A stretch of 64,000 nucleotides of DNA from assembly GCA_947627215.1 (NCBI GenBank), contig CANQVD010000007.1, forward strand, positions 62,001 through 126,000, read 5' to 3'. Below are positions 1 through 64,000 of the stretch, piece after piece. Under the pieces are notes generated by a model, which saw only the letters and a program-made list of their open reading frames with translations, was not told the origin of the DNA and did no database searches. Numbering within the stretch: the stretch's first letter is position 1; every line of letters starts with the position of its first letter. A program made the position numbers and the translations under genes. This DNA comes from an uncultured Eisenbergiella sp. (GTDB taxonomy: Bacteria > Bacillota > Clostridia > Lachnospirales > Lachnospiraceae).

Positions 1-1517
1 AGGAATATTTCCGCCGTATGACGCAGGAGCCTTCCCGGTGGAGTCAGCCCTTTGCCGCGCTGCTGGGCGCGTACGATGCGCAGCTTGGCTTCGGACTTCC
101 CTCCATCGGCGGCAAGGATTCCATGTCCGGCACGTTCAACGAGATCGATGTGCCGCCCACGCTGGTTTCCTTCGCGGTGGATGTGGCCGGACTCGGGGAT
201 ATCGTGACGCCCGAGCTGAAAAAGCCTGGCAATGTGCTGGTGCGCTTCCGCATTGAAAAGGACGAATACGAGGTGCCGGTTTACGAACAGGTCATGGCGC
301 TGTATGAGGCCATTGGAACCCTGATGCGGGAGGGAGTCATCGTTTCCGCCTATGCGCTGGACGGCTACGGCGCGGCGGCGGCCCTTTCCAAAATGGCCTT
401 CGGCAGGGGATACGGCGTGTCCGTGGACGGAGGCGTAGAGCTGAAGGAGCTGTTTGACAACGGCATGGGCGATCTCGTCGCCGAAGTGGAGGCGGACCGG
501 CTGGACCGCATCGGTGCGGAATACGATTTGCTCGGGACCGTGACGGCGGAACCGTATTTTTCCTTCGGCGGGGAGAAGATTCCCGCGGCCGAGGCGCTGG
601 CGGCCTGGAAGAAGCCGCTGGAAAAGGTGTTCCCCGGCAAAGCCGGCGGGGACGCTGCGCCCGTAAGGTCCGAGGTTTATCACAGCGGCAGCGTTTATGT
701 GTGCAGGCATAAGGTGGCGAGGCCTACGGTGTTCATTCCGGTATTCCCCGGCACCAACTGTGAGTATGACAGCGCGAAAGCGTTTGAGCGGGCCGGCGCA
801 GAGGTGGTGACGCGGGTTTTCCGCAACCTGAGCGAGCAGGATATCCGCGCGTCCGTGGAGGAATTTGAAAAGGCCATCGGGCAGGCGCAGATCATCATGT
901 TCCCCGGCGGATTTTCCGCGGGCGACGAGCCGGACGGTTCCGCGAAGTTTTTTGCCACGGCCTTCCAGAACGAGAAGATCAAAGAGGCGGTGACGCGGCT
1001 GGTGAACGAACGGGACGGCCTGTGTCTGGGCATCTGCAACGGCTTCCAGGCCCTCATCAAGCTGGGACTGGTGCCCTATGGACAGATCGTGGGCCAGAGG
1101 GAGGATTCGCCTACGCTGACGTTCAATACCATTAACCGCCATATTTCCAAAATGGTCTATGTCAAAGTGGTGTCAGATAAGTCTCCCTGGCTGGCCGGTG
1201 CGAAGCCGGGCGCGGTCTATACCAATCCGGCATCCCACGGAGAGGGCCGTTTCGTGGCGCCGAAGGAGTGGATTGACAGGCTGTTCGCCAACGGACAGGT
1301 GGCCACCCAGTATTCGGACTTTGCGGGGAATGTCTCCATGGACGGGGAGTGGAACGTCAACGGTTCCTTTGCCGCCATCGAGGGCATCACTTCGCCGGAC
1401 GGCAGGATTCTGGGCAAGATGGCGCATGCCGAACGCCGGGGCGACGGTGTGGCCGTCAATATTTACGGCGAACAGGATCTGAAGCTCTTCGAGTCGGGTG
1501 TGGCGTATTTCCGCTGA
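1..1517 (+). CDS. purL: Phosphoribosylformylglycinamidine synthase, C-terminal part (5' end outside window)
   Basis: Makes formylglycinamidine ribonucleotide from FGAR, ATP and glutamine, a middle step of purine synthesis in the cytoplasm. The reading frame is open from base 3, so the gene begins upstream; about 504 residues are visible. The first part carries the synthase segment (GLPSIGGKDSMSGTF). The last part is the fused glutaminase domain starting near RPTVFIPVFPGTNCEYD, with the nucleophile Cys in LGICNGFQ (codon 1035-1037) and the catalytic His region NPASHGEGRF. This is the single-chain large PurL, not the split PurL/PurQ/PurS form of bacilli. It is followed after 136 bases by queH on the same strand. 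The purine genes guaB, purO and AICAR transformylase lie about 57 kb away. Confidence 0.97.
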   Translation, partial: EYFRRMTQEPSRWSQPFAALLGAYDAQLGFGLPSIGGKDSMSGTFNEIDVPPTLVSFAVDVAGLGDIVTPELKKPGNVLVRFRIEKDEYEVPVYEQVMALYEAIGTLMREGVIVSAYALDGYGAAAALSKMAFGRGYGVSVDGGVELKELFDNGMGDLVAEVEADRLDRIGAEYDLLGTVTAEPYFSFGGEKIPAAEALAAWKKPLEKVFPGKAGGDAAPVRSEVYHSGSVYVCRHKVARPTVFIPVFPGTNCEYDSAKAFERAGAEVVTRVFRNLSEQDIRASVEEFEKAIGQAQIIMFPGGFSAGDEPDGSAKFFATAFQNEKIKEAVTRLVNERDGLCLGICNGFQALIKLGLVPYGQIVGQREDSPTLTFNTINRHISKMVYVKVVSDKSPWLAGAKPGAVYTNPASHGEGRFVAPKEWIDRLFANGQVATQYSDFAGNVSMDGEWNVNGSFAAIEGITSPDGRILGKMAHAERRGDGVAVNIYGEQDLKLFESGVAYFR

Positions 1518-1653
1518 AAAGCACGGCGGGGCTTTCACCGGGGGCCGGATGGCGGACGACGTTTTTGTGCCGGGACGCTGCCAGGGCAAACCGTATTTTC
1601 TGTCGGACTGCCGGTCCGGGTTTTGGCCGGCAGATCGGCCCGGAAGGATTTTT

Positions 1654-2364
1654 ATGAACCGGATCAATTATCAGAAAGAGATGGAGAAGGTGCTGCAGGG
1701 GCTTCCGGACCGGCGGCACAGGCTGTTTTTGCATAGCTGCTGCGCACCCTGCAGCAGCTATTGTCTGGAATATCTCAGACAGTATTTTGCCGTCACGGTC
1801 TTTTACTATAACCCCAATATCTCCATGCCGGAGGAATACCGCCGCCGGGTGGAGGAGCAGAAGCGGCTGATCGCGGCGCTGAACGCGCAGAGAGAAGACC
1901 GGACGGCGCCGGAGGGGCAGGCGGTGCGGGTAGGCCCGGACGGCGCAGACGGAGAGGCAGACGTCCCCGCTTTGATTCGCTTTACGGAGGGGCCTTATGA
2001 ACCGGAGGTCTACTTTGAGGCGGTGAAGGGACTGGAGGACTGTCCGGAGGGCGGCGAACGCTGTTTTGTCTGCTATGAGCTGCGCCTGCGGGAGGCGGCG
2101 AAGCTGGCGGCGGAAGGAAGCTTTGATTTTTTTACCACCACGCTTTCCGTCAGCCCGCTGAAAAATGCCGAAAAGCTGAATGAGATCGGGCGGCGGGCCG
2201 GCGCGGCGTACGGGGTGGCGTATCTGCCCTCGGATTTTAAAAAGAAGGGCGGTTATCAGCGTTCCGTTGCGCTGAGCCGCATGTACGGATTATATCGGCA
2301 GGATTATTGCGGCTGCGTTTTTTCCAGGGCGCAGCGGCGAAAACAGGAGGAGTTGAACGGATGA
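1654..2364 (+). CDS. queH: Epoxyqueuosine reductase QueH
   Basis: Performs the last step of queuosine synthesis, reducing epoxyqueuosine to queuosine in tRNA; QueH is the iron-sulfur, non-cobalamin alternative to QueG. The 236-residue protein has the family cysteines in order: HSCCAPCSS near the N terminus, then RCFVCYELR, then DYCGCVFS near the C terminus, plus the conserved TTLSVSPLKN segment and YLPSDFKKKGGYQRS. The ATG at 1654 is chosen because AAGGA lies about seven bases upstream and homology begins right after it; an in-frame upstream extension to 1498 would run into purL. A variable insert around residues 75-105 is rich in charged residues. Its stop overlaps the argS start (ATGA), suggesting translational coupling. 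Confidence 0.93.
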   Translation: MNRINYQKEMEKVLQGLPDRRHRLFLHSCCAPCSSYCLEYLRQYFAVTVFYYNPNISMPEEYRRRVEEQKRLIAALNAQREDRTAPEGQAVRVGPDGADGEADVPALIRFTEGPYEPEVYFEAVKGLEDCPEGGERCFVCYELRLREAAKLAAEGSFDFFTTTLSVSPLKNAEKLNEIGRRAGAAYGVAYLPSDFKKKGGYQRSVALSRMYGLYRQDYCGCVFSRAQRRKQEELNG

Positions 2365-4130
2365 AAAAATTTCTGGATTGTATTTCGGAGGAGATGGGGC
2401 GCGGCTTCGCGGCTGCCGGGTATGACCCGAAGCTGGGCAGGGTGACGCTCTCCAACCGTCCGGATCTGTGCGAATATCAGTGCAACGGCGCCATGGCGGG
2501 CGCAAAGCTGTATCACAAAGCGCCGGTCATGATCGCGGGCGACGTGGCGGAAAAGCTGACGGACAGCCCGGTTTTTTCCCAGGTACAGGCGGCGGCGCCC
2601 GGCTTCCTGAATCTGAAGCTGCGGGAGAGCTTCGTCAGGGAATATGTGAACGGCATGGCCGCGGCGGAGAAGTTCGGTCTGGAAATGCCGGAAACGCCCA
2701 GAACCATCGTGGTGGACTACGGCGGCGCCAATGTGGCCAAGCCCCTGCATGTGGGGCATCTGCGTCCGGCCATCATCGGAGAGAGCATCAAGCGGATCTG
2801 CCGTTATTGCGGGCACCGGGTGATCGGCGATGTGCATCTGGGAGACTGGGGCACGCAGATGGGACTGATCTGTACCGAACTGAAGGAGAGAAATCCCGGT
2901 CTGGTTTATTTTGACGAGAATTATGCGGGCGAATATCCGAAGGAGGCCCCCTTTACGGTTTCCGACCTGGGAGAGATCTATCCGACGGCCAGCGCGAAAT
3001 CCAAGGCCGATCCGGCTTACCGGCAGGCGGCGCTGGAGGCGACTCTGAAAATACAGCGGGGCGAGCGGGGCTACCTTGCGCTCTGGAAGCATATCATGGA
3101 CGTATCCCTGCCGGATCTGAAAAAGGTATACGGGAGTCTGGAGGTCTATTTTGATCTGTGGAAGGGCGAATCCGACGCCAAGCCCTTCATTCCGGAGATG
3201 GTGGAGGCCATGAGGGCTTCAGGGCTGGCCTACGAAAGCGACGGCGCGCTGGTGGTGGATGTGAAGGAAGAGACGGACGCCAGGGAGATCCCGCCCTGCA
3301 TCATTCTGAAATCCGACGGGGCGGCTCTTTATGCCACCACGGATCTGGCCACGATCCGGGACCGGATGGAAAATCTGCATGCGGACGCCATCATTTATGT
3401 GGCGGACAAGCGGCAGGAAATGCACTTCCGGCAGGTGTTCCGGGTGGCCAGGAAGGCCGGCATCGTGAAGCCGGAGACGCAGCTTGTGCATATCCCCTTC
3501 GGCACCATGAACGGCAAGGACGGCAAGCCTTTTAAGACCAGGGACGGCGGCGTCATGCGGCTGGAGGAGCTGATCGGGGATATCGACCGGGAAATGCTGA
3601 GCAAGATCATGGAAAGCCGTCACGAGATCGGAGCAAAGGAGGCGCAGGAGACCGCGAAGGTGGTCGGCCTGTCTGCCCTGAAATACGGCGACCTTTCCAA
3701 TCAGGCGTCCAAGGATTATATTTTCGATGTGGACCGGTTCACGTCATTTGAGGGGGATACCGGGCCGTATATTCTCTACACCATCGTGCGGATCAAATCG
3801 ATCCTGAACAAATACGCGGAAAACGGCGGCTCCATGGAGGGGCTGACGGTTCTGGACGCGGTCAATGCCTCCGAAAAGGAGCTGATGATGCAGCTTTGCG
3901 GATTCAACGCCATGATGGAGGCGGCCTGCGGGGAGACCGCGCCGCACAGAGTGTGCGCGTTCATTTACGATCTGGCAAACGCGTTCAACAAGTTTTATCA
4001 TGAGACGAAGATCCTCTCCGAGGAGGATCCGGCCCGGCGGGAGAGCTGGATCGGTCTGCTCTGCCTGACCAGGCGCGTGCTGGAGGCCTGTATCGATGTG
4101 CTGGGGTTCTCGGCGCCGGAGCGGATGTGA
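2361..4130 (+). CDS. argS: Arginyl-tRNA synthetase
   Basis: Class I synthetase charging tRNA-Arg. The 589-residue length is normal. Domains in order: N-terminal Add1 domain (about residues 1-90), catalytic Rossmann domain with the HIGH-type signature HVGHLRPA, the substrate segment GTMNGKDGKPFKTRDGG that stands where KMSKS occurs in other class I enzymes (ArgS often lacks that motif), and the C-terminal DALR anticodon-binding helical domain (about 470-589). The ATG at 2361 overlaps the queH stop codon and follows AGGAGTTGAACGG, so the two are probably one transcript. The next gene faces it and ends ten bases after the argS stop, with no clear terminator between. Confidence 0.97.
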   Translation: MKKFLDCISEEMGRGFAAAGYDPKLGRVTLSNRPDLCEYQCNGAMAGAKLYHKAPVMIAGDVAEKLTDSPVFSQVQAAAPGFLNLKLRESFVREYVNGMAAAEKFGLEMPETPRTIVVDYGGANVAKPLHVGHLRPAIIGESIKRICRYCGHRVIGDVHLGDWGTQMGLICTELKERNPGLVYFDENYAGEYPKEAPFTVSDLGEIYPTASAKSKADPAYRQAALEATLKIQRGERGYLALWKHIMDVSLPDLKKVYGSLEVYFDLWKGESDAKPFIPEMVEAMRASGLAYESDGALVVDVKEETDAREIPPCIILKSDGAALYATTDLATIRDRMENLHADAIIYVADKRQEMHFRQVFRVARKAGIVKPETQLVHIPFGTMNGKDGKPFKTRDGGVMRLEELIGDIDREMLSKIMESRHEIGAKEAQETAKVVGLSALKYGDLSNQASKDYIFDVDRFTSFEGDTGPYILYTIVRIKSILNKYAENGGSMEGLTVLDAVNASEKELMMQLCGFNAMMEAACGETAPHRVCAFIYDLANAFNKFYHETKILSEEDPARRESWIGLLCLTRRVLEACIDVLGFSAPERM

Positions 4131-4139
4131 GGCGGAGGG

Positions 4140-6071
4140 CTACAGGAAGAGCGGGATGCCTGTCAGGGCGAAATAGGCGGCAGAAAGAACGCCGGCGGCG
4201 GCCAGTACGGCCTGAAAATACCATTTTTCCAGAAGCCTGGGCGTGAGAGAGGCCAGATAGCCCGCGATCAAGACGGCGGGCAGCAGATAACGTCCCTGCG
4301 CCTGCGAATCAATCAGATAAGAATTCGCGATGGAGGCGGCAAGCCCGCCGGCCATGAGCAAAATGCCTGTGATGAATTCGAGGCGTTTCCAGAGCCCTCC
4401 TGTCCTGAATACCGCGGCGCCGATGCCGAGGAGTATCAGGATATAGAGAATGCCCATCGCGATAAAATAGGCCGGCCCCGAATGCATGTCCTGCAGAAGA
4501 CCGCAGAGGCTCCTGTAGCTCATGGACAGCCACTCCGGATTTTCTTTAAAAAGATCGGAGAGAGAAGCTCCTTTTGACATCATGTGCCAGGAGGAGGACT
4601 GCTCTTCGACAGGGGTCGCCGGATTTTTATCATAATCCGCATGCAGGACTGCCATCTCTTCTTTTATGGCGCTGCGGTCCGGGCCGTAATGGATCAGATC
4701 GAAGCTGAGCCGGAAAAGGAATACGGCCGAAAATATGCCCAGAATCACGAAATAATTGCGCAGCAGCAATTTCCTGGCTTTGCGTTCCTTCCTTTTTATC
4801 AGCCGGAACAGAAGAACGAAAAAGGTCAGCGCGAGGATAGAAAGATAGTTGGGCTTCCCCAGGGCGATCATTCCGTAAAGAAGGCCCGTCAGGAAAAAGA
4901 AGCGGAAGTTTTTGACGGTTATTTCGGAGGCTTCAATGGCCCGATAGAGAGGGCTTTTCTGTTCCGTCAGCAGGCAGACCGCGAGAAAGGCCCAGACGAA
5001 ATCCAGCGCATCCGCCGTGGTGTATGAGAAAATATACCAGGCCTGCACGCAGATTCCAAAGGCCGCCATATACCATCTTTTTTGCCGGATATTGCGGATG
5101 AACAGAACAGCCATCAGCAGGAAAAGCAATAGGTTTGGAATGCGGTAATATGGAAGAAAATGGAACAGTGTTTTAAAAAGAAGGGCAATTTTGCCGGCGG
5201 CCAGGAAGTACCACGTGTAATTTTCCAGCTTCGTATATCCGTAGCCGCTATAGGTGTTGGAAACGGCGGGATCGCGCATGTCGGGCGGGAAAAAATGGGT
5301 CATTCCATAGTCTAGGCATGCCTTTACATCCCATTCGTCGGGATGCATTCCCAGATCGCTGAAAAGGCCGATGATCGCCGCTGTCAGGAAAGCGCAGCAC
5401 ATGACGGCGGCAGCAATCAGGGAAAACCAGTCGAAGCGGCCGTTTTTATCCTTTTTAAAAAAGGAAATGACAAAAGCGGAGAACGGCTCCCGGAAGTGAG
5501 AAAGAAGGAGCAGGACACAGGTCAGGAAAAACAGGACGAGAACCCGCTCCCGGACAATCAGCGTACGCATATCGGCTGCTGCCTGCCGGGCGGCTGTGCA
5601 CAGAGAGGCATTGGCGGTGAGAAGCCCGCTGTCGGAATTCACGGGCGTGATGACCAGATCCTCTTCGGAAAGCTCCCAGGAGGCGTTTACCGGAACGAAC
5701 TGTTCCGCGATCTGTTCCGGGTTCAGGTATAAGAACCGTTCCTCATTCAGAAAAAAGGAAATGCGCGCAATGCTGTAAACGCTTTCCGTATTGGTGGGAT
5801 CGAGGCGGAACATTTCCATATATGCCGGATCCTGCGGAACCGTGAAACGGACTTCCCGTCCGTTCCAGATGCCGTCTGCGCAGTTTTCGCCGGAAAGCGC
5901 GCCGTCTACGCCCCAGAAATACTGGGCTATTACGCCAGTGTCTATCTGATGGAAGATGATTTCTACAGCGAAATCCTGACGTGAGGGGAGCTTCAATGCC
6001 AGTGCCAGTGAAATGCAGAACAGCAGCAGTATGCAGATGGCGGCCTTTTTTTCTCTTTTGGATGGTTTCAT
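4140..6071 (-). CDS. DUF2142-type polytopic membrane protein, possible GT-C glycosyltransferase
   Basis: A 643-residue protein with an N-terminal membrane helix (residues about 10-27), an extracytoplasmic domain of about 140 residues, then about ten further helices. Two signatures point to the DUF2142/GT-C-like superfamily: the loop acid motif MHPDEWDVK after the third helix and the C-terminal QGRYLLP motif before the last helices. GT-C enzymes use lipid-linked sugar donors at the outer membrane face; the acceptor here is unknown. Sequence shows topology and motifs only, so enzymatic activity is inference. It has its own promoter (6105-6132) divergent from the secreted protease, and converges on argS. 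Confidence 0.7.
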   Translation of the reverse strand: MKPSKREKKAAICILLLFCISLALALKLPSRQDFAVEIIFHQIDTGVIAQYFWGVDGALSGENCADGIWNGREVRFTVPQDPAYMEMFRLDPTNTESVYSIARISFFLNEERFLYLNPEQIAEQFVPVNASWELSEEDLVITPVNSDSGLLTANASLCTAARQAAADMRTLIVRERVLVLFFLTCVLLLLSHFREPFSAFVISFFKKDKNGRFDWFSLIAAAVMCCAFLTAAIIGLFSDLGMHPDEWDVKACLDYGMTHFFPPDMRDPAVSNTYSGYGYTKLENYTWYFLAAGKIALLFKTLFHFLPYYRIPNLLLFLLMAVLFIRNIRQKRWYMAAFGICVQAWYIFSYTTADALDFVWAFLAVCLLTEQKSPLYRAIEASEITVKNFRFFFLTGLLYGMIALGKPNYLSILALTFFVLLFRLIKRKERKARKLLLRNYFVILGIFSAVFLFRLSFDLIHYGPDRSAIKEEMAVLHADYDKNPATPVEEQSSSWHMMSKGASLSDLFKENPEWLSMSYRSLCGLLQDMHSGPAYFIAMGILYILILLGIGAAVFRTGGLWKRLEFITGILLMAGGLAASIANSYLIDSQAQGRYLLPAVLIAGYLASLTPRLLEKWYFQAVLAAAGVLSAAYFALTGIPLFL

Positions 6072-6104
6072 GGGAATTCCTCGCAGCCTGCGGATTATGA
6101 ATAT

Positions 6105-6132
6105 AGTATACAGCGAAAAAAATTTTTTTCAA
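6105..6132 (-). promoter_or_regulatory. Sigma-70 type promoter for the DUF2142 gene
   Basis: Read leftward: -35 TTGAAA (6127-6132), 16-base spacer, -10 TATACT (6105-6110), 34 bases before the ATG. Back to back with the protease promoter. Confidence 0.7.
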
Positions 6133-6150
6133 CCGGAATTCTGCATTCCC

Positions 6151-6179
6151 TTGTGCTGACAGGGCGTTTGCGGTATACT
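6151..6179 (+). promoter_or_regulatory. Promoter for the trypsin-like protease
   Basis: -35 TTGTGC (6151-6156), 17-base spacer, -10 TATACT (6174-6179), about 40 bases upstream of the preferred start. The -35 is weak (three of six matches). Confidence 0.5.
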
Positions 6180-6218
6180 ACGGAGAAGACAGGTTATCAT
6201 ATGGGGAGGAAACCGGGG

Positions 6219-7046
6219 ATGAAGAGAAAACTGGTGACAGCGATCATCGCGTGGTTTATTCTGTTGGTTCCGCTGCGGGCGGATGCGGCCGGGGATGCGG
6301 AGCCGTTTTCCCTGGAACTGACCTATGGGGAGGTCGCGCAGGCCGCGCTGGATATGCAGGAACAGACGGCCGCTGCCGCGGTCCGCACCGCCGGCCATAA
6401 TGTCCGTGTGGACAACCGCAGCGATCCGGATGCGGACGGGCTGATCTATAAGAGCGAGGGCAGCGGCGTGATCATGAAGGTGGACGAGTATCAGGTCTAT
6501 ATCGCCACCGCGGCGCATTGCCTGAAGCATGCCAATACCTTTGTGGAATTTGCGGACGGTACGGTTCATCAGGCGTACATGGCCTATCGGAATGTGGATA
6601 CGGATGTCGGCTTTCTGCTGGTTCCCTGTGCGGGGATGGAGCCGCAGACCTTTCTTTCCATTCTGCCGGCCGCCGGAGCGGATGTGGATGCGATCGCCAA
6701 AAAGTCCGGGGATCCGGTGTTTGCGGTCAGCTCCTCCGCCGGGCCCAATTCCCTCATTCTGCCGGGCTTTCTGGATGAAGCCAGCGTGGTATATCCCAAC
6801 AACCCGGAGCAGAATGTGATCCAGTTCTTTTCCATGGCTTCCTTCGGTTCCAGCGGCGGGGGACTGTACAGCATGGAAGGCGTCTGGCTCGGCAATGTGT
6901 CCGGCGGGGATACGTATGGAAAATGCTGGGCGGTTCCTTACGGAGATATTATGAGGGAATATCAGGTGTGGATGGCTGAGCTGGCACAGCAGGCCGCTGC
7001 ATGGCAGGAAAACGGACAGCCTGAAAAGGAAACGGAAGCGGCATAA
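6219..7046 (+). CDS. Secreted trypsin-like serine protease
   Basis: A 275-residue exported protein. The start at 6219 is preferred because GGGGAGGA (6203-6210) lies eight bases upstream and the resulting N terminus MKRKLVTAIIAWFILLVPL is a signal peptide ending near ADAAG; in-frame ATGs at 6153 and 6201 exist. The chymotrypsin-fold triad is visible: His in ATAAHCLKH, Asp in NVDTDVGFLLV, Ser in FGSSGGGLYS. There is no PDZ domain, so it is a minimal protease rather than HtrA. Substrate is unknown. It lies directly before the tRNA pair but has a separate promoter. Confidence 0.85.
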   Translation: MKRKLVTAIIAWFILLVPLRADAAGDAEPFSLELTYGEVAQAALDMQEQTAAAAVRTAGHNVRVDNRSDPDADGLIYKSEGSGVIMKVDEYQVYIATAAHCLKHANTFVEFADGTVHQAYMAYRNVDTDVGFLLVPCAGMEPQTFLSILPAAGADVDAIAKKSGDPVFAVSSSAGPNSLILPGFLDEASVVYPNNPEQNVIQFFSMASFGSSGGGLYSMEGVWLGNVSGGDTYGKCWAVPYGDIMREYQVWMAELAQQAAAWQENGQPEKETEAA

Positions 7047-7063
7047 ATTTTCTGAAATTGTGC

Positions 7064-7092
7064 TTGACATTTTCTGATGATTTTTGTATACT
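7064..7092 (+). promoter_or_regulatory. Strong promoter of the tRNA-Val/tRNA-Met operon
   Basis: Perfect -35 TTGACA (7064-7069), 17-base spacer, -10 TATACT (7087-7092); the first tRNA begins 35 bases later. Expected for a stable RNA operon. Confidence 0.9.
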
Positions 7093-7127
7093 AATCAAGC
7101 AGTCGTCAATAAGAGACGTATTGATAC

Positions 7128-7200
7128 GGGGTCTTAGCTCAGCTGGGAGAGCATCTGCCTTACAAGCAGAGGGTCACAGGTTCGAGCCCTGTAGGCCCCA
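7128..7200 (+). tRNA. tRNA-Val (anticodon TAC)
   Basis: 73 bases fold as a standard tRNA: acceptor GGGGTCT with AGGCCCC (one G-U), D arm GCTC/GAGC, anticodon stem CTGCC... with loop reading TAC, T arm with GGTTCGAGCCC, discriminator A. CCA is not encoded. It decodes GTA-type valine codons. Confidence 0.96.
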
Positions 7201-7210
7201 TATCTTACTT

Positions 7211-7284
7211 GGCGAGATAGCTCAGTTGGCTAGAGCATGCGGTTCATACCCGCAGTGTCGAGGGTTCGAATCCCCCTCTCGCTA
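7211..7284 (+). tRNA. tRNA-Met, elongator type (anticodon CAT)
   Basis: 74 bases; acceptor GGCGAGA with TCTCGCT (G1-U72 wobble), D arm GCTC/GAGC, anticodon stem TGCGG/CCGCA with loop TTCATAC, T arm AGGGTTCGAATCCCC. A paired 1-72 position and lack of the GGG/CCC anticodon-stem pairs argue against initiator tRNA. CCA not encoded; ten bases after tRNA-Val, so one transcript. Confidence 0.92.
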
Positions 7285-7290
7285 CGTCAG

Positions 7291-7326
7291 AAGTCCGAGA
7301 ATCCGTTTCGGGGTTTTCGGACTTTT
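7291..7326 (+). terminator. Rho-independent terminator of the tRNA operon
   Basis: AAGTCCGA (7291-7298) pairs with TCGGACTT (7317-7324), loop of about 18 bases, followed by TTTTCTGT. Confidence 0.8.
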
Positions 7327-7488
7327 CTGTATATCCGGCGGAATAAATGCGGGGCTCTTTCTGCCCGGGCCCGCAGACTGTTCCGGGAAGCACGCGCCGA
7401 AATGGCGTGCGTTTCGGGGGATGCATACGGATCAGACCGGGAATCATCGGGAGGAAGGAAACGGGCAGGAGCAGGGAGAATGGACGCT

Positions 7489-8028
7489 ATGAGAATTGGG
7501 ATGGGCTATGATGTGCACAGACTGACGGAAGGAAGGAAGCTGATCCTCGGGGGCGTGGAGATTCCCTGGGAAAAGGGACTTCTGGGGCATTCCGACGCGG
7601 ATGTGCTGCTGCATGCGGTTATGGACGCGCTTCTGGGCGCGGCGGCGCTGGGGGATATCGGGACGTATTTCCCCGATACCGATCCCGCGTATGAGGGGAT
7701 CAGCTCCCTGCGGCTTTTGGAGCAGGTCGGAGCGCTTCTGGAGGAAAACCTGTTTCTCGTGGAAAATATCGATGCAACAATCATCGCCCAGGCGCCGAAA
7801 ATGCGTCCCCATATCGAGGCGATGAGAAAAAATATCGCGGACGCTCTGAAGATAGATATTTCTCAGGTCAGCGTAAAGGCGACGACCGAGGAAGGGCTCG
7901 GGTTTACCGGAACCGGGGAGGGGATTTCCGCGCAGGCGGTCTGCCTGCTGAACAGCCCCATGGATCTGTACGATCGGGATGTGACGGCTGCGGGGTGCGC
8001 CGGCTGCGGAGGATGTCCGAAGGCCTGA
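7489..8028 (+). CDS. ispF: 2-C-methyl-D-erythritol 2,4-cyclodiphosphate synthase
   Basis: Converts CDP-methylerythritol 2-phosphate to the cyclodiphosphate with release of CMP in the MEP isoprenoid pathway. The 179-residue protein starts with the family signature [12 protein letters not shown] (metal-binding Asp/His), then [26 protein letters not shown] and the C-terminal [20 protein letters not shown] 7489 is chosen because family members begin at MRIG; an in-frame ATG at 7480 has a better-spaced AGGAG and is an alternative. The last 20 or so residues extend past the usual end and contain CAGCGGCP, an unusual cysteine cluster. No other isoprenoid genes are nearby. Confidence 0.95.
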
Positions 8029-8137
8029 CGCGGACAGGGGATTCGGTCATTCTGTGCGGCAGGGATATTTCACCGCAGAAACCGGACTGCCGCAAAACGG
8101 CTGTTTTCGATGCCGGCGAAAGAGAGGCGCTTCTGGG

Positions 8138-9187
8138 ATGGGAATGCAGAAAAGGCCGGAAGAAAATATACGCTTGCGCTGGCTGGAGGGCGGGCAGTGC
8201 CTGGCCGCGCGTTCTCTTTGGGAGGAAGTGTTCTCCGAAGACAGCAGAGCCTTTACGGAATATTATTTTACGCAAAAGGCGGCGGGGAACCGGGGCGTCG
8301 TGCTGGAGGGCGCGGAGGGGCTGCGGGCCATGCTTTACCTGACTCCGGAGCGGATGCGGGTCAGGGGACAGTCCGTTGCTTCCGCCTATATTGTGGGCGT
8401 GGCAACCAGGCGGCAGTACCGCCGCAGGGGCTATATGTCCCGGCTGCTGCGGGAGAGCATGACGGCGCTTTCCCGGGAGAGGACGCCCTTTGCTTTTCTG
8501 ATGCCGGCCTCCCCGGCGATTTATACGCCGTTCGGCTTCGCCTGGATCTATGACCGGCCGGTATGGGATGCCGGGACGCTGCGGCGGGAGCGGCTGAAAG
8601 CGCTGGGGGCGGGCGATGCGGACAGGGCGGCCCGTTTTGCCGCAGAATTTCTGGAAAGGGAAAAGGCGGTGTACGTTCTGCGGGACGCCGCATATTATAG
8701 GCTGCAGGAGAAAGAGCTGGCGGCGCAGAACGGATGCGTGCTGGGCTATGAGGAGGCCGGCCGGCTGAAGGGGCTCTGTATGTATACGCGGGAAGAGGAG
8801 GAATGGATCCCGGAGGTGCTGGCGGACGCGGAGGCGGAATCCGGATTCATCGCCCGCAGGCCGGAGAAAAAGCCGGCAATCATGGCGCGGATCCTCTGCG
8901 TGGAGGCGATGCTGGGGCTGATGAAGGGTCGGGAGCGGCTGGATTTTGTCCTGCAGCTTACGGATCCGCTGATCGGGGAAAATAACGCGTATTTTTGCTG
9001 CAGAGCAGACGGCTCGGGCAGCAGGATCCGGTGTGTGAGAAAGGCCGTTCCGGAAGACGCGGTATCGGTGATACGGATGGGCGTTGCGGAGCTGACCGCG
9101 GTTGTGTTCGGATACCGCAGCCCGGACTATCCGGAGCTTCGGAAGCTGGAGCCGCTTTCCCCGGTGTGGATCAATGAGATCGTTTGA
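8138..9187 (+). CDS. GNAT family N-acetyltransferase, Eis-like
   Basis: A 349-residue predicted acetyltransferase. The N-terminal GNAT domain has the acetyl-CoA binding segment VGVATRRQYRRRGYMSRLL (residues about 85-103) and the Eis-family stretch FAFLMPASPAIYTPFGF. The remainder fits the second GNAT-like and C-terminal sterol-carrier-like parts of Eis proteins. Substrate is unknown; Eis relatives acetylate amines and some aminoglycosides, but that activity cannot be read from the sequence. Start 8138 is chosen for its position after GAGAGG; ATG 8144 and an upstream ATG at 8054 are alternatives. It follows ispF by 109 bases on the same strand and probably shares its transcript. Confidence 0.8.
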   Translation: MGMQKRPEENIRLRWLEGGQCLAARSLWEEVFSEDSRAFTEYYFTQKAAGNRGVVLEGAEGLRAMLYLTPERMRVRGQSVASAYIVGVATRRQYRRRGYMSRLLRESMTALSRERTPFAFLMPASPAIYTPFGFAWIYDRPVWDAGTLRRERLKALGAGDADRAARFAAEFLEREKAVYVLRDAAYYRLQEKELAAQNGCVLGYEEAGRLKGLCMYTREEEEWIPEVLADAEAESGFIARRPEKKPAIMARILCVEAMLGLMKGRERLDFVLQLTDPLIGENNAYFCCRADGSGSRIRCVRKAVPEDAVSVIRMGVAELTAVVFGYRSPDYPELRKLEPLSPVWINEIV

Positions 9188-9272
9188 CGGAAGCGTGCGC
9201 CGCCGTTCAAAATCCGGGCAGGCGCGGCAGGGTTTTTTGACCGGCCGTTCCGAATGAAATTGCGGAATCCGG

Positions 9273-9301
9273 TTGACAAAAGCCGTTTTATTCTTTATGC
9301 T
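9273..9301 (+). promoter_or_regulatory. Promoter of the cysE-cysS operon
   Basis: -35 TTGACA (9273-9278), 17-base spacer, -10 TATGCT (9296-9301), directly before the T-box leader. Confidence 0.85.
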
Positions 9302-9307
9302 GATAAA

Positions 9308-9581
9308 GAACGGGGAAAGGCGTTGAACGGAAAGAGTATGCGAACGCAGGAGCGCGCCAGAGAGGAATGCCCGGGCTGAAAGCATTCCGCGCGGCTGCGG
9401 CAGAAGGTGCATCCGGGAGCCGATCCCGCGAAGCGCTTCTGGGCCGGAATGCCGGCGAAGGGGGCGGATGAGCGGGGTACGCAGGCGCACGTTACGCGTA
9501 AAGAGTGCAGATTTTATATCTGAAAAAGAGTGGGACCGCGGATTCTTTCGTCTCTTGGAGAGGAAGGACCACGGTTTTTTT
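9308..9581 (+). promoter_or_regulatory. T-box riboswitch leader, cysteine specifier
   Basis: The leader senses uncharged tRNA and allows readthrough. Visible parts: Stem I with AGAGTA (S-turn side), the distal AGAGAGG and GGGCTGAAAG segments, a specifier TGC at 9408-9410 in a GGTGCA context (Cys codon), the T-box core GAGTGGGACCGCGG (9528-9541), and a terminator ending in seven T (9574-9581) preceded by CTCTTGGAGAG. The downstream genes make O-acetylserine and Cys-tRNA, which agrees with the Cys codon. The exact Stem I pairing was not computed. Confidence 0.88.
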
Positions 9582-9668
9582 AGGCGCAGGGCCGGCGCAC
9601 AGCGCGTGACGGCCGCTGCCGTTTGACAGGACGGCCGTCCGCGCGGGGCGGCGAAAAAGGTGGCACAG

Positions 9669-10352
9669 ATGGGATTTTTCAGTTTTTTCCGGGAGGAGGC
9701 CCGCATTATCCGGGAGCGGGATCCGGCGATCCATTCTTCTCTGGAGGTGTTCCTGTATCCGAGCTTCAAGGCGATGCTGCATTATCGGACGGCGCATCGG
9801 CTGTATCTGTCCGGTCACTATTTTCTGGCACGGTACGTTTCCCAGCGCTGCGCGCGCAAAACCGGGATCGAGATCCATCCGGGCGCGAAGATCGGAAGCG
9901 GTCTTTTTATCGATCACGGCAACGGCGTGATCATCGGGGAGACGGCGGTGATCGGCAATAACGTGACGCTGTATCAGGGTGTGACGCTGGGCGGCACGGG
10001 CAAGGAACAGGGCAAGCGTCATCCTACGGTGGGGGATAATGTCATGATCAGTGCGGGGGCCAAGGTGCTGGGCTCCTTTACCATCGGAGAAAATTCCAAA
10101 ATCGGCGCGGGGAGCGTGGTGCTTTCGGCGGTCCCGCCCAATTCCACGGTGGTGGGCGTGCCGGGGCGTGTGGTCCGCCGGGATAACCGGTCGATGCCCC
10201 GGGAAACCATGGATCACGTTCATCTTCCGGATCCGGTGCGGGAGGATATCATGAACCTGCAGCAGGCCAACAGCGAGCTGATCAACCGGGTCCTGGAGCT
10301 GGAAACGCAGCTTCGGCGGATGCAGAAGGAACGAAGCCCAAAGGACGCATAA
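9669..10352 (+). CDS. cysE: Serine O-acetyltransferase
   Basis: Acetylates serine with acetyl-CoA, giving O-acetylserine for cysteine synthesis. 227 residues with an N-terminal helical part (EEARIIRERDPA), then left-handed beta-helix hexapeptide repeats (IEIHPGAKIGSGLFIDHGNG, GETAVIGNNVTLYQGVTLGG) containing the catalytic His-Asp region, and a C-terminal coiled-coil tail (residues about 195-227). ATG 9669 follows AAAGGTGG at good distance; a GTG at 9660 is possible. It is the first gene of the T-box controlled operon and lies 36 bases before cysS. Confidence 0.95.
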   Translation: MGFFSFFREEARIIRERDPAIHSSLEVFLYPSFKAMLHYRTAHRLYLSGHYFLARYVSQRCARKTGIEIHPGAKIGSGLFIDHGNGVIIGETAVIGNNVTLYQGVTLGGTGKEQGKRHPTVGDNVMISAGAKVLGSFTIGENSKIGAGSVVLSAVPPNSTVVGVPGRVVRRDNRSMPRETMDHVHLPDPVREDIMNLQQANSELINRVLELETQLRRMQKERSPKDA

Positions 10353-10388
10353 GGAAAGCGCGCGGGAAAAGCGGGAAAGGAAAAGCAT

Positions 10389-11798
10389 ATGAAGATTTAC
10401 AATACGCTGTCGAGACAGAAGGAGGAATTTGTGCCCATTGAGCCGGGGAAGGTGCGCATGTATGTGTGCGGCCCCACGGTCTACAATCTGATCCATATCG
10501 GCAACGCGCGGCCGATGATCGTTTTCGATACGGTGCGGCGCTATATGGAGCATAAGGGGTATGCGGTCAACTACGTCAGCAATTTTACGGATGTGGACGA
10601 TAAGATCATCAAAAAGGCGCAGGAGGAAGGGGTGGACGCCGGCGTGATCTCCGAGCGCTATATCCGGGAGTGCAAAAAGGACATGGAAGCGCTGAATGTG
10701 CGCCCTGCCACCGTACACCCGCTGGCCACACAGGAGATCGGCGGGATGGAGGAAATGATCCGGACACTGATCGATAAGGGACACGCATATACGGCGGCGG
10801 ACGGGACGGTTTATTTCCGCACGAGAAGCTTTGCGGAGTACGGCAAGCTTTCCCATAAAAATCTGGACGAGCTGGAGGGCGGGAAGCGCTCGCTTCTGGT
10901 CACCGGCGGCGATCAGAAGGAGGATCCGCTGGATTTCGTGCTCTGGAAGCCGAAGAAGGAGGGAGAGCCTTTCTGGAAATCCCCCTGGTGCGACGGCAGA
11001 CCCGGCTGGCACATCGAGTGTTCTGTCATGAGCAGAAAATATCTGGGGGAGGAGATCGATATTCATGCCGGCGGCGAGGACCTGATCTTTCCGCACCATG
11101 AAAACGAGATCGCCCAGTCAGAGGCGGCCAACGGAAAGCCCTTTGCGCATTACTGGATGCACAACGCGTTTTTGAACATCGACAACCGGAAGATGAGCAA
11201 ATCCGCGGGCAATTTCTTCACGGTGCGGGAAATCCTGGAAAAGTACGATCCCATGGTGGTGCGCTTCTTCATGCTTTCCGCTCATTACAGAAGCCCTTTG
11301 AATTTCAGCGCCGAGCTGATGGAGGCGGCGAAAAACGGTCTGGAGCGCATCCAAACCGCGGTCTCCAATCTGCGCTACCTTCTGCAAAACGCCGCGGGGG
11401 AGGAATGCAGCCCGGCGGAGAAGGAGCTGCTGGCCCTGGCCGGAGCTTATGCGGATAAATTCGACGCTGCCATGGAGGATGATTTCAATACGGCGGACGC
11501 GATCTCGGCGATCTTCGAGTTGGTGAAGTTCATCAATACCAATGCCGGCACCGCGGGCAGCCGCGCTTTTGTCCGGGCGCTTCTGGATGAACTGCTCGGT
11601 ATGACGGACATCTGCGGCCTTCGTATGGAGGAAAAGACAGAGCTGCTGGATGCCGATATCGAAGCGCTGATCGCCAGGCGGCAGGAGGCAAGAAAGGCGA
11701 AGAATTTCGCGCGGGCCGATGAGATCCGGAGTGAGCTGCTTGCAAAGGGCATCGTGCTGGAGGATACCCGTGAGGGCGTGAAATGGAAGAAGATATGA
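10389..11798 (+). CDS. cysS: Cysteinyl-tRNA synthetase
   Basis: Charges tRNA-Cys. 469 residues, normal length. The class I signatures are HIGN in IHIGNARPM and KMSKSAGN; zinc ligands include Cys in YVCGPTVYN and the GWHIECSVMS and HAGGEDLIFPHHENE segments that give amino-acid specificity. The C terminus has the DALR domain and the anticodon-binding segment ending in REGVKWKKI. It shares a Cys T-box leader with cysE, so lack of charged tRNA-Cys raises both cysteine supply and charging. Its stop overlaps the mrnC start region. Confidence 0.97.
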   Translation: MKIYNTLSRQKEEFVPIEPGKVRMYVCGPTVYNLIHIGNARPMIVFDTVRRYMEHKGYAVNYVSNFTDVDDKIIKKAQEEGVDAGVISERYIRECKKDMEALNVRPATVHPLATQEIGGMEEMIRTLIDKGHAYTAADGTVYFRTRSFAEYGKLSHKNLDELEGGKRSLLVTGGDQKEDPLDFVLWKPKKEGEPFWKSPWCDGRPGWHIECSVMSRKYLGEEIDIHAGGEDLIFPHHENEIAQSEAANGKPFAHYWMHNAFLNIDNRKMSKSAGNFFTVREILEKYDPMVVRFFMLSAHYRSPLNFSAELMEAAKNGLERIQTAVSNLRYLLQNAAGEECSPAEKELLALAGAYADKFDAAMEDDFNTADAISAIFELVKFINTNAGTAGSRAFVRALLDELLGMTDICGLRMEEKTELLDADIEALIARRQEARKAKNFARADEIRSELLAKGIVLEDTREGVKWKKI

Positions 11799-12223
11799 CC
11801 CTGCTGGGGGCCATCAAAAGGGAATTTGACTGCGCGGATGCGGATCTGCGCGCCTATTCGCCGCTGGCGCTGGCGTTTGTGGGAGATAGCGTTTATGACC
11901 TGCTGATCCGCACGATCGTCGTGGAACGGGGCGCCACGGCGCCGGGCGCGCTGCACCGGCGGAAAAGCGATGTGGTGCGGGCCTCCGCCCAGGCGGCATG
12001 CGCCGAGGCCCTTCTTGCGGAGCTGACGGAGGAGGAAATGGCGGTGTACCGGCGTGGGCGCAACGCCCATCCCCATACCACGGCGAAAAATGCCTCTGTC
12101 GGGGAGTATCACAGGGCCACGGGGCTGGAGGCGCTGTACGGCTTTTTGTATCTGACGGACCGGATGGACCGGCTTTTGTATCTGGTGCGCAGGAGCTTCG
12201 AACTGACCGGGATGCAGGTATAG
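11783..12223 (+). CDS. mrnC: Mini-ribonuclease 3
   Basis: MrnC is an RNase III catalytic domain without a dsRNA-binding domain; in Bacillus it matures 23S rRNA ends. The 146-residue protein has LALAFVGDSVYDLLIRTIVV (acidic signature with GD), the RGRNAHPHTTAKNASVGEYHRATGLEA-type segment and LEALYGFLYL. Two starts compete: ATG 11783 after GAGGG, overlapping cysS by 16 bases, or ATG 11795, which makes an ATGA overlap with the cysS stop. The cysS-mrnC-rlmB order is a common Firmicutes arrangement. Confidence 0.92.
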   Translation: MEEDMTLLGAIKREFDCADADLRAYSPLALAFVGDSVYDLLIRTIVVERGATAPGALHRRKSDVVRASAQAACAEALLAELTEEEMAVYRRGRNAHPHTTAKNASVGEYHRATGLEALYGFLYLTDRMDRLLYLVRRSFELTGMQV

Positions 12224-12263
12224 ACGGCGGGAAAGCGAACGGTTCTGCCAGGAAAGGGAAAGC

Positions 12264-13007
12264 ATGCGATACGAGGAATTTACCATAGAGGGGCGCAACG
12301 CCGTGCTGGAAGCGTACAGGGCGGGACGTCCCATTGACCGTCTGTTTTTGCTGGACGGCTGTCAGGACGGCCCCATCATGTCGATCCGCCGGGAGGCCGG
12401 GAAAAAGGGCACGCCTGTGAAATACGTGAGCCGGGAACGGCTGGATCAGATTTCCGGGACCGGGAAGCATCAGGGCGTCATCGCCTATGCCGCCGCCTAT
12501 GCGTATGCGGAGGTTTCCGAGATCCTGGATGCCGCCGGGAAAAAGGGAGAGGCCCCGTTCCTGATCCTGCTGGACAATATCGAGGATCCCCACAATCTGG
12601 GGGCGATCATACGGACGGCGAATCTGGCCGGCGCCCATGGGGTGATCATTCCAAGGAACCGCGCCGTCGGGCTGACCGCTGCGGTGGCGAAAACCTCCGC
12701 AGGGGCGCTAAATTATACGCCCGTGGCCCGTGTGACCAATCTGGCAAAGACGATAGAGGAACTGAAAAAAGAAGGGATCTGGTTCGTGTGCGCGGATATG
12801 GGGGGCACGCGGATGTACGATCTGAACCTTGGAGGGCCCATCGGACTGGTGATCGGCAGCGAAGGAGAGGGCGTGGGCCGTCTGGTGCGGGAAAAGTGCG
12901 ATATGACGGCATCGATCCCCATGAAGGGCGATATCGATTCCCTCAATGCTTCTGTGGCCGCGGGCGTGCTGGCCTATGAGATCGTGCGGCAGAGGCTTTT
13001 TCGGTGA
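12264..13007 (+). CDS. rlmB: 23S rRNA (guanosine-2'-O-)-methyltransferase RlmB family
   Basis: SpoU/TrmH (SPOUT) methyltransferase, SAM-dependent 2'-O-methylation of rRNA guanosine. 247 residues: N-terminal substrate-binding domain beginning YEEFTIEGRNAVLEAYR, then the trefoil-knot domain with motif 1 NIEDPHNLGAIIRTA, motif 2 IGLVIGSEGEGVGRL and motif 3 IPMKGDIDSLNASVAAGVL. It is the last gene of the cysE operon and is followed seven bases later by a strong terminator. RlmB rather than TrmH is inferred from the N-terminal domain and gene order. Confidence 0.9.
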   Translation: MRYEEFTIEGRNAVLEAYRAGRPIDRLFLLDGCQDGPIMSIRREAGKKGTPVKYVSRERLDQISGTGKHQGVIAYAAAYAYAEVSEILDAAGKKGEAPFLILLDNIEDPHNLGAIIRTANLAGAHGVIIPRNRAVGLTAAVAKTSAGALNYTPVARVTNLAKTIEELKKEGIWFVCADMGGTRMYDLNLGGPIGLVIGSEGEGVGRLVREKCDMTASIPMKGDIDSLNASVAAGVLAYEIVRQRLFR

Positions 13008-13013
13008 ATACGG

Positions 13014-13060
13014 CAGCCGCTGTGCATCCCCTTTGGGAAGAGGTACAGCGGCTGTTTTTT
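13014..13060 (+). terminator. Terminator of the cysE-cysS-mrnC-rlmB operon
   Basis: CAGCCGCTGT (13014-13023) pairs with ACAGCGGCTG (13045-13054), followed by six T. Confidence 0.93.
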
Positions 13061-13084
13061 ATATGCCAGTTGTTGGATTTTTTA

Positions 13085-13651
13085 TCAATAGCACCGTTTG
13101 CAGGCTTCCTTACCCATTTCCAGCGCCTCTTCCAGGGTCACTTCTGTCGCGCCCTCCATGCCGCTGCAGTCCGGTTTGGAGTGATATTTGGAGCCGGATT
13201 GGGAAATCCAGACAGTTTCCGCGGTGTCAGAGGTTCCGACAGAAGAAACGGTATCCTTTCCATCAGGATCGGATGATACGTCCTCCCCGCCGCCCTGGGT
13301 GACAGCCGTTCCTGTGTTGGAAACCGTACTGTCCGCTTTTTGCCCGAGAGAACCCTTCAGGGCGAGGATGACACTGATGACGGCGATGACCGCAATGAGT
13401 ATGCCGATCCATTTCTGAAAAGCGGCGCACTTGGAGGCGGACTTTCCTTTTGTTCCCTTTTTCTTCCCGCCGGAGGAAGTGGAATAGGACAGGCCCGTGC
13501 CGGGAATGCCGACGCTGGCTGTGCGTTTCCCGGAGGTATTGACCGTAAAGTGGGCGCCCTTTGTGCCGAGAGTGATGCCGGCACTCTTTTTGTTCAGGTT
13601 CACCTTGACGCCGGGGGCGACCTTAAAGCTTTTCCGAAACCTCAGTCCCAT
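13085..13651 (-). CDS. DUF4236 membrane protein with cysteine-containing C-terminal domain
   Basis: 188 residues. The N terminus MGLRFRKSFKVAPGVKVNLN and the GTGLSYS segment are typical of DUF4236, a short beta-rich domain of unknown function. One membrane helix follows (WIGILIAVIAVISVILAL, about residues 80-97), then a Ser/Thr/Gly/Asp-rich linker and an extracytoplasmic or cytoplasmic tail with KYHSKPDCSGM and CKRCY, possibly metal-binding. ATG 13651 is preferred: AGGAAAGG lies nine bases upstream, whereas it abuts the earlier ATG at 13660. It stands alone, converging on the rlmB operon. Confidence 0.75.
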   Translation of the reverse strand: MGLRFRKSFKVAPGVKVNLNKKSAGITLGTKGAHFTVNTSGKRTASVGIPGTGLSYSTSSGGKKKGTKGKSASKCAAFQKWIGILIAVIAVISVILALKGSLGQKADSTVSNTGTAVTQGGGEDVSSDPDGKDTVSSVGTSDTAETVWISQSGSKYHSKPDCSGMEGATEVTLEEALEMGKEACKRCY

Positions 13652-13733
13652 TGTGCGCATCCTTTCCTGCTGGCCGAAAATGCAGCCCTTTTATACGGAA
13701 GCTCCGTAAAAAGGGAAATGACATACGGTAAAT

Positions 13734-13768
13734 AAAAAGAATCCTTGATCTTGCAAGGATTCTTTTTA
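13734..13768 (-). terminator. Native terminator of the split tRNA-Thr gene
   Basis: Read leftward, AAGAATCCTTG and CAAGGATTCTT form an 11-bp stem (13737-13747 with 13754-13764) followed by T residues. It sits one base past the tRNA 3' end, so it was the terminator of the tRNA now cut in two. Confidence 0.85.
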
Positions 13769-13813
13769 AGCTGCTGACGGGAATCGGACCCGTGACCTCC
13801 GCACTACCAATGC
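13769..13813 (-). pseudogene. 3' half of the split tRNA-Thr(GGT), left attachment site
   Basis: Contains the anticodon loop, variable loop, T arm (ACGGG/CCCGT) and acceptor strand CAGCAGC plus discriminator T of a tRNA-Thr. Joined to the 5' half at 18900-18937 it gives exactly 73 bases with perfect acceptor pairing GCTGCTG/CAGCAGC. The 10-base shared core CTACCAATGC (plus strand) is 13804-13813. The 45-base block differs at only two positions from the end of the intact tRNA-Thr at 18791-18835. Confidence 0.9.
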
Positions 13814-14024
13814 CCGATACCGCTTTTTCTGCCTTGTCACAGCTTATTCTAAGTCGCTCTAAAGCGTTGATTTTACAAGGTTTCTCGTTATCTCTCGTCA
13901 CAACTCGTTTTCAGTCGGTCTTGTTCAGTTAACAAATTCTGAACACAAAATCTGAATACATTCTACTTCTGCCATTAGCTTATGTCAAGCATATTTAAGA
14001 TATCGAATATTGGAAAATTTAAAA

Positions 14025-14062
14025 ACCCGAGTATTGGATTGCTCCGATACCCGAGTCTTTGT
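14025..14062 (-). terminator. Possible terminator after the integrase gene
   Basis: Read leftward, GTATCGGA and TCCAATAC form an 8-bp stem (one G-U) around a 4-base loop, followed by ACTCGGG and then a T/A-rich tract. Lies 25-60 bases past the integrase stop. The gap between stem and T tract weakens the call. Confidence 0.45.
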
Positions 14063-14085
14063 TATGTTGTCCGCTTTAATAGCTG

Positions 14086-15399
14086 TTATGCTTGTTTCAG
14101 CCTTTTCTCTTGAAGAAATTCATCTATTCTGTTTGCGGCTTCTTTGTTCTGTCCATCAAAGCTGTGTGCGTAGATGTCCATTGTTGTACTGCTCTTTGCA
14201 TGACCGAGGATTTTACTAATATCTATGAGATTCATGCCTAAGTAATTAAGAAGCGTTGCGCATGAATGTCTTAATCCATGCAACGGTATTATCGGCAATT
14301 CTTCAAATCCTTTTATTTTTGCTTCGTCCTCATGATTTTTAACCCAGTCATTATAAATTCTAAGATGACGCTTGAAATACTGATATGTAGTTGACAGTCC
14401 CATTAGTTTTCCATCCCACTGTATAAACAGATTTCCGTCGCCTTTCCACTGGTCGCCAAGGCTTAAACGATACGTATTATATTCTCTGCGGTATTGTTTC
14501 AACAGTGGAAGTATTGCTTCGGGAAAAGTGACAGTACGCACTGATGTAGCTGTTTTCGGTTTTTTGATTGTAACGCCGTCCTCTGCCTTGCCAACTGCTT
14601 TTGAAATCTTGATTTCCCTTTTTTCAAAATCAATATCGCTCCAATGCAAAGCCAATGTTTCACCTTTACGAAAACCACAGTACAATGAAAGATTGAAAAA
14701 TACTTTCAGTTGTGTTGATGTCTGATGCGGTTCTTGATAATTTCCTACTTGATAGGGCTTCCCCGTATCATCTATTCTCGTATGTCCTTTGACTTCCCAT
14801 GTAAACGTAGTATCAAGCGACCTTAGAAACATTAACGACTGTTCAGGAGTAAAAAACTTCAATCCTGTTTCTTCATCATCATTTTTCGGCTTCTTAGCAT
14901 CTCTGCAAGGATTTATCTGTATCATCTGCCATCTAATCGCTGTCCGAAACATACCGCTTAATATGTTTGCTATTTTTGCGATTGAAGCATTTGCATACTT
15001 TCCAACGAGCGTTTTATAAAATGTTTCTATCAGCGGTGTTTTTATCTTTGCCACCTTATATGCCTTGAAATACGGAACAATCACATCATTTACATTACGC
15101 ACATAGTTCTCATACGTTGAATATGCTAACTCTGTTTTCATGTATGACAGCCATTTCTCCGCAAACATTTCAAATGATGTTTCCTCGCCCTCTAAATTAT
15201 CGCCATTCTTCAATCTGTCCTCAAGAGCCAGCGAATATTTTAATGCCTGCTTTTCCTGCTGTGTTGGTGTTGCGTTTTGGTCTACCTCATATGTATGTAC
15301 TTTGATATTCTGTTTTCCTTGCTTGTCCTGTCCTAAAGATACTCTGATACGGTATACAACTTTACCGCTTTTCTTAACTACTCTTTTTATTGATGCCAT
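14086..15399 (-). CDS. int: Tyrosine recombinase (integrase) of the element
   Basis: 437 residues; catalyses integration and excision at the tRNA-Thr site. N-terminal arm-binding AP2-like domain (residues 1-60, KSGKVVYRIRVSLGQDKQGK), SAM-like core-binding domain (about 70-170), C-terminal catalytic domain. All catalytic residues are present: Arg in CGFRKGETLAL, Lys in the beta-hairpin TIKKPKTATSVR, HGLRHSCATLL (His-X-X-Arg), His in LGHAKSSTTM, nucleophile Tyr in DIYAHSF. A 5'-proximal position at the left attachment site and leftward orientation are usual for such elements. Resembles Tn916-type and phage integrases of Firmicutes. Confidence 0.95.
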   Translation of the reverse strand: MASIKRVVKKSGKVVYRIRVSLGQDKQGKQNIKVHTYEVDQNATPTQQEKQALKYSLALEDRLKNGDNLEGEETSFEMFAEKWLSYMKTELAYSTYENYVRNVNDVIVPYFKAYKVAKIKTPLIETFYKTLVGKYANASIAKIANILSGMFRTAIRWQMIQINPCRDAKKPKNDDEETGLKFFTPEQSLMFLRSLDTTFTWEVKGHTRIDDTGKPYQVGNYQEPHQTSTQLKVFFNLSLYCGFRKGETLALHWSDIDFEKREIKISKAVGKAEDGVTIKKPKTATSVRTVTFPEAILPLLKQYRREYNTYRLSLGDQWKGDGNLFIQWDGKLMGLSTTYQYFKRHLRIYNDWVKNHEDEAKIKGFEELPIIPLHGLRHSCATLLNYLGMNLIDISKILGHAKSSTTMDIYAHSFDGQNKEAANRIDEFLQEKRLKQA

Positions 15400-15441
15400 T
15401 TCTTCATCTTCTCCTTTTATGTGTCGGCTTGAATATCCGAC

Positions 15442-15642
15442 CTATACTCTGATATACTCTTTGCACTCGCCTTTTTCAAATACCATGTCTGGCTTGATGT
15501 CCTGATACATCTTGCAGACACCTGGTTTTTCGTCATTCCGATATATGCAATTTCTGCATATCAGCTTGTCATTTGATACTATCGTAACAACCCATTTATC
15601 ATTTCTGCATTTTTTGTCTATCGGATTTAATTCTTTATCCAT
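15442..15642 (-). CDS. Small cysteine-rich protein, function unknown
   Basis: 66 residues beginning MDKELNPIDKKC. Five cysteines occur in KKCRND, ICRNCIYR, GVCKMY and GECKEY, a spacing that could bind one metal ion, but no known family is recognised. The ATG at 15642 is chosen because GGAGGAGG lies about five bases upstream; an ATG at 15666 would place that sequence inside the gene. It lies 42 bases upstream of the integrase in the same direction and may be co-transcribed with it. Confidence 0.65.
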   Translation of the reverse strand: MDKELNPIDKKCRNDKWVVTIVSNDKLICRNCIYRNDEKPGVCKMYQDIKPDMVFEKGECKEYIRV

Positions 15643-15666
15643 TTGCACCTCCTCCGACCGATACAA

Positions 15667-15909
15667 AACATTGACCGCTTTCCTGTTACAATTTTATTAT
15701 CCTCCAAGTTCTGAAAAATAGCACTCCGGAAAGCGGTCATTCGTTTGTCTTGTCAGCGCATCAAAAAATTATTGCTATGCGCTATCGTTTTCATATTTGC
15801 GATTTAACAAGCTTTTCGTCGTCTCTGCGATAATTTCCATGCTTGCGCTCTAAAACTCAAAATATGAATGAGATAACGCGCTTATAACTGTATGTATGCT
15901 GTTGCTGTC
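15667..15909. other. Dyad-rich non-coding region, candidate origin or control region
   Basis: No gene is supported here. Three nested inverted repeats are visible: GACCGCTTTCC (15673-15683) with GGAAAGCGGTC (15728-15738), perfect 11 bp; AGCGCAT (15755-15761) with ATGCGCT (15777-15783); and an imperfect pair of about 20 bases at 15779-15798 and 15859-15881. Such clusters are typical of rolling-circle origins or of regulatory DNA. Function is inference. Confidence 0.5.
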
Positions 15910-16176
15910 TTAGCATGAAACATTCTCTTGCCTATCCCCTGTATTGAGATACTCATAGAACTTGTCTAAATTGACAAGATATTTTCTGCCTGTCTTTACA
16001 TGAACAATTTTACCGTTCAAACACAGTTTTCTGATGAATGTATAAGATAAGCCTGTCAGCTTAGATACTTCGTCAATAGTCCTCATTCTCGGCGCGCTCA
16101 ACCGCTTTGACATATCATTGTCAGCTTTAGACGCTATATCATTTGATAATACTTTAAAATTCCTTGTAATTGCCAT
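15910..16176 (-). CDS. Excisionase-like helix-turn-helix protein
   Basis: 88 residues. The core MRTIDEVSKLTGLSYTFIRK followed by LCLNGKIVHVKTGRKYLVN is a winged-helix/MerR-like fold of the excisionase (helix-turn-helix 17) group: helix, turn, recognition helix, wing. It probably directs the integrase toward excision or regulates the element. ATG 16176 is preferred because AAAGGAG lies about seven bases upstream; a longer frame from 16299 begins with non-conserved sequence. It lies between the dyad-rich region and the replication gene. Confidence 0.8.
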   Translation of the reverse strand: MAITRNFKVLSNDIASKADNDMSKRLSAPRMRTIDEVSKLTGLSYTFIRKLCLNGKIVHVKTGRKYLVNLDKFYEYLNTGDRQENVSC

Positions 16177-16439
16177 CGCTCTGCTCCTTTCAATGAAGTA
16201 ACAGCCCAATATCCTAATGATTATGCTGTCACACAAATATATTACTGCATTTGTGCAACTGCACGCCTGACTGATAAACTTATCTATCTTGCTTGCCACT
16301 GTATTTTACTTCCCCTGTTATGTTCCATTTTTCATGCTTTGAAAACTGCTTCAAACCGTTGTAAATAGTAGCTTTTCTCTGCTTCTATAGCTTCTTCTTA
16401 ACTCTCAAAGCATGCCCTATTCTTAGGTACTTTTTTGCA

Positions 16440-17468
16440 TTAACAATTCTCGCTGAATGTCTTGATTGTTTTTAATACACCCTCTGGAATGCCAATATTT
16501 TTCTTGCGGTATTCATACAATACCCTGACACTCCTGTCATCAGCATTTTGAGATTTATACCACTTCTTTAATGCCTTTCTAAGCACTTCCATATCAGGAA
16601 TATGCGCTTTGTTCTTTGCAATCGCTTCTGAAATAGGATTGCCGTCCTCGCAATCACGCAAGCTGTCAAATATTTTCTGCAAACACCTATCAAGATACGG
16701 CTTTATATGCTTTTCAATCAATTCTTGTTTGAATACCTTTTTATATTCTTTGCATAAAGTTATGATAGCTTCTTGCGTCAATATATCGTTCAATGTCCTT
16801 TTATCGCCATACATTCTCATTAACGCTTTATCAAGAAATACAATTTCCACACGAAGCAGATTAGCCTCAACTAACGGATTGCCATTATCGTGCTGTTCGA
16901 TTGTTTTATCGTATATTTTCAAACAATATTCCTTGCGTTTCGTATAGTAACAGCTTGTTGCTATTTTATCATGGTTATCCTTTGTCTTTCGTTGCCTATG
17001 CAATACTGTTTTATCTAAAGCACATTCAAAAAGATTGATAACATCAGATGGACTTGCACCTTTCACGCATGGAAGAGTAATATTACATTCTAGCTTTGTT
17101 ACCGTAAGACCATTGATGTATTCCTCTGAATATTGCCCTTGCAAATGTCTTTTCAAATAATCGCTCATAAAGCCTATAACTTTAGACTTAATAAGCTCTA
17201 ATTTGATTGTATCAGCAACGGTCAATGGTTTTACGTTGTTCGACTTTATACAATGTACCGCATTAACATATGCCGACAATTTACCGCCGATACAACTTAT
17301 TTCTGCTATTGTTTTTCCGTCATCATTATGTATGTAATCCTCTTGCAGATATAACCGCTCTGCGCCCTCTATGCTTAACACATACTCTAAATTCATTCCG
17401 TCTAACCCCTGTTGACAATTCTTTTTTAATCTGCATCGGGAAGACTTCTGATTTTCAACTGTTTCCAT
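16440..17468 (-). CDS. Replication initiator-like protein (rolling-circle type)
   Basis: 342 residues. Segments such as LTVTKLECNITLPC, CYYTKRKEYCLKIYDKTIEQ and LLRVEIVFLDKALMRMYG resemble initiators of filamentous-phage and plasmid rolling-circle replication, which nick the origin through tyrosine; the paired Tyr in CYYTK are candidates but were not proven. The exact family was not identified. The start follows GAAAGGAAGGACA. Upstream lies a long leader with mutually exclusive-looking repeats (17500-17652). About 140 bases downstream of the stop no gene is seen before this element's control region begins beyond the excisionase gene. Confidence 0.6.
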   Translation of the reverse strand: METVENQKSSRCRLKKNCQQGLDGMNLEYVLSIEGAERLYLQEDYIHNDDGKTIAEISCIGGKLSAYVNAVHCIKSNNVKPLTVADTIKLELIKSKVIGFMSDYLKRHLQGQYSEEYINGLTVTKLECNITLPCVKGASPSDVINLFECALDKTVLHRQRKTKDNHDKIATSCYYTKRKEYCLKIYDKTIEQHDNGNPLVEANLLRVEIVFLDKALMRMYGDKRTLNDILTQEAIITLCKEYKKVFKQELIEKHIKPYLDRCLQKIFDSLRDCEDGNPISEAIAKNKAHIPDMEVLRKALKKWYKSQNADDRSVRVLYEYRKKNIGIPEGVLKTIKTFSENC

Positions 17469-17499
17469 TCATTGTCCTTCCTTTCATAGAATTGCACAC

Positions 17500-17652
17500 A
17501 AAAAAGAGAGCCAATGTCCTCTGACCGCTTTGAACAACTGTTCTTCTTAGTCAACTGACAATCTGCTCTCTCTGGAGTTTCTTTACTGTTCTAAGTTACT
17601 TGCTCTCTTTTTTGCTACTTCCCAAATATATGATAATTATACGCTTTTTCAA
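17500..17652 (-). promoter_or_regulatory. Promoter and possible attenuator leader of the replication gene
   Basis: Read leftward: -35 TTGAAA (17647-17652), 16-base spacer, -10 TATATT (17625-17630). The leader then holds AAAAAAGAGAGC (17602-17613), a middle copy AGAGAGAGC (17565-17573) and a perfect 12-base complement GCTCTCTTTTTT (17500-17511), ending in six T just before the gene. Either upstream copy could pair with the last one. Attenuation is inferred by analogy with rolling-circle plasmid rep genes. Confidence 0.5.
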
Positions 17653-17684
17653 AGAGAAAAGCAAGAGTATTTATAAATATTTTT

Positions 17685-18218
17685 TCACTCAATCTTGAAA
17701 TCTTCTGCGGGGAAATACCGTCCAAAACCATTGTTTTTCATATCCGTCTTGCTATTTGTAATATGCCCTACATCACCAAAGTCAACAGTTATCGTTTCCC
17801 ACAATTCGTCATAGTCTTTCAATTCAAGAATAGCGTCTGTGATTGATGAGGTTCTCGACAATGCCAAATCCTCTAATGAGAGAGGAGATGGGTCTGCCTT
17901 GCTGAAATCAACGTATACGCACAAATCCCCATTTTCCAGTACAACATCTGTAATTGCTTCCGTCTTACTGCTGATTGCTCCTTGAATTGCCGTTTTTACT
18001 TCTTCCACAAACTTATCTGCCGATACATCATCTGTTTGACTGTCCGAAGCTGTTTGCTCGTCTTGTGTAGCTGTCGGGGGAGTATCAGCGTTTTCCTTGT
18101 CCTTAGTTCCACCACTCCCAAAGATACCAGCCAGCACAATAATGATGATTACCCAAAACCACCACTTTTTGTAAAACGGCTTTTTTACACTGCTTTTGTC
18201 TTTCTTTTCCTTTGCCAT
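17685..18218 (-). CDS. Single-span membrane protein of the element, function unknown
   Basis: 177 residues. Short basic N terminus, one membrane helix (KKWWFWVIIIIVLAGIFG, residues about 20-37), a Thr/Asp/Gln-rich linker, then a soluble domain of about 120 residues outside the membrane. The helix lacks a signal-peptidase or lipobox motif, so it should stay anchored. Similar N termini occur in many Firmicutes mobile-element proteins. ATG 18218 follows GGAGG by nine bases; a TTG six bases upstream is less likely. Could be an entry-exclusion or stress protein, but nothing in the sequence decides this. Confidence 0.65.
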   Translation of the reverse strand: MAKEKKDKSSVKKPFYKKWWFWVIIIIVLAGIFGSGGTKDKENADTPPTATQDEQTASDSQTDDVSADKFVEEVKTAIQGAISSKTEAITDVVLENGDLCVYVDFSKADPSPLSLEDLALSRTSSITDAILELKDYDELWETITVDFGDVGHITNSKTDMKNNGFGRYFPAEDFKIE

Positions 18219-18387
18219 AGTCAACCGACCTCCATTTTCGCATTATTTTGACAAGATATATTATACGCTGTTGCAATGCAAAAGTCCATTGATATTTCAC
18301 ATCAATATTCAACTCACTTTGTGTCATAGATTAGAAGTAGCAATTCAAACTATAATGTAATTAAAACATATGGAGGTATTGTGTCAC

Positions 18388-18567
18388 ATGGAAAAATTTG
18401 TTGTTAAGCCGAAGGAAGATAAAGCCGTAACCATGACTATTCGCATAGACAGAGAATTGCAAGAGAAGTATAACGAACTCTCTGCTAAAACCAACCGTTC
18501 AAGGAATGAATTGATTGGTATGGCTCTGCAATATGCTCTTGATAACATGGAAATACAAGAGAAGTAA
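18388..18567 (+). CDS. Ribbon-helix-helix (CopG-like) regulator
   Basis: 59 residues, MEKFVVKPKEDKAVTMTIRI then a helix-turn-helix pair (ELQEKYNELSAKTNRSRNEL). The beta-strand TMTIRI and following helices are the MetJ/Arc/CopG fold, which binds DNA as a dimer. It is divergent from the membrane protein gene and probably controls replication or copy number of the element. ATG 18388 follows GGAGGT (18373-18378) by nine bases; the earlier ATG at 18370 overlaps that site. A TATAAT at 18351-18356 is a likely -10. Confidence 0.8.
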   Translation: MEKFVVKPKEDKAVTMTIRIDRELQEKYNELSAKTNRSRNELIGMALQYALDNMEIQEK

Positions 18568-18730
18568 TGCTCCTGTAAAAGCCTTGCTTTCTTTCTGCTG
18601 TATCATCAGCTTATCAGTGTTTTTTCTGTTTTGGTAACAAAATCTGAACAAATTTGGATATTCCCATTCATTCATGCTAAAAAAATACAGTGAAAAAGAA
18701 GTGAGGCATTCGTTCAATTATGCCCCACAT

Positions 18731-18778
18731 AAAATAAAGACCTTCCGAAGAACTAATCCTCGAAAAGCCTTTATTTTT
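18731..18778. terminator. Bidirectional terminator beside the intact tRNA-Thr
   Basis: AAAATAAAG (18731-18739) pairs with CTTTATTTT (18769-18777), with inner pairing between CTTCCGAAG-type and CTCGAAAAG segments. Leftward it would end the tRNA-Thr transcript 13 bases after the tRNA; rightward it would end the RHH transcript. Confidence 0.7.
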
Positions 18779-18790
18779 CAATATTTTCAG

Positions 18791-18863
18791 AGCTGCCGAC
18801 GGGAATCGGACCCGTGACCTCAGCACTACCAATGCTGCGCACTACCGACTGTGCTACGGCAGC
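18791..18863 (-). tRNA. tRNA-Thr (anticodon GGT), intact, carried at the element's right end
   Basis: 73 bases fold fully: acceptor GCTGCCG/CGGCAGC, D arm GCAC/GTGC, anticodon stem CAGCA/TGCTG with loop TTGGTAG, variable loop AGGTC, T arm ACGGG/CCCGT with loop TCCGATT, discriminator T. CCA not encoded. It differs from the split native tRNA in acceptor, D and anticodon stems but reads the same codon. The native promoter (18969-18997) lies upstream, so it can be transcribed through the 5' remnant. Confidence 0.95.
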
Positions 18864-18899
18864 ATGTCTGAACCTGTTTTTGAACTGCTGACTCTTTCC

Positions 18900-18937
18900 C
18901 TACCAATGCGACGCTCTACCGACTGAGCCACAGCAGC
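18900..18937 (-). pseudogene. 5' half of the split native tRNA-Thr(GGT), right attachment site
   Basis: Reads GCTGCTG (acceptor), D arm GCTC/GAGC, anticodon stem TCGCA and loop TTGGTAG, then breaks into GGAAAGAGTCAGCAG, which lacks the T arm. The missing 3' half is at 13769-13803. The junction core is 18900-18909. Confidence 0.9.
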
Positions 18938-18968
18938 AACTCACGGCTGTCTTTCACAACCGTGTTTT

Positions 18969-18997
18969 ATCATAACATAGGAAAAACGGGTTGTCAA
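18969..18997 (-). promoter_or_regulatory. Native tRNA-Thr promoter
   Basis: Read leftward: perfect -35 TTGACA (18992-18997), 17-base spacer, -10 TATGAT (18969-18974), 31 bases before the tRNA 5' remnant. It now drives the remnant and, 36 bases further, the element's tRNA-Thr. Confidence 0.92.
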
Positions 18998-19096
18998 CTG
19001 ATATTTTCAGGTAAATTTATCATCCGGATCCGCCGATGCCATGAGGAAAAATCTGTCTCTCCGCCGTGCCGTTCGCTGCGTTTGCTGGGGCCGCCA

Positions 19097-21940
19097 TCAG
19101 CCTTCCGGAGGGATCTCCGCGGCCTGCGCCGCGACCGCCGCGTTCTGGGCGGCCTGAAGCTGGGCGATCCGGTCGTTGATGGTGTTGATGCGCGTCTGGG
19201 CCGCTTCGGATTCCTGGCGGGCCTGCGTCTGTTCTTCCTCGGTGACGGCATTTGCCAGTCGGTTGTCGGCCTCGGTCTTTGCGATCTGCGCCTCCGCCAA
19301 CTGCTGCTGCAGGTCCGCGAAGCGCTGTTCATAAGAGCCCAGATTGACGCGCAGCTCCAGCTCCAGGCGTTGCTGTTCGATGACTTCATCCGCGCCGGGA
19401 AGCGCCATGAATTCGGCGTTGTGCGGGCAGAGCGTGGAGGCGGTGCCGTCCGCGTTCACCTGACCGGTCAGGAGGCGTTCGTTTTCCGGCAGCATCTCCA
19501 GAATGCCGTTGGTTGCAAACGGGCATTCCGGACTGGCGGGCAGATTGCTGTAGGCGCAGAGGATGCCCTGATAATGCACGTCGCAGGTTTCCATGGGGAC
19601 CGTGTCCGGCGTGAAGTATTCGGTTTTGATCTCGTTCTGCTGGATGCACAGCTCGTTGGGCAGCTTGCCGGACTTGGAGCAGACGACCTCCGCCACGATA
19701 TCGGCAGGCTGCGGAAAGGCTTTGTTTTCCAGCCCTTCGTGGACGCGGCTCATGACCTCCCGCCAGAGCTTTTTGGACAGATTGCGCTCGTCGCCCTGAC
19801 GGAGCTTGACATTGTTGTCGTAGCCGGTCCAGACGGTGCAGGTATAGTAGGGCGTAAAACCGCAGAACCACACATCGTTGTAATCGGAGGTGGTGCCGGT
19901 TTTCCCGGCGATGGACATGCCGCCGAAGTTCACGGAGGTGCCGGTGCCGGCGGGATTGGTCACCACATCCACCATGGCGCTGGTGAGCAGGAACGCGGTG
20001 GAGGGCTTGAGCACGTGGTGGCTTTCCGCCTCGGTGTTGTCCAGAATGACGTTTCCGTCGTGATCCTTGACGATGCTGTAAAGCTTGGGCTTGATATACT
20101 GGCCCTGGTTGGCGATGGTGGCATAGGCGGCGTTGAGCTCGATATTGCGGACCCCTTTTGTGATGCCGCCCAGCGCCAGGGGCTGCTTGATGTCGGTATA
20201 GGTTTTGCCGTTGATCTCCTCGCTCTCCACCAGCGTGGTGAGACCGAAGTTCAGCAGGTATTCATAGCCCAGCCGGGGCGTGATCTGGGTCAGCGCTTTG
20301 ACGGCCACCACATTGCGGGAGCGCATGATCCCTTCCCGGAACGAAAGAATACCGAGGTATTTGTTGTCCGCGTTGGCGACGGACTTCCCGTCCTCATAGT
20401 TGAACGGAGCGTCCACCTCCACATCCGCCAGCGTCATGCCGGCGCTGTCCAGCGCGGGCGCGTAGGTGGAGATGATTTTGAAGGTGGAGCCGGGCTGACG
20501 GACCGTGCCGGTGGCCCGGTTCAGTGTCCGGTTGCCCTCCTTGACGCCACGGCCGCCCACCATGGCTGCCACATAGCCGGTGGACTGATCCTGTATGGTC
20601 AGGGAGATCTGGGGCTGCGGCGTCAGGGAGACCACTTCCCCGATGATCTCCGCATCGGCGGGAAGCGCAGCGGCCTTATAATTTTCGATGGACGCATAGG
20701 CGTCATCCTGGGAGTCATAGAGCAGGTTGAAGCTGCTGTTCACGTTTTCCTGATTCCAGGTGCGGAACTGTTCCGTGCTGACGTTTGTGACCTCGCCCGC
20801 CTTATTTTTATAGGAAAGGCGATAGCTTAAAAGCCAGCGCACGCCCTCCGGGTAGTTCTCTTCATTGGAACAGACCTCGTCGCAGATCCGCTGTATTTCG
20901 GGATCCTGTGCGGAAAAGATGCTCAGGCCACCGGAGTAAAGCATGATATAGGCCTGGGTTTCCGTATAGCCTGCCGACACCAGATCGTCGATGACGGCCT
21001 CCTTCACCGCGTCGGCATAGTAGGAGTCGATGGAGGTTTCCTCCACAGCCGCGTTGGCGGTCTGAATGCGGTCATAAAGCGCTTCCGTATCCGCCTGTGC
21101 CGTGTCAAACTCGATCTGCGTGATGTAGCCCTGTTCCCTCATGTGTTCCAGAACGGTGTCGCGGCGCTTGAGATTTTCCTCCGGGTGAGTGATGGGATTG
21201 TACAGGGACGGATACTGTGTGATGCCTGCGATACAGGCGCATTCGGAGAGGTTCAGCTCCCAGACATTTTTGTTGAAATACCGCTTCGCGGCGGCCTGGA
21301 CGCCCAGCGTGTTCTGCCCCAGATTGATGGTGTTCATATACTGCTCCAGGATTTTGGATTTGTCCTGGGTGGTTTTCTCGAGCTGGATCGCCAGATACTG
21401 CTCCTGTACCTTTCGCTTGACGCTCTCGAATAGCGTCTTTTCCTGGGTCCAGGTGGTCAGGACCGTGTTTTTGATGAGCTGCTGCGTGATCGTGCTGGCA
21501 CCCTGCTTTTCCTGAAAAAGGGTGACGGCGGCCCGATACGCCGCGCGCATGATGCCTTCGATATCAATTCCGTTGTGCTTATAGAACCGTTCGTCTTCAA
21601 TGGCGACGAAAGCGTCTGCCAGGTCCTGAGGGATCTGATCCATGGTCACCGGTACCCGGTTGGAATCCTCGGCCACCAGCTTGGCGATCTGGTTGCCCTC
21701 CGTGTCATAGATAAAGGAAGAAAATCTGCTGGGGGTGGCATCCTCCAGGTTGATGGTGGGAGCGGAATCTATAATGCCCTTGAAGACGCCGATCCCTCCG
21801 CAGAAGCCGATGATCCCGATCCCCAGCAGACACACCAGAAAAGTCCTGGCGAAAAGGATCAGAAACCTGCGGCCCCAGCGCGTGGAGGAGGATTCGATCA
21901 TCTTCTTCTTCGCGGTTACGCTGTCTTTGCCGTAATTCAT
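19097..21940 (-). CDS. Class A penicillin-binding protein 1A
   Basis: Bifunctional peptidoglycan synthase, 947 residues. N-terminal cytoplasmic segment and one membrane helix (about residues 28-48), then GT51 glycosyltransferase domain with AIEDERFYKHNGID (catalytic Glu near 118), GASTITQQLIKNT and KILEQYMNTINLG; then transpeptidase domain with PGSTFKII (Ser near 484), SRNVVAVKAL and AGKTGTTSDYND (near 678). The last 110 residues are an unusual Gln/Ala/Glu-rich coiled-coil tail. ATG 21940 follows AAGGAGG; an in-frame ATG at 22003 is less likely. Monocistronic; its stop lies about 100 bases from the tRNA-Thr promoter. A weak TTTATT-N17-TAAAAT lies upstream near 22010-22045. Confidence 0.95.
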   Translation of the reverse strand: MNYGKDSVTAKKKMIESSSTRWGRRFLILFARTFLVCLLGIGIIGFCGGIGVFKGIIDSAPTINLEDATPSRFSSFIYDTEGNQIAKLVAEDSNRVPVTMDQIPQDLADAFVAIEDERFYKHNGIDIEGIMRAAYRAAVTLFQEKQGASTITQQLIKNTVLTTWTQEKTLFESVKRKVQEQYLAIQLEKTTQDKSKILEQYMNTINLGQNTLGVQAAAKRYFNKNVWELNLSECACIAGITQYPSLYNPITHPEENLKRRDTVLEHMREQGYITQIEFDTAQADTEALYDRIQTANAAVEETSIDSYYADAVKEAVIDDLVSAGYTETQAYIMLYSGGLSIFSAQDPEIQRICDEVCSNEENYPEGVRWLLSYRLSYKNKAGEVTNVSTEQFRTWNQENVNSSFNLLYDSQDDAYASIENYKAAALPADAEIIGEVVSLTPQPQISLTIQDQSTGYVAAMVGGRGVKEGNRTLNRATGTVRQPGSTFKIISTYAPALDSAGMTLADVEVDAPFNYEDGKSVANADNKYLGILSFREGIMRSRNVVAVKALTQITPRLGYEYLLNFGLTTLVESEEINGKTYTDIKQPLALGGITKGVRNIELNAAYATIANQGQYIKPKLYSIVKDHDGNVILDNTEAESHHVLKPSTAFLLTSAMVDVVTNPAGTGTSVNFGGMSIAGKTGTTSDYNDVWFCGFTPYYTCTVWTGYDNNVKLRQGDERNLSKKLWREVMSRVHEGLENKAFPQPADIVAEVVCSKSGKLPNELCIQQNEIKTEYFTPDTVPMETCDVHYQGILCAYSNLPASPECPFATNGILEMLPENERLLTGQVNADGTASTLCPHNAEFMALPGADEVIEQQRLELELRVNLGSYEQRFADLQQQLAEAQIAKTEADNRLANAVTEEEQTQARQESEAAQTRINTINDRIAQLQAAQNAAVAAQAAEIPPEG

Positions 21941-22236
21941 GCAAATATGCCTCCTTAAACGCTTCCCGCCGCACAGGGGGCGAAAAGCCCGGTTGCTCTG
22001 CAACTGTTCTTCATTTTATCAAAAAGCGATGTAAAAATAAAGGCTTTTTCTTCCATATTAATATATTATTCACAATTTTTACGCGGTTTAACCGAGCGTT
22101 TTTAACCTTTCGGGACGGGAGGCCGGGGACGGGAGCGCTTCGGCGGCGGAAAAGCGGCGCGGATTTTACTGTACAGAACGGGATTTTGATGCTAAAATAA
22201 ATAACAGCCGATACGGCGCCGCATTCGGGTGAGTGG

Positions 22237-22899
22237 ATGATGGAGAAAAGAAAAGAGACGGACAGGACGCCGTACCGTGTGGTCACAGAGGGCGGCCGGG
22301 GAGAGCTTGTGGAGAAAAAATCCCGGTTCATCGCCACGGTGCGGCCGGTGACGACGGAGGAGGAAGCGCAGTCCTTCGTTGAGGAGATGAAGAAAAAATA
22401 CTGGGATGCCAGGCACAACTGCTATGCCTTCGTGATCGGAGGCGGAGCGGGAACGGCCCGGTGCAGCGACGACGGAGAACCCTCCGGAACGGCGGGGCGT
22501 CCCATGCTGGAGGTTTTGCAGGGGGAGGGGCTGCGGAACGTGGCCGTTGTGGTGACCCGGTATTTCGGCGGGATCCTGCTGGGGACCGGCGGACTGGCGA
22601 GGGCCTATTCCGGGGCCGTGAAGGAAGGGCTGCGGGCCTGCAGGATCGGGACGATGCGCTTTGGCACGCGCCTCCTGATCGGGACGGACTATGCCGATGC
22701 GGGGAAGCTCCAGTATCTGATGGGGCAGCGGGGGATCGCGGCGGAGTCGGTCGATTATACGGACCGTGTGGAGATGCGGGTGCTGATCTGTCAGGACATG
22801 CTGGAGGCCTTTCGCAGGGAAGTGACCGAAAGCACCGGCGGCAGGGCTGTCCTGACCGAGCTGGAGCAGCTTTTTTACGTTGCAGAAGATAAGAACTGA
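22237..22899 (+). CDS. YigZ/IMPACT family protein (UPF0029)
   Basis: 220 residues of the YigZ-IMPACT family, thought to act in translation-related stress control or proteolysis; the biochemical role is unsettled. The N-terminal domain has KKSRFIATVRPV, DARHNCYAFVIGG, DDGEPSGTAGRPML and VVVTRYFGGILLGTGGL, the family signature, followed by a C-terminal ferredoxin-like domain (about 135-210). ATG 22237 or 22240 may be used. A possible -10 TAAAAT lies at 22193-22198. It is separated by 49 bases from the mgtE leader ORF. Confidence 0.92.
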   Translation: MMEKRKETDRTPYRVVTEGGRGELVEKKSRFIATVRPVTTEEEAQSFVEEMKKKYWDARHNCYAFVIGGGAGTARCSDDGEPSGTAGRPMLEVLQGEGLRNVAVVVTRYFGGILLGTGGLARAYSGAVKEGLRACRIGTMRFGTRLLIGTDYADAGKLQYLMGQRGIAAESVDYTDRVEMRVLICQDMLEAFRREVTESTGGRAVLTELEQLFYVAEDKN

Positions 22900-22948
22900 C
22901 ACATATGTCAGAACAGGACGACATGCGATCTTCAAAGGAGGTGGTTTT

Positions 22949-23128
22949 ATGACAGGCAGCGACGGCACAATACCTCGACGAACAGTGACAGGGAGCCTTT
23001 CTGAAACCGCGCTCCCGAGAACAGTGCGCCCGGCGCAGGGGGATTTCTGCGCCTTCCTGGGCGGTCTGAAAGGAGAATCGCATGGAAAATATCCGGGATG
23101 CAGAGTCGATCAGAGAACTGCTGTCTGA
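22949..23128 (+). CDS. Possible leader peptide ORF overlapping the mgtE start
   Basis: 59-codon ORF beginning MTGSDGTIPRRTVTG with an ideal ribosome site AAAGGAGG (22934-22941) eight bases upstream, stronger than that of mgtE itself. It contains two related blocks, IPRRTV and LPRTVRP, and ends 46 bases inside mgtE in another frame. The RNA over it can form hairpins GGGAGC/GCTCCC and GGCGCAG/CTGCGCC within CGCCC/GGGCG. A leader peptide whose translation controls magnesium transport is plausible (Pro-rich leaders control some mgt genes), but no family match is known to me; it might be a chance ORF. Confidence 0.45.
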   Translation: MTGSDGTIPRRTVTGSLSETALPRTVRPAQGDFCAFLGGLKGESHGKYPGCRVDQRTAV

Positions 23129-24437
23129 AAAGCAGTACACGAAGCTGCGCCAGATGCTTTCCGAGGTCATGGATGCCGATGTGGCCTCCATGCTGGAGGA
23201 TCTGGAAAAAGAAGATATGCTCAAGGTGTTCCGCATCCTGCCCAAGGATCAGGCGGCGGAGGTTTTTTCCTATATGGATGTGGATGATGAGCAGTATATT
23301 ATCACGTCCCTGTCGGACAGGGATGCCGGCAGCATCATCGATAACCTGATGGCGGACGACGCGGCCGACCTGATGGACGAGATGCCGGCCAATATCGTGA
23401 AGCGGATTCTGGCCAACGCAAGTCCGGAGACGAGACGGGACATCAACCATCTGCTCAATTATCCGGAGGACTCCGCCGGCAGCATCATGACGGTGGAATA
23501 TGTGGATCTGAAGGAGAACCTGACGGTAAAGGAGGCCATAGAGCGCATCCGGCGCGTGGGGGTGGACAGCGAGACGATCAATATCTGTTATGTGCTGGAC
23601 GGCTCCCGCAGGCTGATCGGCACGGTATCGCTCCGCTATCTGCTTTTGCACGGAAGCGATGAGGTCATCGGCGATTTCATGAATGAAAACGTCATTTCCA
23701 TCCACACGCTGATGGACCAGGAGGAAGCGGCGGAGCTTTTCAAAAAATATGACTTCACGGCCATGCCCGTGGTGGACAATGAGAACCGGCTGGTGGGCAT
23801 CATCACCGTTGACGATATCATGGATATCATGGAAGAAGAGGCGACCGAGGACATCGAAAAGATGAACGCCATTCTGCCCGGCGACAAGCCCTATATGAAG
23901 ACCGGCGTGTTCGAGACCTGGAAAAACCGGATCCCCTGGCTGCTGCTTCTGATGATCTCCGCCACCTTCACCGGAAGGATCATCACCTCCTTTGAGAACG
24001 CGCTGAGCAGTTGCGTGGTGCTGACGGCGTTTATCCCGATGCTGATGGATACCGGCGGGAATGCCGGCGGACAGGCCAGCGCCACCGTCATCCGCGGCCT
24101 TTCCCTGAATGACATCGAATTTTCAGACGCGTTCCGGGTCATCTGGAAGGAGATCCGGGTGGCCGTGCTGTGCGGCCTGACGCTGGCAGCCTGCAATTTC
24201 CTGAAGCTGATGCTTTTTGACCGGGTGGATCTCGCGGTCGCCGCCGTGGTGTGCCTCACGCTGGTGGCGGCTGTCGTCATCGCCAAGGTGGTGGGGTGCG
24301 TGTTGCCCATGGCGGCCAAGCGCGTGGGGTTTGATCCCGCGGTGATGGCGAGCCCGTTCATCACCACCATCGTGGACGCGCTTTCCCTGATGATCTATTT
24401 TCGGATTGCGGTAGCTCTGCTGGGGCTGACTGCCTGA
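23082..24437 (+). CDS. mgtE: Magnesium transporter MgtE
   Basis: Magnesium channel, 451 residues, standard length. Domains in order: N-terminal helical superhelix (about 1-125, ending in [13 protein letters not shown]), two CBS domains (about 130-250, with [12 protein letters not shown] and [16 protein letters not shown]), plug helix, and five membrane helices (about 275-450) with the selectivity segment [15 protein letters not shown]. The N and CBS domains close the pore when cytosolic magnesium is high. AAAGGAG lies seven bases before the ATG. An overlapping leader ORF precedes it; no classical M-box was recognised. Confidence 0.96.
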
Positions 24438-24537
24438 ACCGGAGACGGTTCCGCCGCCGGGGGCCGGGAAACGGGATGACGGGAACGAATGCAAAAACAG
24501 CGGCGGCTGTTTGGGACAGAAAGCGGGGAGAAGGATC

Positions 24538-25290
24538 GTGAAGCTGATTTCATGGAACGTAAACGGCCTGCGGGCCTGTATGGGAAAGGGATTTCTGGAT
24601 TTTTTCAGGGAGGCGGACGCGGACGTGTTCTGCCTGCAGGAGACGAAGCTGCAGCCGGGGCAGATCGAGCTGGAGCTGCCGGGCTATCGGCAATACTGGA
24701 ACAGCGCGGAAAGGAAAGGGTATTCCGGAACGGCGGTCTTTTCCAGGACGGAACCGCTGTCAGTGACATATGGCATCGGTGTCAGCGAGCATGACAGAGA
24801 GGGAAGGGTCATCACGCTGGAGTTCCCGGATTTTTATCTGAGCACGGTCTATACCCCCAATTCCCAGGACGGCCTGGCACGGCTTGCGTACCGGATGCGC
24901 TGGGAGGATGATTTTCGCTCCTTCCTGAAAAATCTGGAACGGACGAAGCCCGTGGTTTTCTGCGGGGATCTGAACGTGGCCCATCAGGAGATCGATCTGA
25001 AGAATCCCAAAACCAACCGGCACAATGCGGGCTTTACCGATGAGGAGCGGGGAAAGATGACGGAGCTGCTTTCGAGCGGTTTCCTCGATACCTTCCGGTA
25101 TTTTTATCCGGACAGGGAGGGCGTCTATTCCTGGTGGTCCTACCGCTTCCATGCCAGGGAGAAGAACGCGGGGTGGCGGATCGATTATTTTATCGTATCG
25201 GAATGCCTGAGATCCCGCCTGAAGGATGCGTTCATCTGTCAGGATGTTTATGGCTCCGACCATTGTCCGGTGGGGCTGGAGCTTGTATGA
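24538..25290 (+). CDS. Exodeoxyribonuclease III (AP endonuclease, ExoA/XthA family)
   Basis: Base-excision repair enzyme that incises abasic sites and has 3'-5' exonuclease activity. 250 residues from a GTG start at 24538 (after GGGGAGAAGG), giving [12 protein letters not shown], the family N terminus. Conserved parts: FCLQETKLQ (metal Glu), [12 protein letters not shown] (Tyr), [13 protein letters not shown] (Asp/Asn), WRIDYFIVS and the final [11 protein letters not shown] (catalytic His). A frame extending to 24511 adds nine non-conserved residues. It lies 100 bases after mgtE and 84 before the DUF2156-M18 fusion gene. Confidence 0.95.
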
Positions 25291-25374
25291 GACGGAACGG
25301 ATGTGAAGGCGGACCCGCTGTACGGAAACGGGGACGAGAACGGCTGCGCGCCGTGAAAGAGAGGTAAGAGAGGC

Positions 25375-27579
25375 TTGAAGCTTTTATGGAAGGAACTGGA
25401 GCTTTCGGACCGGAATCTGATCGAAAGCTTTTATGAGAAGGAGCCGGTGCGGAACTGTGATTTCACCTTTGCGAACAATTATCTCTGGAAGCCGTATTAC
25501 CCGATCTATTTCGGGATCGTGGAGGGCAGCCTGGTGTTTGAATCCGGAGAGAGCGGCATGTCGGTGAGCTTTCCGCAGGGCGTGATCGATCTGAGGAAAA
25601 CGGTGGATGCGCTTTCGGAGTGGTTCGGGCAGGTGGGACGCCCTTTTAAAATGCATCTGGTGAGTCCGGCGCAGTTCGACATGCTGGAAGAACAGTATCC
25701 CGGACGGTTCCAGATCGAATATGAGCGCGGGATCGCGGATTATGTCTATGAAAAGGACAGGCTTCTGACCCTGCAGGGCAAAAATCTGCACGCCAAGAAG
25801 AATCACTGCAATAAATTCAAAAAGGAATACCCCGACTGGCGTTATGAGCCCATTACGGCGGAAAACGTACAGGAATGCATCGAGATGGCGCATCTGTGGT
25901 GGGAGCAGAATGGCGCCGGAGAGGGCGGGGAGAAGGAAGAAGAGTTTTCGGTGACGCTGGAGGCGCTGCGCCATATGGAGGCGCTGCATCTGACCGGCGG
26001 GCTGCTGCGGGCGGGCGGACGTGTGGCGGCTTTTGCGGTGGGAGAGCCCTGCGGGAAAAATATGTATGTCGTGCATTTTGAAAAGGCGCTGGCCGATGTG
26101 GAAGGGGCTTATTCCATGATCAACCAGCAGTTCGTGGAGCACGAGATGGAAGGGTTCACCTATGTAAACCGGGAGGATGATGCGGGAGCGGAGGGGCTGC
26201 GGCAGGCGAAGCTTTCCTATCATCCGATCTTCATGATGGAAAAGGGGCTGGTGACGGAGAAGGTTCCCGGCAGCTATGCCGGCAGCGGGAATAACGGCGC
26301 GCAGGTCAGGGAGCTGGCGAAGGAAATGCTTTCCTTCATTGAGGGCAGTCCCACGCCCTTTCATGCCGCTGCGAATCTGGAGAGAAGGCTGCGGGCGGCG
26401 GAGTTCAGAAAGCTGGAGGAGCTGGAGGGGACGGGACTGGTCCCCGGCGGACGGTATTATACGACGCAGGGCGATTCCGCGCTCATCGCGGTGAAGATTC
26501 CGGAGGGCAGGATACGGGGAATGCGCATTGTGGCCAGCCACAGCGATTCGCCCTGCTTTAAGCTCAAGGAATCGCCGGAAATCCGGCTGGAAGGGAAGTA
26601 TGTGAAGCTCAATGTCGAAAAATACGGCGGCATGATTTATAACACCTGGATGGACCGGCCGCTTTCCGTGGCGGGGCGGGTGCTGGTGAAGGATCCGGAG
26701 ACCGGGGGGATCGAGTCCAGGCTGGTGGATATCCGAAAGGATCTGCTGGTGATCCCAAATGTGTCGATCCATTTCAACCGGGAGGCCAATGAGGGGCAGA
26801 AGCTCAATCCGCAGGTGGATCTGCTGCCGCTTTTTGCGCAGGATCAGGAGATGACGCTGAAAAAGCTCTGCGCGGACAGCCTGAAGGTTTCCGAAGCGGA
26901 TATTCTGGGCAGCGATCTGTATGTCTATAACCGGGACAGAGGGCGGATCATGGGAGCGGACGACGCGTTTGTCGGTTCGCCCCGGCTGGACGATCTGCAG
27001 TGCGCGTTTTCCGCCTGGAAGGGCTTCATGGCATCCAGACCTGTGGATTTTATTGCGGTCTATGCGCTTTTCAATAATGAAGAAACGGGCAGCGCGTCCA
27101 GACAGGGGGCGGATTCCACTTTCCTGGAGGAGATCGTCGATATCGTTCTCGAAGGGCTTTCCCTGTGCAAAAGCGCGCTGGAAAAGAGGCGCTTTTTACA
27201 GAACAGCTTTCTGCTGTCAGCGGACAATGCGCACGCCGTGCATCCCAACCATCCGGAGAAGAGCGATTTGGCCAATCGCCCTTATCTGAACGGCGGTCTG
27301 GTGCTCAAGTTCCAGGGTGGTATGAGGTATGTCACGGACGGCGCTTCGGCGGCCCTGGTGCGGGACATCTGCAGGGAGCATGAGATCCCGGTACAGAATT
27401 TTACCAACCGGGCCGATGTCCCCGGCGGTTCCACGCTGGGAAGGATCTCCAACGCGCATGTTTCCGTTCCGGCCGCGGATGTGGGGCTGCCTCAGCTTGC
27501 CATGCACTCTGCCTTTGAGACGGCGGGCGTGAAGGATACGGCGGCGATGGCGGAGCTGGTGCGCTGGATGATGAGCTGA
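25375..27579 (+). CDS. Fusion of DUF2156 domain and M18 family aminopeptidase
   Basis: 734 residues in a single open frame. Residues 1 to about 298 match DUF2156 (FemAB/LPG-synthase-like acyltransferase fold): KLLWKELELSDRNLIESFY, LHAKKNHCNKFKKEYP, YVNREDDAGAEGLRQAK, SYHPIFMMEKG. After a Gly/Ser-rich linker (SYAGSGNNGAQ) residues about 310-734 are an M18 metallo-aminopeptidase: IEGSPTPFHA, ASHSDSPCFKLKE (zinc His), DDAFVGSPRLDDLQCAF, NNEETGSAS (catalytic Glu), SADNAHAVHPNHPEKS and AMHSAFETAG. The domain pair normally occurs as two proteins. Start is TTG at 25375; no ATG in a conserved position exists. It could process or transfer amino acids, but the joint function is unknown. Confidence 0.85.
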   Translation: MKLLWKELELSDRNLIESFYEKEPVRNCDFTFANNYLWKPYYPIYFGIVEGSLVFESGESGMSVSFPQGVIDLRKTVDALSEWFGQVGRPFKMHLVSPAQFDMLEEQYPGRFQIEYERGIADYVYEKDRLLTLQGKNLHAKKNHCNKFKKEYPDWRYEPITAENVQECIEMAHLWWEQNGAGEGGEKEEEFSVTLEALRHMEALHLTGGLLRAGGRVAAFAVGEPCGKNMYVVHFEKALADVEGAYSMINQQFVEHEMEGFTYVNREDDAGAEGLRQAKLSYHPIFMMEKGLVTEKVPGSYAGSGNNGAQVRELAKEMLSFIEGSPTPFHAAANLERRLRAAEFRKLEELEGTGLVPGGRYYTTQGDSALIAVKIPEGRIRGMRIVASHSDSPCFKLKESPEIRLEGKYVKLNVEKYGGMIYNTWMDRPLSVAGRVLVKDPETGGIESRLVDIRKDLLVIPNVSIHFNREANEGQKLNPQVDLLPLFAQDQEMTLKKLCADSLKVSEADILGSDLYVYNRDRGRIMGADDAFVGSPRLDDLQCAFSAWKGFMASRPVDFIAVYALFNNEETGSASRQGADSTFLEEIVDIVLEGLSLCKSALEKRRFLQNSFLLSADNAHAVHPNHPEKSDLANRPYLNGGLVLKFQGGMRYVTDGASAALVRDICREHEIPVQNFTNRADVPGGSTLGRISNAHVSVPAADVGLPQLAMHSAFETAGVKDTAAMAELVRWMMS

Positions 27580-27674
27580 AAGCGCAGAGCGGATCCCTCG
27601 CCTGGAACGGACGCTCCGGGGTGACTGAGGCATCCCTGGCGGTCTGTTTTGCGGGGAACGGTATCGGGCGCGCA

Positions 27675-27713
27675 AAATGCGGCCGCTTTTCCCGGAAATG
27701 CGGCCGTTTTCCC
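27675..27713 (+). repeat. Two direct repeats 21 bases apart upstream of a promoter
   Basis: AAATGCGGCCGCTTTTCCC (27675-27693) and AAATGCGGCCGTTTTCCC (27696-27713) differ by one base indel. Their starts are 21 bases apart, two helical turns, and the second ends nine bases before the -35 of the promoter at 27723. This looks like a tandem operator. The rest of the gap from 27580 to 27892 holds only this and the promoter. Confidence 0.6.
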
Positions 27714-27722
27714 AGAAAAGCC

Positions 27723-27751
27723 TTGCGCCGGGCCGGGGGAAAAGGTATACT
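27723..27751 (+). promoter_or_regulatory. Promoter for the phosphoribosyltransferase gene
   Basis: -35 TTGCGC (27723-27728), 17-base spacer, -10 TATACT (27746-27751), 142 bases upstream of the gene start. Confidence 0.65.
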
Positions 27752-27892
27752 GGAAACAGATGCAGGGGCTGTTCGGATGGCAGGTTCGGACTGCGCCATG
27801 GTGGAGGCGGGACGGCCGCGGATGCGGCGGGAGGATCCCGGCTCGGGGATTTAGCCGGAGAGGATGCGGCGCGAAAGGACGGGGATCACAGA

Positions 27893-28534
27893 ATGGAAAA
27901 TCATGCGTTGAAATTTTATTCCAGAGCGGGCAACAGCATTGCGCTGCGCGCGATACCGGGGCATTTTGCCACCAGCCATTCCCATATCAATTATTATGTG
28001 GACATTACGGGTCTGAAGACGAGGCGCAGCGAGGCGGCGGATGCGGCAAAGGCCTTTGCGCAGCGTTTCCCCATCGACGCGGTGGTGGATACCATCGTCT
28101 GCATGGACGGCAGCGAGGTGATCGGCGCGTATCTGGCGGAGGAGCTGGAGAACCGGCATTTCCGCACGATGAATGAGCACAATACGATTTACGTGGTCAC
28201 GCCGGAGTTCAACATCAACAACCAGATGATCTTCCGGGATAATCTGATCCCGGCGATCCGCGGGAAGAACGTGGTGCTTTTGCTGGCGACTTCCACCACG
28301 GGTCTCACCATCAGCCGTAGCATGGAATGTATCGACTATTACGGCGGCCATGTGCAGGAGATCTGTTCCGTATTCAGCGCCATTGACAGCGTCAACGGGC
28401 ATCGGATCGACAGCCTTTTCACCGTCAGCGATATTCCGGGCTATCAGGCTTATGAGGCGTATGCCTGCCCGTTTTGCCGGAACAAACAGAAGCTGGACGC
28501 CATGGTCAACGGCCACGGCTATTCAAGACTGTAA
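27893..28534 (+). CDS. Type I phosphoribosyltransferase-like protein (orotate PRTase-related)
   Basis: 213 residues. The core RFPIDAVVDTIVCMDGSEVIGAYL followed by NVVLLLATSTTGLTISRSME fits the PRTase fold; in standard enzymes the PRPP loop is two acidic residues then small/hydroxyl residues (DD..TTGxT), here LATSTTGLT with the acidic pair replaced, so PRPP use is uncertain. The C terminus has ACPFCRNKQK, a possible zinc or redox Cys pair. Orotate PRTase is the nearest label, but no pyrimidine genes are adjacent and the role may be regulatory. ATG 27893 follows AAAGGACGGGG. Terminated at 28556-28592. Confidence 0.65.
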   Translation: MENHALKFYSRAGNSIALRAIPGHFATSHSHINYYVDITGLKTRRSEAADAAKAFAQRFPIDAVVDTIVCMDGSEVIGAYLAEELENRHFRTMNEHNTIYVVTPEFNINNQMIFRDNLIPAIRGKNVVLLLATSTTGLTISRSMECIDYYGGHVQEICSVFSAIDSVNGHRIDSLFTVSDIPGYQAYEAYACPFCRNKQKLDAMVNGHGYSRL

Positions 28535-28555
28535 CGGTTCGGAGGAAAAAGAAAT

Positions 28556-28592
28556 CAGAAACCGGCCCGGGGCCCTGCGCCCCGGGTTTTCT
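28556..28592 (+). terminator. Terminator after the phosphoribosyltransferase gene
   Basis: CCCGGGGC pairs with GCCCCGGG (28566-28586 region), extended by AGAAACC/GGTTTTCT, and followed by TTTTCTGT. Confidence 0.85.
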
Positions 28593-28705
28593 GTATGTCG
28601 GGGCCTTTGATCCGTCCCGCGGCGTCCGGCCGGCCGCAGCCTCCCGCACAGACGGCGGAGAAGGGAATAGAATATCATGACGCCTTTTTAAAAAAGAGGA
28701 TGGGA

Positions 28706-30637
28706 ATGGTCTCGGAAAAGCTGGAGGATATTCTGAATCTGAGTCTGGAGTCCGGGGAGGGACAGCGGCAGCGTTCCGATGTGCTGGACGTGGGCTTTGA
28801 CCGGGAGAGCGGGGTTTGGGAACTGATCGTCAAATACAGCGGAGATCTGGAGCGGCTGCGGCAGGAGGGCATCGGCGTGGAACGCCTGCTGGCGGGCTAT
28901 GCGATCGTGACGCTGCCGCAGGAAAAGATTCCTCTGCTGGTACAGGCGCCGGAGGTGGAATATGTGGAAATGCCTAAAAGGCTGTTGGAAGGAGTCTATG
29001 AGGCGAAGCGGGTGAGCTACATCCTGCCGCTGACCGGGAGCGGCGCATGCGCTGCGGACGTATCCTGCGGGACACTGGATGCGGGCTGCGCGCCGCGGGA
29101 GGGCCCCTGCGCGGACGGCGTACGGGAGGAGGCCTGCGGAGCGGAAAATGCGGACGGCACGGCGCAGGAGATATCCGGCGGAGGGCAGGACATGCGCGGC
29201 GATCTGTCCGGCAGCGGTGTGCTGATCGCGGTGCTGGATTCGGGAATCGACTATTATCTGGAGGATTTTCGCGACGGCGACGGCGGCAGCCGTATCGCGT
29301 GGCTCTGGGATCAGACGCTGACGGACGGGCGGTTCGCTCCGCCGGAGGGGTTTTCCATCGGCGCGGAATTTTCAAAGCCCCAGATCGACGCGGCGCTGGC
29401 CGCGGGCAGCAGACAGGACGCCTTTTCCGGAGTTCCGAGCGTTGACCGTTCCGGCCATGGGACTTCGGTGGCGGCGGTGGCGGCGGGAGGAAGCAGGGAT
29501 CCGCTTCTGCAGGGCGTGGCGGTGGGCGTGCAGCTTCTGGTGGTGAAGCTGGCAGATCTGCAAAACGGTTTCCCGCGGACGACGGAGCTGATGCGCGCGG
29601 TGACCTGGTCCCTGCGGAAGGCGAGGCAGATGGGACGTCCGCTGGTCATCAATATCAGTTTCGGGAATACCTGCGGTCCTCATGACGGGTCCGCCCTCCT
29701 GTCCCGATTTCTGGACAGCGCCGCAGAGGCAGGCCGCACGGTGATCTGCGCGGGCAGCGGAAATGAAGGCGCTTCTTCCGGACATGCGGCGGGGCGGCTT
29801 GTGGAGAACGGGAGCGGGACGGTGGAGCTGGTGGTCGCGGATTATGAACGCACGCTGAGCCTGCAGGTCTGGAAAAATTACGCGGATCTTTTTGCGATCA
29901 CGCTGGTCACGCCGTCCGGCGACGAGATCCCGGTACGCCTCCCGCAGGAAAACGGAATGGGGACGTTCCCGGACGGCAGAAGACAGGATGTGATCGCGGG
30001 AGATACGGAGGTGCTGATTTACGTGGGACAGCCGTCCCCCTATTCCGTCCGGCAGGAGATCTTTTTCGATCTTCTTCCGGTAAATTCTTACATTGAAGCG
30101 GGCGTCTGGTCGGTCCGGCTGGAGGCGCTCAGGATCGTTTCGGGGGAATATCAGATGTATCTGCCGGGACAGGAGGTGCGCGCGCCGGAGACCCGTTTTG
30201 TACGGCCCGCGACGGAGCTGACGCTGACGGTGCCCTCCACCGCCGCGAAGGTGCTGACCGTGGGGGCATATCAGCCGTTTTATGAATCCTATGCCGATTT
30301 TTCCGGCCGCGGCGCGCCGGTTCCGGCGGCGGATGCCGCCCTGTTCGAGGACGTCAAGCCCGATCTTGCCGCGCCGGGAGTGGATATTCTGACAGTCACG
30401 TCAGGCGGGAGTGTTGTTCGTGTCAGTGGGACTTCCTTTGCGGCTCCGATCGTGACGGGCGCGTCGGCTCTGTTGATGGAATGGGGGATCGTGCGGGGGA
30501 ATGATCCGTATTTATACGGAGAAAAAATGAAAGCGTATCTGCGGCGGGGCGCGCGGCCCCTGCGCGGGGAGGATGCCCTGCCGAATAATCGGGTGGGATA
30601 CGGCGCGCTGTGCGCGGCCGGCAGCCTGCCGCAGTGA
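28706..30637 (+). CDS. Subtilisin-like serine protease (S8), CspA/B/C-like
   Basis: 643 residues with no signal peptide. N-terminal prodomain-like part (residues 1-105, VELIVKYSGDL-type, IVTLPQEKI), a low-complexity Ala/Gly/Cys insert (about 110-165), then the S8 catalytic domain: Asp in AVLDSGIDYY, His in DRSGHGTSVAAVAAGG, oxyanion Asn in VICAGSGNEG, Ser in SGTSFAAPIVTGA. A jelly-roll-like insertion separates Asn and Ser, as in clostridial Csp proteases that activate germination enzymes. That role is inferred from family likeness only. ATG 28706 follows AGAGG by six bases; ATG 28700 is possible. Alone between two terminators. Confidence 0.88.
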   Translation: MVSEKLEDILNLSLESGEGQRQRSDVLDVGFDRESGVWELIVKYSGDLERLRQEGIGVERLLAGYAIVTLPQEKIPLLVQAPEVEYVEMPKRLLEGVYEAKRVSYILPLTGSGACAADVSCGTLDAGCAPREGPCADGVREEACGAENADGTAQEISGGGQDMRGDLSGSGVLIAVLDSGIDYYLEDFRDGDGGSRIAWLWDQTLTDGRFAPPEGFSIGAEFSKPQIDAALAAGSRQDAFSGVPSVDRSGHGTSVAAVAAGGSRDPLLQGVAVGVQLLVVKLADLQNGFPRTTELMRAVTWSLRKARQMGRPLVINISFGNTCGPHDGSALLSRFLDSAAEAGRTVICAGSGNEGASSGHAAGRLVENGSGTVELVVADYERTLSLQVWKNYADLFAITLVTPSGDEIPVRLPQENGMGTFPDGRRQDVIAGDTEVLIYVGQPSPYSVRQEIFFDLLPVNSYIEAGVWSVRLEALRIVSGEYQMYLPGQEVRAPETRFVRPATELTLTVPSTAAKVLTVGAYQPFYESYADFSGRGAPVPAADAALFEDVKPDLAAPGVDILTVTSGGSVVRVSGTSFAAPIVTGASALLMEWGIVRGNDPYLYGEKMKAYLRRGARPLRGEDALPNNRVGYGALCAAGSLPQ

Positions 30638-30709
30638 CGGTTTTCGGGAACGGTTTTCGGGCGGGGCGCGCCGGTCTGTGCCGGTGTCACCGCCGCGGCC
30701 CTGTCCCTG

Positions 30710-30740
30710 CCCGTTTCTCTGGATAGAAACGGGATGTTTT
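30710..30740 (+). terminator. Probable terminator after the subtilase gene
   Basis: CCCGTTTCT (30710-30718) and AGAAACGGG (30725-30733) form a perfect 9-bp stem, followed by ATGTTTTCGTT, a weak T tract. Confidence 0.6.
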
Positions 30741-30770
30741 CGTTAGCTGGAAAATTTCGGATTTATATAA

Positions 30771-30799
30771 TAGACAAAATGAATATTATGATTTATAAT
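30771..30799 (+). promoter_or_regulatory. Promoter for the tyrosine-recombinase-like gene
   Basis: -35 TAGACA (30771-30776), 17-base spacer, -10 TATAAT (30794-30799), 39 bases before the ATG, within an AT-rich island. Another TATAAT is at 30766-30771. Confidence 0.75.
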
Positions 30800-30837
30800 A
30801 GATCCGGATATAAAGAAAAGAAAGAAGGGACGGACAG

Positions 30838-31650
30838 ATGGCGGCGGAAAGAGAGACGGAAATACCGCTCACGGATGAGGCGATCGACGCATTTCTGAAT
30901 GAGATGAGAACCCGGGACTGCAAGACGTGTTCCCTGAACAGTTATCGACAGATCCTTTCCGGGCTGGCGGCCTATCTTCCGCCCGGCAGCGGCATATGCG
31001 AAACGACGGGCGGAGAATGGAAGGCCTGGATGGAGGAGCGCGGTTATTCCCGCCGGACCATAAACGCCCGGCTCTCCGCATACAACAGCTTTCTGAAATA
31101 TATGGGGAAGCGGGAGTGGCAGGAAACGGATTTTTCAAAGAAGCCGGACAGCATTCAGCCGGAGCTGACCAGGGCGGAATATATAAGGCTGCTGAAAACG
31201 GCAAAGCGTCTGGGCAGAGAACGGGAATATCTCCTGATCAAGCTGATGGGGAGCGCGGGCGTGCGGAGTCAGGAGCTGGACAGAGTCACGGCGGAGGCCG
31301 TGCGGGACGGATCGATCCGGACGGAGAGTTATCATCGGAAGCGGCTCCTGCGGCTGCCGGACTGTCTGCGAAAGGAACTGCTTTCCTATGCGCGGCGGGA
31401 GGGCATCCAAAAAGGCCCGCTGTTTCTCGCCAGGGACGGGACGCCGCTGGTGCGCTCGACGGTATGGTCCTGCGTGAACGGCATCAGCAGCGACGCCCGC
31501 GTGGATGAGGAGAAGGTGAACCCGCGGAGCCTGTTTCGCCTTTACTGCGGCACGAGGGACGGGCTGGAGGCCGGGATCCGGGCGATGGCGGAGCAGGCGT
31601 ATGAGCGGATCCTGGAGGAGGAACAACTGGAGATCGGCTGGGAGGAATAG
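30838..31650 (+). CDS. Degenerate tyrosine recombinase family protein
   Basis: 270 residues. The N-terminal SAM-like core-binding domain (about 8-95, CSLNSYRQILSGLAAYL, YSRRTINARLSAYNSFLKYM) and the start of the catalytic domain (RAEYIRLLKTAKRLGRE, first catalytic Arg in GSAGVRSQELDRV) are clear. The HxxR box is replaced by NPRSLFRLYCG and the LGH segment is missing; a Tyr remains in MAEQAYERIL. The C terminus ends in EQLEIGWEE. It has its own promoter, so it is probably expressed, but strand-exchange activity is doubtful; a DNA-binding role is an inference. Confidence 0.75.
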   Translation: MAAERETEIPLTDEAIDAFLNEMRTRDCKTCSLNSYRQILSGLAAYLPPGSGICETTGGEWKAWMEERGYSRRTINARLSAYNSFLKYMGKREWQETDFSKKPDSIQPELTRAEYIRLLKTAKRLGREREYLLIKLMGSAGVRSQELDRVTAEAVRDGSIRTESYHRKRLLRLPDCLRKELLSYARREGIQKGPLFLARDGTPLVRSTVWSCVNGISSDARVDEEKVNPRSLFRLYCGTRDGLEAGIRAMAEQAYERILEEEQLEIGWEE

Positions 31651-31710
31651 GCCGGAAGGATTTTTGCCCGCGATCCTGATTTTTATACCTGTGATTCCGA
31701 CATTTTCCGG

Positions 31711-31739
31711 TTGATGGGATCCGCCGGATGCGCTATGAT
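31711..31739 (+). promoter_or_regulatory. Promoter for the inositol-monophosphatase-like gene
   Basis: -35 TTGATG (31711-31716), 17-base spacer, -10 TATGAT (31734-31739). Its position makes transcription start at or after 31746, which excludes the ATG at 31742 as start. Confidence 0.75.
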
Positions 31740-31771
31740 GGATGGAAGAACCGGGAAAGGAGATTTGCAGC

Positions 31772-32596
31772 GTGAAAAATCTGACGGCTTTTGATCCGGA
31801 AGGCGGTCCTGATGGCCGCGATGCGCGCAGGACATTGGAGGAGCTCATCGCGCTGGTGCGGGAGACGGATTCGATCATTTTTGACGAGGCCCTGGTGGAA
31901 AACGTGCACGAAAAGGGGCGCGCCGACTATGTGACGAAGGTGGATGAAGGGGTACAGAAATTTCTGCAGGGGGAGCTGGCGGGGCGGTATCCGCGGATCG
32001 GCTTCATCGCGGAGGAGCAGGAGCGGTTTGCCGCGGACCCGAAGGGAGCCTACTGGATCCTGGATCCGATCGACGGCACCACCAACCTGATCCATCACTA
32101 TCAGATGAGCGCCGTATCCCTTGGTTTGTATGAGAACGGAGAAATGCTTCTGGGCGTGGTATACAATCCCTTCTCCCGGGAAGTGTTCTCGGCGGCGAAG
32201 GGGCAGGGCGCATTTCTGAACGGGGAGCGGATCCGGACGGCGGGAACGCCGGATCTGGCCCATGCGCTGGTCTCCTATGGGTCCAGCCCTTATGAAAAGG
32301 AGCGGGCGCACGGGCTGTTTGTCCTGTATGAACGCATTTTCCGGCAGTGCAGCGATTTTCGCCGCTGCGGCTCCGCGGCGCTGGATCTGTGTTATGTGGC
32401 CTGCGGCCGGCAGGACGTTTATCTGGAGCGGAATCTGAAGCCGTGGGATTACGCGGCCGGCGGTCTGATCGTGACGGAAGCCGGCGGATGTATTTCCGGC
32501 TGGGAGAAGGGGAGGAAGGTGCCCTGGATCGAAAATGCGGATGTGCTGGCGGCCAACGGCGGGGCGATGCTGGAGGGGATGCTGGCGTTATTGTGA
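31772..32596 (+). CDS. Inositol monophosphatase family protein (SuhB/CysQ-like)
   Basis: 274 residues from a GTG start after AAAGGAG. Magnesium-dependent phosphatase fold: Glu in FIAEEQERF, WILDPIDGTTNLIHHY (metal Asp residues and the GT motif) and KPWDYAAGGLIVTEAGG. Substrates in this family include inositol phosphates, 3'-phosphoadenosine phosphate and fructose bisphosphate; sequence alone does not choose. GTG 31772 is preferred over the ATG at 31742, which lies next to the promoter -10. The next unit is the Trp T-box leader. Confidence 0.88.
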   Translation: MKNLTAFDPEGGPDGRDARRTLEELIALVRETDSIIFDEALVENVHEKGRADYVTKVDEGVQKFLQGELAGRYPRIGFIAEEQERFAADPKGAYWILDPIDGTTNLIHHYQMSAVSLGLYENGEMLLGVVYNPFSREVFSAAKGQGAFLNGERIRTAGTPDLAHALVSYGSSPYEKERAHGLFVLYERIFRQCSDFRRCGSAALDLCYVACGRQDVYLERNLKPWDYAAGGLIVTEAGGCISGWEKGRKVPWIENADVLAANGGAMLEGMLALL

Positions 32597-32695
32597 GCGT
32601 GTCCGGATTCTTTTCCAAAGGTCCTGTGAAAGGAGACGGCATGGCCTGTGTTTCGGCTTTCCGGAAAAGGCGCGCGCAGGCCCTGAAAAAAGGGC

Positions 32696-32724
32696 TTGAC
32701 AGCGCGTGACGAAAGCGATATTCT
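32696..32724 (+). promoter_or_regulatory. Promoter for trpB2
   Basis: -35 TTGACA (32696-32701), 17-base spacer, -10 TATTCT (32719-32724), just before the T-box leader. Confidence 0.85.
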
Positions 32725-32730
32725 GTTTAC

Positions 32731-33046
32731 AGTTAAACCGTTGAAGAAGGGTGAGTAGCCAGTACAGAGCGGATGCAGAGAGCCGCCGGTCGGTGTGAGG
32801 CGGCAGCGCAGTACGGGTGAATGGACTTCGGAGGGCGACCTGAACCGGATGGAGTAGGGAAGCCGGAGCGGATACTCCGTTATCAACGAAAGCATATGTC
32901 TGTATGCATGAGAGGGCGCGCAGATTCCTGCGGCGGACGTTTTCGGGTCTGCCGGAGGGAGAAGGTACGCCAAGCCGGGTGGCACCGCAGGAGAACGAAC
33001 TCCTGTCCCAGCAGAAACCATATTTTTGCCGGGACAGGGGTTTTTT
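32731..33046 (+). promoter_or_regulatory. T-box riboswitch leader, tryptophan specifier
   Basis: Stem I shows GAGTAG (S-turn side) near 32750, AGAGAGCCGCC and GGTGTGAGGCGGC in the distal arm, and specifier TGG at 32850-32852 in the context GGATGGAG (Trp codon after GA and before A). The T-box core GGGTGGCACCGCAGGAG spans 32976-32991 and the terminator pairs TCCTGTCCC (33001-33009) with GGGACAGGGG (33031-33040) before six T. Uncharged tRNA-Trp should raise trpB2 expression. This occupies the whole 500-base gap before trpB2. Confidence 0.92.
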
Positions 33047-33098
33047 GTCGTATCGGGACGAAGGCCTGCCGCGGCGATCAGGAAAGGAGCCAGGAACA

Positions 33099-34490
33099 AT
33101 GGCAAATCAGAACAGGGAAATCCCCTACAAGATCTATCTGGAAGAACAGGAAATGCCCAGACAGTGGTACAACGTCCGCGCGGACATGAAGAACAAGCCC
33201 GCGCCGCTGCTCAACCCGGGTACCCATCAGCCCATGACGGCCCAGGAGCTGTCCGCCGTTTTCTGCGACGAGCTGGTGGCGCAGGAGCTGGACAACGAGC
33301 ACCGCTATATCGACATCCCGCAGGAGATCCAGGATTTTTACAAAATGTACCGTCCGTCACCGCTGGTGCGCGCGTACTGTCTGGAGAAGAAGCTGGGTAC
33401 GCCCGCGAAGATCTATTACAAGTTTGAGGGCAACAACACCAGCGGCAGCCACAAGCTCAATTCCGCCATCGCGCAGGCCTACTATGCCAAGAAGCAGGGC
33501 CTGAAGGGCGTGACCACCGAGACCGGCGCCGGTCAGTGGGGCACCGCGCTTTCCATGGCGTGTGCGTACATGGGGCTGGACTGCAAGGTTTACATGGTGA
33601 AATGCTCCTATGAGCAGAAGCCGTTCCGCCGCGAGGTCATGCGCACCTACGGCGCGGACGTGACGCCGTCTCCTTCCGAGACCACCCAGGTGGGCCGGAA
33701 GATCCTGGCGGAGCATCCCGGGACCACCGGAAGCCTGGGCTGTGCGATCTCCGAGGCGGTGGAGGTGGCCGTCGGCACGGAGGGCTATCGTTACGTGCTG
33801 GGCAGCGTGCTCAATCAGGTGCTGCTGCATCAGTCGATCATCGGTCTGGAAACCAAGGCGGCGCTGGATAAATACGGCGTCAAGCCCGATATCATCATCG
33901 GCTGCGCGGGCGGCGGCTCCAATCTGGGCGGTCTGGTTGCTCCCTTCATGGGCGAGAAGCTGCGCGGCGAAAAGGACTACCGCATCATCGCGGTGGAGCC
34001 TGCGAGCTGCCCCAGCCTCACCAGAGGAAAATTCGTCTACGATTTCTGCGATACCGGCATGGTGACGCCGCTGGCGAAGATGTACACGCTGGGCAGCAAT
34101 TTCATCCCGTCTCCGAACCATGCGGGCGGGCTGCGCTACCACGGCATGAGCGCGATCCTGTCCCAACTGTATCATGACGGCCTGATGGAGGCCACCAGCG
34201 TGGAGCAGACCTCCGTCTTCGAGGCGGCCGAGATGTTCGCACGGGTGGAGGGCATTCTGCCCGCGCCGGAGAGCAGCCATGCGATCCGCGTCGCCATCGA
34301 CGAGGCCATGAAGTGTAAGGAGACCGGCGAAGAGAAGACCATCGTCTTCGGCCTCACCGGCACGGGCTATTTCGATCTGGTGGCCTATGAGAAGTACAAC
34401 AACGGCGAGATGGACGATTATATCCCTACCGACGAGGATCTGGCGGTCGGCTTTGCCGGCATTCCGAAGTTCGAGGGCAATGAGATCTGA
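33099..34490 (+). CDS. trpB: Tryptophan synthase beta-like protein, TrpB2 type
   Basis: PLP enzyme making tryptophan from indole and serine. 463 residues, longer than TrpB1 and with the TrpB2 N terminus (IPYKIYLEEQEMPRQWYN). PLP Lys in NTSGSHKLNSA (near 118), then TTETGAGQWGTALS, phosphate-binding GCAGGGSNLGG and the C-terminal FGLTGTGYFDL. No trpA or other trp gene is in the window, so it likely uses free indole or salvages it. It has a dedicated Trp T-box leader and a terminator, so it is regulated as a single-gene unit. Confidence 0.96.
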   Translation: MANQNREIPYKIYLEEQEMPRQWYNVRADMKNKPAPLLNPGTHQPMTAQELSAVFCDELVAQELDNEHRYIDIPQEIQDFYKMYRPSPLVRAYCLEKKLGTPAKIYYKFEGNNTSGSHKLNSAIAQAYYAKKQGLKGVTTETGAGQWGTALSMACAYMGLDCKVYMVKCSYEQKPFRREVMRTYGADVTPSPSETTQVGRKILAEHPGTTGSLGCAISEAVEVAVGTEGYRYVLGSVLNQVLLHQSIIGLETKAALDKYGVKPDIIIGCAGGGSNLGGLVAPFMGEKLRGEKDYRIIAVEPASCPSLTRGKFVYDFCDTGMVTPLAKMYTLGSNFIPSPNHAGGLRYHGMSAILSQLYHDGLMEATSVEQTSVFEAAEMFARVEGILPAPESSHAIRVAIDEAMKCKETGEEKTIVFGLTGTGYFDLVAYEKYNNGEMDDYIPTDEDLAVGFAGIPKFEGNEI

Positions 34491-34557
34491 TCCCGTATAA
34501 GGACTGTGCGGGCATGGGGAGCGCCCGGCGCGTTCCGCCGCAGAGGTATGAGAAAAG

Positions 34558-34603
34558 AAACGCTGTTTTCCGGCTTTCGCAGTCCGGAGAACAGCGTTTT
34601 TTT
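34558..34603 (+). terminator. Terminator of trpB2
   Basis: AAACGCTGTTTTCCGG pairs with CCGGAGAACAGCGTTT, ten-base loop, followed by seven T. Confidence 0.92.
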
Positions 34604-34685
34604 AAGAGATCTGTAAAAACGTGACGGCCCGCGTCCGCCCTGAGGAGCGGACCGGCGCAGCCGGCTTACCGGATGCCCGGGACCG

Positions 34686-35840
34686 TCATCCGGGGAACAG
34701 CGTTTTCACGTTTCGGATGACGTTATCCTCCACATCAAACTGCCAGACGCCGTGGCCCGGGATGCGGTGCTCCGTCAGATAATAGTGCCCGTCGAAGCTG
34801 CTGATATAGTAGGGGGTGCCGCCGCCGAGGAACGTGCCGTAGATATCCTCCCAGTTCCCCGCGGCCAGACCGCTCAGATCCTTCGTCCGGATCAGGGTGG
34901 CGTAGTCCTGATTGCCGGTCAGATCCGTGGAGACCGTGATGTAAAAATAATCCTGGATCCGGGAAAGCTGCACCATGCCCGCGATTTCGGCGGGGACCGG
35001 CCAGGTTTCGCGGACGGACAGATCCTCCAGGGCGGCGCGAATGATGGTGGAGTTCCCCGATACAAAATAGATGTCGTCCCCTTCGATCGTGAAGGAACGG
35101 ACATAAAAACCGTTCAGCTCCGGAACGGAGAGAATCTTTTCCAGCGCTACATCCGAGGTGTTCCCGGGACGGACGAACACGTACAGCTCGCCGGTCATGG
35201 AGCTTAAGGCATAAAAACGCTTCGACGCTTCGTCGTAAACCACATAATGGGGCCGGACGCCGATCCCGTCGAAGGTCTGGGTCAGATAAAAGATGCCGTC
35301 CTTTTTCTCAAAGACCAGAATGCGGTGGTTCTCCGTATCGTCCGCCAGATATACCGTGCCGTCTCCGGCGATGGTGTGCCCCCGGCTGATCCGGTCGCTC
35401 ATCACCGTCCATTCCGTCAGCGGCCGGTCGAGGTCCGGGCTGGTCAGGATCTGATCGTGATAGCAGTCCACGATGAAGTAGTCGTCCCCGATCCGGGTGA
35501 TCTGCGTGGGCACGCTGAGCGCGCTCTGGACGTTGGCCGCAAGCCCTCCGGCCACGGGTGTTTCCAGACGGTCCGCGTACCGCAGGACCTCCGGATGCGC
35601 CTGCCTGTACCGGAGGAAAAAGAACGCGAAAATGCCCGCGGTTGCCGCAAACAGGCAAGCCGCGGCCACAAAACGCCGTATGATCCTATACCTGCGGCCT
35701 GACGGAGCCTTCACCGCGGGGGATTTTTTTTCAATGTTCGCCTTTTTTGTGGAAAAAAGAGCTTCCCGTACGGGTTCAGTTCTTGGTTTCGTGGGGTGAT
35801 TTTTCATGTTCAGCAGTTCACTCGGTATTTCCGTGATCAT
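34686..35840 (-). CDS. Membrane-anchored propeller-like protein, function unknown
   Basis: 384 residues. A basic N-terminal region of about 50 residues, one helix (FVAAACLFAATAGIFAFFFL, residues about 57-76), then about 300 residues of repeated short beta-rich units such as DDYFIVDCYHDQIL, DGTVYLADDTENHRILVF and YFYITVSTDL. The DxxNHRILVF unit resembles NHL repeats, so an extracellular beta propeller is likely. The enzyme or ligand role is not evident. Two starts (35840 and 35807) lack a good ribosome site. It is divergent from mscL across a region with a 22-base tandem repeat. Confidence 0.65.
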   Translation of the reverse strand: MITEIPSELLNMKNHPTKPRTEPVREALFSTKKANIEKKSPAVKAPSGRRYRIIRRFVAAACLFAATAGIFAFFFLRYRQAHPEVLRYADRLETPVAGGLAANVQSALSVPTQITRIGDDYFIVDCYHDQILTSPDLDRPLTEWTVMSDRISRGHTIAGDGTVYLADDTENHRILVFEKKDGIFYLTQTFDGIGVRPHYVVYDEASKRFYALSSMTGELYVFVRPGNTSDVALEKILSVPELNGFYVRSFTIEGDDIYFVSGNSTIIRAALEDLSVRETWPVPAEIAGMVQLSRIQDYFYITVSTDLTGNQDYATLIRTKDLSGLAAGNWEDIYGTFLGGGTPYYISSFDGHYYLTEHRIPGHGVWQFDVEDNVIRNVKTLFPG

Positions 35841-35868
35841 GGTTTGATTTTGTTGACAAAATCTTCCG

Positions 35869-35912
35869 GAACGAATTTATTTTATCATGAGAACGAATTT
35901 ATTTTATCATGA
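35869..35912. repeat. 22-base perfect tandem duplication between divergent genes
   Basis: Two identical 22-base units, beginning GAACGAATTTATTTTATCAT, occupy 35869-35890 and 35891-35912. They lie in the gap between the propeller-like gene and mscL. A rightward TTGACA (35853-35858) and a leftward TTGAAT-N17-CATGAT are nearby, so the repeat sits in promoter DNA of both genes. Confidence 0.85.
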
Positions 35913-36010
35913 GATTAGGGTGGCGGCAATTCAAACTTTGTGGTAGAATGAAAAAAACGGCATGCTCCGGCAGGGAGCGTGCGGAATAAAAAGAAAAGGA
36001 GTCTGGAGAC

Positions 36011-36439
36011 ATGAAAAAGTTTCTCAATGAATTCCGGGATTTCGCGCTGCGGGGCAACGTGATGGATCTGGCGGTCGGCGTTATCATCGGCGCGGCGTTT
36101 CAGGCGATCATCAATTCCCTGGTGAATGACGTGATCTCCCCGCTGATCGGGCTGGTGGCCAATACGGATCTGAGCTATATGGTGGCGACGGTCGGGGATG
36201 TGGAGATCCGCTACGGCGCATTTATCACCGCCATCATCAATTTCGTCATCATGGCGCTGATCATTTTCCTGCTCGTAAAGGGGATGAACGCGCTGGCCGA
36301 TAAGGGCAAGAAGAAAAAAGCGCCCGCAGCCGCGGCGGCTCCGGCCACGAAGATCTGCCCGTACTGCAAGAGCGAGATCGCGGCGGGGGCGACCCGCTGT
36401 CCGCACTGCACCTCTCAGTTGGATAAGGGGAACAGATAA
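36011..36439 (+). CDS. mscL: Large-conductance mechanosensitive channel with zinc-ribbon tail
   Basis: MscL opens under membrane tension to release solutes. 142 residues: N-terminal amphipathic helix MKKFLNEFRDFALRGNVMDL, first helix with the pore-lining LAVGVIIGAAFQAIINSLV, periplasmic loop, second helix (about 76-98) and a basic stretch GKKKKAP with poly-Ala. The usual C-terminal bundle is replaced by a zinc ribbon, CPYCKSEIAAGATRCPHC. The ATG follows AAAAGGAG. It is a normal-looking channel apart from that tail, whose role is unknown. Confidence 0.95.
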   Translation: MKKFLNEFRDFALRGNVMDLAVGVIIGAAFQAIINSLVNDVISPLIGLVANTDLSYMVATVGDVEIRYGAFITAIINFVIMALIIFLLVKGMNALADKGKKKKAPAAAAAPATKICPYCKSEIAAGATRCPHCTSQLDKGNR

Positions 36440-36562
36440 AAGAGCGTACATAATAAGAACAGTGAGCTACGGGACGAAGCAGGGAACAGGATCCCGCACG
36501 GAAGCGCGTGAGCCGTAAGGAACCTTCACCAGAATATGACCTGTGCCGGGCAGACGGAAAAT
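36440..36562 (+). other. Non-coding region downstream of mscL with hairpin potential
   Basis: No gene. Possible pairing includes CGGGA/TCCCG with inner GGGA/TCCC, and TACGG/CCGTA closing two hairpins. AACCTT near 36517 can pair with AAGGTT in the loop of the following terminator. It may be a 3' UTR, a small RNA or part of a regulatory leader; no known class was recognised. Confidence 0.35.
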
Positions 36563-36566
36563 TGAG

Positions 36567-36610
36567 AACGCTATGTAAAAGGTTCATCCGATTACATAGC
36601 GTTTTATTAT
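36567..36610 (+). terminator. Terminator between mscL and the ABC transporter operon
   Basis: AACGCTATGTAA (36567-36578) and TTACATAGCGTT (36592-36603) form a perfect 12-bp stem, followed by TTTTATTATTT. Confidence 0.92.
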
Positions 36611-36748
36611 TTGCCGCGGATACGCATTTTTTGCAATACACCTGAAAAAATCGGTTACAGGCTCCGGCCCTTACTTTTTGCAATCTCCACGGAATCTTCA
36701 AGATTATGCTCTATGATGATCACAAAATCCAAAGGAGGAAGCGATCAC

Positions 36749-37450
36749 ATGGATATGATTTTGAAAACGACCGGCCTCTGCAAAAAATTCAAAGGGCAGA
36801 TCGCGGTTGACAATGTGGACATTCACATTCAAAAAAACTCTGTTTACGGGCTGCTGGGGCCGAACGGAGCAGGAAAGTCCACGATCCTGAAGATGATCTC
36901 GGGTATTCTGCGTCCGACATCCGGCGGGATTGCATTTGACGGTCACCCGTGGAGCCGCAGGGATCTGAACAGCATCGGGGCTTTGATCGAAACGCCGCCG
37001 CTGTACGAAAATCTGACGGCCTATGAAAATCTTAAGGCGAGGGCACTCGCGATGAATTTGCCGGAAAGCCGGATCGATGAAGCGCTTGCGGTCGTGCGGC
37101 TTCAAGATACAGGCAAAAAGAGGGCGGGACAGTTTTCCCTCGGTATGAAGCAGCGCCTTGGCATTGCCCTCGCATTGCTGGCCCGGCCGAAGCTGCTAAT
37201 TCTGGATGAACCGACAAACGGATTGGACCCTATCGGTATGCAGGATCTGCGCGGCTTGATCCGTTCTTTTCCGGAAAAAGGGATTACGGTGATCCTATCC
37301 AGTCACATTCTGTCAGAGGTTGAGCTGATCGCGGACCACGTTGGCATTCTCTCAAACGGAAAATTGAGCTATGAAAGCGAGATCCGCAAAGACACGGATC
37401 TGGAACGAATCTTTATGGATGTCGTCGGCAGCGCCGGAAGGGAGGGCTGA
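36749..37450 (+). CDS. ABC transporter ATP-binding protein, antimicrobial-peptide resistance type (LanF/CprA-like)
   Basis: ATPase of a transporter family that removes lantibiotics or cationic peptides from the membrane. 233 residues from ATG 36749 after AAAGGAGG. Walker A GPNGAGKST, Q-loop region, signature FSLGMKQRLGIA, Walker B LLILDEPTNGLDP, His switch SSHILSEVE. It is first in a five-gene unit: ATPase, two permeases, response regulator, sensor kinase. The order resembles cprABC with cprR/cprK of Clostridioides difficile and LanFEG immunity operons, but no lantibiotic gene is present, so defence against foreign peptides is the likely role. Confidence 0.92.
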   Translation: MDMILKTTGLCKKFKGQIAVDNVDIHIQKNSVYGLLGPNGAGKSTILKMISGILRPTSGGIAFDGHPWSRRDLNSIGALIETPPLYENLTAYENLKARALAMNLPESRIDEALAVVRLQDTGKKRAGQFSLGMKQRLGIALALLARPKLLILDEPTNGLDPIGMQDLRGLIRSFPEKGITVILSSHILSEVELIADHVGILSNGKLSYESEIRKDTDLERIFMDVVGSAGREG

Positions 37451-37453
37451 TGG

Positions 37454-38218
37454 ATGTCAGGAATCCTTCGATCGGAACTGCTGAAAATGCGTCATACTTT
37501 TTCCCTGAAGTTCGCTGTTCTGGCCCCGCTGGTCACCCTCCTGCTGAGTTATCTGCTGAGCGGCAGCTATGTTCAATTTTCGGCGTACAACTGGTGGTAT
37601 TTCATGATCTTACCGCTTGCGGCTGCTTCATGCTCCGCGAGCATGATCGCCCGGGAGAAACAAACCGGGATGCAGAATATCCTTTGTCTGCCGGTGCGAT
37701 TCGATAAAATCTGGCTCGGGAAAACGGCCGCAGCCGTTATCCTGCTTTTGGCATCAAACCTTCTGCTGTGGATCGCGGCAACTGCTGTCGGCTTTGTGAC
37801 AGAGGTTACGGTTTCTCCGTTGGATGGACTGATCGGATGTATGCTGCTTTTCCTGACTTATTTGTGGCAGATTCCTTTTATCATGCTGTCAGCGGATTTC
37901 ATGGGCTATCTTCCGACAGTCCTGATGTCGATGGCCGCGAACATGATTTTTTCCGCTGTGGGAGCCGAAGCAGAATGGTTCTTATTTGTCCCTTATGCGA
38001 TCCCGGCCCGGATTGTATGTCCTTTTTTCAAAATGCACGCCAACGGGATCCCGCTGGAAAGCGGTTCGCCTCTTTTATCGAAGGGGTATGTTCTTCCGGC
38101 GCTGACCGTCAGCCTGCTATTTGCGTGCGTTGTTTTTGGGTGCAGCGCAAAACTGTTTTCGAGGGGAGGGCGGACGCATGAAGGAATATTGCCGCTGTCT
38201 GAAAAGCGACATATATAA
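37454..38218 (+). CDS. ABC transporter permease, LanE/CprB-like
   Basis: 254 residues with about six membrane helices, starting with a short cytoplasmic segment MSGILRSELLKMRHTFSLK typical of LanE/MutE permeases, followed by helices near residues 20-40, 50-70, 90-115, 125-150, 165-180 and 215-235. Pairs with the preceding ATPase; its ATG lies four bases after the ATPase stop. The next permease starts 41 bases inside its 3' end, indicating tight translational coupling. Confidence 0.85.
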   Translation: MSGILRSELLKMRHTFSLKFAVLAPLVTLLLSYLLSGSYVQFSAYNWWYFMILPLAAASCSASMIAREKQTGMQNILCLPVRFDKIWLGKTAAAVILLLASNLLLWIAATAVGFVTEVTVSPLDGLIGCMLLFLTYLWQIPFIMLSADFMGYLPTVLMSMAANMIFSAVGAEAEWFLFVPYAIPARIVCPFFKMHANGIPLESGSPLLSKGYVLPALTVSLLFACVVFGCSAKLFSRGGRTHEGILPLSEKRHI

Positions 38219-38924
38219 GCTGCGGCACTCATGGTATTTTGCGGTTCATTTGCTCTTTCCTGTTTTGGGGGCGGTTCTTATGCTGCTTTATTCCCGTTTT
38301 TCGTCCGGCAGCGCACGGAATAAACTGGCGGCCTTCGTGCAGATCATTGCGGCCGCATTTCCGTTTGCGATCTCGATCGTTTGCCAGATCATTGCGGAGC
38401 AGGAATTACAGGCGGGGCATTTTCAAAATATGCTCACGCTCCCGGACCGCAAAAAGGCGATCCTCTCAAAGCTTGCGATCCTGCTTATGTCGGGCCTGTT
38501 TTCCGCTGCGCTCAGCGCCGTTTTATTTGGGGTCCCGTTTTCCTATATGACGGGGACGAAGCTTCCGGTGAAATTCTTTATCCTGATCCCGGTCGTGCTT
38601 TGGGCGGGCAATATTATGATATACGGCCTGCACCTGATATTGGCGTTCCGTTTTGGGCGAAACCCCGGGATCAGCATCGGCGTAATGGGGAGCCTGCTGT
38701 CGGCTCTTCTCCAAACAGGCATGGGTGACGGACGGTGGTTTGTGATCCCCTACGGTTTGGGAATACGCTTTGCAGAAAGTACCCTGATATCCATATTCCA
38801 TCTGCCGTATGCGGAAAATCGTGAGATTCAGACGGGGATTCTTTTTTGCATCGCTGTTACCTGTGGTATAATCGGCTTAGCGGTATTTTGGTTTTCGCGG
38901 TACAGCGGAACATCTTCTGATTGA
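38178..38924 (+). CDS. ABC transporter permease, LanG/CprC-like
   Basis: 248 residues, about six helices, N terminus MKEYCRCLKSDIYKLRHSWY typical of the family. Start 38178 follows GGGGAGGG; the gene overlaps the previous permease by 41 bases. The two permeases are only distantly alike and probably form a heterodimer with the ATPase. The response regulator gene follows 19 bases later. Confidence 0.85.
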   Translation: MKEYCRCLKSDIYKLRHSWYFAVHLLFPVLGAVLMLLYSRFSSGSARNKLAAFVQIIAAAFPFAISIVCQIIAEQELQAGHFQNMLTLPDRKKAILSKLAILLMSGLFSAALSAVLFGVPFSYMTGTKLPVKFFILIPVVLWAGNIMIYGLHLILAFRFGRNPGISIGVMGSLLSALLQTGMGDGRWFVIPYGLGIRFAESTLISIFHLPYAENREIQTGILFCIAVTCGIIGLAVFWFSRYSGTSSD

Positions 38925-38943
38925 AGCAAAAAGAGGTGGGACA

Positions 38944-39603
38944 ATGGCACATATTTTAGCGATAGACGATGAACCTGCTATGCTCCAGCTGATCCGGCGT
39001 GTGCTGGAAAAAGATCAGCACTGGATCACCCTGATATCGGACACAAACGAAGTCCTTCCCATGAATTTTTCAAAATATGACCTGATCCTGCTGGATATCA
39101 TGATGCCGGGGCTGGACGGGTTCAAGCTCTGCCGGGAGATCCGTTCCCGCGTGGATTGTCCCATTATTTTTCTGACGGCAAAAATACAGGAGGCCGATAT
39201 TGTGCGCGGATTAGGGCTGGGCGCGGATGATTACATTACAAAACCGTTTGGAGCGGCTGAGCTTCGTGCGAGGGTGAATGCCCATTTGCGGCGTGATGTC
39301 AGAGAAAAGAAAAATGCTTTTTCCGTCTCCGGCATCGTGTTTCGGATCAATGCCAGGGAAGCGGAGGCACAGGGGAAAAAACTTCCGTTCACCAAAAGCG
39401 AATATGAGATCTGCGAATATCTGGCGCTCCATCACGGGCAAACCTTTACGAGAGAGCAGATCTATGAAGCTGTTTTCGGTTTTGACGGTGAAAGCGACAG
39501 CTCTGTCATTTCCACGCACATCAAAAATATCCGCGGGAAGCTGGCAGCGTATCATGCGGCTCCGATAGAAACGGTATGGGGAGTGGGTTATAAATGGGTG
39601 TAA
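38944..39603 (+). CDS. OmpR/VanR-type response regulator of the resistance operon
   Basis: 219 residues. Receiver domain with acidic pair in AIDDEPAML, phosphoacceptor Asp in LILLDIMMPGLDGF (near 52), switch Thr in FLTAKIQ and Lys in YITKPFG. The C-terminal winged helix (about 125-219) has FTKSEYEICEYLALHHGQTFTRE and ends GVGYKWV. It most likely activates the upstream transporter genes in response to peptide. AAGAGGTGGG lies before the ATG. Overlaps the kinase gene by ten bases. Confidence 0.93.
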   Translation: MAHILAIDDEPAMLQLIRRVLEKDQHWITLISDTNEVLPMNFSKYDLILLDIMMPGLDGFKLCREIRSRVDCPIIFLTAKIQEADIVRGLGLGADDYITKPFGAAELRARVNAHLRRDVREKKNAFSVSGIVFRINAREAEAQGKKLPFTKSEYEICEYLALHHGQTFTREQIYEAVFGFDGESDSSVISTHIKNIRGKLAAYHAAPIETVWGVGYKWV

Positions 39604-40949
39604 AAAAGCTTCGTTCAGTGTTTATACAGCACGCGCTGTCCCTCGCAGCCGCTGTTTTTATCGTCATAGCTGTCAATGTGGGAGCTTACCTCTGGTGTGT
39701 GGAGCAGAGCCTCATTTATTCCCTGAGCCGTGTGAGCGCCGCGATAGAGACCGCAAAAGAAAACCTGCGGTCCGCGGAGCCGCTCACGGAGGAGGATATA
39801 CCGTTCCTCTGTGAGTATGCCTTGTTCACAAAGGACGGGCAGTATAAAACAGGCACGATCGCACCGGAAAAGGGCATTTCCGTCTGGAATGTCTGCATGG
39901 AAAACGGGCGGCCGGGCGACCATCCGTATCTCTATACGGTCATAGATCGAAAAAACGACGTTTTGATCCTGAGATACCGCATGACGGCGCAATTTGCAGA
40001 TCCGACGCTGAGAAGCATATTTCCGTCTGCCGATCTGCTTCTGATCGGCGTGATCCTGCTGGAAATACTGATCTCCCTGATCGTCATCTCCTTTCTTTTC
40101 GGCAGATATCTCGGGAAAAAGATCGATCGATTGCTGGTCGTCGTTCACAGGATCGAGCAGCAGGATTTAAATTTTGAAATGCAAAGAAGCAGACTGTTTG
40201 AGGTTGACCGGGCGTTGGACGCGCTCGATCACATGAGACTTGCACTGAAACAGTCTCTTTCCAAACAGTGGTACGACGATAAGCTGCGGCAGGAGCAGCT
40301 TTCCGCTCTGGCCCACGATCTGAAAACGCCGCTTACCATTATCCGCGGCAATACGGAGCTGCTTTTTGAAACGCCGCTTTCCGCGGAGCAGAGGGAGTGC
40401 GCGGAATATATTGAGAACAGCTCCTTACAGATGCAGGCCTATGTGCAGACCCTGATCGAGGCCGCAAAATCGTGGGACAGCTACCGGCCTCGTATGCAGA
40501 AGATCCATATGGGTTCTTTTCTGCAGGAGTTAAAAAAGCAGATCGACGGCCTGTGCGCGGTGAACAATATCACCCTGCAGTGGGATTGCGGGCAGTCCCC
40601 CGAATATATCACGGCAGATCGCGATCTGCTCATGCGGATGCTCGTCAACGTGCTCTCAAACGCGGTCGAACACACCCCGCAGGGGGGAACGGCTGCCTTT
40701 GAAATACGGGAGCGTGACAGCGAACTTTCTTTTCTGATCACGGATGCCGGGCAGGGATTTTCTGACGAAGCCCTGAAGCACGCAACGGAGCAATTCTTTA
40801 TGGATGACGATAGCCGAAGCTCAAAATTTCATTACGGTATCGGCCTGTATGCTGCGGCATCTATCGCCAAAAAACATAACGGAAGGATCATTTTGGAAAA
40901 TTCTGCCGCTTCGGGCGGCGCGAAGGTTACGATACAGATTCCGTGCTGA
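39594..40949 (+). CDS. Sensor histidine kinase of the resistance operon
   Basis: 451 residues. Two helices (about 8-31 and 146-168) flank an extracytoplasmic domain of about 110 residues; then HAMP-like segment, HisKA box SALAHDLKTPLTIIRGN (phospho-His near 245) and HATPase_c with N box LVNVLSNAVEHTP, G1 DAGQGF and G2 YGIGLYAA. Architecture fits SpaK/NisK- or CprK-like peptide-sensing kinases. It is the last gene of the unit; the 224 bases that follow show no clear terminator. Confidence 0.93.
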   Translation: MGVKKLRSVFIQHALSLAAAVFIVIAVNVGAYLWCVEQSLIYSLSRVSAAIETAKENLRSAEPLTEEDIPFLCEYALFTKDGQYKTGTIAPEKGISVWNVCMENGRPGDHPYLYTVIDRKNDVLILRYRMTAQFADPTLRSIFPSADLLLIGVILLEILISLIVISFLFGRYLGKKIDRLLVVVHRIEQQDLNFEMQRSRLFEVDRALDALDHMRLALKQSLSKQWYDDKLRQEQLSALAHDLKTPLTIIRGNTELLFETPLSAEQRECAEYIENSSLQMQAYVQTLIEAAKSWDSYRPRMQKIHMGSFLQELKKQIDGLCAVNNITLQWDCGQSPEYITADRDLLMRMLVNVLSNAVEHTPQGGTAAFEIRERDSELSFLITDAGQGFSDEALKHATEQFFMDDDSRSSKFHYGIGLYAAASIAKKHNGRIILENSAASGGAKVTIQIPC

Positions 40950-41173
40950 CCATGTCCGTTTGAATTGTCCGGCGTACTTGTCTATTTCGGTATCATACAG
41001 AACCGCCGGATATAAAAGCGGGAGTCCGTTGATTCTTAAGGGCCTGCATATGCTGCTTTTCAGATTGCTGTTTCAGGTTCGTATGACAAAATCGGTTGAT
41101 TATTCGGCGAAGATTTCATATAATTAATGCTGAAGGTGAAAAGTAAACGATTTTAGAAAAGGGAGGTGGCGGT

Positions 41174-42880
41174 GTGGCAGAGCAGAGGAAAAGACTCCCG
41201 GTAGGAATTGACAGTTTTGAGACGCTCATTCACCAGGGATGTTATTATCTGGACAAGACGGATTTTGTCCGTCAGCTTGTGGACTGGCATGGTGCGGTCA
41301 ACCTTTTCACCCGTCCCAGACGCTTCGGCAAGACATTGATCATGACGATGCTGAAGGCCTTTTTTGAGATCGGAACGGATACATCCCTGTTTGACGGGCT
41401 GGCGGTCAGTCAGGATAAAATATTATGTGAGAGCTGGCAGGGGAAATATCCGGTTATATTCCTGTCTCTGAAAAATGTAGAAGGAATTACCTTTGAGAAT
41501 GCGCTGGGAATGCTTTCCATGCTGATCTCCAATGAATGCAGGAGACTTTCTTATTTATTAAAAAGCGACCTGGCAGAGCAGAGCGACAAGGATATCATGA
41601 GAAAGCTGCTTGACCGCAGAGAGGACGAGGTCGAGCTGAAGTCATCCCTTTCCACGCTCATGCGTATGCTGCATGCCCATTATGGGAAACAGGTCATTCT
41701 CCTGATCGACGAGTATGACGTCCCTTTGGATAAGGCGAATACAAACGGATATTACGGTCAGATGATCGACTTCCTGCGTGGGTTTTTCGGAACTGCCTTT
41801 AAAACCAATCCGGATCTCTGCTTTGCGGTCTTAACGGGATGTTTACGGATCTCAAAAGAGAGCATTTTCACGGGTTTAAACAATCTGAAAGCGGACACCA
41901 TATCGGATGAACGGTATGATGAATATTTTGGATTTACGGACAAAGATGTGCAAAAAATACTGACAGATTATGGGCTTTTCGATGCCTATGAATCCATGAG
42001 GGAGTGGTATGACGGCTATTGCTTTGGCAATGCGGACGTTTATTGCCCGTGGGATGTGATATGCCATTGCGACCGGCTGCTTGAGAATCCAAACAAAGCC
42101 CCGCAGGCCTATTGGGATAATACCAGTTCCAACGAACTGGTGAAACGTTTTATCGAACTGGCTGATATGATGACACGTCGGGAGCTGGAAGAGCTGATCG
42201 CCGGGGGCTGTGTTGAAAAGAAGATCATAGAGAATCTCACCTATGAGGAGCTGGAAGAGGACAAAGATCATCTTTGGAGTGTGCTGTATCTTACAGGCTA
42301 TTTGACGGTTGACAAAAATCCTGCGAAGAACGGGGAAAACAAAGACCGAAGCGGCGATACAGGGAATGGGATGCGCAGGCTGCGGATTCCCAACAGGGAG
42401 GTCCGTGAAATATTCATTGGGAAGATTCAGAAATGGTTTGATGATGAGGTAAAGGGCCGCGCGCAGACAGAGCTTTACGAAGACCTGTGGAACTGCAGGG
42501 AACAGTCTTTGGGACAGAGAATCCGGGACATCCTGTATGACACGATCAGCTATTACGATTATCATGAGAATTATTATCATGCCCTGCTGGCTGGTATTCT
42601 GCTGAATGGGGCTTATCACGTAAAGTCGAATTGTGAAATGGGATTGGGCAGAAGCGATATCGCGGTTGAGGATGACAGGCGGCGCAGGGCGGTCATCATG
42701 GAAACCAAACGTTCCGGTGACTATGATGATCTGGAGAAAGACTGTGAAGCGGCTCTGAAGCAGATTGAAGAGAAACGGTACGGTTGGCCGTATCTGAAAA
42801 AGAAGTATCAGGTAATCGCTTATGGAATCTCTTTTGCGGAAAAGGAGTGCCGCGTGCGGGGAAAGAAATTAGCGCTTTGA
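41174..42880 (+). CDS. AAA-ATPase with C-terminal PD-(D/E)XK domain
   Basis: 568 residues from a GTG start after GGGAGG. N terminus RLPVGIDSFETLIHQGCYYLDKT is diagnostic for the AAA-ATPase-like family (often fused to PDDEXK_9). Walker A is RPRRFGKTL, Walker B ILLIDEYDVPL. The C-terminal part has the nuclease-like signature GRSDIAVEDDRRRRAVIMETKR (D, then ExK). These proteins are abundant in gut bacteria, vary between strains and are often multicopy; a defence or mobile-DNA role is suspected, not shown. The last 12 bases overlap the 3' end of the convergent kinase gene. Confidence 0.9.
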   Translation: MAEQRKRLPVGIDSFETLIHQGCYYLDKTDFVRQLVDWHGAVNLFTRPRRFGKTLIMTMLKAFFEIGTDTSLFDGLAVSQDKILCESWQGKYPVIFLSLKNVEGITFENALGMLSMLISNECRRLSYLLKSDLAEQSDKDIMRKLLDRREDEVELKSSLSTLMRMLHAHYGKQVILLIDEYDVPLDKANTNGYYGQMIDFLRGFFGTAFKTNPDLCFAVLTGCLRISKESIFTGLNNLKADTISDERYDEYFGFTDKDVQKILTDYGLFDAYESMREWYDGYCFGNADVYCPWDVICHCDRLLENPNKAPQAYWDNTSSNELVKRFIELADMMTRRELEELIAGGCVEKKIIENLTYEELEEDKDHLWSVLYLTGYLTVDKNPAKNGENKDRSGDTGNGMRRLRIPNREVREIFIGKIQKWFDDEVKGRAQTELYEDLWNCREQSLGQRIRDILYDTISYYDYHENYYHALLAGILLNGAYHVKSNCEMGLGRSDIAVEDDRRRRAVIMETKRSGDYDDLEKDCEAALKQIEEKRYGWPYLKKKYQVIAYGISFAEKECRVRGKKLAL

Positions 42881-44170
42881 AACCAGGGGCAGCGTGAGCG
42901 TAAACGTGGCGCCGCCGCCCGGCGTGTCGGACACGGTCAGCAGTCCCTTATGGGCGCGCATGATCTCGTCGGCGATGGAGAGCCCCAGCCCGAAGTGGCC
43001 GGTCTGTCCGCGGGAGGTCTCAGCCCGGTAGAACCGCTCCAGCACCTTCTGTTTCTGACCGTCCGGGATGCCGGGGCCGTCGTCGGCCACGCTGAGGCAG
43101 AGGCGATCCGGTTTTTCCGCGAGGGAGAGCGTGATGCGGCTCCCCTTCGGGGTATAACAGAACGCGTTGTGGATACAGATGGACAGCACCTGACGAATGC
43201 GGCCGATATCGCATTCGACGGGGGCTGTTTTTTGTTCCGGCAGACGGACGGAGAGCCGGTATCCCTTTTCTTTGGCCAGGGGCTCAAAGGCCTCGTAGAC
43301 GTTCAGCAGGAGCGTGTCCGCCTCGCAGCGCGTTTTCGCCAGCGGAAAGGAATGGCTGTCCGCACCGGCCAGCGTCAGAAGGTCGTCGATGAGCCGGGAC
43401 ATGCCGTTTCCTTCTTCGGAGATGACGGACAGGAAACGGCTGCAGGTCTCCGGCTCCCGGTCCAGCGCCTGGCGGCAGGCCGTGGCGGCCGAGAGCATGA
43501 CGGAGAGCGGGGTGCGCAGCTCGTGAGAGGCCGCCGCCACGAAGCGGATCTGACTCTGGCGGCTCCGCTCGATGGGGGCCAGCAGGCGGCCGGTGAAATA
43601 CCAGGCGAACAGGACCAGCACCGCGGAAGCCAGGAGCACCAGCAGAAGGGTGAAAAGCCGCTGGCGGCGGATCCGGGCGTTCATCGGCGCGATGGATTCC
43701 AGCACCAGCACGGAAAAGGTGCCCCGCCCGTTGCGGAATACGGCGCTGGAGCCGTAATAATCGGACAGCCCGGAAGAGGACGGAAAGCGGATCTCCACAT
43801 GCCGGGAGGGCAGGGGAGCATCGGACGCCTCCGCAAAGTGCCCGTCGAACCAGGCCCGGCCTTTTTCGATGATCTGCTGGGCGGCCGGATCCGTGCGGTG
43901 AAGCCCCCAGAGGAAGTCCACGCCGTTGTCCTGCAGGCTGACGAGATACCGTCCGTTTTCCTCCAGCTCGGAGAGCAGTTCGGTGGTGATGACGGTCCGG
44001 GAGCCAAGCCCGGAAAGCAGAGAATCCATATTGCGCTGAAAAGAGGAAAACTGATTTTCCCGCAGATCGTGTTCGGAGATCAGCAAAAAGAGCGAGGCCG
44101 TGACGGTCAGGACCAGGATCGTGATGCCGGAGCACAGAAGCGTGAGACGCAGGTGGATCTTATCGAACAT
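42869..44170 (-). CDS. Sensor histidine kinase
   Basis: 433 residues. Helix 1 (about 10-30), extracytoplasmic sensor domain (about 35-165), helix 2 (RLFTLLLVLLASAVLVLFAWY, about 170-190), HisKA box AAASHELRTPLSVMLSAATA (phospho-His near 218) and HATPase_c with N box ICIHNAFCYTPKG, G1 DDGPGIP, F box LERFYRAETS and G2 HFGLGLSIA. Follows its regulator gene by three bases. The large lipoprotein gene starts about 1 kb away on the opposite strand; a functional link is possible. Confidence 0.93.
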   Translation of the reverse strand: MFDKIHLRLTLLCSGITILVLTVTASLFLLISEHDLRENQFSSFQRNMDSLLSGLGSRTVITTELLSELEENGRYLVSLQDNGVDFLWGLHRTDPAAQQIIEKGRAWFDGHFAEASDAPLPSRHVEIRFPSSSGLSDYYGSSAVFRNGRGTFSVLVLESIAPMNARIRRQRLFTLLLVLLASAVLVLFAWYFTGRLLAPIERSRQSQIRFVAAASHELRTPLSVMLSAATACRQALDREPETCSRFLSVISEEGNGMSRLIDDLLTLAGADSHSFPLAKTRCEADTLLLNVYEAFEPLAKEKGYRLSVRLPEQKTAPVECDIGRIRQVLSICIHNAFCYTPKGSRITLSLAEKPDRLCLSVADDGPGIPDGQKQKVLERFYRAETSRGQTGHFGLGLSIADEIMRAHKGLLTVSDTPGGGATFTLTLPLVSKR

Positions 44171-44173
44171 CGT

Positions 44174-44845
44174 TCATTCCTCCAGACGGTAGCCGACGCT
44201 GCGCACGGTGACGAGGCGGGCGCGGCTTCCCACCGATCTCAGACGGCGGCGCAGAAAATACATATAGTTGTCCAGGTTGCCCTCCTCCACGTCGCTGTCC
44301 GGCCCCCACACCTTCAGCAGAAGCTGCTGGCGGGACAGGGGCTGGTTCGGACGGCGCAGAAAGCTCTCCAGAAGCGCGCCTTCCCGGCGGGAGAGCGTGC
44401 AGGCGCCCGTCGGCCCTGTCAGGGTCAGCGATTCCGACGTGAAGGACAGATCCGCGAAGGTCAGCGCTTTCAGGGGAGAGAGCTGCGCGGGACGCCGCAG
44501 GATGGTGCGGATGCGGGCGCACAGCTCCTGAAGATCGAAGGGCTTCACCAGATAGTCGTCCGCGCCGCAGTCCAGTCCCGTGATCTTATCGTTCACCTCT
44601 CCCAGCGCGGTCAGCAAAATGACGGGCGTGTTCACGCCGTCCTTCCGGAGCTGCTTCAGGACGCTGATGCCGTCCCGGACCGGCAGCATCCGGTCCAGCA
44701 GGATCAGGTCGTAGGGCGTCTCTTCTATATAATAGAGCGCTTCTTCTCCGTCAAAGCAGGAATCCACGTCGAATTTTTCCTGCTCCAGCGAGTATTTCAG
44801 GGAGAAATTCAGGTTTTTATCATCCTCTACCAGCAAAATGCGCAT
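44174..44845 (-). CDS. OmpR-type response regulator
   Basis: 223 residues. Receiver MRILLVEDDKNLNFSLKYSL with acidic pair, phosphoacceptor Asp in LILLDRMLPVRDG (near 51), Thr in LLTALGE, Lys in YLVKPFD; winged-helix C terminus ending RSVGYRLEE. ATG 44845 follows AAAGGAG by nine bases; the upstream in-frame extension to 44923 is not conserved. First gene of a leftward two-gene unit with the kinase. Confidence 0.94.
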   Translation of the reverse strand: MRILLVEDDKNLNFSLKYSLEQEKFDVDSCFDGEEALYYIEETPYDLILLDRMLPVRDGISVLKQLRKDGVNTPVILLTALGEVNDKITGLDCGADDYLVKPFDLQELCARIRTILRRPAQLSPLKALTFADLSFTSESLTLTGPTGACTLSRREGALLESFLRRPNQPLSRQQLLLKVWGPDSDVEEGNLDNYMYFLRRRLRSVGSRARLVTVRSVGYRLEE

Positions 44846-45112
44846 GAGAAAACGCTCCTTTCGGCATGAACGGACGGGACTGGCCCGCCTCTCCGCGGGA
44901 CCGCGGCCTGCAGAGCCGTTCATTTTTCATTTTATCATGTTTGTCTTTAAATTACATCTAAAACCGGAAGAGATCCCTGAAAACGCGATCAATACCCTGG
45001 AGCAGAGTACGTTCGCAGGACGCCGGAAAATTCTTTTGACGAAAATGATCCGGCGCTTTTGCTTAGAGACTTTTTAGAGAAGCTCCTGTTAGGATGTCAT
45101 TGCGGCGGGCGG

Positions 45113-45141
45113 TTGACAGCGGGCCGCGCCGCGGTTACGAT
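45113..45141 (+). promoter_or_regulatory. Promoter of the large lipoprotein gene
   Basis: -35 TTGACA (45113-45118), 17-base spacer, -10 TACGAT (45136-45141), 23 bases before the ATG. The remaining gap back to the regulator gene (44846-45112) shows no other gene. Confidence 0.8.
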
Positions 45142-45163
45142 AACATGCAAGGAGGCATCGAAT

Positions 45164-47473
45164 ATGAAGGAGATCAGAAAAGGTCTGGCGTTTCTGCTCT
45201 GCCTGGCCCTGCTTTGGGCGCAGGCGGGCTGCGGCACGCCGAAGGGGGCGCCGGGGGCGGTGGAAGGAGAGGCGCAGGGGGCCTCTGCCGGCCAGCCGGA
45301 CGGCACGGCCGTCGGACAGGGAACCGATGCGCCGGACGGCGCGTCTGCCGGTGCGGCGGAGGATGTTGAAGCGGTCAGCATGGGGCGGTATGTCGAGACC
45401 GGATACGCGCTTCCGGCAGGAGGCGGCATCGGGCGTGCGCTTCGGGTGCTGGCCGATGGAAGGCTGGCCTATTTTGACGCGGACGCGGGGCTGTATGTGT
45501 CTGCGGACGGGGGCGAGAGCTGGCAGCAGGAGCGGACGAAGGAGGAGATCCTGGGAGAAGCGTCCGGGAAGGGCTATGACAGCCGCACCGCCATCGGGCC
45601 GGATGGGAGCGTGGCCATTTTGTGGATCGAGTACGGGGACGCGGTAGACTGTTCCCTGATCTTAAGCGGAGCGGACGGCTCCTGGAAGCGTATGGACGCC
45701 ATGTTCGGCCAGGATAACTGGGGAGAACGGGTCGCCATAGCGGAAGACGGCGCGGTCTATGTCGCCGATCTGGACGGCGGGATTTACCGGGCGGATCCGG
45801 GATCCGGGGAAATGAAACTGCTCTTCACGGCGACGGAGCGGCCGGAGGTGATGGCCTTTTCCGGGAAAAACCTGCTGGCCCTGCACAATTACGGCGTGGA
45901 TATCTACGATCTGGAGCAGGGCGCGCAGCAGGACGCGGACATCGTGCTGGATGATTTTGTGAAGGAAAACCTGAGGCCGCTGGGCGCCATGTCCGATGCG
46001 CTGGGGGCCTGTATGTTCACGGGAGAGGACGGCGTGATCTATCTGGCCTGCACGGACGGGATCTACCGCCATGTGCTCTACGGAAGCGTCATGGAGCAGG
46101 CGGTGGACGGACGGTTCTGCAGCCTGTCCGATCCTTCCCTGGCGTTGTGCGGCGCGGCGCTCTGGGGCAGGGATGAATTCCTGGTCCTGAGCACGGCGGA
46201 TGAGCTGTCCCGCTATGTTTACGATCCGGAGGAGCCCACGGTGCCGCAGAACGTGCTGAAGGTCTACAGCCTGCAGGAGAGCACCTGCATCCGCCAGATC
46301 ATCAGCGTGTTCCAGAAGGAAAATCCGGAGGTATACGTGATCTATGAGACCGGCATGGACGGCGGCTCCGCGGCAACGCTGACGGACGCCATGAAAAATC
46401 TGAACGTGGAGCTCCTCGGCGGGGAAGGGCCGGACGTGCTGATGCTGGACGGACTGGATGCCGATATTTACAAAAACAACGGGATGCTGGCGGATATCAC
46501 CGATATCGCGGACGGGCTGACCGGGGAGAACGCAGCCTTTGAGAATATCATCGATGCGTATCGGACGCAGGACGGCGTTTTTCTCCTTCCGACCAGGTTT
46601 GGGCTGCCGCTGATCTTCGGAAAGGCGGAGGACATCGGGCCGATATCGGATCTGAAAACGCTGGCGGACGCGGTGGAGGCGCTTGCGCAGGGCCGGGATC
46701 ACGGGACGGTCACCGGCGTTATGACTTCTCAGCGGCAGCTTTCCCAGCTCATGACCATCAACAGCCAGACCTGGCTGAACGGCAAGGAGCTGGACGAGGA
46801 GAAGCTGGCGGATTTCCTGACGCAGGTGAAGCGGATCTGTGCGGCGGATCTGAAGGCCCTGACCGCGGAGGAACGGGAGCAGTTCGCGGGCAGCAGCTAT
46901 AACGGCGGCCAGAGCGTCGGCACTGCCTGCGATTATATGCAGTTTGATTACGCTTCCATGGCCTACGGTGCGGCCCGCCTGATGCTGATGGACATCGGCG
47001 CCATCGGGTATTTCTATGACGAAAGCGATGATTACGATTTCAAGCTCTGGAGCGGCCAGGGGGGAACGGGCTTCCTGCCCGCCGTCGAGCTGGCGGTGGC
47101 CTCCAATGCGGCACAGCCGGAGTATGCGAAAGCCTTTGTGAAGACCGCGCTGTCTGAAACGGTGCAGAATGAAGACGTATCGGAGGGCTTCCCGGTCAAT
47201 CTGGCCGCCTTTGACAAGCTGTGCGAGTTCCAGGAGCTGTCGTTCGGCGGGAGCTGGGGCGATGAATATACCTTCGGCTGCGGCTGGCCCGGAGAGAAGA
47301 CCTGCGCGCGGCTGAAGGAGCTGGCCGGGCAGGCGAAGGAGCGCATCGCGGGCAATGCGGTGCTGGAGGAGGCGGTGGCCAAATACGGACCCCAGGCGAT
47401 CAACGGCGGCCTGGACGTGCAGCGTGCCGTGCAGGAGATCAAAAAGGAGGTGGCGATCTATCTGGCGGAGTGA
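45164..47473 (+). CDS. Lipoprotein: propeller-like domain fused to an extracellular solute-binding domain
   Basis: 769 residues. Signal peptide and lipobox LLWAQAGC (Cys near residue 23) anchor it outside the membrane. A Gly/Ala/Ser-rich linker leads to about 310 residues of beta-rich repeats (LYVSADGGESWQQER, a BNR-like unit; VYVADLDGGIYRADP). From about residue 355 (LKVYSLQESTCIRQIISVFQ) to the end it matches family 1 solute-binding proteins: GEGPDVLMLDGLDADIY, LLPTRFGLPLIFGK, a Trp-containing C-terminal lobe. No ABC permease is adjacent. It may act as a binding or sensing protein for the neighbouring two-component system. Confidence 0.8.
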   Translation: MKEIRKGLAFLLCLALLWAQAGCGTPKGAPGAVEGEAQGASAGQPDGTAVGQGTDAPDGASAGAAEDVEAVSMGRYVETGYALPAGGGIGRALRVLADGRLAYFDADAGLYVSADGGESWQQERTKEEILGEASGKGYDSRTAIGPDGSVAILWIEYGDAVDCSLILSGADGSWKRMDAMFGQDNWGERVAIAEDGAVYVADLDGGIYRADPGSGEMKLLFTATERPEVMAFSGKNLLALHNYGVDIYDLEQGAQQDADIVLDDFVKENLRPLGAMSDALGACMFTGEDGVIYLACTDGIYRHVLYGSVMEQAVDGRFCSLSDPSLALCGAALWGRDEFLVLSTADELSRYVYDPEEPTVPQNVLKVYSLQESTCIRQIISVFQKENPEVYVIYETGMDGGSAATLTDAMKNLNVELLGGEGPDVLMLDGLDADIYKNNGMLADITDIADGLTGENAAFENIIDAYRTQDGVFLLPTRFGLPLIFGKAEDIGPISDLKTLADAVEALAQGRDHGTVTGVMTSQRQLSQLMTINSQTWLNGKELDEEKLADFLTQVKRICAADLKALTAEEREQFAGSSYNGGQSVGTACDYMQFDYASMAYGAARLMLMDIGAIGYFYDESDDYDFKLWSGQGGTGFLPAVELAVASNAAQPEYAKAFVKTALSETVQNEDVSEGFPVNLAAFDKLCEFQELSFGGSWGDEYTFGCGWPGEKTCARLKELAGQAKERIAGNAVLEEAVAKYGPQAINGGLDVQRAVQEIKKEVAIYLAE

Positions 47474-47564
47474 ACGGAGTGCGGCCCTTTTCACGGGGCT
47501 TCGGCTGTCATATTCTCCCGTCCTGTCCTCATAAAATATAGCAACCACATGTCAGGAAGTTCGC

Positions 47565-48404
47565 ATGATCAGAGATTTCATTCATTTGATCCAAAGTAAA
47601 TGCAGGCATTACGCTTTTGGTCCCGCGGTGCGGGATCTGGTCCGCACGGAGGGCTTTAAGAACGGTCTGTTCCTGCTGGGGGTGCTGGCCTTCGCCCGGG
47701 CCTGCTTCCTGCTGGCGCCGGACGCGCTGCTCACCTCGGCCTCCAATTCCGTCAACGGCCGGGAGCTGCCCATCTACTGCGTGCAGACGGACCAGAAAAA
47801 AGTGGCTCTGAGCTTTGACGCCGCCTGGGGCAATGAGGATACGCAGAAGATCCTGGATATCCTGAAAAAGAAAAACGTCCACGTCACTTTTTTCATGACG
47901 GGCGGCTGGGTGTCCAGCTATCCGGAGGATGTGAAGGCCATTCTGGCGGCGGGCCACGATCTGGGCAATCACAGCGAGAACCACAAAAATATGAGTCAGC
48001 TTTCCACAAAAGAGCAGGAGCGGGAGCTGATGAGCGTCCACGACAAGGTGAAGGCGCTGACGGGCTATGAGATGTTCCTGTTCCGTCCGCCCTACGGGGA
48101 TTACGACAATTCGGTGGTGCTCACGGCCCGCAAGTGCGGCTATTATCCGATCCAGTGGGATGTGGATTCCCTGGACTGGAAAGACTATGGGGCGGATGCC
48201 ATTCTGGATAAGGTGCTGAACCATAAGCATCTGGGGAACGGGAGCATCATTCTCTGTCACAACGGCGCAAAGTATACGGCGGAGGCGCTGGAGGCGCTGA
48301 TCGATGGGCTGCAGGAGAAGGGGTATCAGGTGGTGTCGGTGTCCGAGCTGATCCTGCGGGAGGATTACCACATGGACGCGGAGGGGCGGCAGATCCCGAA
48401 CTAG
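47565..48404 (+). CDS. Polysaccharide deacetylase (NodB domain), membrane-anchored
   Basis: 279 residues. One N-terminal helix (about 33-55), then the NodB fold: motif 1 VALSFDAAWGNED (Asp; the second Asp of TFDDG is replaced by Ala-Ala as in PdaB-like clostridial enzymes), motif 2 GNHSENHKNM (metal His-Ser-X-X-His), motif 3 FRPPYGDYD, motif 4 DVDSLDWKDYG, motif 5 IILCHNG. Probably deacetylates peptidoglycan or another cell-wall glycan. Monocistronic; the giant palindrome lies just downstream. Confidence 0.9.
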   Translation: MIRDFIHLIQSKCRHYAFGPAVRDLVRTEGFKNGLFLLGVLAFARACFLLAPDALLTSASNSVNGRELPIYCVQTDQKKVALSFDAAWGNEDTQKILDILKKKNVHVTFFMTGGWVSSYPEDVKAILAAGHDLGNHSENHKNMSQLSTKEQERELMSVHDKVKALTGYEMFLFRPPYGDYDNSVVLTARKCGYYPIQWDVDSLDWKDYGADAILDKVLNHKHLGNGSIILCHNGAKYTAEALEALIDGLQEKGYQVVSVSELILREDYHMDAEGRQIPN

Positions 48405-48416
48405 GCGGGCGCGGGC

Positions 48417-48744
48417 ACTTTCCGCGCCGAAGGCCGTCCGCCGTGCCGTCTTTCACGGGGCCGGCACAGACGGGAGACGCCCCGCCACATACACGGCACA
48501 GGCCCCGATGCAGCCGCGCATCATCCGTCAGCGCTCCTTCCCGGCCCAAAACTGCCGGAGAATACGGGAAACTCGCTTCGCTCAGACAGCCCGTATTCCC
48601 CGGCATGGGCCGAAAAGGACCGCCGCCGGATCTTTTGATGCACGGCTGCAAGGGACTCTGTGCCTGTGTATGTGGCGGGGCATCTCCCGTCTGTGCCGGC
48701 CTCCGCGAAAGACGGCGCTGAGGGACGCCTTCGGCGCGAAAAGT
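48417..48744. repeat. Giant imperfect palindrome, 328 bases
   Basis: Two arms of about 150 bases (48417-48568 and 48590-48744) are near-exact inverted copies around a 21-base loop (48569-48589, containing CTCGCTTCGCTCAG). Matching blocks include CGCGCCGAAGGC, CCGGCACAGACGGGAGA, GCCCCGCCACATACAC, GGCCC and AATACGGG. It fills most of the 450-base gap between the deacetylase and hisC. No transposase, no obvious target duplication. Could be a MITE-like dispersed palindrome or an RNA with a very long stem; ORFs across it come from the repeat. Confidence 0.93.
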
Positions 48745-48858
48745 TTGGGTTGTAAAAAGAAGGGATTCATAGTAAGATATCATCAGGCAAAAATCCGAAG
48801 AGGAAACGGAAGGGGCCGCGCAGGGCGCGGCCCCGGGAAAGGGAGGAAGGCCGTCTGT

Positions 48859-49947
48859 ATGCGGGCGGCAATGGAAGTCATGGGCAACTGGGAGAGAAAT
48901 GTCCGGCGGGTCACGCCTTATACGCCGGGGGAGCAGCCGACACGGAAAGATGTGATCAAGCTCAATACCAACGAGTGTCCTTATCCGCCGTCCCCAAAGG
49001 TGGCGGAGGCGCTTGCGGCGTTTGACGCCGGGGAGCTGCGGCTGTATCCGGACCCGGAGGCGGGGATGCTGGTGCAGGCCCTGGCGTCGCGCTATGGGGT
49101 GAGGCCGGAGCAGGTGTTCGTGGGCGTGGGCTCGGACGATGTGCTGGCGATGGCGTTTCTCACGTTTTTCAACAGCGACAGGCCGATCCTGTTTCCGGAT
49201 GTGACCTATTCCTTTTATGAGGTCTGGGCGGAGCTGTTTGGCATCCCTTATCGGCGTCCGGCGCTGGATGAGGCGTTCCGGATGCGCAGGGAGGATTACC
49301 TGGTGCCCAACGGCGGTATCGTCTTTCCGAATCCGAATGCGCCCACGGGTCTGGCGGTGGAGCTGGCCGATATCGAGGCGATCGCGGCCGGAAATCCGGA
49401 CAGCGTGGTGATCGTGGACGAGGCCTATGTGGATTTCGGGGCGGTGAGCGCCCTGCCGCTGGTGGAAAGCTACGAGAACCTTCTGGTGGTGCAGACCTTT
49501 TCCAAATCCAGGGCCATGGCGGGCATGCGCATCGGCTTTGCCATCGGTTCCGAAAAGCTCATCCGTTTCCTGAACGATGTGAAGTTTTCCTTCAATTCCT
49601 ACACGATGAACCGGCTGACGCTGGCCTGCGGGAAGGCGTGTGTGGAGGATGAGGGATATTTCCGGGAAACCGTGGGAAAGATCGTGGCGACCAGGGAGCG
49701 GGTGAAAAAAGAGCTTCTGGCCCTCGGCTTTTCCTTTCCGGATTCCTCCGCCAACTTCATTTTTGCCAGACACAGGAGGATTCCGGCTGCCCGGCTGTTT
49801 GAGGCGCTGAAAAAAGAGGGGATCTATGTGCGCTACTTCCCCAGACCGAGAATTGACGACTATCTGCGCATCACGGTGGGGACCGATCGGGAGATGGATC
49901 GCCTGCTGGCATTTTTACGGGACTATATGGACAGGGAGAGAGAATAA
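48859..49947 (+). CDS. hisC: Histidinol-phosphate aminotransferase family
   Basis: PLP-dependent class I/II aminotransferase, 362 residues. N-terminal NWERNVRRVTPYTPGEQP and LNTNECPYPPSP are HisC hallmarks; VGVGSDDVLAMAF, FPNPNAPTGLA, VDEAYVDFG and PLP Lys in QTFSKSRAMAGMRIG (near 216), then Arg in YLRITVG. ATG 48859 follows GGGAGGAAGG; the frame extending upstream to 48508 runs through the palindrome and is not conserved. No other his genes are adjacent, so a relative such as an aromatic or other phosphate aminotransferase cannot be excluded. Confidence 0.9.
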   Translation: MRAAMEVMGNWERNVRRVTPYTPGEQPTRKDVIKLNTNECPYPPSPKVAEALAAFDAGELRLYPDPEAGMLVQALASRYGVRPEQVFVGVGSDDVLAMAFLTFFNSDRPILFPDVTYSFYEVWAELFGIPYRRPALDEAFRMRREDYLVPNGGIVFPNPNAPTGLAVELADIEAIAAGNPDSVVIVDEAYVDFGAVSALPLVESYENLLVVQTFSKSRAMAGMRIGFAIGSEKLIRFLNDVKFSFNSYTMNRLTLACGKACVEDEGYFRETVGKIVATRERVKKELLALGFSFPDSSANFIFARHRRIPAARLFEALKKEGIYVRYFPRPRIDDYLRITVGTDREMDRLLAFLRDYMDRERE

Positions 49948-49952
49948 ACGCA

Positions 49953-50450
49953 ATGGAGCATATCGCAATCTGGTTCGCCTCCACGTTGGGGCAGTATATT
50001 TCAAAGGAAGCCGTCGTTTTCATCATTTCCATGATACCGATCCTGGAGCTGCGGGGCGGTCTGGTGGTGTCCAAGCTCATCGGCGTGCCGCTGCTGACGG
50101 CGATCCCGCTGTGCATCGTGGGGAACATCATTCCGATCCCCTTCATACTGCTGTTCATTAAGCAGATCTTCAAATGGCTGAAAAAGATAAAGTTTTTTGA
50201 AAAGTTCGTGGTGAAGCTGGAAAACCGGGCCATGAGCAAAAGCGATTCCATCAGGCGCTACGAATTCTGGGGGCTGGCCCTTTTCGTGGGGATCCCGCTG
50301 CCCGGCACGGGCGCGTGGACAGGCTCTCTGATCGCGGCGCTTCTGAACCTCGATTTCAAGAAGGCGATCCTGGCGGAGCTGGTGGGCATCGTCATGGCCA
50401 CGGTCATCATGTCGGTGTTCAGCTACGGGCTGCTGGAGATTTTGTTCTGA
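49953..50450 (+). CDS. COG2426 small multidrug-export-like membrane protein
   Basis: 165 residues, four to five helices, with the family motifs MIPILELRGGLVVSKLIGV and GLALFVGIPLPGTGAWTGSLIA. The name comes from old annotations; the transported substrate is not established. It begins six bases after the hisC stop, so it is co-transcribed, and the acyltransferase gene follows 40 bases later. Confidence 0.88.
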   Translation: MEHIAIWFASTLGQYISKEAVVFIISMIPILELRGGLVVSKLIGVPLLTAIPLCIVGNIIPIPFILLFIKQIFKWLKKIKFFEKFVVKLENRAMSKSDSIRRYEFWGLALFVGIPLPGTGAWTGSLIAALLNLDFKKAILAELVGIVMATVIMSVFSYGLLEILF

Positions 50451-50489
50451 TCCTGCCTTTGAACGGATGCCGCAGGGGAAAGCGGATTT

Positions 50490-51719
50490 ATGACAGAAGA
50501 AAAATACGCCGCGGCGGGGCGTCCGGCGGAAAATAAACAGTTTTGCATCCTGTCGGCCATCGCGATGGTTCTGGTGGTGATGGGGCATGTGGATGAAGGG
50601 CTGCTGACCATCGGCGGCCTTTTCCCCTATTATTCGTTCCATATCGCGCTGTTCGTTTTTATTTCCGGCTATTTTTTCCGGCCGGAGGATGTGTATAGGC
50701 CGCTTTCGTGGCTGAAACGGAAAGCGCTGCGGCTGCTTTTACCCTATTTTCTGTGGAATGTGCTGTATGGGATGCTGGTCATGCTGCTGCGCGCCTGCGG
50801 TTTCTTCATCGGAAATGAACCGTCACTTTGGACGCTTTTTGTGGAACCGATTTTGTCGGGACATCAGTTCCTGTACAATGCGCCCGCCTGGTTCGTGACA
50901 GCCCTGTTTCTGACGGAGGCCGCCGATCTGGCGATCCGCCGGCTGTTCGGATGGGCGGAAAAGGGCTGGACGGGTCTGAGCCGGAGGAAGCGGACGGAGT
51001 ATCCTGCGGAAGAGACGGCGCATGTCCCGCGGGAGCAGACTGAATGGCTTTTCATGGGACTGTATCTTTGCCTGGGCTTTGCGGTGGCCTGGCTGTCCGC
51101 CCGGGGAAGCGTTTACGACTGGTATCGGGTTCCGGGGCGAATAATGTATATGCTGCCCTGCTATCAGATGGGACGCCTGTACCGGGTTTCTCTGGAGAAA
51201 AGGGATACGCTGCCGGATGGGCTGTATTTTGGCATTCTGCTGTGCGTGCAGCTTGCGGTGGCACGGTTCTGCCGGGGAACGGCGGTGAGTGTGGCGTGGT
51301 GCAACGGTTTTCAAAACGGTCCGGTGATTCCGTATCTGACAGCGGCCGCGGGAATCGCGTTTTGGCTGCGGGTGAGCGCGCGCCTGACGCCGGTGCTGGG
51401 GGAAACCGGATTCTGGCGCTATCTGGGGCGCAATACCTTTGCGGTAATGATGCATCAGCTCACGGCGCTTCTGGCGGTGAAGGGCGTATTTGCCTTTCTG
51501 AACGCGTTTTTGGGCCTGTGCGCAGATTTTGACTGGGAGGCGTTTCGGACGGATGTATATTATGCATATCTGCCGAATGGACTGCCCCAGTTCCGGATGC
51601 TCTATGTGATTGCGGGAATTGTGCTGCCGCTGCTTTTGCAAAAAGGGCTGGAGCGGGGACGGTTCCGCCTGAAACAGAAATTCCGTACGGAAAGCGCCAG
51701 CCTGGGGGAGAGCGCCTGA
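50490..51719 (+). CDS. Acyltransferase 3 family membrane protein
   Basis: 409 residues with about ten helices. N-terminal AIAMVLVVMGHVDEG (catalytic-type His) and FHIALFVFISGYFFRP place it in acyltransferase family 3, which acetylates sugars or cell-wall glycans, e.g. fucose 4-O-acetylase. ATG 50490 follows a weak site (GGGGAAAG). Middle charged loop around residues 155-180. A poly-basic C terminus is cytoplasmic. Acceptor sugar unknown. Confidence 0.85.
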   Translation: MTEEKYAAAGRPAENKQFCILSAIAMVLVVMGHVDEGLLTIGGLFPYYSFHIALFVFISGYFFRPEDVYRPLSWLKRKALRLLLPYFLWNVLYGMLVMLLRACGFFIGNEPSLWTLFVEPILSGHQFLYNAPAWFVTALFLTEAADLAIRRLFGWAEKGWTGLSRRKRTEYPAEETAHVPREQTEWLFMGLYLCLGFAVAWLSARGSVYDWYRVPGRIMYMLPCYQMGRLYRVSLEKRDTLPDGLYFGILLCVQLAVARFCRGTAVSVAWCNGFQNGPVIPYLTAAAGIAFWLRVSARLTPVLGETGFWRYLGRNTFAVMMHQLTALLAVKGVFAFLNAFLGLCADFDWEAFRTDVYYAYLPNGLPQFRMLYVIAGIVLPLLLQKGLERGRFRLKQKFRTESASLGESA

Positions 51720-51744
51720 TCGCATTGGCGCGGAGGAGGAAAAT

Positions 51745-52509
51745 ATGGACGCATATGAGGATTTTGCACAGGTCTACGACCTTCTCATGGATGACACGCC
51801 GTACCAGCAGTGGTGCGATTATGTGACGGATGTGTTGGAAGCGCATGACATCCGTGACGGTCTGATCCTGGATCTGGGCTGCGGTACGGGAAGCATGACG
51901 GAGCTTCTGGCCGCGCGCGGTTTTGACATGATCGGTGTTGACTTATCCGGTCAAATGCTGGATCAGGCCGTAAAAAAGAAGGAACGTTCCGGACTGGACA
52001 TTTTGTATCTGCAGCAGGATATGCGTTCCTTCGAGCTTTACGGGACGGTGCGGGCCGTGATCTGCCTGTGCGATTCTCTGAACTATCTGCTGGAGGAGGA
52101 AGAACTGCTGGAGACCTTCCGGCTGGTGAACAATTATCTGGATCCCGGCGGGCTGTTCCTTTTTGATTTCAACACGGTCTATAAATATGAAACGCTGATC
52201 GGGGACTGTGTGATCGCCGAGAACCGGGAGGAATGCAGTTTTATCTGGGAAAACGGGTATGAGCCGCGGGAAGCGCTCAACGAATATGACCTGACTTTTT
52301 TCGTGCGGGAGGAAAACGGGCTATATCGGAAATTTACGGAGACCCATCTGCAGCGGGGGTATACGTTTCCCGCGATGCGGTCGCTGATCGAAAAGGCCGG
52401 TCTGGTCTGGCTGGACGCCCGCGACGCGGATACCGGCGGGCCTGTGACGCCGGAAAGCGGGCGGATCCAGGCGGTGGCCGGGGAGCGCGGGAAGGAACGG
52501 CGGAAATGA
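51745..52509 (+). CDS. Class I SAM-dependent methyltransferase
   Basis: 254 residues. Motif I LILDLGCGTGSMTELLA, acidic motif II MIGVDLSGQML, motif III QQDMRSFEL and post-motif DSLNYLLEEEELLE. Resembles small-molecule methyltransferases of the YitW/YodH-type fold in Firmicutes; the target is not evident. The ATG follows GGAGGA. C terminus is charged (GERGKERRK). Lies 26 bases after the acyltransferase stop. Confidence 0.88.
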   Translation: MDAYEDFAQVYDLLMDDTPYQQWCDYVTDVLEAHDIRDGLILDLGCGTGSMTELLAARGFDMIGVDLSGQMLDQAVKKKERSGLDILYLQQDMRSFELYGTVRAVICLCDSLNYLLEEEELLETFRLVNNYLDPGGLFLFDFNTVYKYETLIGDCVIAENREECSFIWENGYEPREALNEYDLTFFVREENGLYRKFTETHLQRGYTFPAMRSLIEKAGLVWLDARDADTGGPVTPESGRIQAVAGERGKERRK

Positions 52510-52568
52510 GGACGGCGCGCCGGCCGGCGCAGGGGAAACCGGCGGCATAATATAAAAGGAGAAAAGGG

Positions 52569-53456
52569 ATGACAGACTATGTTGTGAGGGCTACGGCGGC
52601 GGATGCGCAGATCCGGGCGTTTGCCGCCACGACGCGGGAGACGGTGGAGACCGCCAGAAGAGCCCATAACACCAGCCCGGTGGTGACTGCCGGCCTGGGA
52701 CGGCTGCTGACGGCGGGAGCGATGATGGGAACCATGCTCAAATCGGACACCGATCTTCTGACATTGCAGATCCGGGGAGACGGCCCGGTACACGGGCTGA
52801 CGGTGACCGCCGACGCGAACGGGCATGTGAAGGGCTATGCGGACAATCCCGCGGTGATCCTGCCTGCCAATGCGAAGGGAAAGCTGGATGTGGGCGGCAG
52901 CGTCGGGCGCGGAACCCTTTCGGTGATCCGGGATCTGGGCCTGAAAGAGCCCTATGTCGGGCAGACGGATTTACAGACCGGAGAGATCGGCGACGATCTG
53001 ACCTGGTATTTTGCCTCTTCGGAACAGGTGCCCTCCTCGGTAGGGCTGGGAGTCCTGATGGAGGGGAACAATACGGTACGGGCCAGCGGCGGTTTTATCG
53101 TGCAGCTCATGCCCTTTGCGCAGGAGCAGACGATCCGGCAGTTGGAGCAGAACCTGTCCGGAATCGACTCGGTGACGGCCCTTCTGGATCAGGGAATGAC
53201 GCCGGAGGCGCTTCTGGACCGCGTGCTGGAGGGCCTTGGTGCGGAAGTGGAGGACCGGTCTTCCTGCAGTTTTTTCTGCAACTGCAGCAGGGCGCGGGTG
53301 GAAAAGGCGCTGATCTCCATCGGAAAAAGGGAAATCGATGAGATGATCGCGGACGGGGAACCCATCGAGGTCAACTGTCATTTCTGTAATAAAAACTATA
53401 CGTTTTCCGTGGAGGAGCTGAAGACGCTGGCAAAGAAGTGCGCGGCGCGCGGCTGA
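52569..53456 (+). CDS. hslO: Hsp33 redox-regulated chaperone
   Basis: 295 residues. Activated by oxidation that releases zinc and unfolds the linker. N-terminal domain starts YVVRATAADAQIRAFAATTR with GRLLTAGAMMGTMLKSD; C-terminal zinc centre has CNC in FFCNCSRARVEKAL and CHFCNKNYTF. AAAGGAG precedes the ATG. Same strand and close to the methyltransferase and nadE, so probably one transcript. Confidence 0.96.
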   Translation: MTDYVVRATAADAQIRAFAATTRETVETARRAHNTSPVVTAGLGRLLTAGAMMGTMLKSDTDLLTLQIRGDGPVHGLTVTADANGHVKGYADNPAVILPANAKGKLDVGGSVGRGTLSVIRDLGLKEPYVGQTDLQTGEIGDDLTWYFASSEQVPSSVGLGVLMEGNNTVRASGGFIVQLMPFAQEQTIRQLEQNLSGIDSVTALLDQGMTPEALLDRVLEGLGAEVEDRSSCSFFCNCSRARVEKALISIGKREIDEMIADGEPIEVNCHFCNKNYTFSVEELKTLAKKCAARG

Positions 53457-53474
53457 CGGGATCTGGAGGGAAGG

Positions 53475-55385
53475 ATGAAACACGGTTTTGTGAAAGCGGC
53501 GGCCGCCACTCCCGTGATCAGGGTGGCGGATCCTGCCTATAATGCCGGAGTGGTCTGCGGCTGCCTGGAGAAATGCTTCCGGGAGGGGGCGAAGCTCATT
53601 GTGCTGCCGGAACTCTGCCTGACCGGCTATACTTGTAATGACCTTTTTTTGCAGGAACGCCTGCTGGACGCGGCCGCGGAGGCGCTGCGGACGGTGGCCG
53701 CGCATACGAAGGGACAGGATGCGCTCGTGTTTGTGGGGCTGCCTCTGGAAAAGGACGGCAAGCTGTACAACGTGGCGGCGGCGCTTTCGGACGGAAGGGT
53801 GCTGGGCTTTGTGCCCAAACGCAATCTGCCGGCCTATGCGGAATTTTATGAAATGCGTCATTTCGTGCCCGGAAGCGGTTCCATATCTTCCGTGCGGTTT
53901 GACGGGAAAGAAATCCCCTTCGGCGGAAATCTCCTGTTTGAATGCAGCACGATGAAGGGATTCGCGGTGGGCTGCGAGCTCTGTGAGGACGTCTGGGCGG
54001 CCGATCCGCCCTCCACCGCTCACGCAAAGGCGGGGGCCACGGTGATCGTCAACCTGTCCGCGTCCAATGAGACGGTGGGCAAAGAGGAATACCGCCGGGA
54101 ACTGGTGCGTGCCACCAGCGCGAGACTGCTGGCAGGTTATGTATATGCCTGTGCCGGGGAAGGGGAGTCCACGCAGGATCTGGTGTTCGCCGGTCACAAT
54201 ATGATCTGTGAAAACGGAAGCCTGCTGGCAGAGGCGGCCCGCTTTTCCAATGACGCCGCCATTTCGGAGCTGGATATCGCCAGGCTGCGCCATGAGCGCA
54301 GGAGGACCACGACCCTGCGGCCGGAAGGGGAGAGCGGTTATCTGCGGATTCCTTTTTCGTTAAAAGAGGAGGAAACGGCGCTCACGCGGGCTTTTCCGCC
54401 CATGCCCTTTGTGCCCGTTGACGAGGGAGCGAAAAGCAGGCGGTGCGAGGATATTTTTTCCATTCAGTCCTATGGGCTGAAAAAAAGGCTGGCCCATACG
54501 GGAAGCAAAACGGCTGTGGTGGGCGTGTCCGGCGGACTGGATTCCACGCTGGCGCTGCTGGTGACGGTGCGGGCCTTCGATCTGCTGGGAATGGACCGGG
54601 CCGGCATCCTGGCCGTGACCATGCCATGCTTCGGCACCACCAGCCGCACCTATGACAACGCCTGCAAGCTGGCCCGGACGCTGGGGGCCACGCTCCGGGA
54701 GGTGAATATCCGGGAGGCGGTGAAGCTCCATTTCCGGGACATCGGGCAGAATGAGGAAACGCATGATGTGACTTACGAAAACGGGCAGGCCCGGGAGCGC
54801 ACCCAGGTGCTGATGGATCTGGCGAATCAGACGGGCGGTCTGGTGATCGGTACGGGGGATATGTCGGAGCTGGCGCTGGGGTGGGCCACCTATAACGGCG
54901 ATCACATGTCCATGTACGGGGTGAACGCCGGGGTGCCCAAGACGCTGGTGCGTCATCTGGTCCGCTATTATGCCGATGCCTGCGGGGACGACGGTCTGCG
55001 GGAGGTGCTTCTGGACGTGCTGGATACGCCGGTGAGTCCGGAGCTGCTGCCTCCGGTGGACGGCGTGATCAGTCAGAAGACGGAGGATCTGGTGGGCCCC
55101 TATGAGCTGCACGATTTTTTCCTTTATTATATGCTGCGCTGCGGTTTCGCACCGGATAAGGTATATCGGGTGGCACTGCGGGCTTTTGACGGGATTTATG
55201 ACGGCGAGACGGTCCGGAAATGGCTGAAGATATTTTATAAACGGTTTTTCAGTCAGCAGTTCAAGCGTTCCTGCCTGCCGGACGGCCCCAAGGTGGGGAG
55301 CGTGGCGCTTTCGCCCAGAGGGGATCTGCGGATGCCCTCGGACGCGGCCCTTACGGCCTGGCAGGAACAGTTGGAGCTTCTGTAA
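53475..55385 (+). CDS. nadE: Glutamine-dependent NAD+ synthetase
   Basis: Amidates nicotinate adenine dinucleotide using glutamine. 636 residues, the two-domain type: N-terminal nitrilase-fold glutaminase (Glu in [10 protein letters not shown], Lys in VPKRNLPAY, Cys in GCELCEDVW near 170) and C-terminal synthetase with the PP-loop [12 protein letters not shown] (near 350) and [12 protein letters not shown]. This form needs glutamine rather than ammonia alone. A GAGGGAAGG site lies before the ATG. The C terminus faces the FMN-binding-like gene on the other strand 20 bases away. Confidence 0.97.
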
Positions 55386-55405
55386 GGCGGCGATGTGTTC
55401 CGCGG

Positions 55406-55864
55406 CTATGGCGTGGCCGGAGCAGTCAACTGCGCCTTTTCCAGTGCGGCCGCGATGGCGCTCAGCAGAAGCTGGGAGGTGTACTTGTTTTCGTCCGGAT
55501 AGACCACGTTATCCAGCGTCTGGTCCTCGCACACCTGCTGTGCGATGGTGTCCAGACAGGGCTCCATCAGCGGATACATGGTGGCGACGACTTCGTTCAG
55601 ATTGACCAGGCTGACGGAGCGGATGAGGCTGTCGTCCACTGTCACCTCGATATCCACGCTCTGGTCGCCCAACTGCAGGCTGGCGGTGTATTTCCCCGGC
55701 ACGAAGCGGGCGGCGTCGTCGGCGTAGACGGGCTTTTCCCCCTGCTTTTCGGGCAGGAACATGACGGCCATCAGCGCCAGAAAGAGGATGCCGAGCAGGA
55801 TGAATACGCCGGTATAGATCAACTCTTTTAAATGCAGTACGATGATTTTTGTTTTGGAACTCAT
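55406..55864 (-). CDS. Membrane-anchored FMN-binding-like protein
   Basis: 152 residues from ATG 55864 after GGGG; a frame to 55963 runs into the dapF start region. One helix (ELIYTGVFILLGILFLALMAV, about 13-33), then an extracytoplasmic domain beginning FVPGKYTASLQLGDQSVDIEV and ending with ENKYTSQLLLSAIAAALEKA. The pattern (GxYta, then vev.V.D..I, then TS.lLl.Av..AL) matches the FMN_bind fold, but the flavinylated SGAT Thr is replaced by YPDENKYTS, so covalent flavin is doubtful. Confidence 0.6.
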   Translation of the reverse strand: MSSKTKIIVLHLKELIYTGVFILLGILFLALMAVMFLPEKQGEKPVYADDAARFVPGKYTASLQLGDQSVDIEVTVDDSLIRSVSLVNLNEVVATMYPLMEPCLDTIAQQVCEDQTLDNVVYPDENKYTSQLLLSAIAAALEKAQLTAPATP

Positions 55865-55946
55865 AGCGCCAATCCCCGATTCGTTTGATTGATTTAAGTG
55901 TACGCGCCGGGGGCGGGAAATATGACTCCGGAAAGGAAGATTCGCC

Positions 55947-56798
55947 ATGAAGGTAAGATTCACGAAGATGCACGGCTGCGGGAACGACTATGTATACATA
56001 AACGGATTTGACCAGCACATTCCGGAAGAGGAAAAGCCGGATTTTGTACGCTTTGTCAGCGACCGCCATTTCGGTGTGGGCGGAGACGGCGCCATTTTCA
56101 TCAATCCGTCGGAAGAAGCGGATTTTGAGATGGAGATGTACAACGCGGACGGCAGCAGGGCGGAAATGTGCGGGAACGGCATTCGCTGCGTGGCGAAGTA
56201 CGTTTATGAGAAAAAAATGACGGACCGCCGGCAGTTTTCCATCGTCAGCGCCGGAAAGGTCAAATATATGGATCTGACAGTGGAAAACGGCTGTGTGACG
56301 GCCGTCCGTGTGGATATGGGCCAGCCATGCCTGGAGCCGGAGCAGATTCCGGTGCGCGCCACCGGAGAACAGGCCGTGGACGAACCGATCCTGGTGCAGA
56401 GTGAGCTCTACCGGATGACCTGCGTTTCCATGGGAAATCCCCACGCGGTGGTGTTCTGTCAGGATGTGGCCTCATTTCCCATCGAGGCCATCGGCCCGCA
56501 TTTTGAGAATCATGAGCGTTTTCCCAAACGGACAAACACGGAGTTCGTACAGGTCATAGATCGTTCCCATGTGAAAATGCGCGTCTGGGAGCGGGGCACG
56601 GGGGAGACGCTGGCCTGCGGCACGGGCTGCTGCGCGACCGCGGTGGCCTGCGTGCTGACCGGGAAGACGGACCGGCGCGTGGAGGTGCAGGTGCTCGGCG
56701 GCACGCTGTTGATCGAGTGGGATGAGGCCACGGGCCATGTGTTCATGACGGGGCCGGCGGCATTTGTGTTCGAGGGCGAGCTGGAGTGGGTGAGATAA
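55947..56798 (+). CDS. dapF: Diaminopimelate epimerase
   Basis: Interconverts LL- and meso-diaminopimelate for lysine and peptidoglycan. 283 residues with the two catalytic Cys: RAEMCGNGIRC (near 74) and ETLACGTGCCATAVA (near 223), plus KMHGCGNDYVYI at the N terminus. AAAGGAAG precedes the ATG. Divergent from the FMN-binding-like gene across 82 bases. Confidence 0.97.
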   Translation: MKVRFTKMHGCGNDYVYINGFDQHIPEEEKPDFVRFVSDRHFGVGGDGAIFINPSEEADFEMEMYNADGSRAEMCGNGIRCVAKYVYEKKMTDRRQFSIVSAGKVKYMDLTVENGCVTAVRVDMGQPCLEPEQIPVRATGEQAVDEPILVQSELYRMTCVSMGNPHAVVFCQDVASFPIEAIGPHFENHERFPKRTNTEFVQVIDRSHVKMRVWERGTGETLACGTGCCATAVACVLTGKTDRRVEVQVLGGTLLIEWDEATGHVFMTGPAAFVFEGELEWVR

Positions 56799-56818
56799 CG
56801 GGAAAATGTAAGAAAAAG

Positions 56819-56850
56819 GAGGGGCGTCATGCACGGCATGGCGCCCCGGT
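56819..56850 (+). terminator. Possible terminator after dapF
   Basis: GGGGCGTCATG and CATGGCGCCCC pair imperfectly (56821-56846), followed by a poor T tract. Strong stem but weak tail. Confidence 0.5.
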
Positions 56851-56910
56851 CTTATCGATTGCTGTGGCTGCGGTCATGATCTGTGAGGATCGAAAATGCC
56901 CGGCGCGCGT

Positions 56911-57627
56911 TCACTGCGTTTCTTCGGCCGCCGCCGCATCCGGATTCTCCAGGCCCATCATATAGCGGAAGAAGGTGACGCAGGTGTCGGGCCGCTTCGT
57001 GTTCACGATGACGGAGAACCAGGCGGAATTGTGACCTTCAAAAAGGAAGGGCGCTTCCCGGACATCGATGGCGACCGGAACCTCTTCCTCTACGCCGTCC
57101 TCCGGGATGTCAGCATAGTAAAGCTTGTCCGCGTACTGCTCCAGCAGGTCGGCAGGGAAGACTGTCCTGAGGTCAAGGAACATCTGGCCGTCGATACCCT
57201 GCTCCAAGTAGGAGCTGTCGCAGATGATGATGTCCAGCGTGTTGGCGGCCACCATCGCCATGAGCTTCTGAGCGTTGGTCATGCCCATTTCCGAGATCTG
57301 TTCATAGTCTATCGTCATGTTCGTGTACAGGGCGGTCTGCATCTTTTTGCTGTCGATGCCCGCGTACTGCAGAAAATCCTCCGACAGCAGCTCTTCGTCG
57401 GCATCCTGGGGCAGAAAGGTGTTGACCATGGCCACTTCGATGGCGGAATCCTTCTGTGACAGGATCGTGTATAAAATATTGCCGCCCATGAGAAGCACGG
57501 CCAGGGTGATGAAGGTGGCGACTCGATAGTATTCCCAGAAGTAAGCCCATTTCTCCTTGAACGGCTTGCCCTTCAGCTTCTGCCGCTGTTCCCTTATCTC
57601 ATCGTTTACGGAATTTCCCGCTGCCAT
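56911..57627 (-). CDS. Conserved membrane protein with one helix, function unknown
   Basis: 238 residues. Charged N terminus with EIREQRQKLKGKPFKEKWAY, one helix (FITLAVLLMGGNILYTIL, about 40-57), then an extracytoplasmic domain of about 170 residues. The segment LMAMVAANTLDIIICDSSYL resembles ligand-binding-protein folds only vaguely. ATG 57627 follows AGGGGG by about eight bases. Has its own promoter (57726-57754). Related-looking proteins occur in Lachnospiraceae, but no function is known. Confidence 0.65.
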   Translation of the reverse strand: MAAGNSVNDEIREQRQKLKGKPFKEKWAYFWEYYRVATFITLAVLLMGGNILYTILSQKDSAIEVAMVNTFLPQDADEELLSEDFLQYAGIDSKKMQTALYTNMTIDYEQISEMGMTNAQKLMAMVAANTLDIIICDSSYLEQGIDGQMFLDLRTVFPADLLEQYADKLYYADIPEDGVEEEVPVAIDVREAPFLFEGHNSAWFSVIVNTKRPDTCVTFFRYMMGLENPDAAAAEETQ

Positions 57628-57725
57628 CCTCATGGCCCCCTTTGCCCGAAAAGTCGGTTCCGGCGGCCTGGTTTCCCGCCGCAAAAACGGCGGACGGGCC
57701 GTTTTTCTTTTCCGGAGCCTCTTCT

Positions 57726-57754
57726 ATCATAAGCTTTTGCACGGGGAAAGTCAA
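57726..57754 (-). promoter_or_regulatory. Leftward promoter for the membrane protein gene
   Basis: Read leftward: -35 TTGACT (57749-57754), 17-base spacer, -10 TATGAT (57726-57731). Confidence 0.8.
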
Positions 57755-57923
57755 TGTTCCGGCCCCGGATGAATGGTGAAAAAAAGATGAAAAAAATATA
57801 AACCGAAAGCTTTGTTTCCGGCCGTATCCGATTCCGGGAAAGGGGCCAGGGTGAGAAAAACGGTACGGTCTGCAAAAACGGGACAGCCCGCACAAAAAAA
57901 TCGGGGCAACCGCTCTTACAGCC

Positions 57924-57952
57924 TTGAAAAAAGGGCTGTTTTGTACTATGAT
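57924..57952 (+). promoter_or_regulatory. Rightward promoter for the DUF6106-like gene
   Basis: -35 TTGAAA (57924-57929), 17-base spacer, -10 TATGAT (57947-57952). The 421-base divergent gap 57628-58048 holds only this and the leftward promoter. Confidence 0.8.
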
Positions 57953-58048
57953 ATTAATAACGGGAACGGTCGGACGGGTTTTCGCGTGAACGGACCGGGC
58001 AAAGGGGACGGCGTTCCTGCTTATTCTGGGAAAAGGCGGTATGACGTT

Positions 58049-60182
<2,134 letters not shown>

Positions 60183-60186
60183 GCAT

Positions 60187-60900
60187 ATGCAGAAAAAATC
60201 GCTTGCGGAAGAACTGCGGAGAAACGCTTATCCGGGCCGCGGCATCGTCATCGGCCGTTCGGCGGACGGCAGAAGCGCGGTGACGGCATACTTCATCATG
60301 GGCAGGAGCGGCAATTCCCGCAACCGCATCTTCGTGGAGGAAGGGGAGGGCATCCGCACCCAGGCCTTTGATCCTTCCAGGCTGGAGGATCCCAGCCTGA
60401 TCATTTACGCGCCGGTACGCGTGCTGGGAGATGTCACCATCGTCACCAACGGCGACCAGACCGACACGGTGTATGAGGGGCTTTCAGCGGGGCTCACCTT
60501 TGAACAGAGCCTGCGGACCCGGGAATTCGAGCCGGACGGTCCCAATTTCACGCCCCGCATTTCCGGGCTTCTGGAGAGAAAGGACGGCGCCTTTTCCTAT
60601 GCCATGTCGATCTTAAAGAGCGACGGCGGGGATCCGTCCTGCTGCTGCCGGTTTACGTACACTTATGATAACCCGAAAGCGGGGGAGGGCCGGTTCCTCC
60701 ACACCTATATGGGGGACGGGAGCCCGCTGCCCAGCTTTGAGGGAGAACCCGAGCGGGTAGGCATCGACGGCGATATTGACGCGTTCACCCGGACGCTGTG
60801 GGACAGCCTCAACGGAGAAAACAGGGTCTCCCTGTTCGTGCGCTATATCGATATCGAAAGCGGCGCGTATGAGACCAGGATCGTCAATAAAAACCGGTGA
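60187..60900 (+). CDS. purO: IMP cyclohydrolase, PurO-like
   Basis: Closes the ring of FAICAR to IMP. 237 residues with the PurO-type N terminus PGRGIVIGRSADGRSAVTAYFIMGRSGNSRNR and YEGLSAGLTFEQSLRTREFEPDGPNFTPRISG segments. It begins five bases after guaB. In most bacteria this step is the N-terminal part of PurH; here it is a separate, archaeal-type enzyme next to the transformylase. Confidence 0.9.
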   Translation: MQKKSLAEELRRNAYPGRGIVIGRSADGRSAVTAYFIMGRSGNSRNRIFVEEGEGIRTQAFDPSRLEDPSLIIYAPVRVLGDVTIVTNGDQTDTVYEGLSAGLTFEQSLRTREFEPDGPNFTPRISGLLERKDGAFSYAMSILKSDGGDPSCCCRFTYTYDNPKAGEGRFLHTYMGDGSPLPSFEGEPERVGIDGDIDAFTRTLWDSLNGENRVSLFVRYIDIESGAYETRIVNKNR

Positions 60901-60997
60901 GTTCTTTCTCCGATAAAAATGTTTCCGGCGATGCGGCCCTGTCGGTCCGGGGACAGTTCCGACATGAGGCATGCGGTTTTGGAAAGGAAAGACGACG

Positions 60998-62176
60998 ATG
61001 AACGAGATTCAACTGAAATACGGATGCAACCCCAACCAGAAGCCGTCCCGAATCTTCATGGAGGACGGCGGCGATCTGCCGGTCACCGTGCTGAACGGAA
61101 AACCGGGCTATATCAATTTTCTGGACGCGTTCAACGGCTGGCAGTTGGTGTCCGAGCTGAAAAAGGCCACCGGGCTTCCGGCGGCCGCATCCTTCAAGCA
61201 TGTTTCACCCGCCGGGGCGGCCGTAGGCCTGCCGCTGACGGAGACGCTGGCGAAGATCTACTGGGTGGACGATCTGGGGGAGCTTTCCCCGCTGGCCTGC
61301 GCCTATGCCAGAGCCCGGGGCGCGGACCGCATGTCCTCCTTCGGCGATTTCATCGCCCTCTCCGATGTGTGCGACGCGGATACGGCGAGGCTGATCAAGC
61401 GCGAGGTGTCCGACGGCGTGATCGCGCCGGGCTATACGCCGGAGGCGCTGGAGATGCTGAAGGCCAAGAAAAAGGGCGCTTATAACGTCATTCAGATCGA
61501 TCCCGCCTACCGGCCCGATCCGATCGAGAGAAAGCAGGTGTTCGGCATCACCTTCGAGCAGGGCCGGAACGAGCTGGACATCGACGGGGAGCTGCTGTCC
61601 CGTTTCGTGACGAAAAAGAAGGAGATCCCGGAGGGCGCGCGCATCGATATGAAGATTGCGCTGATCACGCTGAAATATACGCAGTCCAATTCCGTCTGCT
61701 ATGTGAAGGACGGCCAGGCCATTGGGATCGGCGCGGGGCAGCAGTCCCGCATCCACTGCACCCGTCTGGCTGGTCAGAAGGCGGACAACTGGTGGCTGCG
61801 CCAGTCGCCGCAGGTGCTGGGGCTTTCCTTCGTGGACGGCCTGGGCCGGGCGGACCGGGACAACGCCATCGACGTCTACATGGGGGACGAGTATGAGGAT
61901 GTGCTGGCCGAGGGCGTGTGGCAGACCCGCTTCAAGGTGAAGCCCCCGGTCTTCACCCGGGAAGAGAAGCGCGCCTGGCTGGATAAGCTGGCGGGCGTCA
62001 CGCTGGGCTCAGACGCCTTTTTCCCGTTCTCCGACAATATCGAGCGGGCGCACAAGAGCGGCGTAGCCTATGTCGCCCAGCCCGGCGGCTCGGTGCGGGA
62101 CGATGCGGTGATCGAGTGCTGCGACAAGTACGGGATGGTCATGGTGTTCACGGGGATCCGGCTGTTCCACCATTGA
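60998..62176 (+). CDS. AICAR transformylase, stand-alone (PurH C-terminal type)
   Basis: Formylates AICAR with 10-formyl-THF. 392 residues matching only the transformylase half of Pur[31 protein letters not shown] (Lys-His catalytic pair), [15 protein letters not shown] and [11 protein letters not shown]. The IMP cyclohydrolase half is missing and is supplied by the preceding purO. ATG 60998 follows AAGGA by about eight bases. Ends before a strong terminator. Confidence 0.94.
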
Positions 62177-62207
62177 ATGACATAAGAACTGACTAAAGGG
62201 CATTGCG

Positions 62208-62249
62208 GGGGCCGGAAACCGATCGACGGGTTTCCGGCCCCAGCTTTTT
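62208..62249 (+). terminator. Terminator of the guaB-purO-AICARFT operon
   Basis: GGGGCCGGAAACC (62208-62220) and GGTTTCCGGCCCC (62229-62241) form a perfect 13-bp stem, then AGCTTTTT. Confidence 0.92.
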
Positions 62250-62319
62250 GGGTGCGCCCGGCGGCGCACGTTTCCAGCTTTGCAAATGGGTGCAAACCGC
62301 TATGCATCTTTAATGTTTC

Positions 62320-64000
62320 TCACTCCCAGCCGCACACCGCCCGGCCGGACACCGCGTCCTGCCACAGCCGCAGCCCCGGGGTCTCCGAAACCCGGATCAT
62401 CCCAGCGAGCGCCGGGGCGTCGGGGCAGATCTCCGGGAACAGATCCGGCAGGCCGTTCAGCGCCTCCGGCCGGTAGACCAGCGTCTTTTCATTGTTCCAC
62501 ACCGCGCCGTACAGGATCTCGGCCTCCACCAGGTCCTGGAATATATGACTGCCATAGCTTAGCTCGGGCTGGTAGCCCGCCCGGGCGTCGGACACCTCGC
62601 ACACGGCGGTGCAGCCTACGATCTCCGCAAAACTCACCGGCACCCCCAGCTCCGGAGAGGAGGTCCCGATTCGTCCTGGCGTGAGAAGCAGCACCTTTTT
62701 TCCCTTCTCTTTAAAGTAGTGGTTTACCCGGCCCACGGCAGTCGCCGCGTCGTACTTCCGGGCGTAGGGGTAGCGGTAGTACATCTCCGGGTCCACCAGC
62801 ACTACGGCGTCGATGTCCCGCACCCCCGAGGGACCCATGGAGGAATCCACCAGGTCGAACAGGGTCTCCCGGAAGCGCAGATGATCGATGTCTACCTGTT
62901 CCCCCTTCCGGCCCAGATAGAGAGGGCGGCACTGGAGCAGGTTGACCACGAAGTCCCCATCCCTGCCCAGGTTCACGGCGTACTCGATGTCCACCGGGCT
63001 TTCATAGACCCGCTCCAGGGTTTTCAGCAGGCGGTGCATCATATCGGTGAAGGCTCTCTTTTCCAGCAGCCGCTGGCAACTGACAAACCACACGTCCGCG
63101 TTAGAACCCCGCTGACGCAGCAGATCCTCCGCTTCCCGGTCATGCTCCATCACCTGATTGAGATACCACCGGGGCAGGTCGGGCAGCAGCAGATCCACCG
63201 GTAGCTCCCGGATCTGATTGGTATCCCGATCCAGAGCGTCCACCCAGTGCTGGGAGAACCGGTGCTTCTGGGCATAGGTAGTGTAGATGGTGGCCGCCGG
63301 CCGATCCAGATTGGCCAGCCGGGGGTAGTCCTCCCGGGTGCGGTTCACCGCCCGGGTGCCCAGGCCCATCACCAGCCGCAGCATTCCCGCCGCCGGATCT
63401 ATGTCCCGATGCCACTTGTAGGCGCTGTAACTGTATCCCACGCCCGCCACGTCGGGCATGAAGTACTGCCCGTACCAGGAGCCGGACACCCGCTGGACCA
63501 GAATGGCCATCTGCTCGTCTTTATCCTCCAGCCCCCGCAGACGGCGGTATTCCAGGGCGGATACGTCCATGGTGCTGGCGTACACCTGACGCACCGCCTG
63601 CTCGAAGGCTTCCAGCCTCTCCTGGGGGCCGCCCTGATTGACACAGAACACCGACTCGTACTTCCCGGCGAAGGCGTTGTGGAAGCCGTCCTCTAAGAAG
63701 CTGGAAGAGCGTACGATGATGGGGCTCTGGCCGAAGTATTCCAGCATGGTCAGGAACTGCTCCCGGATCTTGGCCGGGAACACGCCGGTGAGCAGATGCT
63801 GTTTCAATTCCTCCGCCGCAGTGAAATACTCCGCTCCAGTGCGCTGGCGGATGCGCAGCCGCCAGCAGTCATTGGACACAATATAGGTGTAGTACACGTC
63901 GGAGCCGATGTACCAGGAATCGTGGGGCTCGCTGTGGGCCTCCATATCCGCGGACAGCTCGGTCTCGGCGATCTTCCGGGCCAGCAGCATCCCGCAGGAC
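62320..64000 (-). CDS. PEP/pyruvate-binding domain protein (PPDK/PpsA N-terminal type), 5' end cut
   Basis: At least 560 residues; the frame stays open to the window edge, so the true start lies upstream. The PEP/pyruvate-binding core is clear: Arg in IIVRSSSFLEDGFHNAFAGKYES, AILVQRVSGSWYG and VNLLQCRPL. The C-terminal half (MYYRYPYARKYDAAT, VLLLTPGRIG) is not the usual His-domain, so this is not a complete PEP synthase; similar clostridial proteins are annotated as pyruvate-binding or phosphotransferase-like. Codons look even more GC-rich than neighbours. Confidence 0.8.
   Translation of the reverse strand, partial: SCGMLLARKIAETELSADMEAHSEPHDSWYIGSDVYYTYIVSNDCWRLRIRQRTGAEYFTAAEELKQHLLTGVFPAKIREQFLTMLEYFGQSPIIVRSSSFLEDGFHNAFAGKYESVFCVNQGGPQERLEAFEQAVRQVYASTMDVSALEYRRLRGLEDKDEQMAILVQRVSGSWYGQYFMPDVAGVGYSYSAYKWHRDIDPAAGMLRLVMGLGTRAVNRTREDYPRLANLDRPAATIYTTYAQKHRFSQHWVDALDRDTNQIRELPVDLLLPDLPRWYLNQVMEHDREAEDLLRQRGSNADVWFVSCQRLLEKRAFTDMMHRLLKTLERVYESPVDIEYAVNLGRDGDFVVNLLQCRPLYLGRKGEQVDIDHLRFRETLFDLVDSSMGPSGVRDIDAVVLVDPEMYYRYPYARKYDAATAVGRVNHYFKEKGKKVLLLTPGRIGTSSPELGVPVSFAEIVGCTAVCEVSDARAGYQPELSYGSHIFQDLVEAEILYGAVWNNEKTLVYRPEALNGLPDLFPEICPDAPALAGMIRVSETPGLRLWQDAVSGRAVCGWE

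Follow-up and report, generated by a model that had tools for sequence, protein, structure and literature searches.

A small Lachnospiraceae element that breaks a host tRNA-Thr(GGT) gene and probably replaces it with a complete tRNA of its own

In the window analysed here, a 64-kb stretch of DNA from an uncultured Eisenbergiella sp. of the gut-associated Lachnospiraceae, an integrative element of 5.1 kb splits a tRNA-Thr(GGT) gene within the anticodon loop. The gene set of the element includes an integrase, an excisionase and a probable rolling-circle Rep, and the locus is laid out as follows (window coordinates):

18969..18997, minus strand: probable host promoter of the native tRNA-Thr, TTGACA-17-TATGAT, 11/12 consensus, now facing the element tRNA
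18900..18937, minus strand: native tRNA-Thr(GGT) 5' half including the 10-bp core (attL), from pairing and body identity with the tRNA of congener G001
18864..18899, minus strand: spacer of 36 nt, probably a decayed tRNA 3' half, from spacer similarity scores
18790..18863, minus strand: intact element-borne tRNA-Thr(GGT), from ARAGORN, Rfam score and genome scans
18733..18775, minus strand: inverted repeat past the tRNA, a possible terminator, read by eye and resembling repeats in related elements
18370..18567, plus strand: ribbon-helix-helix/Arc-like DNA-binding protein (PF01402, 20.4 bits, just below the 20.5 cut-off)
17685..18224, minus strand: membrane-anchored protein with N-terminal matches to superinfection-exclusion families
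16440..17468, minus strand: probable Rep_trans-like rolling-circle initiator, or a relaxase-like protein
15910..16299, minus strand: excisionase-type helix-turn-helix protein (TIGR01764, above its cut-off)
15442..15666, minus strand: 74-aa protein, 96% identical in L095 and L096
14086..15399, minus strand: tyrosine integrase of 437 aa, from family matches
13804..13813, minus strand: 10-bp core at attR (anticodon loop and adjacent bases), from sequence comparison
13769..13803, minus strand: native tRNA-Thr(GGT) 3' part, from pairing of the rejoined halves

The core CTACCAATGC occurs three times across the window, once in each tRNA piece (13804-13813, 18826-18835 within the intact tRNA, and 18900-18909). 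Rejoining the two native halves on the minus strand (18937->18900 and 13803->13769) yields a 72-nt body plus discriminator, in which all positions are paired in the three stems scored, the acceptor (7/7), anticodon (5/5) and T (5/5) stems. No difference in 72 positions separates the rejoined body from the intact tRNA-Thr of G001, the kind of unbroken gene that a first-pass annotation of this DNA had proposed to seek, and the split gene with its 10-base core was as that annotation had described it. Its further claim, that the 5' remnant cannot be completed by element DNA, also held: the attL junction pairs at 3/7 acceptor, 2/5 anticodon-stem and 0/5 T-stem positions, reaches 22.1 bits vs the Rfam cut-off of 29 bits, and receives no tRNA call from ARAGORN run on the window. 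Judged by pairing and score, neither junction in the window restores tRNA-Thr(GGT). Among chimeras of 32 distinct tRNA-Thr(GGT) sequences, 72/992 (7.3%) retain all 12 acceptor and anticodon pairs and 521/992 (52.5%) lose at least three. Junction hybrids of two related elements lie above the cut-off (G012, 49.1 bits; L098, 33.4 bits) and are labelled tRNA-Pro(TGG) by ARAGORN, so that these two may keep some activity; that such hybrids came out as tRNA-Pro genes is a caution for annotators.

In all six copies with both ends known (the window, L095, L098, G286, G736 and G744, the ends of G286 and G744 lying on separate contigs), the native halves rejoin with full pairing. Precise excision should thus restore the native gene, and a host would be trapped with the element solely in the case of imprecise loss. 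The earlier suggestion that the host may be bound to the element by the insertion is therefore retained for imprecise loss and dropped for precise excision. Some of the ends seen in G012, G645 and G744 coincide with contig breaks.

The intact tRNA-Thr(GGT), called by ARAGORN at 18863->18790 with an Rfam score of 66.2 bits, sits 36 bp inside the element, downstream of the remnant, as the first-pass description had it, and differs from the native tRNA at 8/72 positions. It appears to be the only gene of its kind in its genome: 48 Rfam tRNA matches included a single Thr(GGT), the remaining called Thr genes being TGT and CGT, and a pattern scan of the assembly turned up no Thr(GGT) sequence other than the intact copy and its broken neighbour. 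The scan can miss genes (no match in 8/120 family genomes), and the assembly is a draft of 108 contigs, 97.19% complete, from which a further Thr(GGT) gene could be missing. The disrupted gene, with no second copy found in this draft, serves a codon that the host uses heavily: across seven host genes in the window ACC makes up 79/166 Thr codons, vs 4/75 in element genes. The tRNA thus suits the needs of the host, not those of the element. A consensus scan of 18700-19040 returned a single promoter-like site (shuffle mean 0.5), the TTGACA-17-TATGAT sequence at 18997->18969 upstream of the native 5' half, and none between the broken half and the intact tRNA; the same scan gave no terminator-like site, the inverted repeat at 18733..18775 included. 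The intact tRNA lies in the path of the native promoter, as had been noted, and apparently uses it.

Comparison with other hosts indicates that this tRNA travels with the element. In L095, from another host, the element is 94-96% identical in DNA to that of the window and its tRNA is identical at 72/72 positions, and the alignable flanks are 72-81% identical; the same tRNA in a near-identical element between diverged flanks argues that it belongs to the element. The L095 element tRNA also equals the tRNA of its host, which is compatible with a donor or with later conversion. In G737 a broken half, a spacer and the foreign tRNA, again with 0/72 differences from the window element tRNA, are present with no recognised element genes beside them. 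Related elements in further hosts follow the same plan with two other tRNAs; one of these two is identical in G012, L098 and G736, hosts with different native tRNA pieces. Recurrence of the plan makes chance no fair account of it.

The intact copy might be chromosomal, one member of an old tandem tRNA-Thr pair whose partner was struck by the element. The 36-nt gap between the tRNA pieces would fit a tandem pair, as would G738 and G094, in which a broken 5' half is accompanied by an intact tRNA and the stretches searched contain no recognised element genes. A GCTGCCG tRNA at the empty site had been named beforehand as a sign of a chromosomal origin, and that acceptor does occur at this site in congener G010 and in G011; there, however, it belongs to the one gene at that position, which differs from the element tRNA at 7 sites in G010 and at 8 in G011. 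The collinear empty site of G010 carries one tRNA and not the tandem pair that had likewise been named, the tRNA lies between both cores, it is unchanged in L095 despite the divergence of the flanks, and a second element tRNA is exactly common to three hosts with different native pieces. A chromosomal origin is therefore very improbable, and the first-pass proposal, a host tRNA broken by the insertion and a replacement supplied, is upheld by L095, G737 and the single-tRNA site of G010. Fusion of unrelated tRNA pieces by misassembly or mis-binning is scarcely credible: the assemblies are drafts, with the contig breaks and split G286 ends noted above, but the junction structure is repeated in separate assemblies (window, L095, L098, G286 and G736).

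An element that formerly restored its target, and now carries the extra tRNA as passenger cargo with no required role, would account for the spacer that resembles a decayed 3' half, for the well-formed 3' half still present in G012 and L098, for the 49.1-bit G012 hybrid, and for relatives that restore the gene canonically (L099, integrase 50%; G259, 38%). Yet with no other Thr(GGT) found in the window's genome and heavy ACC use by the host, the cargo is unlikely to be idle, and the scored element tRNAs are fully paired in the acceptor, anticodon and T stems. This account is improbable, though less so than the preceding two.

The carrier itself appears, from its proteins, to be a non-phage mini-element. 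No virion family was among the matches listed for the six element proteins; against 50,697 phage records the Rep protein had no match, and the integrase reached about 27% identity for the best of the matches listed. The 16440-17468 product is probably a Rep_trans-like initiator or relaxase-like protein, and a RepDE-like fold is putative. The best E-values of its family for PF02486 and PF05144 are weak (0.01 in 1/7 members and 0.0088 in 3/7), the window member matches neither, and unrelated families score equally or better (PF08748, 0.0009; PF08349, 0.0031). Integrative mobilizable elements with Rep_trans/MobT-type relaxases are small and encode an integrase and an excisionase. The present element is like them in size, integrase, excisionase and a possible Rep_trans-like protein, any relaxase role being putative.

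Taken as a whole, the locus is very probably best explained as a small integrative element that employs tRNA-dependent integration. It has a tyrosine integrase and a short attP/attB core in a host tRNA gene, neither attL nor attR of the window appears to rebuild a tRNA, and the complete tRNA of the same isotype is element-borne, as L095 indicates; unlike in canonical islands, no attP fragment restores the target in the window. The integrase would act on attP and the host's tRNA-Thr(GGT) anticodon loop, recombining the two through 7 to 10 bp of common core and disrupting the native gene at both junctions. The complete tRNA just inside attL, transcribed from the host tRNA promoter and presumably processed and charged, would then substitute for the lost, putatively essential tRNA, with precise excision expected to bring back the native gene. 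Because the element brings a whole tRNA, little match beyond the anticodon loop should be needed, and hosts with different tRNA arms would be accessible.

The ancestor was probably canonical, with a 3' half in attP. The whole tRNA may have been gained through wrong-core excision from a tandem arrangement, which is a model only, after which the redundant 3' half would have decayed. The window spacer resembles those of G286 (z 7.3) and of G012/L098 (z 3.7), the latter containing a well-formed tRNA 3' half. Direct similarity to the consensus 3' half is low (z 2.6 for the window, 1.2 for G286), and the G286 spacer finds its best alignment in the latter portion of that from G012, so that the spacers are moderate evidence for a decayed canonical 3' half. 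In the tree, G251 (Bilifractor porci, restored) and G740 (ambiguous) both fall within the clade, which leaves the order of states unfixed.

Canonical tRNA-gene islands, as treated in the Islander work, mostly restore their target by a fragment (PMC4383910). They share with this element an anticodon-centred attachment site and a tyrosine integrase, but here the fragment is decayed or mismatched. The first-pass view that usual elements restore the target thus stands for most, although whole-tRNA replacement was already published for phages: tRNA-dependent lysogeny was named and tested in the actinobacteriophages Fionnbharth, LeBron and Gaia (Guerrero-Bustamante and Hatfull, mBio 2024; PMC10865867). 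Those are full temperate phages, whereas the present element is a 5-kb Lachnospiraceae element without recognised virion genes. In Fionnbharth the tRNA gene overlaps a second phage gene and is served by a strong promoter of its own (PMC10865867), whereas the element tRNA lies at attL behind a host promoter, next to a probable 3'-half relic. Phages of Rhizobium that belong to the vTRX32-1 type are described as interrupting a host tRNA and replacing it with a whole phage-borne one (PMC8631192), and Sinorhizobium phage-related sequences as doing the same with an incoming tRNA that resembles those of other species (PMC11476347); both are phage-type and alphaproteobacterial, and the available parts of these accounts describe no decay series. 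Prophage Lj965 of Lactobacillus johnsonii, in Bacillota like this element but a prophage, is described in the Discussion of PMC10865867 as leaving the tRNA broken and carrying the gene for a cognate tRNA.

What is new is a non-phage mini-element that apparently performs whole-tRNA replacement, its spread over hosts with different native tRNAs, its apparent use of a host tRNA promoter, and spacers that point to decay from a canonical 3' half. Integration of the tRNA-dependent kind is thereby extended from temperate phages to a small Bacillota element without recognised virus genes, with a simple rationale: an anticodon-loop match alone should suffice, and tRNA arm sequence need not limit host range. 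The minimal int-attP-tRNA unit is a possible integrating vector for laboratory Clostridia. On a tentative reading, somewhat short of even likelihood, members of the family ferry complete tRNA-Thr(GGT) genes from one species to another and can displace the native gene for good. The foreign tRNA of G737 and the repeat that follows it, both persisting after element loss, would then mark a core tRNA gene acquired horizontally, and the family would record the steps by which an element with a restoring 3' half came to replace the tRNA entirely. The relation between the two integration styles was left open by the mBio 2024 paper (PMC10865867); the spacer series bears on it, running from a 3' half that is still well formed to what is probably a relic, and these steps, if true, would answer how the two are related.

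The proposal of the first-pass annotation that insertion of the element breaks a host tRNA-Thr(GGT) gene and brings a replacement describes a real feature and reads it correctly in the main. When rejoined, the host halves pair at 7/7 acceptor, 5/5 anticodon-stem, and 5/5 T-stem positions, and they are identical to the body of the intact tRNA of a congener (G001). The junction at the host 5' half (attL) pairs at 3/7, 2/5, and 0/5 of these positions, respectively.

Features of the element and its junctions
18997-18969, minus: promoter-like site, from a scan for such sites
18937-18900, minus: 5' half of tRNA-Thr(GGT), downstream of the promoter-like site
between 5' half and intact tRNA, minus: spacer, 36 nt
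18863-18790, minus: intact tRNA-Thr(GGT)
18775-18733, minus: inverted repeat, read by eye
between inverted repeat and core: element genes, the Arc-like regulator gene alone on plus
13813-13804, minus: core
13803-13769, minus: native 3' part of tRNA-Thr, host DNA next

A consensus scan found no terminator near the intact tRNA, despite the inverted repeat at 18775-18733.

In comparison among hosts, the evidence is clear that this tRNA travels together with the element. A rabbit-gut Lachnospiraceae MAG (L095; source taken from the isolate name 'Lapin') carries the window's element at 96% identity over 4259 bases and 94% over 827 in a genome scan, its alignable flanks are 72-81% identical to those of the window, and the element tRNAs show 0/72 differences. 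The joined host halves of L095 are identical to the window element tRNA, so that this lineage is a plausible donor, or else its host gene was converted afterwards. The integrase of another locus, L096, is identical to that of L095, and only the junction at the native 3' part (attR) is visible there. In the empty-site comparison suggested with the original claim, the congener G010 has rlmB, the DUF4236 gene, a single tRNA-Thr, and PBP arranged as in the window, which makes this a collinear empty site with no tandem pair. A single tRNA-Thr was also present in the stretch read of four further congeners, which are less clean cases: collinearity of G008 is limited to the PBP side by a contig end, the PBP-tRNA block of G011 is inverted relative to rlmB, and the tRNA of G001 and G006 lies between rlmB and PBP on the opposite strand. 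The tRNA-Thr strand in this interval is opposite in G001, G006, and L095 (L026, L030, L095) to that in the window (12264-22003) and G010; the tRNA block has flipped within the rlmB-PBP neighbourhood.

The suggested count of Thr(GGT) genes also agreed with replacement. An Rfam model search gave 48 tRNA matches in the window's own genome, and ARAGORN, applied to the Rfam-located places, called the Thr anticodons TGT and CGT and a single GGT, which is that of the element tRNA; it left uncalled two matches cut off by the ends of contigs C28 and C57. At zero mismatches, a Thr(GGT) D-arm and loop pattern had no matches beyond the broken 5' half and the intact tRNA, here and in four other genomes (G012, G286, G644, G646); it matched 0 times in G645 and once in Bilifractor porci (G251), whose family the window's genome shares, placing the host in Lachnospiraceae. 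The pattern is incomplete, giving 0 matches in 8/120 family genomes. The GGT anticodon is the main reader of ACC, which accounts for 79/166 Thr codons in seven window host genes and 4/75 in element genes.

Related elements recur in other hosts. In L098 and G012, differing host 5' halves are followed by a 3' half that is well formed, by a spacer, and by a second element tRNA (GCTACCTTGG...); G736 has the same second tRNA (0/72 differences) with another spacer, G286 has a third, and in G744, where the two host halves are present, a contig end cuts the first tRNA short after its start. Both ends are known in six copies, including G286 and G744, whose ends lie on different contigs; the native halves of 6/6 pair fully when rejoined, and the attL junctions of these six retain 2-5 of 7 acceptor and 1-3 of 5 anticodon-stem pairs. 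The G012 junction has 7/7 and 2/5 such pairs and scores 49.1 bits, that of L098 scores 33.4 bits, and their intact tRNAs 66.9 bits. ARAGORN called both junction hybrids (L025:1832-1907 in G012; 5159-5234 in L098) tRNA-Pro(TGG), by which tRNA counts may be inflated. A pattern of 5' half plus intact tRNA occurred in 3/397 family genomes (the window's own, G286, and G094).

Several further loci were observed. An IMG/VR contig (L177, ~12890-13127) contains two identical copies of a tRNA-Thr 5' half and spacer, then an intact tRNA-Thr(GGT); these may have been left by repeated integration or by excision from a wrong core, or may reflect a repeat in the assembly. In G049 (L173:5584-5810), an intact tRNA-Thr(GGT) is preceded, at a distance of 148 bp, by a tRNA-Thr whose start is normal but whose T arm and 3' end are not properly formed. 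The window's genome encodes a second tyrosine integrase, 36% identical, beside tRNA-Pro(CGG) (L083, G000:C11:5595-7091). Very similar 58% integrases occur in three genera of two families (L075, L076, L093), with the same neighbours in two; a tRNA-Thr site was not found at these three loci.

Chimeras cut in the anticodon loop were built from 32 distinct family tRNA-Thr(GGT) sequences, two of which (G012, G094) are replacement-type copies. All 12 acceptor and anticodon pairs were kept in 72/992, and at least three were lost in 521/992 (52.5%), so in a new host a 3' half supplied by the element would frequently not work, in contrast to a complete tRNA. The loop reads TTGGTAA or TTGGTAG in 32/32, although the pattern used to retrieve most of the set partly fixed the places of 20 of these bases, and the attL/attR overlap in L098, G286, and G736 is TTGGTAG only. 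We infer that the need to match mainly the loop explains the host range.

Relatives L099 (integrase 50%) and G259 (38%) show canonical gene restoration, and in G012 and L098 the 3' half ahead of the complete tRNA is well formed but mismatched. Likeness between the spacers of the window and G286 was z 7.3; G012/L098 3'-half spacer likeness was z 3.7 for the window and 4.4 for G286, and likeness to a consensus 3' half was z 2.6 and 1.2, and it is with the later portion of the G012 spacer that the G286 spacer aligns best. In G251 (integrase 74%), a restored native tRNA precedes a second one that is truncated at its 5' end, which may mean that replacement reverted to restoration; at L097:3688-3830 of this genome, part of the sequence downstream of the restored tRNA-Thr is fused to the truncated one. 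The complete tRNA would have been gained first, the 3' half would then have decayed, and a later return may have occurred in G251; the spacers and the G251 pattern fit such a gain and decay without proving it. The integrase tree groups the window, L095, and G251 (support 100/99) and, at 92/94, L098, G286, G736, and G740; this topology does not establish in which order the states arose, and G740 shows no clear state.

A later stage may be represented by G737 (L206:12600-12960), in which a decayed 5' half and spacer precede a tRNA identical to that of the window element, with the repeat behind it (95% over 148 bp). The six element proteins had 0 matches in the 12.7 kb downstream, and the native 3' half was absent at the search threshold. 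On the simplest reading, G737 has shed the element and kept its foreign tRNA, possibly as a domesticated gene. G738 and G094 resemble this state, without a link to this element.

Canonical tRNA integration is described in PMC4383910 and PMC9897764. Guerrero-Bustamante and Hatfull (PMC10865867) introduced the term tRNA-dependent lysogeny, tested it by deletion and plasmids, and called its relation to canonical systems not clear; whole replacement tRNAs are described for rhizobial phages (PMC8631192, PMC11476347), and prophages without such dependence in PMC12429752. Among the open-licence matches listed, none was a non-phage or Lachnospiraceae case of tRNA-dependent integration. The mechanism is already known and the kind of carrier is new, and the arrangements seen here are suggestive of intermediate states between restoration and replacement.
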